From positions 1-41,919 of the IMG/VR virus record IMGVR_UViG_3300034072_001485: a stretch of 41,919 nucleotides of DNA, one strand, 5' to 3'. The stretch is from a virus. A model generated the notes under the pieces. It made no database searches, was not told where the DNA came from, and saw only the letters and a program-made list of their open reading frames with translations. How positions within the stretch are numbered: the stretch's first letter is position 1; every line of letters begins with the position of its first letter. Both the position numbers and the translations under genes were made by a program. Positions 1-41,919 of the stretch are shown piece by piece.

Positions 1-25
1 GTGGTGAACCCTACCTTTGTTCCAT

Positions 26-49
26 AGCCCGCCGGAAGGTGGGCTTTTT
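26..49 (+). terminator. Rho-independent terminator
   Basis: The 8-bp arms AGCCCGCC and GGTGGGCT (one G-T pair) close a GGAA tetraloop and are followed by a run of five T. It would stop transcription entering from the left. Confidence 0.7.
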
Positions 50-78
50 CGTGATATACCTGAGTTTCAGACGCACGA

Positions 79-105
79 AAGCCCGCCATTATGTGGCGGG
101 CTTTT
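79..105. terminator. Bidirectional terminator hairpin
   Basis: Perfect 10-bp arms AAGCCCGCCA and TGGCGGGCTT enclose a 5-nt loop. T runs follow on both strands (TTTT on plus, TTTC on minus). It lies just outside attL, in the position expected for the original tRNA-fMet terminator on the minus strand. Confidence 0.7.
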
Positions 106-113
106 GGTGAGTT

Positions 114-135
114 TGGGTGCGGGAGCGCGATTTGA
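114..135. repeat. attL: attL candidate
   Basis: TGGGTGCGGGAGC (114-126) is identical to 41794-41806 at the 3' end of tRNA-fMet. After two mismatches the match resumes with GATTTGA (129-135 and 41809-41815), giving 20 of 22 matching positions. One copy lies at each outer edge of the phage gene block, as expected for attachment-site halves. The crossover would lie in the shared 13 bp. Confidence 0.7.
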
Positions 136-297
136 GCGTACCCCACGACCACAGAACGGCCCCACTTTCCAGCTGCGCGCCTGCGCCTGATCTCCGCACA
201 CAAACAGCCGACAAGAGTTTCAAGCGCCAATTTGGCGCTATGTTTTTGCGGCCTATACGGACGCGAACAAGTCTGTCAAAAATGTCTGGGGGTGCAC

Positions 298-553
298 GGG
301 AAAAATCTTACCTGTATTACCTGACTGATTTTATTGAGGAAACAGTCTAACATTTTTCTTACCTGTTCATTACATGGTAAGGCTTACATTTTCTAACGTA
401 TGATCAATATTTTATTGTTTAAAATCAAAGAGGTAAGATTTTTCATCATCAAAGGTAATGACAGGTAATAAGCCAAATCATACATTTATATAATTGATTT
501 TATTGCGGTAATTTTCAAAAACCAAATCTGGTAAGACAGGTAAGATTTTTCCC
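298..553. repeat. GGTAA-box array with 18-bp terminal inverted repeat; possible origin
   Basis: A perfect 18-bp inverted repeat (298-315 and 536-553, arm beginning GGGAAAAATCTTACC) closes an AT-rich segment. Ten boxes are seen: TTACC at 308, 317 and 359; GGTAA at 376, 432, 454, 464, 507, 530 and 539. Several fit a fuller form near ACAGGTAAGA, and paired boxes sit 9-10 bp apart. TGATTTTATTG occurs twice (326-336, 495-505), and TTTTATTG a third time at 410-417. Repeated boxes beside easily melted DNA are typical of iteron origins. P4 alpha protein binds GGTGAACAG-type iterons, and this phage encodes an alpha-like primase-helicase. The origin role is inference; binding sites for recombination or packaging proteins are alternatives. 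Confidence 0.6.
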
Positions 554-737
554 GACCTCCCCCTATTCCGCAGCTCGCAGAGATCAAAAAACCCGAAATC
601 CAGACAGGCACGCCCCACCAATAACACTCTGTCAAATATGCGCTTTTTTGCGTCCGCCCAAAATCGCGGCTATGGCTTTGCCGTCCAATGCGTCGGCGGG
701 GCCGGTTTTGCGTCTTTTTCGATCCAAAAAGAGCGTA

Positions 738-766
738 GGCGAGGCGCGGGGACGAGCGCGGCGCTC
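738..766. other. cos: Candidate cos site
   Basis: The sequence from 738 begins GGCGAGGCGCGGGG, close to the P2 cohesive end as I recall it (GGCGAGGCGGGGAAAGCAC), with one inserted C. An adjacent 13-bp palindrome (GAGCGC-G-GCGCTC, 754-766) could serve terminase binding. The position, between the end of the Q operon and the phage end, matches P2, where cos lies beside Q. Confidence 0.45.
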
Positions 767-814
767 GGGGTCTGGGCGGCCTGACCGGCCCCGCCCCCGA
801 CCTCTGGGCATGAC

Positions 815-846
815 AAAGGCCCTGCCGGTGCCACCCGACAGGGCCT
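815..846 (-). terminator. Terminator of the P-Q-methylase operon
   Basis: Perfect 8-bp arms AGGCCCTG (817-824) and CAGGGCCT (839-846) lie 20 bp past the stop codon of the leftward methylase and are followed on the minus strand by TTTGT. The T run is short, so termination may be partial. Confidence 0.55.
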
Positions 847-865
847 CATTAGGCCGTGCCCCGCG

Positions 866-1663
866 TCAGTTGCTGATGATCACCTCGCCCGCCTTCTGGC
901 CGTTGTTGCGCTGGCTCACACTATAGGTCACCTCGACGGCCTCGATCGTAAAGCCGTGGAATATCCGTCGCACCTCCGGGTGATCGTTGAGGCTGAGGAT
1001 AAACCGGCCCTTGATCCCCATCAGTACCTCGGCCATCTGCTCGAACTGAGACCGGTCGAACAGATCGCGGCCATAGTCGCCCTCGCAGCCATAGTACGGC
1101 GGGTCGAGATAGAACAGTGTCCCGGCCCGATCATAGCGCCTGATGAAATCCGCCCACGGCAGCCGCTCGATCACCACCCCAGACAGCCGCTCGTGCACGG
1201 CCTCCAACTCAGGCCCCAGCTTGGTGACATCGAACCGCGCAGGCCGCTCATTACTGACCCCAAAGTTCCGCCCTGTCACCTTGCCGCCGAAGGCCAGCCT
1301 CTGGAGGTACAAGAACCGCGCGGCGCGTTGCATATCGGTCAGGGTGGACGGGTCAGTCTGGATCAGCCGCTCAAACCCGGCACGGCTGGTGACCTGCCAC
1401 CTCAGCAGATCCATGAACGCCACATAGTGGTGCTGCAACACCCTGAAGAACGTCGCCACATCCTCAGACCAGTCGTTGATGAACTCAGCCTTTGGCCTCT
1501 GGTTGCGCCTGAAGAACACCCCGCCCATGCCGACAAACACCTCCGCATAGGCATCGTGCGGCGTGGCATTGATCCGCGCGACAAGGCGCTTAGCCAGGTT
1601 CTTTTTGCCACCGAAATACGGCGCGACGGGACGAACCGGAAATACCGGTGATAACTGTTCCAT
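866..1663 (-). CDS. D12-class DNA N6-adenine methyltransferase (Dam-like)
   Basis: The product (265 aa) transfers methyl from SAM to adenine N6 in DNA. The N-terminus carries PYFGGK (15-20), then FVGMGG (43-48, SAM-binding motif I) and DPPY (187-190, the catalytic motif). The order matches the Dam/D12 class. The start is ATG with GGAG 9 nt upstream. It is the last gene of the leftward operon after terminase and portal, 85 bp downstream of the portal stop, so it is probably expressed late and could mark virion DNA before or during packaging. It is one of three adenine methylases in the prophage and differs from the other D12 enzyme at 38083. The target site cannot be read from the sequence. 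Confidence 0.9.
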   Translation of the reverse strand: MEQLSPVFPVRPVAPYFGGKKNLAKRLVARINATPHDAYAEVFVGMGGVFFRRNQRPKAEFINDWSEDVATFFRVLQHHYVAFMDLLRWQVTSRAGFERLIQTDPSTLTDMQRAARFLYLQRLAFGGKVTGRNFGVSNERPARFDVTKLGPELEAVHERLSGVVIERLPWADFIRRYDRAGTLFYLDPPYYGCEGDYGRDLFDRSQFEQMAEVLMGIKGRFILSLNDHPEVRRIFHGFTIEAVEVTYSVSQRNNGQKAGEVIISN

Positions 1664-1748
1664 GACGATGGACTCCGCTTATGTGTTCGCTATACGTTCC
1701 GATTGCCTGCCAGGGCACGGGATGGCGATCTCAGCGGTCGTTAGGGGC

Positions 1749-2813
1749 TTACGCCCTCATCCCGCCCCCGGCGGGCACAGGGGCCGGATTGTCAAAGCGC
1801 ACCACGGTCTGGCCCATAAAGCCGTTGATACCGGAGGCAATACGCTTCTGAAGCGGCACAATCTCATTCTCGAAAAACACGGCCTGCGCCTTCTCGACAT
1901 CACCGAACCCGCCGGAGTTCGCGGGCACCACGCCCATGATCTGGGGTGGAGTCCGCCAGCCTGCAAGCACGTCATCGCGCGAGGTGTTTTTGATACCGAG
2001 GAACTCATCCTTCGCTGCCACCTCAGAGATAGGCAGGATCTGAACCCCCTTGTCCTTACCCTTTGGGCTATGGACAAAAAGGTTCCTGAAATTCCCCGGC
2101 CCCTTGGCCTGTTTCATCTGCTCGCGGATCTTGTCGATGGCGGCGGGCTCCATGCCCTCGTCATTGATATAGAGGATAAAACCCGCATGCGCCCCGTTGA
2201 GGTAGTACCGGCGACGGAACAGGGTCGCGGCCTCATTGAGCAGCATCGACTGAAAGGCGGACAAATACTCAGGCAGGCCGTAAATCTCCTGAGCCGGGTC
2301 ATATTGGCGCAGGTGGAACACATTTCCGGCCGCCCAGAAGGATTCCTGAAACTTCTCGTCGATCCACCAGAATTCGCCCGGATTGAGCCCGACCCGCGTC
2401 TGCTGGGCCAGAACGTGATCAAGCCGCGCCGCGCGGCCCATGCGGTTGCGGATAAGCTCCAAATAGCCGTTACCCTGCACGATGAAATCGAGACAGAACC
2501 GCTCAAACACATCGGCGCTGAGCATCGGGTGCTCAACGAAATTCCGAACGAGCAGATTGACCTTCAGCGAGATCGCCGATCGATGATGCGGCATGATGTT
2601 GATCGCGCGCGACAGCGTGACCGGATTGACCGGCGGCTGATAGTACCGCCCGTTGTGCCAGACCTCCAGATGATTGAGAAACCGCGCGCCATCCAGCACC
2701 GGCTCCGGGTCGCCAAAGCTGAACACGGTCAGGCCGGCGGATTGGCCTGACGCGCTTACCACCTCGGCGGTGCCGCGCGCATCGCTCGAAAACGCCAAAG
2801 CGCCTTTAGTCAT
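1749..2813 (-). CDS. Q: Portal protein, P2 gpQ family
   Basis: This is the 354-aa dodecameric portal of the capsid vertex through which DNA is packaged. Family features include the region with NPVTLSRAINIMPHHRSAIS, the PAQEIYGLPEYLSA segment and the C-terminal NSGGFGDVEKA block. Length is close to P2 gpQ (344 aa). A longer open frame begins upstream, but the ATG at 2813 is chosen because it overlaps the terminase stop as ATGACTAA, the usual P-Q coupling. It is transcribed leftward with terminase, probably from the Ogr-type site at 4717. Confidence 0.95.
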   Translation of the reverse strand: MTKGALAFSSDARGTAEVVSASGQSAGLTVFSFGDPEPVLDGARFLNHLEVWHNGRYYQPPVNPVTLSRAINIMPHHRSAISLKVNLLVRNFVEHPMLSADVFERFCLDFIVQGNGYLELIRNRMGRAARLDHVLAQQTRVGLNPGEFWWIDEKFQESFWAAGNVFHLRQYDPAQEIYGLPEYLSAFQSMLLNEAATLFRRRYYLNGAHAGFILYINDEGMEPAAIDKIREQMKQAKGPGNFRNLFVHSPKGKDKGVQILPISEVAAKDEFLGIKNTSRDDVLAGWRTPPQIMGVVPANSGGFGDVEKAQAVFFENEIVPLQKRIASGINGFMGQTVVRFDNPAPVPAGGGMRA

Positions 2814-4671
2814 CGGAAAACTCCACGGTTGTCGTGTGCACGCGCGTCCCATCGGTAACCTCAATAGGCTCCTGATAGAGTGCATTGAGCAGCGCCCAGG
2901 CGATATCGCCGTGGCCGATCTCGGCGGTGCGTCGTGATTTGTAGGTGATGTAGCGGCCCGACGCGGTCAGCTCCGGGTGGATGGACATCAGCGCCCCGGC
3001 CAGCTCAAGGCCCTGTTTGCCCTGATCGAATTCAATCCGGCGATTGCGGAAAACGTTCTGGGCCTTGGCGACCATGAGCCCCTTGACCGCCGCGTCATAC
3101 ATGACGCCCACCGCAGCCGGGAAAAACTGCGCCACAAGCTGATAAACCGCAGAACCGACTCCTTTGGTGTCGATGGCGATCTTCCTGACATTCGTCACCC
3201 CAGTCGCGGGGTTTCTGTACTTCTTGGTCAGCTTCCGGATCTCGTCGGCCTGCTGCTGATAATCGAGCCCGCGCAGCTTTCGCGTCTCCAAAACCCGGAA
3301 CTTCGCCCCCGGCGTCTTGGGTGCCGCCAGCACCACAAGGCCAGCCGGATCGCCCTGCCCGTCATTGTTGTTCGGGTCGTACCCGATCCACACGTCGCCG
3401 GAATACGGGCAGAAATCGTTCCACGGGTCGAAATCGTCCCAGACCTCCCAGGAATCGACCATGGCCCGCTGGATGAGTTGCAGCGGGAATGAGCTGGTGG
3501 CGTCATCGACAAATTCGCATTCGAACAGGTTGCGGAATTCATCCACGCCATATTCGTCGATCAGCTCGTCGAGATTGACCTTGTCGAAGCCCTTCTCGAT
3601 GGCGTCATGAATAGTCACGATCTGACGATAGATGTTGTCGCCGCCCTGGTGCCCGTTTTTCAGCGCCTCATGGCTGGTCGGGATCCTGACCCGCTTATCC
3701 TTTGGCCGCTTCTTATTGTACCGCTCGCCCGTCCACATCGGATAGGCCTGATGCGAGATCGATGACGGCGTTGAAAACAGCGTGCGCGTGAACTGCTGAT
3801 GCGTGGCGATGGCCGAGGCGACCTTGTAAATCTCCTCAAACCCATAAATCCAGAAACATTCGTCAATGATCACGTCGCCGGAATAGCCCTGAGCGGTGCG
3901 ATAATTGGTGCCAAGGAAGTACAACGTCACCGGCGTGAGCGGATTGCCGTCTTCATCTTCTCCGCGATCAATAACCAGCGGGTCACCGCTCAGCTGCACG
4001 CCAAGCACTTCCAGCACAAGGTTATTGATATAGGTCCGGAAAATATTGGCCTGCGAACGGCTGGCCGAAATAAATATCTGATTATAGCCCAGCTCAACCG
4101 CTCGGATCAGCCGTTCCGGCCCGAAATAATACGTCGCGCCGATCTGACGAGACTTCACCAGCATCCGCGTGCGCAGCGTCGTGGTGTTCATCCAATCGCG
4201 CTGATAGGCATAGAGCCGCCCCTCAAACACCGCCTTGATCTTGGCGAGGCCTGCCCGATCGATGCGGTTCCTGACCGGCTTCTTCTTCTCGCCCTTGTTG
4301 CGCTCGCGGATATTCGGGTTGAGGTCCGCCGTATTGCCGCCCGGCTTTTTGAACTTCTCGACGCGCGCGAAATTGACGATCTGCCGCCCCAGCAGGTCGA
4401 TGTCGCGCACGTCCGAAGGCGTGTAGGCGGGTTTCATGACCAGCCGCATGTACTGCACGTATGTGCACGCCGCCGCGCGTTCGACCGGCTCAGCATCGTC
4501 CCAGTTCTGCCGCGTCTTCCAGCTTTTGACCGTGGATTCCGGAATATCCAGCATCCGCGCGATATCGGCCTGCCGCCACCCCAGCCAGTACATGACGCGC
4601 GCCTGCGCCTCCGGGTCGAACGGGACACCGGGCGGCACCATCGCAGCGGGAGGGACGACGATCTGAGACAT
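2806..4671 (-). CDS. P: Terminase large (ATPase) subunit, P2 gpP family
   Basis: The 621-aa ATPase/nuclease motor cuts at cos and packages DNA through the portal. An N-terminal HTH (about 21-52, with WRQADIARMLDIPESTVKSW) is followed by a Walker-A-like KSRQIGAT (173-180), Walker B DVIIDE (266-271), and a C-terminal nuclease region with GYDPNNND and an Asp-rich GHGDIAW. P2 gpP has 590 aa. The open frame reaches 4926, but the ATG at 4671 fits the protein start (MSQIVVPP) and lies 57 bp from the centre of the late-promoter dyad. No Shine-Dalgarno sequence precedes it, so it may be leaderless. Confidence 0.95.
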   Translation of the reverse strand: MSQIVVPPAAMVPPGVPFDPEAQARVMYWLGWRQADIARMLDIPESTVKSWKTRQNWDDAEPVERAAACTYVQYMRLVMKPAYTPSDVRDIDLLGRQIVNFARVEKFKKPGGNTADLNPNIRERNKGEKKKPVRNRIDRAGLAKIKAVFEGRLYAYQRDWMNTTTLRTRMLVKSRQIGATYYFGPERLIRAVELGYNQIFISASRSQANIFRTYINNLVLEVLGVQLSGDPLVIDRGEDEDGNPLTPVTLYFLGTNYRTAQGYSGDVIIDECFWIYGFEEIYKVASAIATHQQFTRTLFSTPSSISHQAYPMWTGERYNKKRPKDKRVRIPTSHEALKNGHQGGDNIYRQIVTIHDAIEKGFDKVNLDELIDEYGVDEFRNLFECEFVDDATSSFPLQLIQRAMVDSWEVWDDFDPWNDFCPYSGDVWIGYDPNNNDGQGDPAGLVVLAAPKTPGAKFRVLETRKLRGLDYQQQADEIRKLTKKYRNPATGVTNVRKIAIDTKGVGSAVYQLVAQFFPAAVGVMYDAAVKGLMVAKAQNVFRNRRIEFDQGKQGLELAGALMSIHPELTASGRYITYKSRRTAEIGHGDIAWALLNALYQEPIEVTDGTRVHTTTVEFSDD

Positions 4672-4716
4672 GGGCGGACTATGACGGCCCTGCCCCGGCG
4701 CGCGTGAGATCAAGCC

Positions 4717-4739
4717 CTTGTAAACCGGGCCTCTACAAG
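4717..4739. promoter_or_regulatory. Ogr-type late operator 1 (divergent P and O)
   Basis: The dyad CTTGTA-N11-TACAAG is one of three near-identical sites in the window. It lies between the divergent terminase (start 57 bp from the dyad centre) and scaffold O (95 bp). P2-family Ogr/Delta activators bind TGT-N12-ACA dyads centred near -55; here the gap inside TGT...ACA is 13. A single dyad seems to serve both directions. Confidence 0.75.
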
Positions 4740-4822
4740 GCGCGCGCGTTGCGCTGCGACCCGCGCTCGCGCGTTCATGGCGATCATTTTCGTTCGCGAA
4801 CCCCCGATCAGGAGCCGCCGCC

Positions 4823-5680
4823 ATGGCAAAACCCAAGAAATTCCGCGTTGCCGTTGCCGGTGCCACCGTCGATGGCCGTGAAATCACCCCGCAAATGCTG
4901 ACCGAGGCGGTCGCCAACTTCAACACCGCGACCTACGGAATCCGCGTCAATGTTGAACACCTGCGCGGCCTCAGCGGCGATAAGCCATTCGGCATCGTCG
5001 GCGACGTGATCGGCCTGTCCACTCAGGAAGACACGATCACGCTGAACGGCAAGGCCGAAAAGCGCACCGCCCTATACGCCGAAATCCAGCCCAACGACCG
5101 CGCGCTTGAACTCAACAAGGCCGATCAGAAGGTCTTCACCTCCATCGAACTCACCCCCGACTTCGCGGGCACCGGTAAGTTCGGCCTGGTCGGCCTCGCC
5201 GTCACCGACAGCCCGGCCTCCATCGGCACCGAACGCCTGCAATTCTCAAAGGTGCACAAGACGATCATCGTCCCCGGACAGCCGGGTGAAGAGGTCGAGT
5301 TCAAGTTCGACGAAGACGCGCCCTCGCAATCTCAGGCCCTGTTCGGCACCGCCCTGACGGCCCTGAGCGCCGCCGTCACCGCCCTGACCGGTGGCCAGAA
5401 GCCGCAGCCCCCCGCTGCCCCGGCCACGCCGCCCGCACCTGCCGCCCCGGCGGGCATGGAACAGCTTGCTACCATCTTCGCCGCTCAGACCGAAGCCCTG
5501 ACCGCGCTGGCCAAGTCGGTCAGCGAATCGGTCAGCGGCATCAACACCCGCCTCGATCAGCAGGAGCGCCAGTTCACGGCGCTCAAGGCTGATCTGGAAA
5601 AAGCCCCCGACCCCAACACCTACAGCGCCCGCAAGCCGGTCTCCGGCGGTGGCGATGCCAAACAACTCGCTGAGTTTTAA
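4823..5680 (+). CDS. O: Capsid scaffold and maturation protease, P2 gpO family
   Basis: The 285-aa protein directs procapsid assembly and cleaves capsid proteins. The N-terminal serine protease keeps the triad seen in P2 gpO: Asp17, His46 and Ser107 (P2 Asp19, His48, Ser107). An Ala/Pro-rich linker (about 193-215) leads to a C-terminal helical scaffold part (about 215-265) with heptad-like Leu/Ala spacing. AGGAG precedes the ATG. It is the first gene of the rightward head operon, driven by the dyad at 4717. Confidence 0.94.
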   Translation: MAKPKKFRVAVAGATVDGREITPQMLTEAVANFNTATYGIRVNVEHLRGLSGDKPFGIVGDVIGLSTQEDTITLNGKAEKRTALYAEIQPNDRALELNKADQKVFTSIELTPDFAGTGKFGLVGLAVTDSPASIGTERLQFSKVHKTIIVPGQPGEEVEFKFDEDAPSQSQALFGTALTALSAAVTALTGGQKPQPPAAPATPPAPAAPAGMEQLATIFAAQTEALTALAKSVSESVSGINTRLDQQERQFTALKADLEKAPDPNTYSARKPVSGGGDAKQLAEF

Positions 5681-5694
5681 CCCGGAGCCCTGCC

Positions 5695-6741
5695 TTGTCC
5701 CACGCCCTCTCCAACGCCGCGCGCGTCCTGATCAATCAATACATCGCCCGCGTCGCCGAGCTGAACGGCGTGACCGTGGCCGATGTGGAAAAATCCTTCG
5801 TCGCTTCGCCGTCGATTCAGCAGACGCTGTGGCAGAAGGTGCAGGAATCCAGCGCCTTCCTGACCCGCGTCAATATGCCAATCGTGGCCGAAATGTCGGC
5901 GGAACTGATCGGCATGGGTATTGCCGGAACAATTTCCGGCCGCACCAATACCGACACCACGGATCGTCTGGGCACCGACCCCGGCACGGTCGACAACCGC
6001 ACCTATGACTGCAAATTCACTGAGTTCGACGTGTCGCTCAAGTGGGCCAAGCTGGACATGTGGGCCAAGTTCCCGAATTTCCAGATCATGTGGGCCACCC
6101 TTGTCGCCAATCAGATCGCTCTCGAACTGATCATGGTTGGCTGGCACGGCACGTCGGCGGCAGCGGCCACGAACCGCGTCAATAACCCGCTGCTTCAGGA
6201 CGTCAATATCGGGTGGCTGCAAAAGCAACGCACCGAAAATGCCGCCCGCGTCCTCGACGAAGGTGAGGATGAAGCTGGCAAGGTAACCTACGGCACCCAC
6301 GCCGACGCGGACTATAAGTCTCTCGACAGTCTGGTCTATGATGCGCGCCACACGCTTTTGCCCGCCTGGGCGAAGAATGACACCAACCTCGTAGCGATCT
6401 GTAACTCTGGACTCCTCCACGACAAGTATTTCCCGCTCGTCAACAAGGATCAGGACGCCCAGAACACGCTGGCAACCGACATCATCCTGTCGTCGAAGCG
6501 GCTGGGTGGCCTTCAGGCGGTCGAAGTGCCGCACTTCCCTGACGGTAAAATCTTCATCACCCGCTTTGACAACCTCTCGATCTATCAGCAGGAAGGCAAG
6601 AACCGCCGCCACATCATCGACAACCCGAAGCGCTCGCGCATCGAAGATTATCAGTCGATGAACCTCGCCTATGTGATCGAAGACCTCGATTTCGCGGTGC
6701 TGATCGAAAACATCGAAGTCCACGACGCCGCTGCGGTCTAA
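5695..6741 (+). CDS. N: Major capsid protein, P2 gpN family
   Basis: The 348-aa protein forms the icosahedral shell. It matches P2 gpN throughout, including VAELNGV near the N-terminus, NPLLQDVNIGWLQK, DKYFPLVNKDQDAQ and the C-terminal DYQSMNLAYVIEDL. The start is TTG with CGGAG about 8 nt upstream, 14 bp after the O stop. Its N-terminal part is presumably trimmed by gpO, as in P2. Confidence 0.96.
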   Translation: MSHALSNAARVLINQYIARVAELNGVTVADVEKSFVASPSIQQTLWQKVQESSAFLTRVNMPIVAEMSAELIGMGIAGTISGRTNTDTTDRLGTDPGTVDNRTYDCKFTEFDVSLKWAKLDMWAKFPNFQIMWATLVANQIALELIMVGWHGTSAAAATNRVNNPLLQDVNIGWLQKQRTENAARVLDEGEDEAGKVTYGTHADADYKSLDSLVYDARHTLLPAWAKNDTNLVAICNSGLLHDKYFPLVNKDQDAQNTLATDIILSSKRLGGLQAVEVPHFPDGKIFITRFDNLSIYQQEGKNRRHIIDNPKRSRIEDYQSMNLAYVIEDLDFAVLIENIEVHDAAAV

Positions 6742-6765
6742 GCCGCCGGCTTAGCCAAGAAATGA

Positions 6766-6797
6766 ACAGGCGGGCCGTTAAAACGCCCGCCTGTTTT
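6766..6797 (+). terminator. Hairpin with T run between capsid and small terminase
   Basis: Perfect 10-bp arms ACAGGCGGGC and GCCCGCCTGT with a 9-nt loop are followed by TTTT. A smaller hairpin (CTAAGCC-GCC-GGCTTAG, 6738-6754) overlaps the capsid stop. As the operon continues, this is probably an attenuator that gives more capsid than downstream message, or a processing or 3'-end protection site. Confidence 0.6.
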
Positions 6798-6814
6798 GTA
6801 AACGGAGATCATTC

Positions 6815-7606
6815 ATGAGCCGCCTAAGCCCCGCCCAAAGGCATTTGCTGAAACATATGGCCGCTGCCGCTATCGTTGCCGCCCCTGCCGCCGTGGTCGC
6901 GGCTGAGCGGCTGGCCGAGGCCGAAAACGCCCCCTATTCCCTGCTGAAAATACAGATGGGGCAGCATCTGGCCGAATTGAAGTCAACCCGCTCAACCGAA
7001 GACAAGATCGCCAAGAAGCTAGAATTCCTTCCTCTCTATCAGGACCATATCGACACGGTCCTCGCGACGTCCGAAGCCGAAGGCCGGGCGGTTCAGGATG
7101 AAATTTTCGTTCAGCTGATGATCTGGACGTTTGACGCCGCGACGATCAATCCTGAACTCTATGGACGCGCCCTCGACATGGCGGAGTACGTCATGCGCTA
7201 CGGCCTGACCATGCCAGACAGGTTCAATCGCGGTGTCGCCGAGTTTTTGCTTGAGGCTGTGGCCGAAGACGCGGCGAAGAAACTGGCCGTTGCGCCTGCC
7301 GACGCTTCGGCTCCGTTTGACCTCGACGTCCTGAAGCAGGCGGAGGCGATGACCGCCTCTGCCGATGTGCTGGACGTGATCAAGGCCAAGGCTCAAAAGG
7401 CAGCGGCCAAACTCTACGTTCTGATGGCGGCTGCGATCGACAAGGGCGAAACCGAGGCCCCCGCTGGCGGGGCCAAAGCCGCCCGCGCCGAAGCGCTTAA
7501 GCGCTACAAGCGCGCCTTCGAACTCGACAAAAATATTGGCGTCAAAAAGGAGATCGAGCAGCTCGAAAGGCTGCTGAAAAACGCACCTCCTGAAACCGCC
7601 GAATAA
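6815..7606 (+). CDS. M: Terminase small (endonuclease) subunit, P2 gpM family
   Basis: The 263-aa protein recognises cos together with gpP. The opening SPAQRH block, the central EIFVQLMIWTFDAA and YVMRYGLTMPDRF segments and the C-terminal GVKKEIEQLERLL all have counterparts in P2 gpM (247 aa). The start ATG is preceded by CGGAGA. It follows the 6766 hairpin, so its level relative to the capsid may be set there. Confidence 0.93.
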   Translation: MSRLSPAQRHLLKHMAAAAIVAAPAAVVAAERLAEAENAPYSLLKIQMGQHLAELKSTRSTEDKIAKKLEFLPLYQDHIDTVLATSEAEGRAVQDEIFVQLMIWTFDAATINPELYGRALDMAEYVMRYGLTMPDRFNRGVAEFLLEAVAEDAAKKLAVAPADASAPFDLDVLKQAEAMTASADVLDVIKAKAQKAAAKLYVLMAAAIDKGETEAPAGGAKAARAEALKRYKRAFELDKNIGVKKEIEQLERLLKNAPPETAE

Positions 7607-7715
7607 GGTCGCCCCGCGACGCCGGGGAGGGCAGACAGAAAACCGAGCGGCCTGATCTCACCGTCCCGGTTTCTTCGTCTTCACCCTCCCCACCCCTTTT
7701 TTTTAGAGCCGCCTC
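7607..7715. other. Short gap between M and L
   Basis: No gene is seen. A CCCCG/CGGGG hairpin near the start and a separate run of eight T (7697-7704) are too far apart to form one intrinsic terminator. Confidence 0.4.
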
Positions 7716-8195
7716 ATGTCTGACCTGATCTCGATCCCGCCGGAAGACGAAAGCCCCGCAGGCTCTGAAATCACAGCGGGCGACTTCTGGCCTGCCATCG
7801 ACGTGAACGATTTCCGCGAAGCCTACCGCGTCGGCGGCCCTGAGGTCACCCATGCCCGCCTGACCGAAGCGCTGCGCGCCGGTCTGGCCATCGTCCTGAA
7901 ACAGGCCCGCACCTGGCGCATCACTCAGCAGGAGGCCGGTCACGCCACGCTGGCCGCCGTGACCGCCGACGATGAAATCGACGGCCTGAGCCTGCGCCTG
8001 ATCAGCTACCGTCAGGCGGTCTCCAGCTACGCCGCCGCCTACCTCATGGAAACCTATCGGGGCGTCACGGCCACCGGCTCAGGCCTTGGCCGCGTCGAAG
8101 AGGACGTGCTGACCGCCGCCGATCATCGCCGCAACGGGCATCAGGCCCTGTCTGACCTGATCGACCGCGACCGCGACACGGTGGAACTGATCTGA
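7716..8195 (+). CDS. L: Head completion protein, P2 gpL family
   Basis: The 159-aa protein closes the filled head and forms the head-tail connector. The segment WPAIDVNDFREAYRV and the following helical region, and the position between M and X, fit P2 gpL (169 aa). Its stop overlaps the ATG of X as ATGA, which implies coupled translation. Confidence 0.9.
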   Translation: MSDLISIPPEDESPAGSEITAGDFWPAIDVNDFREAYRVGGPEVTHARLTEALRAGLAIVLKQARTWRITQQEAGHATLAAVTADDEIDGLSLRLISYRQAVSSYAAAYLMETYRGVTATGSGLGRVEEDVLTAADHRRNGHQALSDLIDRDRDTVELI

Positions 8196-8413
8196 TGAAA
8201 ACCTTTACGGCCCCGGCGCATAAGAATGAGACCCTCGACGCGCTGGTCTGGCGCGTCCTGAAACGCGGCTCGCCCGTGGTCGAACAGGTGCTCCAGCTCA
8301 ACCGCGACATCGCCTCTATCGCCACGGCCCTGCCCGAAGGTCGGCTGATCACCCTGCCCGTCATCGAAGCCGAGCCGGTCAAAACGACAGAAATCATCCA
8401 GCTCTGGGATTAG
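8195..8413 (+). CDS. X: Tail protein X, P2 gpX family
   Basis: A 72-aa tail-region protein of the size and position of P2 gpX (67 aa). It has the family pattern TLDALVWRV, a central Glu-Gln-Leu-Asn region and the LPEGRLITLPVIE strand, which resembles a small LysM-like fold. It is thought to act in assembly at the tail tip or tail completion. It is coupled to L by a 1-nt start/stop overlap. Confidence 0.9.
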   Translation: MKTFTAPAHKNETLDALVWRVLKRGSPVVEQVLQLNRDIASIATALPEGRLITLPVIEAEPVKTTEIIQLWD

Positions 8414-8421
8414 GTTCTGAA

Positions 8422-8919
8422 ATGAAAAAGCCCGACAGCCTTCGCGCCGCCATCACGGCCCGCAATCCGGACCTGAAGAAGAACCCGGAAAAACTGGCCG
8501 TCTTTATCCGGTCGGGCTCCGTTTCCGCCCGCTATTCAACCGAGGCCAAAGGCTATCAGTACAGCTACCCCCTGACCATCCACGTCCGCGACTTTGCGGG
8601 CAGCGTCGATCACATCGTCATGCCGGTCATGCTCTGGGTCCGCGATAATCAGCCCGATCTGTTGCTCAATCACACCTCTGCCGAGCAGGTCCTGAACCTG
8701 TCTGTCGATTTTCTTGATGCGAAAACGGTCGATATCGACCTGACGCTGAACCTCACGGAATCCGTCGCCATCACCGCCGCCGGTAACGGTTTCACGCTGG
8801 CCCAGAAGGCGGAGCCGCCGATTGCGGGCACCGAGACCTTTGCCGACGTTCCGCCCATGACCGCGCTCGACTTCCTTGCCTCGATCGAAGCCCAGCCCGA
8901 AGCCGAACCCGATGCGTGA
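8422..8919 (+). CDS. R: Tail completion protein, P2 gpR family
   Basis: The 165-aa protein joins the tail to the head. It opens MKKPDSLRAAIT (P2: MLKPDSLRRALT) and carries VMPVMLWVRDNQPDLL, which corresponds to the P2 VPVLAWLRENQPDI block. It lies directly after X: the P2 lysis genes that separate X and R in P2 are missing here. Its end overlaps the S start by 8 nt. Confidence 0.92.
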   Translation: MKKPDSLRAAITARNPDLKKNPEKLAVFIRSGSVSARYSTEAKGYQYSYPLTIHVRDFAGSVDHIVMPVMLWVRDNQPDLLLNHTSAEQVLNLSVDFLDAKTVDIDLTLNLTESVAITAAGNGFTLAQKAEPPIAGTETFADVPPMTALDFLASIEAQPEAEPDA

Positions 8920-9385
8920 TCTGGAGGCGCTGGATGATCTTGCGGGCGTCGTCAACGGCCTGCTGATCGGCCTGTCCACCTCCGGCCGGGCCAGCCTGAT
9001 GCGAAAGGTGGCGCGCGATTGGCGCAAACTTCAGGCCGCGCGGATCCGCGAACAGAAAAACCCTGATGGCTCAGCGTATGAGCCGCGAAAGCCCCTGAAA
9101 GAGGGTTTTGAACCTCTGAAAAAAGGGGCCATGTTCAAAAAGCTGCGGCAGGCCAAATACCTGAAATCCGGGGCCTCACCCAATGAGGCGTGGGTGGGGT
9201 TCGTGGGCCGCATCGCCGCCATTGCCCGCGTCCACCAGTACGGCCTCAAAGATCGCGTCCTCCGCCTGAAAAACGCACCCGAAGTGCAATACCCGGCCCG
9301 TGAGCTGCTGGGCCTGACGGACAATGAACACGAAGCCCTGCTTGATCTGACGATCAGGCACCTTGACGAGGCCAGCGGCGCTTAG
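8912..9385 (+). CDS. S: Tail completion protein, P2 gpS family
   Basis: This 157-aa protein is the partner of gpR in tail completion (virion morphogenesis family). The hallmark segments RIREQKNPDGSAYEPRK and IARVHQYGLKDR match P2 gpS closely. The open frame extends 12 codons upstream, but ATG 8912 overlaps the R stop (ATGCGTGA) and aligns with the family start. It is the last gene of the head operon and ends against the convergent membrane peptide gene (9382). Confidence 0.93.
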   Translation: MRDLEALDDLAGVVNGLLIGLSTSGRASLMRKVARDWRKLQAARIREQKNPDGSAYEPRKPLKEGFEPLKKGAMFKKLRQAKYLKSGASPNEAWVGFVGRIAAIARVHQYGLKDRVLRLKNAPEVQYPARELLGLTDNEHEALLDLTIRHLDEASGA

Positions 9386-9492
9386 CGCGCCACGATCACC
9401 GCGACGATCAGCACAGCCGTACCGGCCACCATGAACCACGAATAGCGCTCACGATGCAGCGCCTTCAAAAGCGTCTCACGAACCGCTTTCAT
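9382..9492 (-). CDS. 36-aa single-span membrane peptide beside the holin
   Basis: A short frame opening MKAVRETLLKALHRERYSW has a basic N-terminus and one hydrophobic span (WFMVAGTAVLIVAVIVA), then ends in Arg. It overlaps the end of the holin gene by 17 nt on the same strand and the end of S by 4 nt on the other strand. The context suggests a second lysis membrane protein, such as an antiholin, pinholin or small spanin-like peptide. No known family is recognised, and no lipobox Cys is present. Confidence 0.6.
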   Translation of the reverse strand: MKAVRETLLKALHRERYSWFMVAGTAVLIVAVIVAR

Positions 9493-9802
9493 TGCCGGCT
9501 CCCTTGCGCGCGCGGATGGCGTTGAAAATCTCCGGCGCGACCTGATAGATGGTTTCGACGATCAGAAGCCCCAAAAGCCCACACAGCCAGCCCGCAAGGC
9601 CCAGCGTGTGATCCGCCGCGAGGCCCAGCACCTGCAACCACTTGGACACCAGCGGCGCGACATAGACCGCCGATGCCGACCCCACCACGATCTTGCGGAT
9701 GGCGCGGCGGGGGTCTTTGAAATCGAACGCCGCCGATGCCACGGCCCCGGCCACACCGGCAATGACCATGAACAGCGGCACGCCTTCCGGAAGCAGTTTC
9801 AA
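9476..9802 (-). CDS. Holin-like membrane protein
   Basis: The 108-aa protein has about three hydrophobic spans (10-27, 38-60, 66-85), a short lumenal start and a basic, polar tail (NAIRARKGAGNE), as in phage holins that perforate the inner membrane at lysis. It is read leftward after the tail fibre and an unknown gene, convergent with the head operon. The endolysin is far away (21523), an unusual split of the lysis genes. Family assignment rests on topology, size and context. Confidence 0.7.
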   Translation of the reverse strand: MKLLPEGVPLFMVIAGVAGAVASAAFDFKDPRRAIRKIVVGSASAVYVAPLVSKWLQVLGLAADHTLGLAGWLCGLLGLLIVETIYQVAPEIFNAIRARKGAGNESGS

Positions 9803-9842
9803 AGCGATCTCCTGTTCACAGTCAAAAACATAGCCTTCGCAA

Positions 9843-10253
9843 TTATCCCTTGATTTCGGTCTGGGTGTTTACTTGGTGCTTCCCCATTTGGCTCCACAGC
9901 TCGTCCATGTATTCGATCAGGAATCCATGGACGACTGGCATGTTAACGACGTGCGACCGCTCTCTGATAATCCTGACGTGCTCAAAATCGAACTGGACGA
10001 CAGGGGGTGCATCGACCGGTTCACCGTCCTCGCCCTTGACCTTCTTGCCCGGATACCACGCGGCCATTTTAGCAACCTGATACATCAGCGCTCGATTGTG
10101 CGCCGGTATTTGCCCCTCATTGCCCGTGGTCGCTGTGACGGCCGCATATATGGCGTCAGCCACATAGGTGTCGATAAGCTCACCTGTCTCCAGCTGGCGT
10201 CGAACCGGTCGGTCGAAGGGGTCGAGAATTTGTTTGGACAGATCGATATGCAT
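9843..10253 (-). CDS. Unknown protein between tail fibre and holin
   Basis: A 136-aa soluble protein with no family I recognise. AAGGAG lies 9 nt before ATG 10253, so this start is preferred over a longer frame reaching into the fibre gene. It is mixed alpha/beta, rich in charged and aromatic residues (PPVVQFDFEHVRIIRE), with no membrane span. The place after a fibre gene is where fibre assembly chaperones usually sit, so that is one possibility; the sequence does not show it. Confidence 0.75.
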   Translation of the reverse strand: MHIDLSKQILDPFDRPVRRQLETGELIDTYVADAIYAAVTATTGNEGQIPAHNRALMYQVAKMAAWYPGKKVKGEDGEPVDAPPVVQFDFEHVRIIRERSHVVNMPVVHGFLIEYMDELWSQMGKHQVNTQTEIKG

Positions 10254-10266
10254 CTTTGTGATCTCC

Positions 10267-12723
10267 TTAGGCAGCGCGGGCGAGCCCGCAATTGAGAAGC
10301 AGGTTGCGATGGTTGTTGATTGCGGCTGCGATGGCCGCGTTACTGGCCGACCCATCCGTGGGCAGGTCACCACTAATCAGGTAGCGTCCGGTCGGCGCAG
10401 CCCCGTTAAAGGCCACCCCCGCCGCCGAAACCGACACCTTGGCCAGCAGGCCGTCATCAGCCAGCGTGATGCCTCCACCCATTGGGTGATGGATGACCAG
10501 GCTGCCGCCGGGATCGGCCTCGATTGTGCTAAATTGCTCGACACCGCCATAGCGTCCAGCCAGCGTTAGCTTGCGCGACCCGCTATCGCCGGTTTCATGA
10601 CGCGGGCTGACCATAACGTGGGTTTCGGTGACCGCGAACCGCGAATAGCCCAGATCGCCGTTGCGGATATCAAACCCGGCCGGCGAGCCCCAGACGATGG
10701 TGGCGAAGGGGTCAAGCTCGAACTTGGCGATGCGGGAGTTAACGCCGTTAAAGGCTTCGAAATAGAATGGCTGCGATCCGACCTCACCCGTTTCGACATT
10801 CGGATTCGCTCCCCGACCTACATAGGCAAAGGTTTCAGCGGCATAGTTGGCCGACTGCATGATTTTTTTCCACGGCACGCCGCGTGGAAACTGAGCCGTC
10901 GGCCAGACGCCCGGCTTATCGAATTGAAAAACCGCGAACTCAGACTTGGGCTGACACGTTGACCCACCGATAAACAGCGTGTTGCGATAGCTGCCCTCCG
11001 GCTGTGTGCCAAGGGCGTCTATGGGATGCACTTCAGTGTCATCCTCATGCATCAGCCCGAAGAATTCCGTGAATCCATAGCCGACGTTGCGCAGGTTGTT
11101 GCGATTGGTCCAGATGTTGTTGGTGGTCCACACCTGTATAGCGCGGCTGGGCTGACCAATCGGCGTCGGCCTGCCATTGGCCGACATCATCGACGCATTG
11201 AATCGCGCCACGGTGTTTTGCGCCTCCGACCCATTGCGCACAAGCGCCGTTGAGGCCGAATGCAGGATCACCTCGCCCTGAACGCGGTTGACCCCCGCCG
11301 GGATGTCGAGCGTATGGGCTGTACCATTGAAATTACCCGCCGTGCCCCCACCCGGATAGCAGGTCTTGGGCAACCCGCCGCTTTCATGCAGGGTACCAAC
11401 GACAACATCGTTGATCGTGCTCCATTCACTGAAATCGGCCTTGATGGACGGCCCTGTCGGCACAACAATGGGCGGGCCACCCGCGCGGAAATTCTCAATC
11501 TGCGCCGTACCCGTCAGCACTGGATTGTTGGCATTAGCCTTCGTCGCGGGATCAAAGTTTTTGGATGTCCAAAGCGTCGCCCATTCCCACGCGCGCGTCA
11601 GATAGTCGCCCGGTGCCCCTGACGCCCAACCGATCTTGGTGTCGGTGCGATCAAGAATATTGATCGCTATGGCTGTCGATATATAGAGCCCGCCCCGATG
11701 CGTGGTCGTGTTGATATTATAGTAACCGGTCGTCGGCGCATCGGTCATGCCTGACCCGTTGAAGTTTGAATACTTCAGAACGAGGTCGTTCAGGTTCTCG
11801 CCGCCCAGCGTCAGGCCCGGAAAGCTATATTGCGCGCCGATGGGCCAAAGACCGAATGCACCCGTGCCATCCTTAGCAGGTGCGTAGGATTCCAGCAGGG
11901 CCTTCGTAAACGCCGTCGTCGCGATCTGTCCGGTGTTTGTGCCTGCCGGTGCGGTCGGTGCGGTGGGTACACCCGTCAGGGCCGGGCTCAAAAGCGGCGC
12001 TTTTCCAGCGAGCAACGTGGTCACCGTAGCCGCAAAATTGGGGTCATTGCCCAGCGCGGCCGCCAGTTCATTTAGCGTGTCCAGTGCGCCGGGTGCGGAG
12101 GCAATAAGGGCCTCAAGTGCCGTTTTAACAAAGGCCGTCGTCGCAATCTGCGTCGTATTGGTCCCCGCCGCCGCCGTCGGAGCCGTCGGCGTGCCCGCCA
12201 AAATAGGGCTGAGCAGGGGCGCCTTGGTCGCCAGTGCCGCCGAAATGGTGGCCGAAAAATTCGGGTCATTGCCGATGGCGATGGCCAGCTTGTTCAGCGT
12301 GTCAAGCCCACCCGGAGCCGCATCAATCAGCGCAGAAATCGCCGCACGTACAAACGCCGTCGTCGAAATCTGCGTCGTGTTGGTCCCCGCCGCCGCCGTC
12401 GGAGCCGTTGGCACGCCGGTCAGGGCCGGGCTGAGCAGCGGGGCCTTGGTCGCCAGAAGGTTGGTTACCGTCGTCGCAAAATTCGGATCATTGCCCAGCG
12501 CGTCGGCCAACTCATTCAGAGTATTCAGCGCACCCGGTGCGGCGTCGATCAGGGCAGCAATCACCGCCTGCACAAAGGCCGTCGTTGCCAGGCGCGTAGA
12601 ATTTTCCGAAGGGTCAGGCGTCGGGGCCGTTGGCGCGCCCGTCAAATCCGCATCATGACGCGCCGCCGGTTCGAACGTCAACGCCGCTTCGATATGGTTT
12701 CGGTTTAGGGGGATACCGGCCAT
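10267..12723 (-). CDS. Long tail fibre with 74-residue repeats
   Basis: This 818-aa fibre has an N-terminal array in which G-x-PTAPT recurs at residues 29, 103, 177 and 251 (period 74 aa, 222 bp), each followed by an ALIDAAPG/TLNELA/ALGNDPNF block. This repeat type is common in phage tail fibres. The remaining ~540 residues form a varied, Gly/Asn-rich part likely to hold the receptor-binding region. It is read leftward, divergent from J, whereas the P2 fibre gene follows I on the same strand. The start lies 94 bp from the dyad centre at 12806. Confidence 0.9.
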   Translation of the reverse strand: MAGIPLNRNHIEAALTFEPAARHDADLTGAPTAPTPDPSENSTRLATTAFVQAVIAALIDAAPGALNTLNELADALGNDPNFATTVTNLLATKAPLLSPALTGVPTAPTAAAGTNTTQISTTAFVRAAISALIDAAPGGLDTLNKLAIAIGNDPNFSATISAALATKAPLLSPILAGTPTAPTAAAGTNTTQIATTAFVKTALEALIASAPGALDTLNELAAALGNDPNFAATVTTLLAGKAPLLSPALTGVPTAPTAPAGTNTGQIATTAFTKALLESYAPAKDGTGAFGLWPIGAQYSFPGLTLGGENLNDLVLKYSNFNGSGMTDAPTTGYYNINTTTHRGGLYISTAIAINILDRTDTKIGWASGAPGDYLTRAWEWATLWTSKNFDPATKANANNPVLTGTAQIENFRAGGPPIVVPTGPSIKADFSEWSTINDVVVGTLHESGGLPKTCYPGGGTAGNFNGTAHTLDIPAGVNRVQGEVILHSASTALVRNGSEAQNTVARFNASMMSANGRPTPIGQPSRAIQVWTTNNIWTNRNNLRNVGYGFTEFFGLMHEDDTEVHPIDALGTQPEGSYRNTLFIGGSTCQPKSEFAVFQFDKPGVWPTAQFPRGVPWKKIMQSANYAAETFAYVGRGANPNVETGEVGSQPFYFEAFNGVNSRIAKFELDPFATIVWGSPAGFDIRNGDLGYSRFAVTETHVMVSPRHETGDSGSRKLTLAGRYGGVEQFSTIEADPGGSLVIHHPMGGGITLADDGLLAKVSVSAAGVAFNGAAPTGRYLISGDLPTDGSASNAAIAAAINNHRNLLLNCGLARAA

Positions 12724-12805
12724 GATACTCGTCTATGCCTGCAATGGCCACGTCTGGCCTTCGCGGCACGTTCCTTGTGCGCCTGCCCCCGCGCCACATC
12801 AGACG

Positions 12806-12828
12806 CTTGTAAAGACCGGGTTTACAAA
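12806..12828. promoter_or_regulatory. Ogr-type late operator 2 (divergent fibre and J)
   Basis: The dyad CTTGTA-N11-TACAAA lies between the leftward tail fibre (start 94 bp from the centre) and rightward J (56 bp). Sequence and geometry repeat those of the site at 4717. Confidence 0.75.
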
Positions 12829-12872
12829 GGCCGATTATCGCGCGCGTGAAGGGGCGGCGCGCAAATGGCCGC

Positions 12873-13724
12873 ATGTCTTCTGCCAATGCGATCGACCTTT
12901 CGGCCCTGCCTGCCCCTGCCTTTGCGGGCACGCTCAGCTATGACGCCATCTATGCGGAAATGAAGGCGAAGGCGGTCGAGCTGATCCCCGAAGTCGATTT
13001 CGACATCGAGTCCGACCCGTCGGTGAAGCTACTGCGCCTGTTTGCCCTGTTTCGGCTGCTCGATCGTCAGCAATCGAACGATGATGCCAAGGCCGTCACC
13101 GTGGCCTACGCCACCGGCCCGGCGCTCGATCATCTGGGCGCGCTGTTGCGTGTGTCCCGCCTGACCGACGAAACCGATGACGAATTCCGTGAGCGCATCG
13201 TGCTGGCCCCCGATGGTTATTCGACCGCAGGGCCAGAAGCGGCCTACATCTATCACGCGCGCTCCGCCTCGCCCCTGATCGCCGATTCCACAGCGATCAG
13301 CCCCGAGGCCGGTAAGGTGTTGGTGACGGTTCTGGCCAAGGCCTCGCCAGGCACGGTCGATGCGCCGACCCTCGCTCTGGTCTCAGAGGCCGTGAATGCC
13401 ACCTCCGTGCGCCCGCTGACCGATTTTGTGACGGTTCAGTCGGCGCAGATACAGACCTATGAAATTGATGCCGCTCTGACCGTCTATCAGGGGCCGGATT
13501 CCACCGTGGTTCTGCAAACCGCGATTGATCAGGTGACCGCGTTTGCGGCCTCTGAGCGCCGCCTTGGCCGGACCGTGACGCTCAACGGCATCACCTCGGC
13601 CTTGCGCGCCGCCGGCGTGCACGATGTGACCCTCAACCTGCCTCTGGGGCCGATTGCCTGCAACCAAACCCAGGCCGCTCACTGCACGGATATCCGTGTC
13701 GTCATCGGAGGCTATACCGAATGA
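12873..13724 (+). CDS. J: Baseplate assembly protein, P2 gpJ family
   Basis: The 283-aa protein forms the edge of the baseplate. Its segments LGALLRVSRLTDETDDEFRERI and the C-terminal GVHDVTLNLP are typical of gpJ (P2 302 aa). The frame extends to a GTG at 12846, but ATG 12873 is preferred: it lies 56 bp from the dyad centre, the same spacing as V and the terminase. No Shine-Dalgarno sequence precedes it. The stop overlaps the I start by 4 nt. Confidence 0.93.
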   Translation: MSSANAIDLSALPAPAFAGTLSYDAIYAEMKAKAVELIPEVDFDIESDPSVKLLRLFALFRLLDRQQSNDDAKAVTVAYATGPALDHLGALLRVSRLTDETDDEFRERIVLAPDGYSTAGPEAAYIYHARSASPLIADSTAISPEAGKVLVTVLAKASPGTVDAPTLALVSEAVNATSVRPLTDFVTVQSAQIQTYEIDAALTVYQGPDSTVVLQTAIDQVTAFAASERRLGRTVTLNGITSALRAAGVHDVTLNLPLGPIACNQTQAAHCTDIRVVIGGYTE

Positions 13725-14365
13725 CGGCCCTGCCGACACTGCTACCGCCCAATGCCAGCGCTTTTGAACGCGCCATGGAACAGGCCATGCAGGCCGCGCC
13801 CCTGCCGCGACCTATTCGTGACCTTTGGTCCGCCGATGACTGCCCCGTCGAATTCCTGCCGTGGCTGGCGTGGGGCCTGTCCATCGAAAACTGGTCACCC
13901 GCGTGGCCGGAATCCGTCAAGCGCGCGCGGGTGCGTGACGCCATCTACATCCAGCAGATCAAGGGCACTCGTAAATCCGTCGAGGACGTCATCGCATCAC
14001 TGGGTGGCGAGGTCGAGCTGATCGAATGGTGGGAGACGGACCCGCCGGGTGAGCCCTACACGTTTTCACTCGTCATCACCTTCGCCGGCGTCCCCGGCGC
14101 GCAGTACACCGCCGAATACGCGACCTCCCTGATCAATGAGGTTTATCGGACAAAACCTCTGCGCGCGCACTTCACCTTCCTGCAATCGGTCAAGGTGGTC
14201 TCCGATATCTCACTTGTGCCGGTTGCCCGTGTGGCGGGTCAGGCGCGGGTGACGGCGCAAACCGATGTGCCCGCGCGCAACTGGATCTACCTCACGACAC
14301 CGGGTGAGGCCGAAGGCCCTTACCTGCTGTTTGGCCCTGATTATCTTTTTGTGGTGCCTCAATGA
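13721..14365 (+). CDS. I: Tail/baseplate protein, P2 gpI family
   Basis: The 214-aa baseplate protein links J to the fibres. The N-terminal LPPNASAFERAMEQAM and the LPWLAWGLSIENW block are diagnostic for gpI (P2 176 aa). The extra C-terminal ~40 residues, beyond the usual family length, end in a LLFGPDYLFVVPQ strand. It overlaps both neighbours by 4 nt, so J-I-H are translationally coupled. Confidence 0.92.
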   Translation: MTALPTLLPPNASAFERAMEQAMQAAPLPRPIRDLWSADDCPVEFLPWLAWGLSIENWSPAWPESVKRARVRDAIYIQQIKGTRKSVEDVIASLGGEVELIEWWETDPPGEPYTFSLVITFAGVPGAQYTAEYATSLINEVYRTKPLRAHFTFLQSVKVVSDISLVPVARVAGQARVTAQTDVPARNWIYLTTPGEAEGPYLLFGPDYLFVVPQ

Positions 14366-15516
14366 CCCTGCAACTCCGCATCACCTCGGCTGGTCTGGCC
14401 GCCCTGCCCGCCCCGGACGGCCTCGGCACCAACCGCGTCCGCATCACATCGTTCGGGGTGTCTGAAACCCCGGCTCCGCTGAACGCGCTGGTCATTCCGG
14501 GCGAGATCAAGCGCCTGCCAACCGTCTCCGGTCAGGGTCTGGGCGACAATAAAATGCACGTGGCCATGTCGGACTATTCCGACGATGCCTACACGCTGAG
14601 GACGTTCGGTCTCTATTTGTCGGACGGCACTCTGTTTGCCATCTACTCGCAAAACGAGGCGATTTTTGAAAAGCTGTCTGCCGGGATCATGATGATCTCT
14701 GCCGATATCGCCCTGACCACAGTGTCTGTAGACAGTATCGAATTTACGGGCACTCAGTTCAACAACCCGCCCTCGACGGAATCGACGCGCGGCGTCATCG
14801 AACTGGCCACCGAGGCCGAGGTACTCGCCCACAACGATCATGAGCGCGCTGTCACGCCGCTGATGTTGTGGCGAGGTGTATCGAGCTGGATTCAGACCTG
14901 GCTAACCAGCTGGCTCGCCAACAAAGATGTCTGGGGCCGCACCAATGATGGCGCGGGCTCGACGCTGGATGCCGATCTGCTCGATGGACAACAGGGCGCA
15001 TGGTACGCCGACATCCTGTCGCGGCTAGGATTTGTCCCTGCCAACCGTGCGGGCGATGCGTTCACGGGCCCGGTGACGGCCCCGGCGCTGAGCGTGGCGG
15101 GCGCGCCCGTCTGGACGGCGGGTAATGACGGCGCGGGATCCGGCCTCGATGCCGATACGGTGGATGGCCTGCAGGCCTCGGCTCTAACCCGCCTCAATCA
15201 GTTCTCGGCGGTTGATCCGGCCTTTGATCAGCAGATCCGCATCTACCCCGACAACTGGAAGGTTCAGACGGCACGCGGTGCATCAAGTCAGGGCGATGAA
15301 AACCCGCAATTCATTCCGTGGCCCGTGCCCTTCGACAACGCCCCAAAAATCTACAGCGTGACCTGCGTGATCACCTCCGCATCCAACGGCGCTGACGTCC
15401 TGTATCAGGCCGTCGGAGAGCCCACCCGTCTTGGCATTACGGTGCAGCGCCAACGTCCGGGCGGTGGAGCGGACCCCATCATGACCTATCCCCGCGTTAC
15501 CGCCGAAGGATTTTAA
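14362..15516 (+). CDS. H: Tail-collar fibre protein, gpH-like
   Basis: The 384-aa fibre has the conserved N-terminal tail-collar domain (about 1-150) that attaches to the baseplate. The central part has two copies of an NDGAGS-x-LDAD-x-x-DG motif (about 194 and 256), a repeat found in many phage fibres. The C-terminal ~100 residues form a compact beta-rich tip. It is shorter than P2 gpH (669 aa). With the longer fibre at 10267, the phage has two fibre genes on opposite strands. Confidence 0.85.
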   Translation: MTLQLRITSAGLAALPAPDGLGTNRVRITSFGVSETPAPLNALVIPGEIKRLPTVSGQGLGDNKMHVAMSDYSDDAYTLRTFGLYLSDGTLFAIYSQNEAIFEKLSAGIMMISADIALTTVSVDSIEFTGTQFNNPPSTESTRGVIELATEAEVLAHNDHERAVTPLMLWRGVSSWIQTWLTSWLANKDVWGRTNDGAGSTLDADLLDGQQGAWYADILSRLGFVPANRAGDAFTGPVTAPALSVAGAPVWTAGNDGAGSGLDADTVDGLQASALTRLNQFSAVDPAFDQQIRIYPDNWKVQTARGASSQGDENPQFIPWPVPFDNAPKIYSVTCVITSASNGADVLYQAVGEPTRLGITVQRQRPGGGADPIMTYPRVTAEGF

Positions 15517-15518
15517 AC

Positions 15519-15719
15519 ATGAAAACCAAGATCACCGCGTTTGATGTAGACTCGCGCACGGTCGATGTACTGTTTACGCACGGCAAAATCAAACACCGCC
15601 GTCGCGTCAATGCTTGCCTCACGGATGGGGGCGATTACGACGAGGCCGCCACCGAAGCCCGCGTGGCCGATGTGGCGCGCGGCGTACTGACCAAGATCGA
15701 GGCCGGCGTTATCGCCTGA
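15519..15719 (+). CDS. Small unknown protein after H
   Basis: A 66-aa protein starting 2 bp after the H stop. It begins with two predicted strands (KTKITAFDVDSRTVDVLF), followed by a basic turn (KIKHRRRV) and a helical end. No family is recognised. Being last in the J-I-H operon, it is probably a tail or fibre accessory protein made late. Confidence 0.7.
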   Translation: MKTKITAFDVDSRTVDVLFTHGKIKHRRRVNACLTDGGDYDEAATEARVADVARGVLTKIEAGVIA

Positions 15720-15722
15720 CCC

Positions 15723-15745
15723 CTTGTAAATCCGGCCTCTACAAA
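15723..15745 (+). promoter_or_regulatory. Ogr-type late operator 3 (V operon)
   Basis: The dyad CTTGTA-N11-TACAAA is centred exactly 56 bp before the ATG of V, as at site 2 for J. It would drive the V-W-FI-FII-E-T-U-endolysin-D operon. No separate dyad is seen before FI, unlike P2, where FI starts its own late operon. Confidence 0.75.
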
Positions 15746-15789
15746 GCGCCACGCTGGCGCGTGATTACGCGCGCGAACACCGTGCGGCC

Positions 15790-16341
15790 ATGTCCGACGA
15801 TGAAACCCTCCGTTCTATCGGCAACCTGATCCGCTTTGGCGTCGTCGAAGCGGTCGAAGGCGCGCGCGTCATCGTCCGCACTGGTGAAATCGACACCCCG
15901 CCCCTGCCGTGGTTCGGCCTTGCGGGGGCCTATAGCCTGTGGCGCGCGCCTTCAAAAGGCGAGCAGGTTATCGTCCTGTGCCCCGAAGGCGATGACATGG
16001 GCGGGGTCGTTCTTGCCGGGCTGTTTTCCGACACATTCCCGGCCCCGGCTGAGGGTGATCATCTGCACCTCAAACTCATGGCCGACGGTTCGATCGATTA
16101 CGACCCGGCGGGCAAGCTGCTGCTGCTGACGCTGGCCAACTCGGTGCTGCGCCTGATCGTGCAGCAACTGCACGTGCAGGGACCGGTCAGGATCGAGGGT
16201 GATGTCGAAGTCACCGGCAAGATCACCGCCACGGGCAAGATCCGCTCGGAAGAGGAGGTCGAAGCCAAGGGCATCAAGCTCACCACCCACAAACACGGCA
16301 ACGTCTCTGCGGGCCTCGCCAAGACGGGGGTTCCGGAATGA
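15790..16341 (+). CDS. V: Baseplate spike, P2 gpV family
   Basis: The 183-aa trimeric spike pierces the outer membrane. The N-terminal OB-fold part contains the family pattern (PPLPWFGLAGAYSLWRAP, KGEQVIVLCPEGD), followed by a repetitive beta-helix stretch (VQGPVRIEGDVEVTGKI) and the tip HKHGN with an HxH pair, the metal-binding signature of P2 spikes. P2 gpV has 211 aa. No ribosome site precedes the ATG, which lies 56 bp from the dyad centre. It overlaps W by 4 nt. Confidence 0.93.
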   Translation: MSDDETLRSIGNLIRFGVVEAVEGARVIVRTGEIDTPPLPWFGLAGAYSLWRAPSKGEQVIVLCPEGDDMGGVVLAGLFSDTFPAPAEGDHLHLKLMADGSIDYDPAGKLLLLTLANSVLRLIVQQLHVQGPVRIEGDVEVTGKITATGKIRSEEEVEAKGIKLTTHKHGNVSAGLAKTGVPE

Positions 16342-16676
16342 GCGGTGTCAACGCCCTGACCGGCAAAGCCCTGACCGGCCTCGATCACATCCGGCAATCG
16401 CTGCGCGACATCCTGACGACGCCGCTGGGCTCACGCGTCATGCAGCGTGACTATGGCTCCCGCGTCCCTGAGCTGCTGGACGCGCCGATGAACGCGGCCC
16501 TGCCCATGAAGCTGATCGCCGCCACGGCCACGGCCATTCGCCGCTGGGAGCCCCGCCTCAAACTCACCCGCGTCACCCTGAGTGGTGACTCCACCGGTCG
16601 CGGCGGAATCGTCATCACCGCCTACCGCACCGACATCCCCGCCACCGACCCCGTCACCCTGCAAATCGCCCTCTGA
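16338..16676 (+). CDS. W: Baseplate wedge, P2 gpW (T4 gp25-like)
   Basis: The 112-aa sheath-initiating wedge protein has the gp25-like core SLRDILTTPLGSRVMQRDYGSRVPELLD, matching P2 gpW (115 aa). The C-terminal part supplies the strands of the family fold (GGIVITAYRT). It overlaps V by 4 nt and lies 11 bp before FI. Confidence 0.94.
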   Translation: MSGVNALTGKALTGLDHIRQSLRDILTTPLGSRVMQRDYGSRVPELLDAPMNAALPMKLIAATATAIRRWEPRLKLTRVTLSGDSTGRGGIVITAYRTDIPATDPVTLQIAL

Positions 16677-16687
16677 GGAGCCCCGCC

Positions 16688-17836
16688 ATGACCGTTCATC
16701 ACGGCATTAAAACGACCGAACAATCCACCGGCGCCCGCGCCATCAATCTGATCTCGACCGCCGTCATCGGCATTGTCGCCACCTCTTCCGGCGTGGGTCT
16801 GGACGAAGATGTATTCCCGCTGAATCGCCCGGCCCTGATCACCGATGTCCGCACCGCCATCGGCCAAGCCGGGGCGGACGGCACGCTGAAAAAGGCGCTT
16901 GAGGCCATCGCCGATCAATGTTCCCCCACCATCGTGGTGGTGCGCGTCGAAGAAGGCGAAGACGCTGCCGAAACCGCCACCAATGTCATCGGCACCACGA
17001 CCAATGACGGTCAACTGACCGGCATGAAGGCCCTGCTGGTCGCGGAATCGCAGTTGGGGGTACGCCCGCGCATTCTGGGGACGCCCGGCCTTGATACGCA
17101 GGCCGTGACCACGGCCCTGATGCCGATTGCCAAGGAACTGCGCGCCTTCGTCTATGCCAAACCGGTGGCGGCCACCGTGGCGGCTGCCGTGCTGGCCAAG
17201 GCGAACTATGGTGACCGTGAGCTTATGCTGATCTGGCCGGACTTCACCGGTTGGGCAGGCGATGCCGTCGCCCGCGCGCTGGGCACCCGCGCCCGCATCG
17301 ATCAGGAAGTCGGCTGGCACAAATCGTTGTCCAACTATGCGGTCAATGGGGTGACCGGCATCGACAAGGACGTGACGTGGAACATCGAAGGCCTGACCGG
17401 CGATGCCAAGCTGCTAAACGACGCGCCGATCACCACCCTGATCCGCAACAACGGATTCCGCTTCTGGGGTAACCGGACCTGCTCGGACGACCCGAAGTAC
17501 GTGTTCGAAGTCGCGGTGCGTACCAACCACGTGCTGCGCGAATCCATCGCCAACGGTCTGCAATGGGCGTCGGATCAGCCGCTCACCCCTTCGCTCATGA
17601 AGGATGTGCTGGAAAGCATCAATGCCGAATTTGCCGCCCTGAAGGGGCAAGGCTTCATCATGGGCGCGCTCGCCTGGTGGGATGCTTCACTCAATTCGGC
17701 CACCAATCTCGCAAATGGCAAATCGCGCATCCGCTACAAGTTCACGCCGGTGGCTCCGAACGAAAGCATGGATCTGCTGATGGAGATTACCGACGAATAC
17801 TACGTCGATTTCGCCGACGCGCTGGCGCAACTGTAA
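16688..17836 (+). CDS. FI: Tail sheath protein, P2 gpFI family
   Basis: This is the 382-aa contractile sheath subunit (P2 FI 396 aa). Family features include the N-terminal HHGIKTTEQSTGARAI, the GFRFWGNRTCSDDPKYVFE segment and the C-terminal PNESMDLLMEITDEYYVDFA. GAGGAGC precedes the ATG. Confidence 0.96.
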   Translation: MTVHHGIKTTEQSTGARAINLISTAVIGIVATSSGVGLDEDVFPLNRPALITDVRTAIGQAGADGTLKKALEAIADQCSPTIVVVRVEEGEDAAETATNVIGTTTNDGQLTGMKALLVAESQLGVRPRILGTPGLDTQAVTTALMPIAKELRAFVYAKPVAATVAAAVLAKANYGDRELMLIWPDFTGWAGDAVARALGTRARIDQEVGWHKSLSNYAVNGVTGIDKDVTWNIEGLTGDAKLLNDAPITTLIRNNGFRFWGNRTCSDDPKYVFEVAVRTNHVLRESIANGLQWASDQPLTPSLMKDVLESINAEFAALKGQGFIMGALAWWDASLNSATNLANGKSRIRYKFTPVAPNESMDLLMEITDEYYVDFADALAQL

Positions 17837-17850
17837 ACGGAGCCCGACCG

Positions 17851-18360
17851 ATGAAACTCCCCCCGATCCTCAAAAACTTCAACCTGTTCGTCAACGGCAG
17901 CTCCTTCCTTGGCGAAATGGCTTCTGCCACCCTGCCCAAGCTGGCGCGCCTGACCGAAGATTATCGCGGTGGCGGTATGTCCGGTGCGGCGGAAATCGAC
18001 ATGGGCATGGATAAGCTCACCATGGAGCTTAAGCCCGGCGGCCTGATCCCGCGCCTTCTGGGGCAATTCGGCAACCCGAAGATCGACGGCGATTTGCTGC
18101 GCTGGGTCGGTGCCTATCAGTCGGATGGCGACGGCCAATACACGGCCCTCGAAGTCTATACGCGCGGGCGGTTCAAGGAATTCGACCTCGGCTCGTCTGA
18201 GGCGGGTTCCAAGAACGAACAGACCATCACCTACGCCCTGACCTACATCCGCATTCTGGTGAACGGCATCGAGCACCTCGAATACCAGATCAGCCCGCCG
18301 ATCTTCCGCGTCATGGGCAACGACCGTGACGCGGAGCTGCGCGCCATCCTCGGTGCTTAG
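17851..18360 (+). CDS. FII: Tail tube protein, P2 gpFII family
   Basis: The 169-aa inner tube subunit (P2 FII 172 aa) opens MKLPPILKNFNLFVNGSSF and contains DMGMDKLTMEL and a C-terminal INGIEHLEYQISPPIFRV-like block (here VNGIEHLEY). ATG 17851 is preceded by CGGAG; the longer upstream frame overlaps the sheath gene and is not used. Confidence 0.95.
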   Translation: MKLPPILKNFNLFVNGSSFLGEMASATLPKLARLTEDYRGGGMSGAAEIDMGMDKLTMELKPGGLIPRLLGQFGNPKIDGDLLRWVGAYQSDGDGQYTALEVYTRGRFKEFDLGSSEAGSKNEQTITYALTYIRILVNGIEHLEYQISPPIFRVMGNDRDAELRAILGA

Positions 18361-18389
18361 GCCCCGCCGTCCTTCCTCCCGGAAGCCTT

Positions 18390-18426
18390 GCCCGGCGCAT
18401 CGCCCCTGACGCGCCGGGCCATTTTT
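18390..18426 (+). terminator. Strong hairpin with T run between FII and E
   Basis: Perfect 9-bp GC-rich arms GCCCGGCGC and GCGCCGGGC with a 12-nt loop are followed by CATTTTT. It sits after the highly expressed sheath and tube genes and before E, so partial termination would lower expression of the chaperone and tape-measure genes. Confidence 0.7.
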
Positions 18427-18440
18427 AAAGAGAGATCACC

Positions 18441-18737
18441 ATGACCACCCAGACCATCAAACTCACCAAGCCGATTGTGCGCGGCGAGACTGAAATCACC
18501 GAGATCGTGCTGACCAAGCCTAAGTCTGGCGCGCTCCGCGGCCTTCAACTGACGACGCTGCAAATGGGGGATGTCAACGCGCTGGCCAAGCTGCTGCCTC
18601 GCATCACCGAGCCCAAGCTCAACGAAAACGACGTCGATAATATGGAAACCGAAGACCTCGCGGAATTCGCCGATGCGGTGGCGGGTTTTTTGATGAACTC
18701 GGCGACGCGGGAATTCCTGAAAGCATCGACGAGCTGA
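18441..18737 (+). CDS. E: Tail assembly chaperone, P2 gpE family
   Basis: This 98-aa protein (P2 E 91 aa) assists tube assembly around the tape measure. TIKLTKPIVRGETEITEI and the IGxxT-like central part match the family. AAAGAGAG precedes the ATG. A fraction of ribosomes is expected to shift frame at 18686 and make the longer E-E' protein. Confidence 0.92.
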   Translation: MTTQTIKLTKPIVRGETEITEIVLTKPKSGALRGLQLTTLQMGDVNALAKLLPRITEPKLNENDVDNMETEDLAEFADAVAGFLMNSATREFLKASTS

Positions 18738-18868
18738 TCCGCAACATCGCCGCGATCTACCACTGGCCACCGGACTACCTGCTCGGCCTCGATCTCATCG
18801 AACTGATCGAAGAGCACGCCGGGGCCATGAAACGCTACAACCTGATGAACGGAATCAAGGATGGCTGA
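18441..18868 (+). CDS. E': E-E' fusion by programmed -1 frameshift
   Basis: The heptamer TTTTTTG (18686-18692) lies in the zero frame as T-TTT-TTG, the same slippery sequence described for P2 gene E. After the slip, base 18692 is read twice and the -1 frame stays open to TGA 18866-18868, giving a 142-aa product. The E' part has ELIRNIAAIYHWPPDYLL, which matches the P2 E' pattern of IAAIFHWPP. The E' stop lies 8 nt inside the T gene. The frameshift is conserved family behaviour; its rate here is unknown. Confidence 0.9.
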
Positions 18869-21146
18869 CCGCAAACTTGCCCTCAATCTGATCTTCAACG
18901 GCACCGGCAACCTGTCGGCCATGATGCGCCGGATGGTGGGCGAAGGCGGTCAGGCACGTCAGGCGCTTAAGAAACTGAGCGACGAGGCCCGCCTCCAGAA
19001 GAAGGAGATGGCTGACCTGCAAAAGAGCCTGAGCGGGGCCAGTGGCAACGTCACGGACCTGCTCAACAAAGAAAAGGCCCTTGCCGCCGCCATGGCCAAG
19101 ACGACGGGGCAGATCGAGCGGCAAAAAGCCGCCATCGCCCGTCAGGGTCGCGCCGATGCCATGGGCCGCGCCGCGCAGGATGCGGGCACCAAGAATATCA
19201 CGACTGGGGCCACGGTCGGGGCCGGGCTGTTCTTTGCGGGTAAGATGGCGTCCGATTTTCAGGACGGCATGACGGATATTCAGCAGAAGGCCGACCTGTC
19301 GGCCAAGGCCACGGCCCAGCTGGAACGCAGCATCATCGCCTCGGCCCGCGCGGCCAAACAACTGCCGGAAAGTATGCGTCAGGGCGTCGATGTGCTGGCC
19401 GGGTTTGGCATGACGCCGGAACAGGCGGCGCAGATGATCGCGCCCATTGGCCGCGCCGCGACCGCCTACCGCGCCGAAATCTCAGACCTCAGCGCCGCAT
19501 CCTACGCCAATTTTTCGAACCTGAAGGTGCCTGTGGGCGAAGCCGCCGGCGCGATCAACGCCATGGCACAAGCGGGCAAGATGGGTGCGTTCGAAATCAA
19601 AGACATGGCCATGTACTTTCCGGGCCTGACAGCTCAGGCGCAGGCCTTTGGTCAGACGGGTTTGTCCGCCGTGTCTGATCTGTCTGCCGCGCTTCAGATC
19701 GCGCGAAAGGCCACAGGGGACTCCGCCACGGCGGCAAACAACGTGCAGAACCTGTTGGCCAAGATCAACATGGAAGACACCATCAAAAAGTTTGCGGGCT
19801 TCGGCATCGACCTGCCCAAGGCACTCAAAAAGGCCTACGCCGAGGGTAAGACTCCACTCGAAGCCATTGCCGAGTTGTCGAACAAGGCCGTAGGCGGTGA
19901 CCTCAGCAAGCTGTCATTTCTGTTTGGCGATATGCAGGCCCAGAGCGCCCTGCGCCCGCTCATCCAGAACCTGAAAGAATATCGCGATATCCGCGATGCC
20001 GCCAATAAGGCGGGTCAGGCCCCGCCGGGAAAGGGTGTGGTGGACGCGGACTTTGCCCTGCGCGCACAAAACGCCTCGGCTCAGGCCCGCGCGCTTCAGG
20101 GCAATCTGATCGCCATCGCCATGACCGCCGGGCAACACCTTCTGCCGACCTTTGCGGCCCTCTCCGAAAAAGCGCTGGCGCTGACGAAGCGCTTCTCCGC
20201 GTGGGCGGAAAAGAACCCTCAGACACTCGACCTGATCATCAAGCTGGTGGCCGGGTTCGCCGCGTTAAACCTCGGCATCGGGGCGGCGCGTCTGCTGTTC
20301 GGCAACCTGATCGGTCCGGCGGTAGGCCTGTTCAATGGCCTGTCGAAGCTATCGGCGGCAGGGCCGCTGCTGGTCAGGGCGTTTGGCATGATGCGCATGG
20401 CCGCGCTGTTCCTCGCGCGCGGCGTGATGCAGGCAGGCCTGATGATGATGGCGAACCCCATCGTCCTCATTATCACCGCCATAGTCGCCGCCATCGCGGT
20501 GGCCGCCTATTTCATCTGGAAATACCGCGATCAGATCATGGCCGCGCTGGGGCGGCTGGTGACGTGGATGGGCGAAGTCTGGACGAACATCAAAGCCGCC
20601 GTCGTCAACGGAATCCGGCTGGCGTTTCAGGCCTTCCTGATGTTCACGCCCATGGGCTGGATACTGCGCCTGACACCCGGAATGCTTCAGGCCGGCGGCC
20701 ACCTGATGCAGGGCCTGATCGACGGCATCAAGGCTAAGCTATCGGCGGTCAAAACCATGATCTTCGATATCGCGGGGAAGGTGGCCGGGTGGTTTAAAAA
20801 CGTGCTGGGCATCAAATCGCCCTCGCGCGTCTTCATGGCCTTCGGCGGTCACATCTCAAACGGTCTGGCCATCGGGATGCAGAACGGCATGAAGGCCCCG
20901 CTGCGTGCGGCGCGCAACATGGCCGCCGGTGTGGTGGGTTCCGCCGCCATGGCCGCCGCCCCGGCAATGGCCGCAGCGCCTGCGCCGGGCGCATCGGTCA
21001 GCTTTGGGGCCGTCACCATCCATATCCACACGACGCCCAACCAGAACCCGCAGGATATCGCCGCCGCCGTGCGCCAAGAACTTGAGGCCATGGCCCGCGC
21101 CAAATCCACCCGCGCGCGGGGTCGTTACGGAGACGACGCAGAATGA
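18861..21146 (+). CDS. T: Tail tape measure protein, P2 gpT family
   Basis: The 761-aa protein sets tail length. N-terminal coiled coil (about 25-110, DEARLQKKEMADLQKSL), the tape-measure core (MASDFQDGMTDIQQKADL onward, with MRQGVDVLAGFGMTPEQAAQ), then clustered hydrophobic spans (about 465-565) and a C-terminal domain with VLGIKSPSRVFMAFGGHI. This GIKSPSR block is typical of the family. P2 gpT has 815 aa. It overlaps E' upstream and U downstream. Confidence 0.95.
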   Translation: MADRKLALNLIFNGTGNLSAMMRRMVGEGGQARQALKKLSDEARLQKKEMADLQKSLSGASGNVTDLLNKEKALAAAMAKTTGQIERQKAAIARQGRADAMGRAAQDAGTKNITTGATVGAGLFFAGKMASDFQDGMTDIQQKADLSAKATAQLERSIIASARAAKQLPESMRQGVDVLAGFGMTPEQAAQMIAPIGRAATAYRAEISDLSAASYANFSNLKVPVGEAAGAINAMAQAGKMGAFEIKDMAMYFPGLTAQAQAFGQTGLSAVSDLSAALQIARKATGDSATAANNVQNLLAKINMEDTIKKFAGFGIDLPKALKKAYAEGKTPLEAIAELSNKAVGGDLSKLSFLFGDMQAQSALRPLIQNLKEYRDIRDAANKAGQAPPGKGVVDADFALRAQNASAQARALQGNLIAIAMTAGQHLLPTFAALSEKALALTKRFSAWAEKNPQTLDLIIKLVAGFAALNLGIGAARLLFGNLIGPAVGLFNGLSKLSAAGPLLVRAFGMMRMAALFLARGVMQAGLMMMANPIVLIITAIVAAIAVAAYFIWKYRDQIMAALGRLVTWMGEVWTNIKAAVVNGIRLAFQAFLMFTPMGWILRLTPGMLQAGGHLMQGLIDGIKAKLSAVKTMIFDIAGKVAGWFKNVLGIKSPSRVFMAFGGHISNGLAIGMQNGMKAPLRAARNMAAGVVGSAAMAAAPAMAAAPAPGASVSFGAVTIHIHTTPNQNPQDIAAAVRQELEAMARAKSTRARGRYGDDAE

Positions 21147-21517
21147 TGATGGCGCTCGACCTCTTTGTCTTTGAGCTGGCCAGCCTGCCCTATCAGGAGC
21201 TGGTCCGCCGCCTCGGCTGGCGTCATGCGCAGGCCGAACGCTTCGGTGCGCGCCCGGCGTCACAGTTCACGGGGCCGGGCCCTGAGACGATCAGCCTGTC
21301 GGGCACACTTTATCCCGGCGAAGTGGGATCGTGGTCGGCGCTCGGCACGATCGAGACCATGGCCGCCACCGGCGATGCCTACCTCCTCACCTCTGGCACC
21401 GGTGAGGTGCTGGGCGAATTTTTCATCCGCAGCCTTGAAACCCGTCAATCGGTCTTCTTCGTCGATGGCGTGGCGCGCAAGGCGGATTTCACCCTCGAAC
21501 TCGAAAGGGCCGACTGA
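21143..21517 (+). CDS. U: Tail terminator-like protein, P2 gpU family
   Basis: The 124-aa tail protein acts at the end of tube assembly. FELASLPYQELVRRLGWRHAQAERFG and the GPGPETISLSGTLYPGE block are the gpU signature (P2 159 aa). Three in-frame ATGs follow each other (21143, 21146, 21149); any could be used. Coupled to T by overlap. Confidence 0.93.
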   Translation: MMMALDLFVFELASLPYQELVRRLGWRHAQAERFGARPASQFTGPGPETISLSGTLYPGEVGSWSALGTIETMAATGDAYLLTSGTGEVLGEFFIRSLETRQSVFFVDGVARKADFTLELERAD

Positions 21518-21522
21518 TCCCC

Positions 21523-22239
21523 ATGAGCCTCCTGACCAAACCCCTCGCCCTCGCCGCCCAGGCCGCCCTTGATAAGGCGGGCTACAGCCCCGGCGCCATC
21601 GACGGCGATTTCCGCGCCAAAAGCCTGTGTGCCCTGCTGGCCTATGCTGCCGGGTCAAAGATCACACCGCAGATCCTCGCCCTGGCCGAACCGCTCTACA
21701 CCGAGATGATGTACCGCAACATCACCGGAATCCGCCGCATCGCCCACTTCGTAGCCACCATCGTGCATGAGACGCAGGGCCTGACGCGCTTCGAAGAAAA
21801 CCTGAGCTACACGCGGCCCGACCGCCTCGACGCCATGTTCAGCGCGGTCAAGGGCCTTGAACACGCCGCCGCCCTGATCAAGGCCGGGGTCGTGGCCATC
21901 GGTAACTGCATCTATGCCAACCGCTTGGGCAATGGCGACGAAGCGTCGGGCGATGGCTATCGCTACCGGGGCCGCAGCCCCTTCCACCTGACGGGCCGTG
22001 AAAATTATCGCCGCATGGCTGCCGCGCTCAACCTGCCGCTTGAGGTCGATCCCGACCTGGCATTGCGGCCGGAGGTCGGCGCGCGCATTGCCTGTCAGTT
22101 CTGGGTGGACAAAAACCTGTGGAAATGGGCCGACCGGGATGATGCCGCCGGAGTCCGCTACCGCGTCAATGGTGAAGCCATGGTCGGCCTCGATGATTGC
22201 CGCCGCATTGCGGCCAGTATCACCCGGCTCTTTGCCTGA
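21523..22239 (+). CDS. Endolysin, GH19 chitinase-like
   Basis: The 238-aa enzyme cleaves peptidoglycan at lysis. A short N-terminal region (16-35, with YSPGAIDGDFRAK) resembles a peptidoglycan-binding repeat. The GH19 domain has HET (82-84, Glu83 a likely acid), RFEENLSY (89-96), GNGDEASGDGYRYRGR and HLTGRENY, all classic for phage GH19 lysins. No signal peptide is seen, so release would need the holin at 9476. In P2 the endolysin gene lies between X and R; here it lies between U and D, coupled to D by a 1-nt overlap. Confidence 0.92.
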   Translation: MSLLTKPLALAAQAALDKAGYSPGAIDGDFRAKSLCALLAYAAGSKITPQILALAEPLYTEMMYRNITGIRRIAHFVATIVHETQGLTRFEENLSYTRPDRLDAMFSAVKGLEHAAALIKAGVVAIGNCIYANRLGNGDEASGDGYRYRGRSPFHLTGRENYRRMAAALNLPLEVDPDLALRPEVGARIACQFWVDKNLWKWADRDDAAGVRYRVNGEAMVGLDDCRRIAASITRLFA

Positions 22240-23261
22240 TGACCGAACCCAAGACCATGCCCATTGCCGTGTGGCAGGTCACGCTGGGTGGCGACGACCT
22301 GACGGCGAAGCTGCAACCGCGCCTGATCGAACTAAGCCTCACCGAAAAGCGCGGCTCAGAGGCCGATCAGCTCGATATCGTGCTGCACGATACGGATGGC
22401 GCGTTGGTTATGCCGAAAAAGGGTGCGGTCTTGAGCGTCAAACTCGGCTGGCTTCAGGGGCGCGGCCTGCCGCTGGGGCTGATCGATAAGGGGCGGTTTA
22501 AGGTCGATGAGGTCAAATGGGCGGATAACCCCGACCGCCTCACCATCACCGCCCGCTCTGCCGATTTCACCGATGCGTTCCGGGTCAAAAAGGAGCGGGC
22601 GTTCGTCGGTAAATCCGTGGCGCACATCATCGGCCTGATCGCCGCAGATAATGGCCTGACGCCTGTGGTGCACCCTGACCTGTCGTCGAAGATCGTTCCG
22701 GCGCTGGGGGGAACGGCGCGCTCAGATGCCGCGCTTTTGATGGCGCTGGGCAAACGATACGACGCGGCGGCCACCGTCAAGGCCGACCGCCTGATCTTCG
22801 CCCCGGCGGGCAAGGGCGATTCCGCGTCCGGCAAGGGCCTGCCCGCCCTGATCATCGATCGAAGCGACACCAGCCCCGGCCAAAGCTATGAAGAGGTGGC
22901 GCGCGAAGACTACGCCGGCGTCTCTGCCGTCTGGCACAACAAGGCGACGGGCAGGCAGGAAACGATCACCGTGGGCGCAGGCACCACGGCCAAAAAGCCG
23001 AAGCGCCTTCGCAAGGTCTATCACACCGAAGCCGACGCACAGGCCGCCGCTCAGGCCGAATATACCCGCACCGCGCGGGCCAAGGCCAAGATGTCCTTCC
23101 CGCTGGCGCTGGGCCGCCCCGATGCCTTCCCCGACCGCCCGGTCACCCTCACCGGCTGGAAATCGACGATCACGGCGCACAAATGGACCATCGCCGAAGC
23201 CACCCACCGCATGGACGGCAACGGGGGCCTGACCACCAGCGTGCAGTTGGAGAGCGTTTAA
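22239..23261 (+). CDS. D: Late control/tail tip protein, P2 gpD family
   Basis: The 340-aa protein (P2 D 387 aa) forms the hub at the tail tip, equivalent to T4 gp27. Features include LSLTEKRGSEADQLDIVLHD, a charged VKLGWLQG-like strand, and the C-terminal LTGWKSTITAHKWTIAEATH typical of the D family. ATG 22239 overlaps the endolysin TGA; a longer frame starts inside the endolysin and is not used. Last gene of the V-D operon. Confidence 0.94.
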   Translation: MTEPKTMPIAVWQVTLGGDDLTAKLQPRLIELSLTEKRGSEADQLDIVLHDTDGALVMPKKGAVLSVKLGWLQGRGLPLGLIDKGRFKVDEVKWADNPDRLTITARSADFTDAFRVKKERAFVGKSVAHIIGLIAADNGLTPVVHPDLSSKIVPALGGTARSDAALLMALGKRYDAAATVKADRLIFAPAGKGDSASGKGLPALIIDRSDTSPGQSYEEVAREDYAGVSAVWHNKATGRQETITVGAGTTAKKPKRLRKVYHTEADAQAAAQAEYTRTARAKAKMSFPLALGRPDAFPDRPVTLTGWKSTITAHKWTIAEATHRMDGNGGLTTSVQLESV

Positions 23262-23279
23262 GCCTACCGATCTTAAATG

Positions 23280-24146
23280 TCAGAGGCGGCGGGCCATTGC
23301 GATAAACGCCTGTATGTCGCCGGATTGCATCACACCAAGCAGGCTATTGATGCGTTCTACTGAAAAGTCCCACCATTTAATCTCGATCAACTCGGCAATG
23401 GTTTTATCGTCGAAGCGTTTGCGAATCTGACGTGCCGGAATTCCCCCCACAATAGCGTATGGCTCTACGTCTTTGGTAACGACGGATTTTGCACCAATTA
23501 CGGCACCATCGCCGATACGGACACCGCTACTGATAAAAGCGTCTTGACCTATCCACACGTCATTCCCGATCACAACATCTCCCCGGCTTATATGATCCTT
23601 CAATCCATGCTGCGCGGCTGGCCAATAACTAGATAGAACAACAAACGGATATGTGCTCACAGTATCCATCCGGTGATTGGCCAATGATATTGTCACCCCC
23701 CCTGCGATACTGCAAAATTTACCTATGTGTAAACTTGCTTCTGTTTCTTCAAGAATACGCGGCTCACCATAGGTATGGTCACCCACAGTCCACCCATAAT
23801 GTCTAATTTTATCGGCTAAAAAAGCTTTGGTTCCTGGGTTTATATGCCACTGTTCGGTATTTTGCCTCAGGAACATTTTATGGTTCCTGTCGGCGAGGTG
23901 TTCGCCACGTAGCAATATGGCACCATCTTCAACAACGGACGATTCGAACGCAGAAGTGGCATTTCCATGACCATCCATCAGCGTCAGCACGCCGTTACTG
24001 AATTCCCATCGCCTTTCATTAGGGTGATAGTAATTAGTCACCGCGCCAGATGGATCGAGCCTAAGCATTTTAGTAACCGGCGCTCCGTCATTGACGGAAA
24101 AAATCCAAAAAATGGATGCAATTTGGTCACGAGACAATTCAATCAT
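23280..24146 (-). CDS. Hexapeptide-repeat acyltransferase (CatB/Vat-like) with N-terminal beta domain
   Basis: The 288-aa enzyme probably transfers an acetyl or related acyl group to a sugar hydroxyl or amine. The C-terminal part (about 135-275) is a left-handed beta-helix: LHIGKFCSIAGGVTI, the catalytic-type loop with HRMDT, VVIGNDVWIGQDAFIS, GVRIGDGAVIGAKSVVTKDV and GGIPARQIRKRF. This is the xenobiotic acyltransferase pattern. The N-terminal ~110 residues look like a separate small beta domain. The gene is visibly AT-richer than the phage genes and is read against them, so it is a moron. A surface-glycan target is inference. Confidence 0.85.
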   Translation of the reverse strand: MIELSRDQIASIFWIFSVNDGAPVTKMLRLDPSGAVTNYYHPNERRWEFSNGVLTLMDGHGNATSAFESSVVEDGAILLRGEHLADRNHKMFLRQNTEQWHINPGTKAFLADKIRHYGWTVGDHTYGEPRILEETEASLHIGKFCSIAGGVTISLANHRMDTVSTYPFVVLSSYWPAAQHGLKDHISRGDVVIGNDVWIGQDAFISSGVRIGDGAVIGAKSVVTKDVEPYAIVGGIPARQIRKRFDDKTIAELIEIKWWDFSVERINSLLGVMQSGDIQAFIAMARRL

Positions 24147-24179
24147 TTGCTTAACATCAGTATTGTCGATTTTCAGGAA

Positions 24180-25706
24180 CTATTTTTTGTAAATGAAAGC
24201 TATTTTTTCAGCCACATGAATTTTCTTTACATACGGCAACAAACTAGCTGCTTCTTCCGAAATGTTTTTAGTGTCTGCAAATTCTCCAAACGAAACCTGA
24301 GTTATTAGCTCAACCAGCAGATCCAATACGCTCCGGTCAGCGCCCGCGCGGAAATGGGGCGAAAGAGCTGGAGAAATAGAGTGTAAATCTTCGATTACAT
24401 ATATAGATCCAGAGCGAAGCAATGGAAATATTACAACAAACGAACAAAACTGATCATTCCATAGGTGGCTTCCGTCATCAATAACAATAACGGGATCATA
24501 TTTTCTTACCATATCACTTAAAAGCGAAACATCAGATTGTGTGCTGCAAAAGAACTCTACGCGATCCAATTTCGCTATATCTTCTGATAAATTTTCGCCT
24601 ACACAGACTATATTTGCCTTATTGAAATAGTTAAGCCACGTCTTGTAGGAATTAAAATCACCACCAATCTGAACTATTACTTCATTGGAAGACTTGTATT
24701 CAGAAATGTACTCTTGATACAGATGAAGAAAATTCTGCGCGTCCGAAGCTTTATCAGACCTGAAAATCAAGCCAATATCATTTAAACTGGGGACACGCTC
24801 AGGAAATAATTCAATAAAGTCAGATAGATCTTCATATCGAGCCCCCATGAAACTAACCCGTCCATGCTCTCCGTTCGGATATGGCTCAATCACATAGTTT
24901 TCTTTGTCAGTTAACCACTTCTCGATCGCCACGCGGACTTTTTCGTTATTTCCGGCGCTGTCTGACAGCGTGGTAAAGGTGCTGCCAGGAACAGAAGCCG
25001 CCCTTTCCATTTGAAATGGTGGAAGACCCGCCATGTCGCCAACCCAAGCAAACCCGGACTCAAAAAAGTAACGATTAAACCCGAGTTCGCTTACAATATT
25101 CTTTGTGAAAAAATCGGGACTGGCACCTTCAAAAAACAACCGAAGCGCATTGCCGGTCATGCCAAAAAAGGAGAAAAGATTCACATAGCCTATCGGCTTT
25201 GCCATTGCAGACGGATAAATGGCTTTCAGGTGAGCGACTGTATCATCGTGCTGGTCTGCAACGGGGAGGAAGTCCATGCAGAAAGTACCAAAACCGATGG
25301 GGTCACATTGGCTTTCTATGAGTTTTTTTTGGCTCCAGAAGGTTTTTTCTAAACGATCACGTATTGCAGCCGCGCCGTCAAAGTTAGGGTGTGTTGCACC
25401 CTTGGTATGACCGAACCAAACATAGTCATATTCCCGGCCGCTGCATTTCAGGGCAGACAGGGCGGCTTGATAACCTGACACATCAGATGAGCACGACAAA
25501 TGCGGCTCTACAGGGACTACCGTTGCACGCAGGCCGGATTGTTCAATCATACTGATCCAGTGATCGGAACTACCAGCGTTCACGCCAATATAGATGTCGT
25601 CATCTTTGTTATACAATTTGAACCAGTCCAAAAAGTACTGGCCAACCTGAAAGGCAATATCTGACCCAGGTACAAACGAAGAAAAAATGACTGCGTGAGT
25701 CGACAT
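24180..25706 (-). CDS. Two-part protein: unknown N-terminal half and SAM-methyltransferase-like C-terminal half
   Basis: A 508-aa AT-rich moron gene. The C-terminal ~220 residues resemble sugar O-methyltransferases of the MycE/rhamnosyl type: IGLIFRSDKASDAQNFLHLY, a weakened SAM loop (VIVQIGGDF), VIVIDDGSHLWNDQF with the metal-binding-type acidic pair, and GSIYVIEDLH. The N-terminal ~280 residues contain DYVWFGHTKGA and resemble glycan-related proteins that I cannot name with certainty. The poor SAM motif raises the question of activity. It lies upstream of the acyltransferase on the same strand, which suggests joint modification of a cell-surface glycan, possibly changing phage receptors. 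Confidence 0.7.
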   Translation of the reverse strand: MSTHAVIFSSFVPGSDIAFQVGQYFLDWFKLYNKDDDIYIGVNAGSSDHWISMIEQSGLRATVVPVEPHLSCSSDVSGYQAALSALKCSGREYDYVWFGHTKGATHPNFDGAAAIRDRLEKTFWSQKKLIESQCDPIGFGTFCMDFLPVADQHDDTVAHLKAIYPSAMAKPIGYVNLFSFFGMTGNALRLFFEGASPDFFTKNIVSELGFNRYFFESGFAWVGDMAGLPPFQMERAASVPGSTFTTLSDSAGNNEKVRVAIEKWLTDKENYVIEPYPNGEHGRVSFMGARYEDLSDFIELFPERVPSLNDIGLIFRSDKASDAQNFLHLYQEYISEYKSSNEVIVQIGGDFNSYKTWLNYFNKANIVCVGENLSEDIAKLDRVEFFCSTQSDVSLLSDMVRKYDPVIVIDDGSHLWNDQFCSFVVIFPLLRSGSIYVIEDLHSISPALSPHFRAGADRSVLDLLVELITQVSFGEFADTKNISEEAASLLPYVKKIHVAEKIAFIYKK

Positions 25707-25924
25707 TCTTAACCATCAAAATTTAAAACAATTTTTTCAGTTTACGCGCCTTACCGACGCTCAAATTGGCATTACAAGGGCACATACCGAAGTTATGGTA
25801 ACCCCAAGCGCGAATGTATGCAATCACACGTATTTTCATTTAGCTCCGCCGGGGCCCAAAATCAGGCGGCTGAAGCGTACCAAGACGGCTTACACGTATG
25901 GGTCGCATATCATGGGTGGTTAAG
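25707..25924. other. Gap upstream of the moron
   Basis: No gene is seen. The stretch next to 25706 is AT-rich and should hold the leftward promoter of the methyltransferase and acyltransferase pair, but no clear -35/-10 pair stands out. Confidence 0.35.
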
Positions 25925-26137
25925 TCAATGCGGTTGATTGGCGATATCGACCACCTGAGCGCCACGCTCGCTTAAGGTCTCGCAGGCCTTAGCCGCGATA
26001 TACAGATGATCGGCCATGACCGGCGTCGTCTGTTCTGCCGACTTCGCCAGGTGCACCAGCAGGCGGTAAAGCTGCGCCGCCGTCACATGGATATCCCTGC
26101 CCGCATTGTTCAGGTCCATCCGATCTACGCTATGCAT
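25925..26137 (-). CDS. Small SOS-linked protein, possible antirepressor
   Basis: A 70-aa unknown soluble protein, helical by composition (AAQLYRLLVHLAKSAEQ, YIAAKACETLSE). ATG 26137 is chosen because GGGG lies 9 nt upstream; the longer frame would start inside the LexA box. A promoter TTGCGA-N17-CATATG (26207-26179, minus) carries an alphaproteobacterial LexA box over its -10 and start. In phage 186 the LexA-controlled gene tum encodes an antirepressor that triggers induction. The role here is inferred from that parallel and from the repressor's lack of autocleavage residues; no sequence similarity to Tum is claimed. Confidence 0.6.
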   Translation of the reverse strand: MHSVDRMDLNNAGRDIHVTAAQLYRLLVHLAKSAEQTTPVMADHLYIAAKACETLSERGAQVVDIANQPH

Positions 26138-26164
26138 ACGCTTAATCCCCTCTCGCTCAAATGA

Positions 26165-26207
26165 GAACATATGCGGAACATATGAACGGGCAGAACGCGA
26201 ATCGCAA
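26165..26207 (-). promoter_or_regulatory. Leftward promoter with LexA box
   Basis: GAAC-ATATGCG-GAAC (26165-26179) fits the alphaproteobacterial LexA consensus GTTC-N7-GTTC read on the minus strand. It covers the -10 (CATATG, 26179-26184) and the expected start of transcription near 26172 of a promoter with -35 TTGCGA (26202-26207) at 17-bp spacing. Two more GAAC tetrads follow at 26184 and 26193. Confidence 0.7.
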
Positions 26208-26413
26208 GGGGTTTTATTCCTGACTTGTGGAATATAATCCTAAGCGCGCCGCGCTGTTGCCGGTAAGTCATACCCGATGCGCGCGCCGATAATTGAGGCA
26301 AACAACCGCCACGACATACCGAATTTATGAACGGCCCCGGCTGGTGTCAGCGCTTGCAAAAAGCGCGCAAATCGTGAAGATTTACGCGCATAAAATTGTA
26401 TGTATTTAGATAC
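26208..26413. other. Gap between the SOS-linked gene and the small-gene operon
   Basis: About 200 bp, moderately AT-rich, with no gene recognised. It probably contains the end of the leftward operon that finishes at 26414, but no clear terminator hairpin is seen. Confidence 0.35.
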
Positions 26414-26524
26414 TTACAACTTTCCTCTTTGCAGTTCCCGCCACAGATATGCAAGGCCCAGAACCACAGAAGGAATCCCGATCACTCCGACCGGCACAAG
26501 GATCAGCTCGAGCACGGCGGTCAT
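26414..26524 (-). CDS. 36-aa membrane peptide
   Basis: A short frame with one hydrophobic span (about 4-28, LELILVPVGVIGIPSVVLGL) and a basic end (WRELQRGKL). Its ATG overlaps the stop of the upstream gene as ATGA, which argues that it is translated. It is the last of six overlapping leftward genes. Function unknown. Confidence 0.55.
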   Translation of the reverse strand: MTAVLELILVPVGVIGIPSVVLGLAYLWRELQRGKL

Positions 26525-27096
26525 AACGGATTCCCCAGTTCGTTCTTATAAAGCGCCTCCCATTCCGCGCGCGTTTCGGGCGGCGGCGGGGCAAAGGGGC
26601 CGGGCCCTAAGTGTGCAAAGAAATCACGACGGGCCTGTGCTTCTCTGTCACGGAAGGTCTGTAATATTCGCGCTCTGAAATCCTGATCTGACTCGCCATC
26701 GGCGCGCGTGACCGCGTTAAGTTCACCCAGCCGATCGAGGGTTTCACCTGACGCCAACGGAATTTTGGGGAAGGCGTCGGGCTGACGAGAGAAAGACTTG
26801 ATCCCCGCCGGAGGTTCTATCTTCGGGCCGAATTCGTAGTCACTAATCGAGCACGGCAGGTCTGAGCCGATCTGCATGACGCTGCTGGCCGCAGGCCCAT
26901 CCTTGGAAATGATGACCAAGGCGGGCTCCCACATCTCATAGCCTCGGTCGCTCACCCAATAAAGGCCGGTCGTTTCCGGCACAAACGGCGGCGGTGGGTT
27001 GGCACAGTCGGGGCACCATACCTCTTCTGGCGTGGCGCAGGGGTCTGCACCGGGCTCAGTCACTCGGCGCGTGTCGTGACAGCGGGCACAGGTCAT
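26521..27096 (-). CDS. Unknown protein with N-terminal zinc ribbon
   Basis: A 191-aa protein opening MTCARCH, with a second pair CPDC (Cys3, Cys6, Cys28, Cys31) that forms a likely zinc ribbon. The middle part is unremarkable; the C-terminal ~70 residues are charged and helical (GESDQDFRARILQTFRDRE) with a Pro-rich stretch. ATG 27096 overlaps the upstream stop (TGATG); the GTG one codon earlier is less likely. Zinc-ribbon proteins of this kind often bind nucleic acid, but no function can be assigned. Confidence 0.75.
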   Translation of the reverse strand: MTCARCHDTRRVTEPGADPCATPEEVWCPDCANPPPPFVPETTGLYWVSDRGYEMWEPALVIISKDGPAASSVMQIGSDLPCSISDYEFGPKIEPPAGIKSFSRQPDAFPKIPLASGETLDRLGELNAVTRADGESDQDFRARILQTFRDREAQARRDFFAHLGPGPFAPPPPETRAEWEALYKNELGNPL

Positions 27097-27185
27097 CACA
27101 GCACAGCCGCGACAAGCATGAGGATCGCGCAGGCCACGAAGGGCCAGAACGCGACCAGATAGTCGGTGAAGGTCGGACGGTACAT
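27096..27185 (-). CDS. 29-aa membrane peptide
   Basis: A frame starting MYRPTFTDYL, followed by a single hydrophobic span (VAFWPFVACAILMLVAAVL). Both ends overlap neighbours by one base (TGATG at each junction), so it fits a translationally coupled chain. Function unknown. Confidence 0.55.
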   Translation of the reverse strand: MYRPTFTDYLVAFWPFVACAILMLVAAVL

Positions 27186-27544
27186 CAGCGATACCCCGTG
27201 AGTGCGATGGCGATCGAGAGGCCGATCAGGCCCTTGATCCACGGCATGAGGTTGACCGGCCGGGGGCGGTCTTCGCCCATCTCGATGCGCACCGGGCGCG
27301 GGGCCGGGCCGCGCAGCTCAGACGACGGCAGGTAGGCGCAGGCGCGGGCCTTGGTCCGCAAGGCCTCACGAAACGCCGGGTCTTTGGTGCAGCGTTCCGC
27401 AGCGGCCATCAGCTTCGCGGCCAGCCGCTCACGCCGCAGCCACTCAGACTTCCCCACGCGGCGGGCTTCCTGAAGCAGGATCAGTTGGCCGGGCTTGCGC
27501 ACCGGCTGCATCATTGGGGTGTTGAGGGTGATGGGATAGGACAT
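27185..27544 (-). CDS. Unknown basic protein with C-terminal membrane span
   Basis: A 119-aa protein with a strongly basic helical middle (SEWLRRERLAAKLMAAAERC) and one hydrophobic span near the C-terminus (about 100-116, WIKGLIGLSIAIALTGY). The topology suggests a tail-anchored inner-membrane protein facing the cytoplasm. Coupled by TGATG overlaps on both sides. No family recognised. Confidence 0.7.
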   Translation of the reverse strand: MSYPITLNTPMMQPVRKPGQLILLQEARRVGKSEWLRRERLAAKLMAAAERCTKDPAFREALRTKARACAYLPSSELRGPAPRPVRIEMGEDRPRPVNLMPWIKGLIGLSIAIALTGYR

Positions 27545-27909
27545 CAGGCCTGCCCTCCCCGGTTCTTGAGTGACTCAGAAAGCAGCGCAGCGCCGTCTAC
27601 CGGTTTTTCGCCTCGTTCGACGCAACACGCTTCGCATTGGCAGACGTGGCCAGACGCCTTTTTATAGGCTCTGTAACCCGCTTCGAGTGCGGACCGCATG
27701 CCCATTTTGATAATCGGCGATAACACCCCGCCGCCGCGCATCGTCGAATGATGCGATATCGACCAGAAGCCGTGGAAGATGAAGCCGCCTTCGGCATCCG
27801 CTTCAACCGCATCCCTGAGCATGTTGTTGACCGCATCGACCACGTCTTCGGGGACATTGGCCGGGATTTCAATGACGCGCTTAACCGGCGCGGGATTGAG
27901 GCCCTCCAT
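27544..27909 (-). CDS. Unknown protein with Cys cluster
   Basis: A 121-aa protein. An N-terminal helical part (PEDVVDAVNNMLRDAVEAD), a central FIFHGFWSISHHS segment, and a late HVCQCEACC cluster that could hold metal. No family recognised. ATG 27909 overlaps the upstream TetR-like stop. Confidence 0.7.
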   Translation of the reverse strand: MEGLNPAPVKRVIEIPANVPEDVVDAVNNMLRDAVEADAEGGFIFHGFWSISHHSTMRGGGVLSPIIKMGMRSALEAGYRAYKKASGHVCQCEACCVERGEKPVDGAALLSESLKNRGGQA

Positions 27910-28232
27910 CACGCGGCCTCCGACTGGGCTTCGGTGCGCAGGATGTTGACCGGGTCATGACCTTTGAGCGTCAGGTACTGCCACAGGATGCGGCCCTGTT
28001 CCGCCGTCACCGGCGGGTGGCCGAAGATTTCGGCGTACAGCGCATCCTTGGTTTTCCAGAAGGTGAAGAACGCGCCGGTCGTATATCCGGCATCGCCCGC
28101 GATATCGCGGATCGTGGTGGCGACATAGCCGCGGCGTTGAAAGTGGCGCTTAGCCGTTTCCAGCAGATCGCGGCGCGTCTTCTGCTTTTTGGTGGCGCGC
28201 GGCCCAAGGCCGATAGAGGTGATGGTTTGCAA
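27909..28232 (-). CDS. TetR-like HTH protein without ligand domain
   Basis: A 107-aa protein whose residues 18-66 form a TetR N-terminal HTH (RRDLLETAKRHFQRRGYVAT, then TIRDIAGDAGYTTGAFF and the closing FWKTKDALYAEIF). Only ~40 residues follow, so the usual C-terminal ligand and dimer domain (about 120 aa) is missing. The start is uncertain; TTG 28232 is preferred because GGGAG lies 8 nt upstream, while GTG 28274 has no ribosome site. A perfect palindrome (28243-28262) overlaps its ribosome site, as expected of an autoregulator. It heads the chain of six overlapping small genes. Confidence 0.75.
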   Translation of the reverse strand: MQTITSIGLGPRATKKQKTRRDLLETAKRHFQRRGYVATTIRDIAGDAGYTTGAFFTFWKTKDALYAEIFGHPPVTAEQGRILWQYLTLKGHDPVNILRTEAQSEAA

Positions 28233-28242
28233 GGTGTAATCT

Positions 28243-28262
28243 CCCGTAACAGTGGTTACGGG
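28243..28262. promoter_or_regulatory. Perfect palindrome, probable operator of the TetR-like gene
   Basis: CCCGTAAC-AGTG-GTTACGGG has perfect 8-bp arms. It lies between the promoter at 28301 and the TTG start at 28232, covering the upstream half of the ribosome site. Size and place fit a TetR operator; an mRNA hairpin that masks the ribosome site is an alternative. Confidence 0.6.
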
Positions 28263-28276
28263 GTCAGAAATCACCG

Positions 28277-28331
28277 TTTTGGTATATTCGTCAAGTTTAA
28301 ATTATACCAGTATGCCATTTTTTATACCGTT
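28277..28331 (-). promoter_or_regulatory. Leftward promoter with repressor-type boxes
   Basis: An extended -10 (TGG-TATAAT on the minus strand; hexamer at 28301-28306) points at the TetR-like operon. Three TATACC/GGTATA boxes (28277-28288, 28300-28310, 28318-28331) surround it and resemble those upstream of the repressor gene, so the phage repressor probably controls this promoter. Confidence 0.55.
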
Positions 28332-28968
28332 ATGCCTCGACCCTCAGCAGAATCGGGTACACCCCTTCCTGATCCATGAGGGGGATGTATTCGCGCTTTT
28401 CAACGAAGACCGACAGGCCGTCTTCGCTGCGGCCCTCGTAACGGTAGCACTCGATATGTGAGGCGGAGGTGCGGGTATAGATGCGCACGATATAGCCACC
28501 GCCGCGCATCTTGATCACAACCGGCTGGTTGCGTTTCGGGGGGCGTCCAAGGCTATAGACCACCACCTGACCCGTTTCAAACACCGGGGCGACGTCTTCG
28601 TTGACGATCTGCATGACGCGGGCGTTCTGATCGAAAAGCGATTGCAGATCAACGCTAAGACCAGAGGTGGCCGGGGCGGAAAACCCAAGCGAAGCAGTCC
28701 GCGCAGGCGCTTTTGAAGGCGCGTCGAACATCGGTTCACCGGCTTCGACCGCCTCGGCTTCGGCCAGCAGATCCTCGCGCCGGAAGCCCAGGGCCTCGGC
28801 CAGTTGCGCCTGAGTATCTTCTTTTAAGATGACGGCGCGCTCACCTTTTTCGTAACGCGCCCAGGTGGCCTGAGTGGTGCCGAGATTATCGGAGGCCTCA
28901 TTCTGGTTCATGTCGGCCTTTTTGCGCAGCCGATAGAGTGCCCGCCCTAAAACCTTCTGCCTGTCCAT
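28330..28968 (-). CDS. Prophage repressor, XRE HTH with degenerate S24 domain
   Basis: The 212-aa lysogeny repressor has an N-terminal XRE HTH (about 5-45, MNQNEASDNLGTTQATWARY) and a C-terminal LexA/CI-type fold (about 115-212). The position equivalent to the catalytic Ser in D-S-M-x-P reads E-D-V-A-P (Asp125), and the catalytic Lys position reads Arg162 (YIVRIYT). An Ala-Gly pair (76-77) remains in the linker, but RecA-stimulated self-cleavage looks impossible. ATG 28968 is preferred (AGAGGT just upstream); the longer frame lacks the family start. It is read leftward, away from the early rightward operon. Confidence 0.85.
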   Translation of the reverse strand: MDRQKVLGRALYRLRKKADMNQNEASDNLGTTQATWARYEKGERAVILKEDTQAQLAEALGFRREDLLAEAEAVEAGEPMFDAPSKAPARTASLGFSAPATSGLSVDLQSLFDQNARVMQIVNEDVAPVFETGQVVVYSLGRPPKRNQPVVIKMRGGGYIVRIYTRTSASHIECYRYEGRSEDGLSVFVEKREYIPLMDQEGVYPILLRVEA

Positions 28969-28979
28969 ACCTCTGCGCT

Positions 28980-28999
28980 CCCGACGAATTGACGTCGGG
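28980..28999. promoter_or_regulatory. Inverted repeat before the repressor start
   Basis: CCCGACG-N6-CGTCGGG has perfect 7-bp arms and lies 12 bp before the repressor ATG. It could be an operator or a hairpin in the repressor leader that adjusts its translation. Confidence 0.5.
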
Positions 29000-29020
29000 T
29001 GACCATGAAAGGCCTGCGCG

Positions 29021-29104
29021 GTATGGTATATCGCCGGAATGTTCACTTTTCATAAACCATTTCCGTTGACATTTATACCAAATCAGACGCGGTTTATACC
29101 AAAT
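29021..29104. promoter_or_regulatory. Repressor operator region with paired TTTATACCAAAT repeats
   Basis: TTTATACCAAAT occurs at 29072-29083 and 29093-29104, 21 bp apart (two helical turns), with a related GGTATA box at 29025-29030. Read on the minus strand, each repeat contains TGG-TATAAA, an extended -10, so operators and leftward repressor promoters overlap. On the plus strand TTGACA (29066-29071) may be part of the rightward early promoter, though no well-spaced -10 is seen. Confidence 0.6.
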
Positions 29105-29126
29105 TCTCACAAAACACGAATCACCC

Positions 29127-29483
29127 ATGCGGATGAGCATCGAACCTTACCAGAATAGAAAGCCGCCGCGCTGCAAAGCGGACCTGTGGCGTGTGCAAAA
29201 TCGCCTGACGCTGGCCGAAATGGCGGCTGGGGCGAAGGTCTCTCAGCCCGAACTGACGCGCTGCTTCCATCCGGTTGAACATCCGAAGTGGCGCAAGGCC
29301 AGCCTGCGCATTCGGGAGCGCATCCGCGATTTCACCGGAGGCGAAGTCGGCCTGTATGACTGGCCGGAACGGCCCGCCGGTAACCTTAACCCACCCCTCC
29401 CTGAGCCTACGGGTGGTCACTGCCCGTCCGCGCGTTCGAGCCGCGCGGACGGGACTTTTTCCGACATGAAAGGAGCCGCGTGA
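29127..29483 (+). CDS. Small HTH protein, first gene of the rightward operon
   Basis: A 118-aa protein with an HTH-like segment (about 26-48, RLTLAEMAAGAKVSQPELTR), followed by basic helices (KASLRIRERIRDF). The C-terminal ~40 residues are Pro/Ser-rich. Position opposite the repressor is that of Cro/Cox/Apl in P2-like phages, so it probably acts in the lytic switch and perhaps in excision. It starts at ATG 29127 or 29133; neither has a clear ribosome site. Its 3' part contains a terminator-like hairpin (29423-29460). Confidence 0.65.
   Translation: MRMSIEPYQNRKPPRCKADLWRVQNRLTLAEMAAGAKVSQPELTRCFHPVEHPKWRKASLRIRERIRDFTGGEVGLYDWPERPAGNLNPPLPEPTGGHCPSARSSRADGTFSDMKGAA
29423..29460 (+). terminator. 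Terminator-like hairpin inside the 3' end of the HTH gene
   Basis: Perfect 12-bp GC-rich arms (CCCGTCCGCGCG at 29423-29434 and its complement at 29442-29453) with a 7-nt loop are followed by ACTTTTT. It lies before the stop codon at 29481, so translation of the HTH gene would disrupt it. This could attenuate the early operon according to translation. Confidence 0.65.
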
Positions 29484-29617
29484 TGCGCCCTACCTTGGTT
29501 CTGTTGATTATCTTCGCAGCCCTGAACGTCGCGGTGGCCGCGTCCGAACACGATTGGAGTGAGGTCGCCGGATGGGTCTCAGTCATCGTCATGGCATTGG
29601 GACAGGGGAGTAAGTAA
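29483..29617 (+). CDS. 44-aa membrane or secreted peptide
   Basis: A short frame with a hydrophobic N-terminus (LVLLIIFAALNVAVAAS) like a signal peptide or membrane span, then a short polar part and a second hydrophobic stretch (VSVIVMAL). GGAG precedes it, and its ATG overlaps the stop of the HTH gene (TGATG). Function unknown; a superinfection-exclusion peptide is one possibility. Confidence 0.55.
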   Translation: MRPTLVLLIIFAALNVAVAASEHDWSEVAGWVSVIVMALGQGSK

Positions 29618-29619
29618 CT

Positions 29620-30468
29620 ATGCAAATCTATCTGATTTCAGGACGCTTAGTCGTCGCCAAAGATGCCGCCGATGCGCGCGCCAAAACCGGCGTGGCGTAT
29701 AAGGACAGCGTCATGAACCTCACGCACAAGCTTAAGGCCCTGTGCCAGCAGGTACTCGGGGACAAGGTTTTCATCGGGTGCGACACCGTGGGCGTGCAGG
29801 CCCTGCGGCGCGAAGAAGAAGAACACGCGCACACCCGCCGCCTGCTGGAAGAACAGAGCGCCAGCTATCGCGAGTTGTTCGACAAGCATCAGAAGCTCAG
29901 CAACGAGATGATCGTTGCCAATGGGCGGGTGGCCGCGCTGGAGAAGGACGTAACGGATCAGGCGAGGACTATCCGGGACCGGAATAGCGCCTTGGAGGAT
30001 GCAAGTTCTGTCAACCTCAAGCTCAGCGGTCGGCTCGAGCGCGCGGAAGCGGCATTGGTTGAGGCCCGCGCCGAGATTGAACGCCTGCAAGTCCAAATCA
30101 AGAGCACCGTATTCGTCGGCCCAGAGACCGCCCCTCCCCTGACGGCCGATGAGCTGGGCCAGAAACTCATTGAGTTTGCGAAGACCTCGCCGTCACCAGA
30201 GGGAGATGAGACGCCGCTGTCACTGGACACCCTCCCCGCCGGGGCCGTCACCCTAGCCCTATCGCCGATCTCTGAGAAGCACGGCAGGGCCGTCATGCAA
30301 CTGCTCGATCTGGGGCACAACCCGGATGAGGTGGTGCAGGAAATCAATGCCCGCCTGCCGCGCAACGACCACATCACCACGGGGCTGGTCAAAAAGATCA
30401 AAGTCGAGATGACGCAGTACCTGCACGCGCTCAACCGCGCCACCCTCAACAAAGCCAAGCGAGCCTGA
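29620..30468 (+). CDS. Unknown coiled-coil protein
   Basis: A 282-aa protein. The N-terminal ~60 residues are mixed, residues about 65-160 form a long coiled coil (REEEEHAHTRRLLEEQSASY and following heptads), then an acidic Pro-rich linker and a helical C-terminal domain (about 205-282, LSPISEKHGRAVMQLLDLGH...). It begins after GGGGAG, 2 bp past the 44-aa peptide. No family recognised; a DNA-associated structural role is possible but unproved. Confidence 0.7.
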   Translation: MQIYLISGRLVVAKDAADARAKTGVAYKDSVMNLTHKLKALCQQVLGDKVFIGCDTVGVQALRREEEEHAHTRRLLEEQSASYRELFDKHQKLSNEMIVANGRVAALEKDVTDQARTIRDRNSALEDASSVNLKLSGRLERAEAALVEARAEIERLQVQIKSTVFVGPETAPPLTADELGQKLIEFAKTSPSPEGDETPLSLDTLPAGAVTLALSPISEKHGRAVMQLLDLGHNPDEVVQEINARLPRNDHITTGLVKKIKVEMTQYLHALNRATLNKAKRA

Positions 30469-30470
30469 TC

Positions 30471-31019
30471 ATGAGCCAGTTTCACCCTGCTGACGCCTCC
30501 AACTTTGCCCGGCTGTGCATGACGGCCATGGCCACCAAATCTACCCCGGCCCAGATCAAAAAGGCCGCTGGCGATGCCAAGCGCGCGCACCTGCCGCCGC
30601 AGAATGCCGGGCTATATACCGGTCTGGTCAAGATGGCGTCGGAATGCGGCATCACGGCCTCTGACCGGTTGATCGTCGCTCAGGCCGCCTATGCCGTGGC
30701 CATGGATCTGCTGATTAACGTTGCCGCATTTTCACAGCGTGCCAACCTCGAAGCCGCCGTCAGCGCGGCCAGCCACCGCCTTGCCCCACCCTCTCCTCCC
30801 TGTGCGAAGCATGGGGAGGTGGCCGTCGAAGACGGACGGAGGGGGCGCAGCGTAGCGAGCACACGCAGCCTAAACGGCTATGTGCGCGACGATGACGACG
30901 GCGATGATGATCCGGAACCGCCCTCACCCTACCCCAGCCATGCCGCCCGCGCCGCCATCGCCAATGTGCTGGATGAGCAGGAGGAAACCCGCCGCGCCCT
31001 GACCGGAGCCGCCGCGTGA
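30471..31019 (+). CDS. Unknown protein carrying an in-frame palindromic insert
   Basis: A 182-aa protein with a helical N-terminal domain (about 5-105, FARLCMTAMATKSTPAQIKK, SDRLIVAQAAYAVAMDLLIN). Residues about 105-125 are encoded by a GC-rich double-hairpin element (30787-30850) that reads through in frame. A very acidic stretch (RDDDDGDDDPE) and a short helical end follow. No family recognised. The stop overlaps the ogr GTG. Confidence 0.7.
   Translation: MSQFHPADASNFARLCMTAMATKSTPAQIKKAAGDAKRAHLPPQNAGLYTGLVKMASECGITASDRLIVAQAAYAVAMDLLINVAAFSQRANLEAAVSAASHRLAPPSPPCAKHGEVAVEDGRRGRSVASTRSLNGYVRDDDDGDDDPEPPSPYPSHAARAAIANVLDEQEETRRALTGAAA
30787..30850. repeat. GC-rich double-hairpin element inside a gene
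   Basis: CTCCCTGTGC-GAA-GCATGGGGAG (30796-30818) and CCGTC-GAA-GACGG (30823-30835) form two adjacent stems, then GGAGGGGGCGC follows. I associate this build (CTCCC stem, second stem, GGAGGGGG) with interspersed repeats of Caulobacterales genomes; a genome search would be needed to confirm. Confidence 0.5.
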
Positions 31020-31309
31020 CCACCCAAGGGCCCAGCTTCCCGTGCCCCCGCTGCGGCTCTCAGTCGCGGGCGCGCACATCGACCGAAGAAACCCACCTTT
31101 TGCGGACGCTGTATTACCAATGCCAAAACCTCCACTGCGGCCACACATGGGTGGCACACCTCAGTTTCGTTCGCACCCTCTCGCCTTCGGCCTTTGGCCC
31201 GGTCGAGCCCGAAGGCCGGATGCGTAAGCCGCCCCCGGATCAACGCCCCGACCGTGGCATAGACCCGCTGACCCTGCCCTTCGCCGAAACGCGCGCCCCA
31301 GCGGGCTAA
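31016..31309 (+). CDS. ogr: Late-gene activator, Ogr/Delta family
   Basis: The 97-aa zinc-finger protein switches on late genes by binding upstream dyads and contacting RNA polymerase. The four Cys (10, 13, 36, 41) have the spacing C-x2-C-x22-C-x4-C, the same as P2 Ogr as I recall it, and the segments ARTS and YYQCQNLHC match the P2 ARTS and HQCQNVNC blocks. The C-terminal ~45 residues are a Pro-rich tail. GTG start overlaps the upstream stop. In P2 ogr follows D; here it lies in the early rightward operon, upstream of the primase, which would place it under early control. Confidence 0.93.
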   Translation: MTTQGPSFPCPRCGSQSRARTSTEETHLLRTLYYQCQNLHCGHTWVAHLSFVRTLSPSAFGPVEPEGRMRKPPPDQRPDRGIDPLTLPFAETRAPAG

Positions 31310-31396
31310 GGCCCCAACCGACCACCCCGAAAACACCCCAACGCGGCCCACCCGAAGCCGCGAACGCCATAACTTTACCCAAAGGTTCAGACCCCC

Positions 31397-34087
31397 GTGG
31401 CCATGTCACCCGACATCATTGCCGAAGTCGTTGAGCGGATTACCGCCGAATTCGGTTTCAAGCCGAAGGGCGATTATTTGCAGCAGGGCAAATGCCCGGC
31501 CTGCGGTAAGCGTGAAATGTATGCGTCGGCCAAGCATCCGAAGATCCTGCGGTGTGGGCGGCTGAACCGCTGCGGGCGCGAATTCGACGCCAAAGACCTT
31601 TACCCCGACATCTTCGACACCTGGTCAAACCGTTACAAGGTGTCGGATCAAAACCCCAATGCCGCCGCCGAAGCCTACCTGTCGTCGGCACGAGGCCTGA
31701 AACTTCTGGGGCTGCGCGGGCATTTTGAACAGGGCCATTTCAAAGATTACGACCGCAACATCGATTCCGCGACCGTGCGCTTTGACCTGCCCGGCGGGTC
31801 GTACTGGGAGCGGATCATTGATCAGCCGGGCCGCTTCGACAAAAAGGCCCACTTCAAAAAGGGGGCCTCGTATCGTGGCCATGTCTGGGCCGCACCGGAT
31901 CAGGGCGAAGAGGTGCAGGCCAAGGCCAGCCGCATCTTCATCACCGAGGGCATATTCGATGCGCTCAGCCTGCGGCAGGTGGGGCATGTGGCCGTGTCGG
32001 CCATGTCCTGCAACAACTGGCCCGAAAAATGGCTGGAAACCTTAAAAACCGCCATCGCCACGCATAAGGTGATCGGCGCACCTGAGCTGGTCTTTGCCTT
32101 CGATATCGGTAAGGCCGGGACCGAATACACCCGAAAATTCGTTGAGCGTGCCCGCGAAGAGGGCTGGCAGGCGACCGCCGCCCAGCCGCGCCCCGAAGGC
32201 GAAACCGAAAAGCTCGATTGGAACGACCTCCTCATCCGCGAGCGGCTGAGCCCCGAAGACATGGAGGCCTATCTGTGGAATGGCCGGGTGCTGCTGGCCG
32301 ACAACGCCCACGAGAAGGCGGTGCTGCTCTGGGAAAAACATCAGTGGGCGTCATTCAGTTTCGTCTTCGACAGCCGTACATGGTGGGCCAGCTTCGACGA
32401 GACCAAGATCAACGAGGCCTGCGAAAAAGAGAAGATCACCCGCCGGGCGGCGGCACGGCGGTGCTGCAATGTCACTGAGGTGGCCAACTGCGCCTTCCGG
32501 CTTTTGTATTTCCAGCGCGACCCGGTGGTATCGGAAAGCCATTACTACCTCTCGCTCGATCTGGCCGGACAGGATGGCACCTATCGGGACAAGGTGTCGC
32601 CTTCGGCACTGGCCGCATCGGGTGAGTTCAAAAAGGCCCTGCTGGGCATTGCGCCGGGCGCGCAATGGACGGGCACGGGCTTCATGCTCGACCGGCTGGT
32701 CAATCAGCAGGTGCGCGGCCTGAAGACGATCGAGACACTGGATTTCACCGGCTATTCGAAGGAGCACGGCGTCTATGTGCTGGGTGACATCGCTGTGCAG
32801 GCCGGGCGCGTCGTTAAAATCAACGACGAAGATTATTTCGACCTGGGCAAGCTGCAGCTCAAGCTGAGAAGCGCCGAACGCATCCTCTCTATCGACTACA
32901 ATGCCGAAGCGTTCGATGTGTCGTGGGTCGATGTGATCTATCAGGCCTTCGGTGGCAACGGCATGGTGACCCTCGTCTTTTGGGTCATGTCGATGTTTGC
33001 CGAACAGATTCGCGTGGCGCAAAAATCGCTCGCCTTCATCGAAATGTCGGGCATCCCCGGCACCGGCAAATCCACGCTGATCGAGTTCTTGTGGAAACTC
33101 TATGGCCGCGAAGGCTACGAAGGGTTTGACCCGTCAAAGGCCACGCCAGCCGCGCTGGCGCGCAACCTGTCGCGCACGGCCAATATCCCGGTTGTGTTCA
33201 TGGAAGGCGACCGCTCAGACAGCGCGCCGCACAGCCGCAAATTCGATTGGGACGAACTTAAGGCCCTTTACAACGGGCGCTCGGTCAGAAGCCGCGGCGT
33301 CAAAAACAGCGGCACTGAAACCTATGAGCCGCCGTTCCGCGCCAGCCTGATCATCGAACAAAACTACCCGGTCAATGCCTCTCCGGCCGTCATGGAACGC
33401 ATCATGTCCATGACCTTTACCAAGGATGGCTGGGGACCGGATACCAAGACCGCCGCGAACCGGCTTGAACACTGGCCCATGGACAGCCTGAGCGGGGCCG
33501 TGGTGCACATCGCCCGCGCCGAAAAGGCCTACATGGCGCGGTTCCTGAGCGTCTTTGCCGATTGGGAAGCGCAGTTTCTGACCGGCACACATAAGGTCCG
33601 CAACGGTCGCCTCCGCAAGAATTTCGCGCAACTGCACGCGGGCCTTGAGGCCATGGCCCCGCTGCTGAAAATCCCGGCCAGCCGCGTCACGGAGCTGCAC
33701 GCGCACATCAACGCTTTGGCCGTCGAACGCGACCGCGCGCTTGAGGCCGATCACCCCGTCGTGGCGCAGTTCTGGGAAGTGTTCGACTACCTCGAAGCCA
33801 TCGAGATCAAGAAAGACCCGGACAAGGTCTTTGGTTCGCTCAACTGGCACCGCGACGGTTTGAACAAAATCGCCGTCAACCTTCAGGCATTCGAAGCCGC
33901 CTGCCGCAACGCCGGCGTCTCTGCCCCCGCTACGGACGAGCTGAAGAAGCACCTCAAATCCTCAAAGGTCAGGCCCTTCTTTGACGCCACGACGGTCAAC
34001 ACCTCCGCGCATGGCCACCAGCACTGCTGGGTCTTCCTGACCGAAGCCGCCGCCAAAGCCCAAAAACTCCAGTCGAAAGGTAAGTAA
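31397..34087 (+). CDS. Primase-helicase, P4 alpha-like
   Basis: An 896-aa replication protein. A zinc-binding N-terminus (Cys33, Cys36, Cys53, Cys59) is followed by a TOPRIM primase core (ITEGIFDAL with Glu184; VFAFDIGKAG with Asp236) and a C-terminal ATPase with Walker A GIPGTGKST (552-560) and a likely Walker B FMEGDRSD. Domain order and size resemble the P4 alpha and related phage primase-helicases that start replication at iterons. The start is GTG 31397 or ATG 31403. It replaces the P2 gpA initiator, so replication is probably of theta type. Confidence 0.88.
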   Translation: MAMSPDIIAEVVERITAEFGFKPKGDYLQQGKCPACGKREMYASAKHPKILRCGRLNRCGREFDAKDLYPDIFDTWSNRYKVSDQNPNAAAEAYLSSARGLKLLGLRGHFEQGHFKDYDRNIDSATVRFDLPGGSYWERIIDQPGRFDKKAHFKKGASYRGHVWAAPDQGEEVQAKASRIFITEGIFDALSLRQVGHVAVSAMSCNNWPEKWLETLKTAIATHKVIGAPELVFAFDIGKAGTEYTRKFVERAREEGWQATAAQPRPEGETEKLDWNDLLIRERLSPEDMEAYLWNGRVLLADNAHEKAVLLWEKHQWASFSFVFDSRTWWASFDETKINEACEKEKITRRAAARRCCNVTEVANCAFRLLYFQRDPVVSESHYYLSLDLAGQDGTYRDKVSPSALAASGEFKKALLGIAPGAQWTGTGFMLDRLVNQQVRGLKTIETLDFTGYSKEHGVYVLGDIAVQAGRVVKINDEDYFDLGKLQLKLRSAERILSIDYNAEAFDVSWVDVIYQAFGGNGMVTLVFWVMSMFAEQIRVAQKSLAFIEMSGIPGTGKSTLIEFLWKLYGREGYEGFDPSKATPAALARNLSRTANIPVVFMEGDRSDSAPHSRKFDWDELKALYNGRSVRSRGVKNSGTETYEPPFRASLIIEQNYPVNASPAVMERIMSMTFTKDGWGPDTKTAANRLEHWPMDSLSGAVVHIARAEKAYMARFLSVFADWEAQFLTGTHKVRNGRLRKNFAQLHAGLEAMAPLLKIPASRVTELHAHINALAVERDRALEADHPVVAQFWEVFDYLEAIEIKKDPDKVFGSLNWHRDGLNKIAVNLQAFEAACRNAGVSAPATDELKKHLKSSKVRPFFDATTVNTSAHGHQHCWVFLTEAAAKAQKLQSKGK

Positions 34088-34089
34088 TT

Positions 34090-34395
34090 ATGGCCACGAT
34101 ACACGACATCAAACTGACTCCGGCGCGTCTTGACCGCGCCAAGCGTGAGTTGAAAAAGCTGCTGCCCGACGTACAGCATTCGCACCGGCTTGAGGCCTTT
34201 GCGCGAGGCTTCGGCTTCGGGTCGTACCATGCGTTTCAAAAATACGTTCAGGAACAGGATGAGCGCGGGGAATTGATCCGCGCGAAAGCCGCAGACTCGT
34301 CGTTCAACGCCTATCTTGCCGCGTCAGGCGTGGCCCTCAACAGCAACACAATGCTGACGGACATGCTGCGCAAATGGCCTGAGGCGAGGGCCTGA
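34090..34395 (+). CDS. Unknown small helical protein
   Basis: A 101-aa basic protein beginning 2 bp after the primase stop. It has the segment HRLEAFARGFGFGSYHAFQK, a short helix-loop-helix pattern seen in many phage and plasmid small proteins whose role I do not know. It may assist replication by context. Confidence 0.7.
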   Translation: MATIHDIKLTPARLDRAKRELKKLLPDVQHSHRLEAFARGFGFGSYHAFQKYVQEQDERGELIRAKAADSSFNAYLAASGVALNSNTMLTDMLRKWPEARA

Positions 34396-34397
34396 TC

Positions 34398-35165
34398 ATG
34401 ACAGACCTTGATCAGCTTTACCCCCGCGCCGTCTACTTCGTCACCAACGAGCGTAAAGCCGCGACCTCATTTATCCAGCGCAAGCTGATGATCGGCTACA
34501 ACACCGCCGCCGCACTGATGGAGCGGATGGAGGCCGAAGGCGTTGTCTCGGCGGCTGACCATGTGGGTAAGCGCGAGATCCTGATCGACCCGACCGATGC
34601 GCCGGAATCCGCCGCCCCTACATCCTCCCCTGCGCCAGCGGGGGAAGGGGTCGAGGGGGCAACCCCAACCCCACAACCCGAACCCCAGCCCGAACCCGCC
34701 TACACCGGCCCGACCAAACGCTTCACCTGCGACGGTTGCGACACCACGGCCACGGGGCCGGTGGACGGCCTGCCGCGCGGCTGGTGGACGCAAACGTCAG
34801 GCAAGATCGGCACGCTCTACAAATGCGAGGCCTGCGCCCAGCGCAACGCCAGCCGCATCGCCACCGAGCACATGACGACGAAGGAGATCCTCAACGCCGG
34901 ATCAGAGGGCGCGGAGGTCGATCTCATTGTCGCCGCCGCTCAGAGTCGCCTGAAATCCTACATCAGCCGCCTCCAGCTGCTGCGCGAAGACGCCCTCGCT
35001 ATCGCCGCCGACAAGAGGGACGTGTGCGCCCAGGCCAAGGGTGAAGGCTTCGACACCAAGGTGATCCTCAAGCTGCTCGCCGAAATGAACAAAGACCCGG
35101 CCAAACGGCAGGGGGAGCAGACCATGCTCGAACTCTACGCCGCCGAAGTCGGCTTCAACCTCTAA
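34398..35165 (+). CDS. Fusion of FtsK-gamma winged helix, zinc ribbon and GapR-like domain
   Basis: A 255-aa DNA-binding protein. Residues 3-64 match the FtsK gamma domain (DQLYPRAVYFVTNERKAATS and IQRKLMIGYNTAAALMERME), which reads oriented motifs in chromosomes. A Pro-rich linker (66-105), partly encoded by a hairpin element, leads to a four-Cys knuckle (111, 114, 143, 146). Residues about 178-255 match GapR (DUF2312): QSRLKSYISRL, AQAKGEGFDTKV, DPAKRQGEQTMLELYAAEVG. GapR binds overtwisted AT-rich DNA and aids replication in Caulobacter. I know of no described protein that joins the two. It lies two genes after the primase-helicase. The role in replication or topology control is inference. 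Confidence 0.85.
   Translation: MTDLDQLYPRAVYFVTNERKAATSFIQRKLMIGYNTAAALMERMEAEGVVSAADHVGKREILIDPTDAPESAAPTSSPAPAGEGVEGATPTPQPEPQPEPAYTGPTKRFTCDGCDTTATGPVDGLPRGWWTQTSGKIGTLYKCEACAQRNASRIATEHMTTKEILNAGSEGAEVDLIVAAAQSRLKSYISRLQLLREDALAIAADKRDVCAQAKGEGFDTKVILKLLAEMNKDPAKRQGEQTMLELYAAEVGFNL
34620..34665. repeat. Second GC-rich hairpin element inside a gene
   Basis: CCCCTGC-GCCA-GCGGGGG (34627-34644) is followed by GAAGGGG and GAGGGGGC. It encodes a Ser/Pro/Gly-rich linker in the FtsK-gamma/GapR fusion and resembles the element at 30787. Confidence 0.45.
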
Positions 35166-35197
35166 CCCCCACCCCCACAGCATCAGGAGATCAAGAT

Positions 35198-35623
35198 ATG
35201 ACTGCGGAATCCGTAATGACAGAGGCCCATGCGGCCATCGAAAAAGACACCTGCCCCCTGCCCGAAGGCGACTACGCCATCGTCGAAGTGCTGGGGCACC
35301 GGACCCTTGTGGGCCGCGTGGCCGAGGTCGAACGCTTTGGCACCAAGTTCCTGAGCGTCGAAGCTATCTGGCAGGACGCGCTCCTGCCTGCTGCCCTGAT
35401 CGGCGGTGCCTCGATCTATCAGTTCACCCCGATCACCCGCGATATCGCCCGCACCCGTCAGGCCAAATACGAATACCAGCTACCCGCCCCGGTGCAGGCC
35501 ATTGCCCCCGCCCCGGCCCTGCCTGCGCCGGTTGAGGATGCGGACACGCTGGCCGACCTCGACCCTGAGCCATGGGACGATGAAACCGGCGAAGATGAAG
35601 ACGACGACGGGCAACCCTTCTGA
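35198..35623 (+). CDS. Unknown protein with SSB-like acidic tail
   Basis: A 141-aa protein. A compact N-terminal beta domain (about 20-90, YAIVEVLGHRTLVGRVAEVE, GGASIYQFTPITRDIA), then an Ala/Pro linker and a strongly acidic end DDETGEDEDDDGQPF. The last residues resemble the SSB tip (DDDIPF) that docks replication and repair proteins. The N-terminal part is not an OB fold I can recognise. AGGAG precedes the ATG. Confidence 0.65.
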   Translation: MTAESVMTEAHAAIEKDTCPLPEGDYAIVEVLGHRTLVGRVAEVERFGTKFLSVEAIWQDALLPAALIGGASIYQFTPITRDIARTRQAKYEYQLPAPVQAIAPAPALPAPVEDADTLADLDPEPWDDETGEDEDDDGQPF

Positions 35624-35625
35624 CC

Positions 35626-35955
35626 ATGGCCCTGATCCTTGTCCACCTCACCTATTGGGCTCCGGGCTGCGAGGACCTTGCGGCGGGCGATAACCGCCTG
35701 TGGCGCTGGGTCTATGACAAAGACGGTCAGGAGGTGCTTCGCCGCGCCTCCGGTCTGGCCAGGGTCGCCATCACCGGCCTCAGCCTGCGCCCCGAAGGCG
35801 ATTTCACCGACATCTGCGCCCGCATCGAAGGCCAGCCCAAGCCCGTGCCGATGGCCACCGTCGTCAGTGGCGGCCTGACCTTCGCCCAGCTCGAAACCGC
35901 ACTCAAAACCCTCATCACCAACGAACGCGACAAACACGAAAAGGAAGCCGCATGA
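35626..35955 (+). CDS. Unknown small protein before the methylases
   Basis: A 109-aa protein beginning 2 bp after the previous stop, with a beta-rich N-terminus (ILVHLTYWAPGCEDL) and a helical basic end (FAQLETALKTLITNERDKHE). No family recognised. Its stop overlaps the cytosine methylase ATG by 4 nt. Confidence 0.65.
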   Translation: MALILVHLTYWAPGCEDLAAGDNRLWRWVYDKDGQEVLRRASGLARVAITGLSLRPEGDFTDICARIEGQPKPVPMATVVSGGLTFAQLETALKTLITNERDKHEKEAA

Positions 35956-37643
35956 GCCTTCTCAAAACCACTGCGCTCGCCGCCGTCCTCGCCACCCAGC
36001 CCGGACTTATCGTTGACCTCTTTGCCGGTGGCGGCGGGGCGTCCGAAGGCATCGAACAGGGGATGGAACGCCCGGTCGATATCGCGGCCAACCACGACCC
36101 TTCGGCCATCGGCATGCACACCGTCAATCACCCCAAGACGGCCCACTATGAGGAGGATATCCTCACGCTAGACCCCAAGGTCGCAACCAAGGGCCTGCCG
36201 ATCGATCTCCTGTGGCTGTCTCCTGACTGCCGCCACTTTTCGAAGGCCAAGGGCGGTCAGCCGGTTTCCAAGGAAATCCGCTCGCTCGCTGACGTGGCGC
36301 TGAAATGGATTGACGCCTGCGACATCCGCATGGGGATGATCCTAGAAAACGTCGAAGAGTTTCAGACCTGGGGGCCTCTGATCCAAGGGGCCAAGGGCAT
36401 GATGCCGTGCCCGGCGCGCAAGGGCGAAGATTTCCGGCGCTATGTGCAGCGCCTGAAAGACGGCGGCGCGACCTCGGTTGAATACAAGGTGCTGTCTGCC
36501 AAAGACTACGGCGCGCCGACCCTGAGAAAGCGCCTGTTCCTGATCGCGCGTTTCGACGGCCTGCCTGTCGTCTGGCCTGAGCCCACCCACGGCCACCCGG
36601 ATTCCGAAGACGTGAAATCGGGCAGGCTTCTGCCCTATCGCACGGCGGCGGAATGCATCGACTGGTCTATCCCGTGCAAATCGGTGATCTTTCGGGACGA
36701 GCCGCTGAAGGACAAGACGAACGCGCGCATCGCCGCCGGTTGCGTCAAATTCGTGCTCAACGCGGCCAAGCCGTTTATCGTGCCGATCACCCACACCTCA
36801 GGCGGAAATGCGGCCTATAAAATCGACGAACCGCTGCGCACCATCACCACGGCAAAGGGTGGCGAATTCGCGCTCGTTAAGCCGGTGCTGCAAAAGGCCG
36901 ACGACGTGAAGGCGGGCTTTGTGGTGCCGCTCACCCATGCGGGTGGGGCCGACCGGGTGACCGATATCGAAACGCCTATCCCCACCATCACAGGTGCCAA
37001 TCGCGGGGAATTCGGGCTGGCCGAAGTCCACCTGAAGCGCGCCGAAAAGGTACTGGCCTTCATGGCTCAGCACAACAATGGCTTTGCCGCCGAAAACGCG
37101 GGCCGCAGCGTCGAGGAACCGCTTTCGACCATCACGGGCCGCGCCACCCAGCAGCAGCTGGTGACCGCGCATCTGGTAAAATTTCACAAAGACCATCAGG
37201 GCGCCAGCGTCGAAGATCCGCTGGGTACCATCACCCAGCGTGAGAAATACGGCCTCGTCTATGCTTTCTTGGTCAAATACTACGGCGCGAATTTCAACGG
37301 TCAGCGCCTTGATGAACCGGCCCACACCGTCACGTCAAAAGACCGCTTCGGGCTGGTGACCGTCCACGTCGAAGGCGAAGAATATGTCGTCGTCGATATC
37401 CAGATGCGCATGCTCACCCCGCGCGAGCTGGCGCGGTGTCAGGGCTTCGACGACAGTTACGTTCTGGATCCGGAATGCTGGTACGTCACGGAATCCGGAC
37501 GCCGCAAGTTCGGACGCCTGCCGAAGACGCATCAGATCGCCCGCATCGGTAACAGCGTCTGCCCCGTCATGGCTAAGGTGCTGACCGCTGCCAACTTCGG
37601 CCCTCGATCGAACAGCTACGCGGCGGAAAGGATCGCCGCATGA
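35952..37643 (+). CDS. DNA cytosine-C5 methyltransferase with repeated target region
   Basis: A 563-aa enzyme with FAGGGGASEG (24-33, SAM binding), catalytic SPDC (90-93, Cys93, an SPDCRHFS variant of the usual PCQ motif), ENV (132-134), RKR (192-194) and the C-terminal GNSV (533-536). Between them, a motif of type EPLxTIT recurs five times (293, 341, 389, 422, 455), which is unusual; the repeats lie where the target-recognition region sits. It probably protects phage DNA from host restriction or alters gene control. Coupled to both neighbours by 4-nt overlaps. Confidence 0.92.
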   Translation: MSLLKTTALAAVLATQPGLIVDLFAGGGGASEGIEQGMERPVDIAANHDPSAIGMHTVNHPKTAHYEEDILTLDPKVATKGLPIDLLWLSPDCRHFSKAKGGQPVSKEIRSLADVALKWIDACDIRMGMILENVEEFQTWGPLIQGAKGMMPCPARKGEDFRRYVQRLKDGGATSVEYKVLSAKDYGAPTLRKRLFLIARFDGLPVVWPEPTHGHPDSEDVKSGRLLPYRTAAECIDWSIPCKSVIFRDEPLKDKTNARIAAGCVKFVLNAAKPFIVPITHTSGGNAAYKIDEPLRTITTAKGGEFALVKPVLQKADDVKAGFVVPLTHAGGADRVTDIETPIPTITGANRGEFGLAEVHLKRAEKVLAFMAQHNNGFAAENAGRSVEEPLSTITGRATQQQLVTAHLVKFHKDHQGASVEDPLGTITQREKYGLVYAFLVKYYGANFNGQRLDEPAHTVTSKDRFGLVTVHVEGEEYVVVDIQMRMLTPRELARCQGFDDSYVLDPECWYVTESGRRKFGRLPKTHQIARIGNSVCPVMAKVLTAANFGPRSNSYAAERIAA

Positions 37644-38086
37644 TCCGCCCTGACCTCCCCCGTCTGGCCCTGACGGTCAGGCAACCGTGGCTGTGGGCCA
37701 TGGAAAACCTTGGCAAAGACATCGAAAATCGCTCGTGGCCTACTCAGGTGCGCGGCACCATCTGTCTGCATGCCGGGCTCGGCATGAAGCAGGCTGAGTT
37801 TTCCGATGCCATGGAGGATATCTTTCAAATCTTGGGGGCCGACGACAGGTGCGTCAAATCCCGCCTAGAGATGAAAGCCGATGCTCACCGTGAATATGAG
37901 GCGACCAAAGGCCGCATCATAGCCACGGTCGATATCGTCGATTGCGTCACGGAATCCACCTCGCCGTGGTTCTTTGGCCGCTATGGCTTCGTTCTGGCCA
38001 ACTTCCGCCGCGTCGAGCCCATCGCAGTGCGCGGTAAGCTGGGCTTCTTCGACTGGCGCAGCCGCGTCATGGGGGTGGCCGCATGA
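37640..38086 (+). CDS. ASCH-domain protein
   Basis: A 148-aa protein with the ASCH signature: LTVRQPWLWAM, KDIENRSW, RGTICLHAG and the late FVLANFRRVEPI-GKLGFFDW part. The PUA-like fold binds RNA or modified bases. It stands between the cytosine and adenine methylases with 4-nt overlaps on both sides, which suggests a link to modified DNA or its substrates; no such role is shown by sequence alone. Confidence 0.85.
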   Translation: MIRPDLPRLALTVRQPWLWAMENLGKDIENRSWPTQVRGTICLHAGLGMKQAEFSDAMEDIFQILGADDRCVKSRLEMKADAHREYEATKGRIIATVDIVDCVTESTSPWFFGRYGFVLANFRRVEPIAVRGKLGFFDWRSRVMGVAA

Positions 38087-38913
38087 GCCAGAAACCCACA
38101 GCCCTGCGCTATCACGGCGGCAAGTTCCGTCTGGCCCCGTGGATCATCAGCCACTTCCCGGCCCACAAAACCTACGTCGAGCCGTTCGGCGGGGCCGCCG
38201 GTGTGTTGCTTCGCAAAGAGCGCTCCTATGCCGAGGTCTATAACGACCTCGACGGCGATGTCGTCAACTTCTTCGCCGTCATCCGCGACCCGCAGAAGCG
38301 TGAGGCGTTGATCGAGGCCATCGCCCTGACGCCCTACGCCCGTGACGAATTCGAAGCGGACTACGATCACACCGATGATCCGGTCGAGCGGGCGCGCCGT
38401 TTGTGCGTGCGCTCCGGCATGGGCTTCGGCTCGGCGGCGACCACAGGGCAACCCGTGGGCTTCAGGATTGACACAGCACGGCCCTATGGCACGGCTCAGG
38501 CGATCTGGACGCGCTTCCCCCAGACGCTCGGCATCATGGGCGACCGCTTCGGGGCCGTCCTGATCGAAAACCGCGCGGCGGACATCGTGATCAGAAACCA
38601 TGACCGCCCGGACACCCTCTTTTTCGTCGATCCGCCCTACCTCGCGGAAACGCGGCGCATGGGGAAATCCGCCTGCTACCGGCACGAAATGACCGAAGCC
38701 CAGCACGCGGCACTCTTGGCCCAGCTCACCGAGGTCAAGGGCATGGTGGTCCTGAGCGGTTACCGCTCTGAGCTGTACGACCGGGCGCTTGCGGGCTGGA
38801 CCGCCTTTGAGAAGGACACAGCGGCTTCAGGCGGTCGGGGCTCAGTGGCCCGGACGGAAACCGTGTGGCTCAACCCCGCCTGCGCAGCCGCCCTGCAACG
38901 GAGGGCCGCATGA
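38083..38913 (+). CDS. D12-class DNA N6-adenine methyltransferase (second)
   Basis: A 276-aa Dam-type enzyme: RYHGGKFRLAPW (9-20), EPFGGAAG (33-40) and DPPY (183-186), with a D12-type middle region and the C-terminal VVLSGYRSELYD. It is distinct from the late-operon enzyme at 866 and would be made early. It overlaps the ASCH gene and the MT-A70 gene. Confidence 0.92.
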   Translation: MSQKPTALRYHGGKFRLAPWIISHFPAHKTYVEPFGGAAGVLLRKERSYAEVYNDLDGDVVNFFAVIRDPQKREALIEAIALTPYARDEFEADYDHTDDPVERARRLCVRSGMGFGSAATTGQPVGFRIDTARPYGTAQAIWTRFPQTLGIMGDRFGAVLIENRAADIVIRNHDRPDTLFFVDPPYLAETRRMGKSACYRHEMTEAQHAALLAQLTEVKGMVVLSGYRSELYDRALAGWTAFEKDTAASGGRGSVARTETVWLNPACAAALQRRAA

Positions 38914-39521
38914 CGTGGCCCTTCGACAACCTGACGCCCCTGAAATACGGGGCGATTCTGGCCGATCCACCTTGGTCTTACGACATGTATTCCGAAAAGG
39001 GCTATGCCAAGAGCCCGGAGGGCCACTATTCGACGATGCCGATCGAAGCCATTAAGGCCCTGCCGGTGCGCGACCTCGCGGCTAAGGACTGCCTCCTGTT
39101 CCTCTGGTCCACCTGGCCACATCTGAAGATGGCTCAGGAGGTGATCGAGGCGTGGGGCTTTACCTACAAAACCGGCGGATCGTGGTTCAAAAAGATGAGC
39201 CGGGGCGGGTCAGGCTTCGGCACCGGCTACATTTTTCGCTCGTCTTGTGAGCCGTTTTTGGTGGCCACCCTCGGACGGCCGGAAATCGCCCTGAAAAATC
39301 AGCGGGGCGAAATTCTGACGGCGGACCTTGATCGGGATCCGGACGCATGGCCCGACGCGATCGAGGGCCTGCGTCGCGAACACAGCCGAAAGCCGCCGGA
39401 AGCACGCGAAATGCTCGATCGTTTGCTGCCTCGATCATTCAAGGCTGAGCTTTTCGCGCGCGAACCTTGGGCCGGACATGACGTCTGGGGCAACCAGACA
39501 GACAAGTTCGAAGCCGCTTGA
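38910..39521 (+). CDS. MT-A70 family adenine methyltransferase
   Basis: A 203-aa enzyme with DPPW (19-22), the catalytic signature of the MT-A70 family, plus LLFLWSTWPHLKMAQEVI and GYIFRSSCEPFLVATLGRP. In phages these methylate adenine N6 in DNA. ATG 38910 overlaps the upstream stop; the longer frame starts inside the upstream gene. It is the third adenine methylase of the prophage. Confidence 0.9.
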   Translation: MTWPFDNLTPLKYGAILADPPWSYDMYSEKGYAKSPEGHYSTMPIEAIKALPVRDLAAKDCLLFLWSTWPHLKMAQEVIEAWGFTYKTGGSWFKKMSRGGSGFGTGYIFRSSCEPFLVATLGRPEIALKNQRGEILTADLDRDPDAWPDAIEGLRREHSRKPPEAREMLDRLLPRSFKAELFAREPWAGHDVWGNQTDKFEAA

Positions 39522-39700
39522 TGACACCTCCGGCCAGCGACAAAGAGGGTATGACACCCGCTTGCGACACCGTCGTGTCGCTGGCCGACGTGCGTGCGCG
39601 CCGCGATGCGCGCGAAACCATGCTTGAAATGGTGCGCGAGCTTGCGCGCCAGACCGCCATAGCCCATCATGAGGCGGCCATGAGGAGGACGGACGTATGA
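39521..39700 (+). CDS. Small unknown protein after MT-A70
   Basis: A 59-aa protein, mostly one long charged helix (SLADVRARRDARETMLEMVR). ATG 39521 overlaps the MT-A70 stop (TGATG), and its own stop overlaps the next ATG by 4 nt, which supports translation. Function unknown. Confidence 0.6.
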   Translation: MTPPASDKEGMTPACDTVVSLADVRARRDARETMLEMVRELARQTAIAHHEAAMRRTDV

Positions 39701-40217
39701 TTTTTCATAACGGCTTTATTGCAGTTTACGCGCCGGGTACATCCACTAGTGATTATTACGTCTGGCCCTCACCAGAGCAGTATTGTCTGCCGGAATTTAG
39801 ACCTATTGAGGACATAACTCCCGGATGGCCTGAAGCCCGCTCAATCTTTGAGGTTCTTGCTCCAGAATTTTTTTCGTTTGTTTTGGATGATCTGCACAGC
39901 CTTATATTTGACAGCAGATTTTTGGACGAAATAATCAACTGCTGTCCAATTCAATATCTACCTCAGATAAGGCATTTAAGCCTCCTGATTACCGAGTGGC
40001 TTGGTAAAACGATGCCATGGGGCGAATTGCGGATCGGCATAGGATGCCCTATGCACGATGGTGTTTTAAATGAGATTGAGGCGTATTTGAACGATCACGA
40101 CAGAAGATGCGAGGCAATGGGCCTCCCAACCCCCTTACAAGGGGTGCGCCATTTATTGGGGCTGGAACCCGCTGCAACTGCACTAAAACACGTTAAAATC
40201 AGTATTTCCCCACGCCT

Positions 40218-40221
<4 letters not shown>
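39697..40221 (+). CDS. Unknown AT-rich gene before the integrase
   Basis: A 174-aa protein with no family recognised. It has a Trp/Tyr-rich N-terminus, a hydrophobic helical middle (FFSFVLDDLHSLIFD, IRHLSLLITEWLG) and a C-terminal soluble part. It is visibly AT-richer than all neighbouring early genes, yet is joined to both by overlapping start and stop codons (ATGA before, GTGA after). The pattern fits a swapped-in accessory gene; a role in superinfection or anti-phage defence is possible but not shown. Confidence 0.75.
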
Positions 40222-41870
<1,649 letters not shown>

Positions 41871-41919
41871 ACACGTGATAACCAGAGGGGTGTCTGGTTA
41901 AGCAAAAGACCGGCCTGAG
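41871..41919. other. Host DNA right of the tRNA
   Basis: Only 49 bp upstream of the tRNA gene are present. It should hold the tRNA promoter region; nothing else is seen. Confidence 0.4.

Follow-up and report, generated by a model that had tools for sequence, protein, structure and literature searches.

A LexA-type box precedes a small gene for a predicted helical hairpin in a P2-like phage whose repressor lacks the self-cleavage dyad

Results and discussion

The 70-aa gene and its promoter

The window, i.e. the whole stretch of 41,919 nucleotides analysed here (IMG/VR record IMGVR_UViG_3300034072_001485), includes an open reading frame of 70 codons on the minus strand at positions 25925–26137, with its ATG at 26137. 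An alternative in-frame ATG at 26170 would give a product of 81 aa. Since that codon lies within the LexA-type box described below and upstream of the Shine-Dalgarno sequence GAGAGGGG (minus strand, 26147–26154), the 70-aa form is likelier. The original prediction, made from the letters of the sequence, assigned the product to no known family, and searches of Pfam, PHROGs and NCBIfam indeed gave no match above the cut-off. AlphaFold2 predicts a helical hairpin with helices at residues 2–34 and 39–67 (pLDDT 93). A fold search with this hairpin returned nothing at E ≤ 0.001, the top matches being ferritin-like hairpins and Rop.

The promoter proposed for this gene, TTGCGA-N17-CATATG, was found on the minus strand, with the -35 hexamer TTGCGA at 26207–26202 and the -10 hexamer CATATG at 26184–26179. 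The segment 26179–26207 is missing from the output of a general promoter scan because its match to the consensus is weak. The predicted GAAC-N7-GAAC site is present at 26165–26179, where a pattern search of the window gave GAACATATGCGGAAC as the plus-strand reading; on the minus strand, toward the gene, it reads GTTC-CGCATAT-GTTC. Its assignment to the alphaproteobacterial LexA consensus agrees with a survey of 35 genomes of alphaproteobacteria, 29 of which, all six Sphingomonadales hosts included, have a strict GTTC-N7-GTTC ahead of lexA; the site is also kept in a related phage (see below). The box was also said to cover both the -10 hexamer and the start of the promoter. It spans the predicted transcription start of the 70-aa gene as claimed, and the -10 part of the statement was slightly overstated, the two elements having one base in common.

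A weight matrix derived from the GTTC-N7-GTTC boxes ahead of alphaproteobacterial lexA genes ranked 26165–26179 above all other positions of the window, with a score of 14.7 versus 8.3 for the runner-up. The bare pattern occurs twice in the window against 1.07 expected, and a site scoring at least 14.7 is contained in 27 of 300 random windows (9%) of the same composition. The box by itself is thus not rare and can be called suggestive, so that the weight of the case rests on comparative evidence. Overall, control of the 70-aa gene by LexA is considered highly probable. With a site like that of the host lexA genes over its promoter, the gene would, as far as its sequence goes, belong to the alphaproteobacterial SOS regulon; the relatives of the phage point to an alphaproteobacterial host. 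The second GTTC-N7-GTTC, at 1685–1699, lies 22 bp upstream of an adenine methyltransferase gene. Its matrix score is low (7.8), and it was rejected as a LexA site, being probably a chance occurrence.

The repressor and its surroundings

The repressor gene is located on the minus strand at 28330–28968, and its product consists of a helix-turn-helix (HTH) and an S24-like C-terminal domain. Alignment to S24 repressors placed Asp at the position of the catalytic Ser and Val at that of the catalytic Lys, which bears out the prediction that the residues required for cleavage are absent. In the repressor of the related phage, Ser is replaced by Ala and Lys by Thr, as judged by hhalign and pairwise alignment. 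Both repressors align to S24 repressors in hhalign profile comparison (E 3e-6), and the fold relation is therefore retained. Lacking the Ser/Lys dyad, the window repressor would by its sequence fall outside the cleavable S24 class (LexA/CI-type).

Downstream of the repressor gene and on the same strand, 27909–28274 encodes a 121-aa protein with a TetR_N DNA-binding domain and little else, which is kept in the related phage (57%). The leftward repressor operon ends at a terminator-like intrinsic hairpin on the minus strand (26363–26389), although chance alone would yield about one such site over the 800 bases scanned. This hairpin lies between the operon and the 70-aa gene. By sequence, the small gene would be placed under direct LexA control and outside the repressor operon, an arrangement typical of LexA-controlled antirepressors. 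Two copies of TTTATACCAAAT with starts 21 bp apart were read by eye at 29072–29104 and are probably the repressor operators; in the same reading by eye, TTTATACCAAAT was not seen at the 70-aa promoter. Among relatives of the repressor in genomes of the class, the two best sit among host genes on reading of their context and were dropped. At the right end of the window, a large recombinase gene (40218–41870), with plasmid matches annotated 'recombinase family protein', ends beside a tRNA-Met gene, a possible attachment site.

Conservation in a related phage

Two viral scans by protein family identified a sole relative of the 70-aa gene, in contig IMGVR_UViG_3300023194_000057 (referred to as L002), and a DNA pattern search with the conserved leader returned just the same contig. 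The family was absent from the GTDB candidates of one contig profile scan, gave no match in phage and plasmid records, and was found in none of 385 class genomes, a set holding no positive control.

The 70-aa protein is 82% identical between the window and L002, and the repressor 38%. Promoter, box and Shine-Dalgarno sequence are all conserved. The hexamers of L002 are TTGCAA and TAAATG, giving the common forms TTGCRA and YAWATG with the 17-nt spacer kept; ATGTTCCGYATATGTTCTCATTTRAGCGAGAGGGG is shared, and the Shine-Dalgarno sequence has the same letters. The DNA farther upstream of the promoter aligns poorly, the flanks having diverged. The L002 box (L002:5962–5976) has a matrix score of 15.2, the best in that contig, followed by 5.3 for the next site. 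A strong terminator directly 3' of the 70-aa-type gene indicates that the L002 box serves this single gene.

L002 further encodes an antirepressor with the P22_AR_N domain (PF10547). The start of its gene is overlapped by another gene, whose 68-aa product is distantly paralogous to the 70-aa protein (31% identity; L002:4839–5887 for the paralogue/antirepressor region). No strict LexA box was found upstream of these two genes.

LexA-type boxes and dyad-less repressors in P2-like phages

A set of 80 P2-like phage loci was collected through relatives of gene D. The repressors found in it fall into two kinds, S24 repressors with the Ser/Lys dyad (18 loci) and repressors without it. The former have a GDSM- or GNSM-type serine motif in 17 of the 18 loci, L017 showing GEAM only. 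A strict box no more than 3.5 kb from the repressor gene was present in 14/14 dyad-less phages, the window and L002 counted, versus 2/18 phages with the dyad (Fisher p = 5e-7, uncorrected for phylogeny). The counts are phylogenetically non-independent, each group consisting of related phages. In addition, the dyad-less seed repressors had originally been noticed beside boxes, which is a selection bias. In a search free of this seed bias, every locus was scanned with a profile built from the C-terminal domain of dyad-less repressors, and the matches in the gene D set were all in box-bearing phages. Both kinds are illustrated by a pair of prophages that share an IMG genome identifier, L010 having the dyad and no strict box and L029 a box and no dyad.

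No repressor was assigned in 49 gene D loci, many of which carry the short repressors of other P2-like phages. Near these short repressors CTGT-N8-ACAG was not found, and GTTC-N7-GTTC was found in just two loci. Loci of this type were taken as beta- or gammaproteobacterial by assumption and excluded from the Fisher test; their inclusion would weaken the association.

A second small-protein family in Sphingomonadales prophages

In 13 gene D loci, the box precedes an ORF of 96 aa with invariant cysteines (CxxC). Pfam and PHROGs yielded sub-threshold matches only for this family. Comparison of the 96-aa and 70-aa proteins by hhalign revealed no similarity (probability 0.5%), and a common origin of the two was therefore rejected as unsupported. 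The AlphaFold2 prediction for the 96-aa protein is a less certain helical hairpin (mean pLDDT 70).

Using protein similarity alone, 61 loci of the 96-aa family were gathered, some of the viral ones duplicating the discovery contigs; the genomic loci number 13 and are nearly all in named Sphingomonadales. A strict box lies ~30–55 bp upstream of the gene in 56 of the 61 loci, as compared with 12 of 3679 background windows, and 60/61 loci adjoin a repressor of the dyad-less type. The initial guess that the box is tied to a non-cleavable repressor thus holds across related phages and extends to a second, unrelated small-protein family.

Repressors beside the 96-aa genes have a constant C-terminal domain and an exchanged DNA-binding domain, of which there are at least four kinds; 58 repressor pairs share >70% identity in the C-terminal part and <25% in the N-terminal part. 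The 96-aa gene usually overlaps the repressor gene at its 3' end, in antisense orientation, by ~230 bp (L081:11784–12074 and 11845–12405; most of L085–L145), so that SOS transcription would oppose the repressor message. A conserved CTTTCCTAC element, sometimes AGGAAATTTCCT, was observed 25–35 bp upstream of the box in loci L085–L145 and is perhaps a repressor operator at the 96-aa promoter.

Possible role of the 70-aa protein

Boxes go with dyad-less repressors in both the 70-aa and the 96-aa families, which suggests that a LexA-controlled small gene accompanies the loss of self-cleavage in at least two unrelated families. A trans-acting SOS-induction switch that replaces self-cleavage of the repressor is the role favoured here for the 70-aa gene, with a probability slightly above even. 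What can be read directly from the DNA comprises the LexA-type site and its conservation, the promoter geometry, the missing dyad, and the way in which boxes accompany dyad-less repressors. In a lysogen, host LexA bound at 26165–26179 would block the 70-aa promoter, and the phage repressor (28330–28968), having lost the Ser/Lys dyad, would be unable to cleave itself. Following DNA damage, RecA would promote self-cleavage of LexA, and the 70-aa gene would be expressed. The hairpin protein would then inactivate the repressor, most simply by binding to it, and the lytic operon would open. That the 70-aa protein is an antirepressor of the Tum/Gifsy type appears marginally the better bet; its distant paralogue in L002, the gene for which overlaps the beginning of one for a P22-type antirepressor, points in this direction.

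The strongest counter-argument is the conservation of the 70-aa protein (82%), which exceeds that of its supposed target repressor (38%) and counts against a co-evolving cognate antirepressor. This difference is what a conserved host target would predict. The main alternative is a LexA-controlled gene with a host-directed product, for instance one that inhibits cell division as Kil, Gp0.4 and Hdi do or one that modulates RecA or LexA; it would ready the cell for phage growth while the repressor is freed otherwise. The predicted two-helix hairpin is reminiscent of Kil, Gp0.4 and Hdi, which are U-shaped and inhibit FtsZ (PMC11897509). However, helical hairpins are very common, and the structural search gave no significant match. 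Moreover, the box and the small gene track dyad-less phages, with the 96-aa family beside such repressors in nearly every locus, an association needless for a host-directed protein. A host target is thus regarded as rather unlikely, though the most serious of the competing explanations.

It is improbable that the gene is LexA-controlled and required for induction but acts indirectly, for instance through the stability of the repressor or by aiding another phage regulator such as the 121-aa TetR-like protein. A second phage regulator of unassigned role is indeed encoded at 27909–28274 and retained in L002; however, it is tied to the 70-aa gene only by their joint presence in both phages. A similarly low probability is given to the box having arisen by chance or serving a different regulator as operator, which would leave the 70-aa gene outside SOS control. 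Chance is favoured by the frequency of the bare pattern, expected once per window, and of equally good sites in random windows, but it sits poorly with the retention of the box at the same promoter position in L002 despite the diverged flanks, and with the same placement ahead of the unrelated 96-aa gene in most of its loci. As for another regulator, the palindrome that most readily suggests itself instead is CATATG, and it is not kept in L002.

More generally, but with somewhat less than even confidence, P2-like phages of alphaproteobacteria may have compensated for lost repressor self-cleavage at least twice, by LexA-controlled repressor-inactivating genes for unrelated helical-hairpin proteins. 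The Sphingomonadales version would combine a 96-aa gene antisense to the repressor 3' end in most loci with a repressor whose C-terminal domain is retained and whose DNA-binding domain is exchanged. If this is true, the combination of a dyad-less repressor and a LexA box before a nearby small gene would serve as a rule to flag SOS-inducible prophages that seem non-inducible, two new protein families would become antirepressor candidates, and the phages would clearly exemplify how unrelated proteins can arrive at the same regulatory solution.

Comparison with known systems

Induction via LexA-controlled antirepressors is known for enterobacterial phages (PMC3121763). A limited literature search found no report of it for alphaproteobacterial prophages. 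The kind of system is known; as for its proteins and its phage-host group, both appear to be new within the searchable papers. The lack of the dyad in the predicted cognate repressor is shared with the LexA-controlled antirepressor class represented by Tum, GfoA/GftA and AntC.

Tum of coliphage 186 is a protein of 146 aa, the second half of which is DinI-like (PMC3121763). As with Tum, the gene of the 70-aa protein is small, very probably under LexA control and carried by a P2-like phage, and its product is expected to disable a non-self-cleaving repressor. However, the fold predicted for the 70-aa protein is a helical hairpin and nothing more, and with 70 aa versus ~146 and no DinI or Tum match in the profile databases Pfam, PHROGs and NCBIfam the protein does not belong to the Tum family by sequence. 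GfoA and GftA of the Gifsy phages of Salmonella are small LexA-controlled antirepressors, whose genes lie outside the immunity region and whose targets are non-cleavable repressors (PMC3121763). They are the closest to the 70-aa system in logic and size, but differ in phage group, host class and type of LexA box and show no sequence relation by family-database search. AntC of phage N15, also named among the LexA-controlled antirepressors (PMC3121763), is likened by description only; it shares LexA control and comes from another phage type.

Kil, Gp0.4, Hdi and Icd of P1 are likewise small phage proteins, and the first three are two-helix hairpins; however, LexA control is described for none of them in PMC11897509, and the predicted fold of Icd differs.

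In L002, a P22-type antirepressor (P22_AR_N, PF10547) directly follows the distant paralogue of the 70-aa protein. The PF10547 domain was not found in the 70-aa protein, which is therefore not a P22_AR_N protein. An immunity operon of the Icd/C4 type was considered for the L002 antirepressor and rejected owing to the differing fold of Icd and the lack of an Rfam match for the operon leader. This leader (L002:4685–4845) folds unusually well (z -4.3) and is possibly a regulatory RNA.
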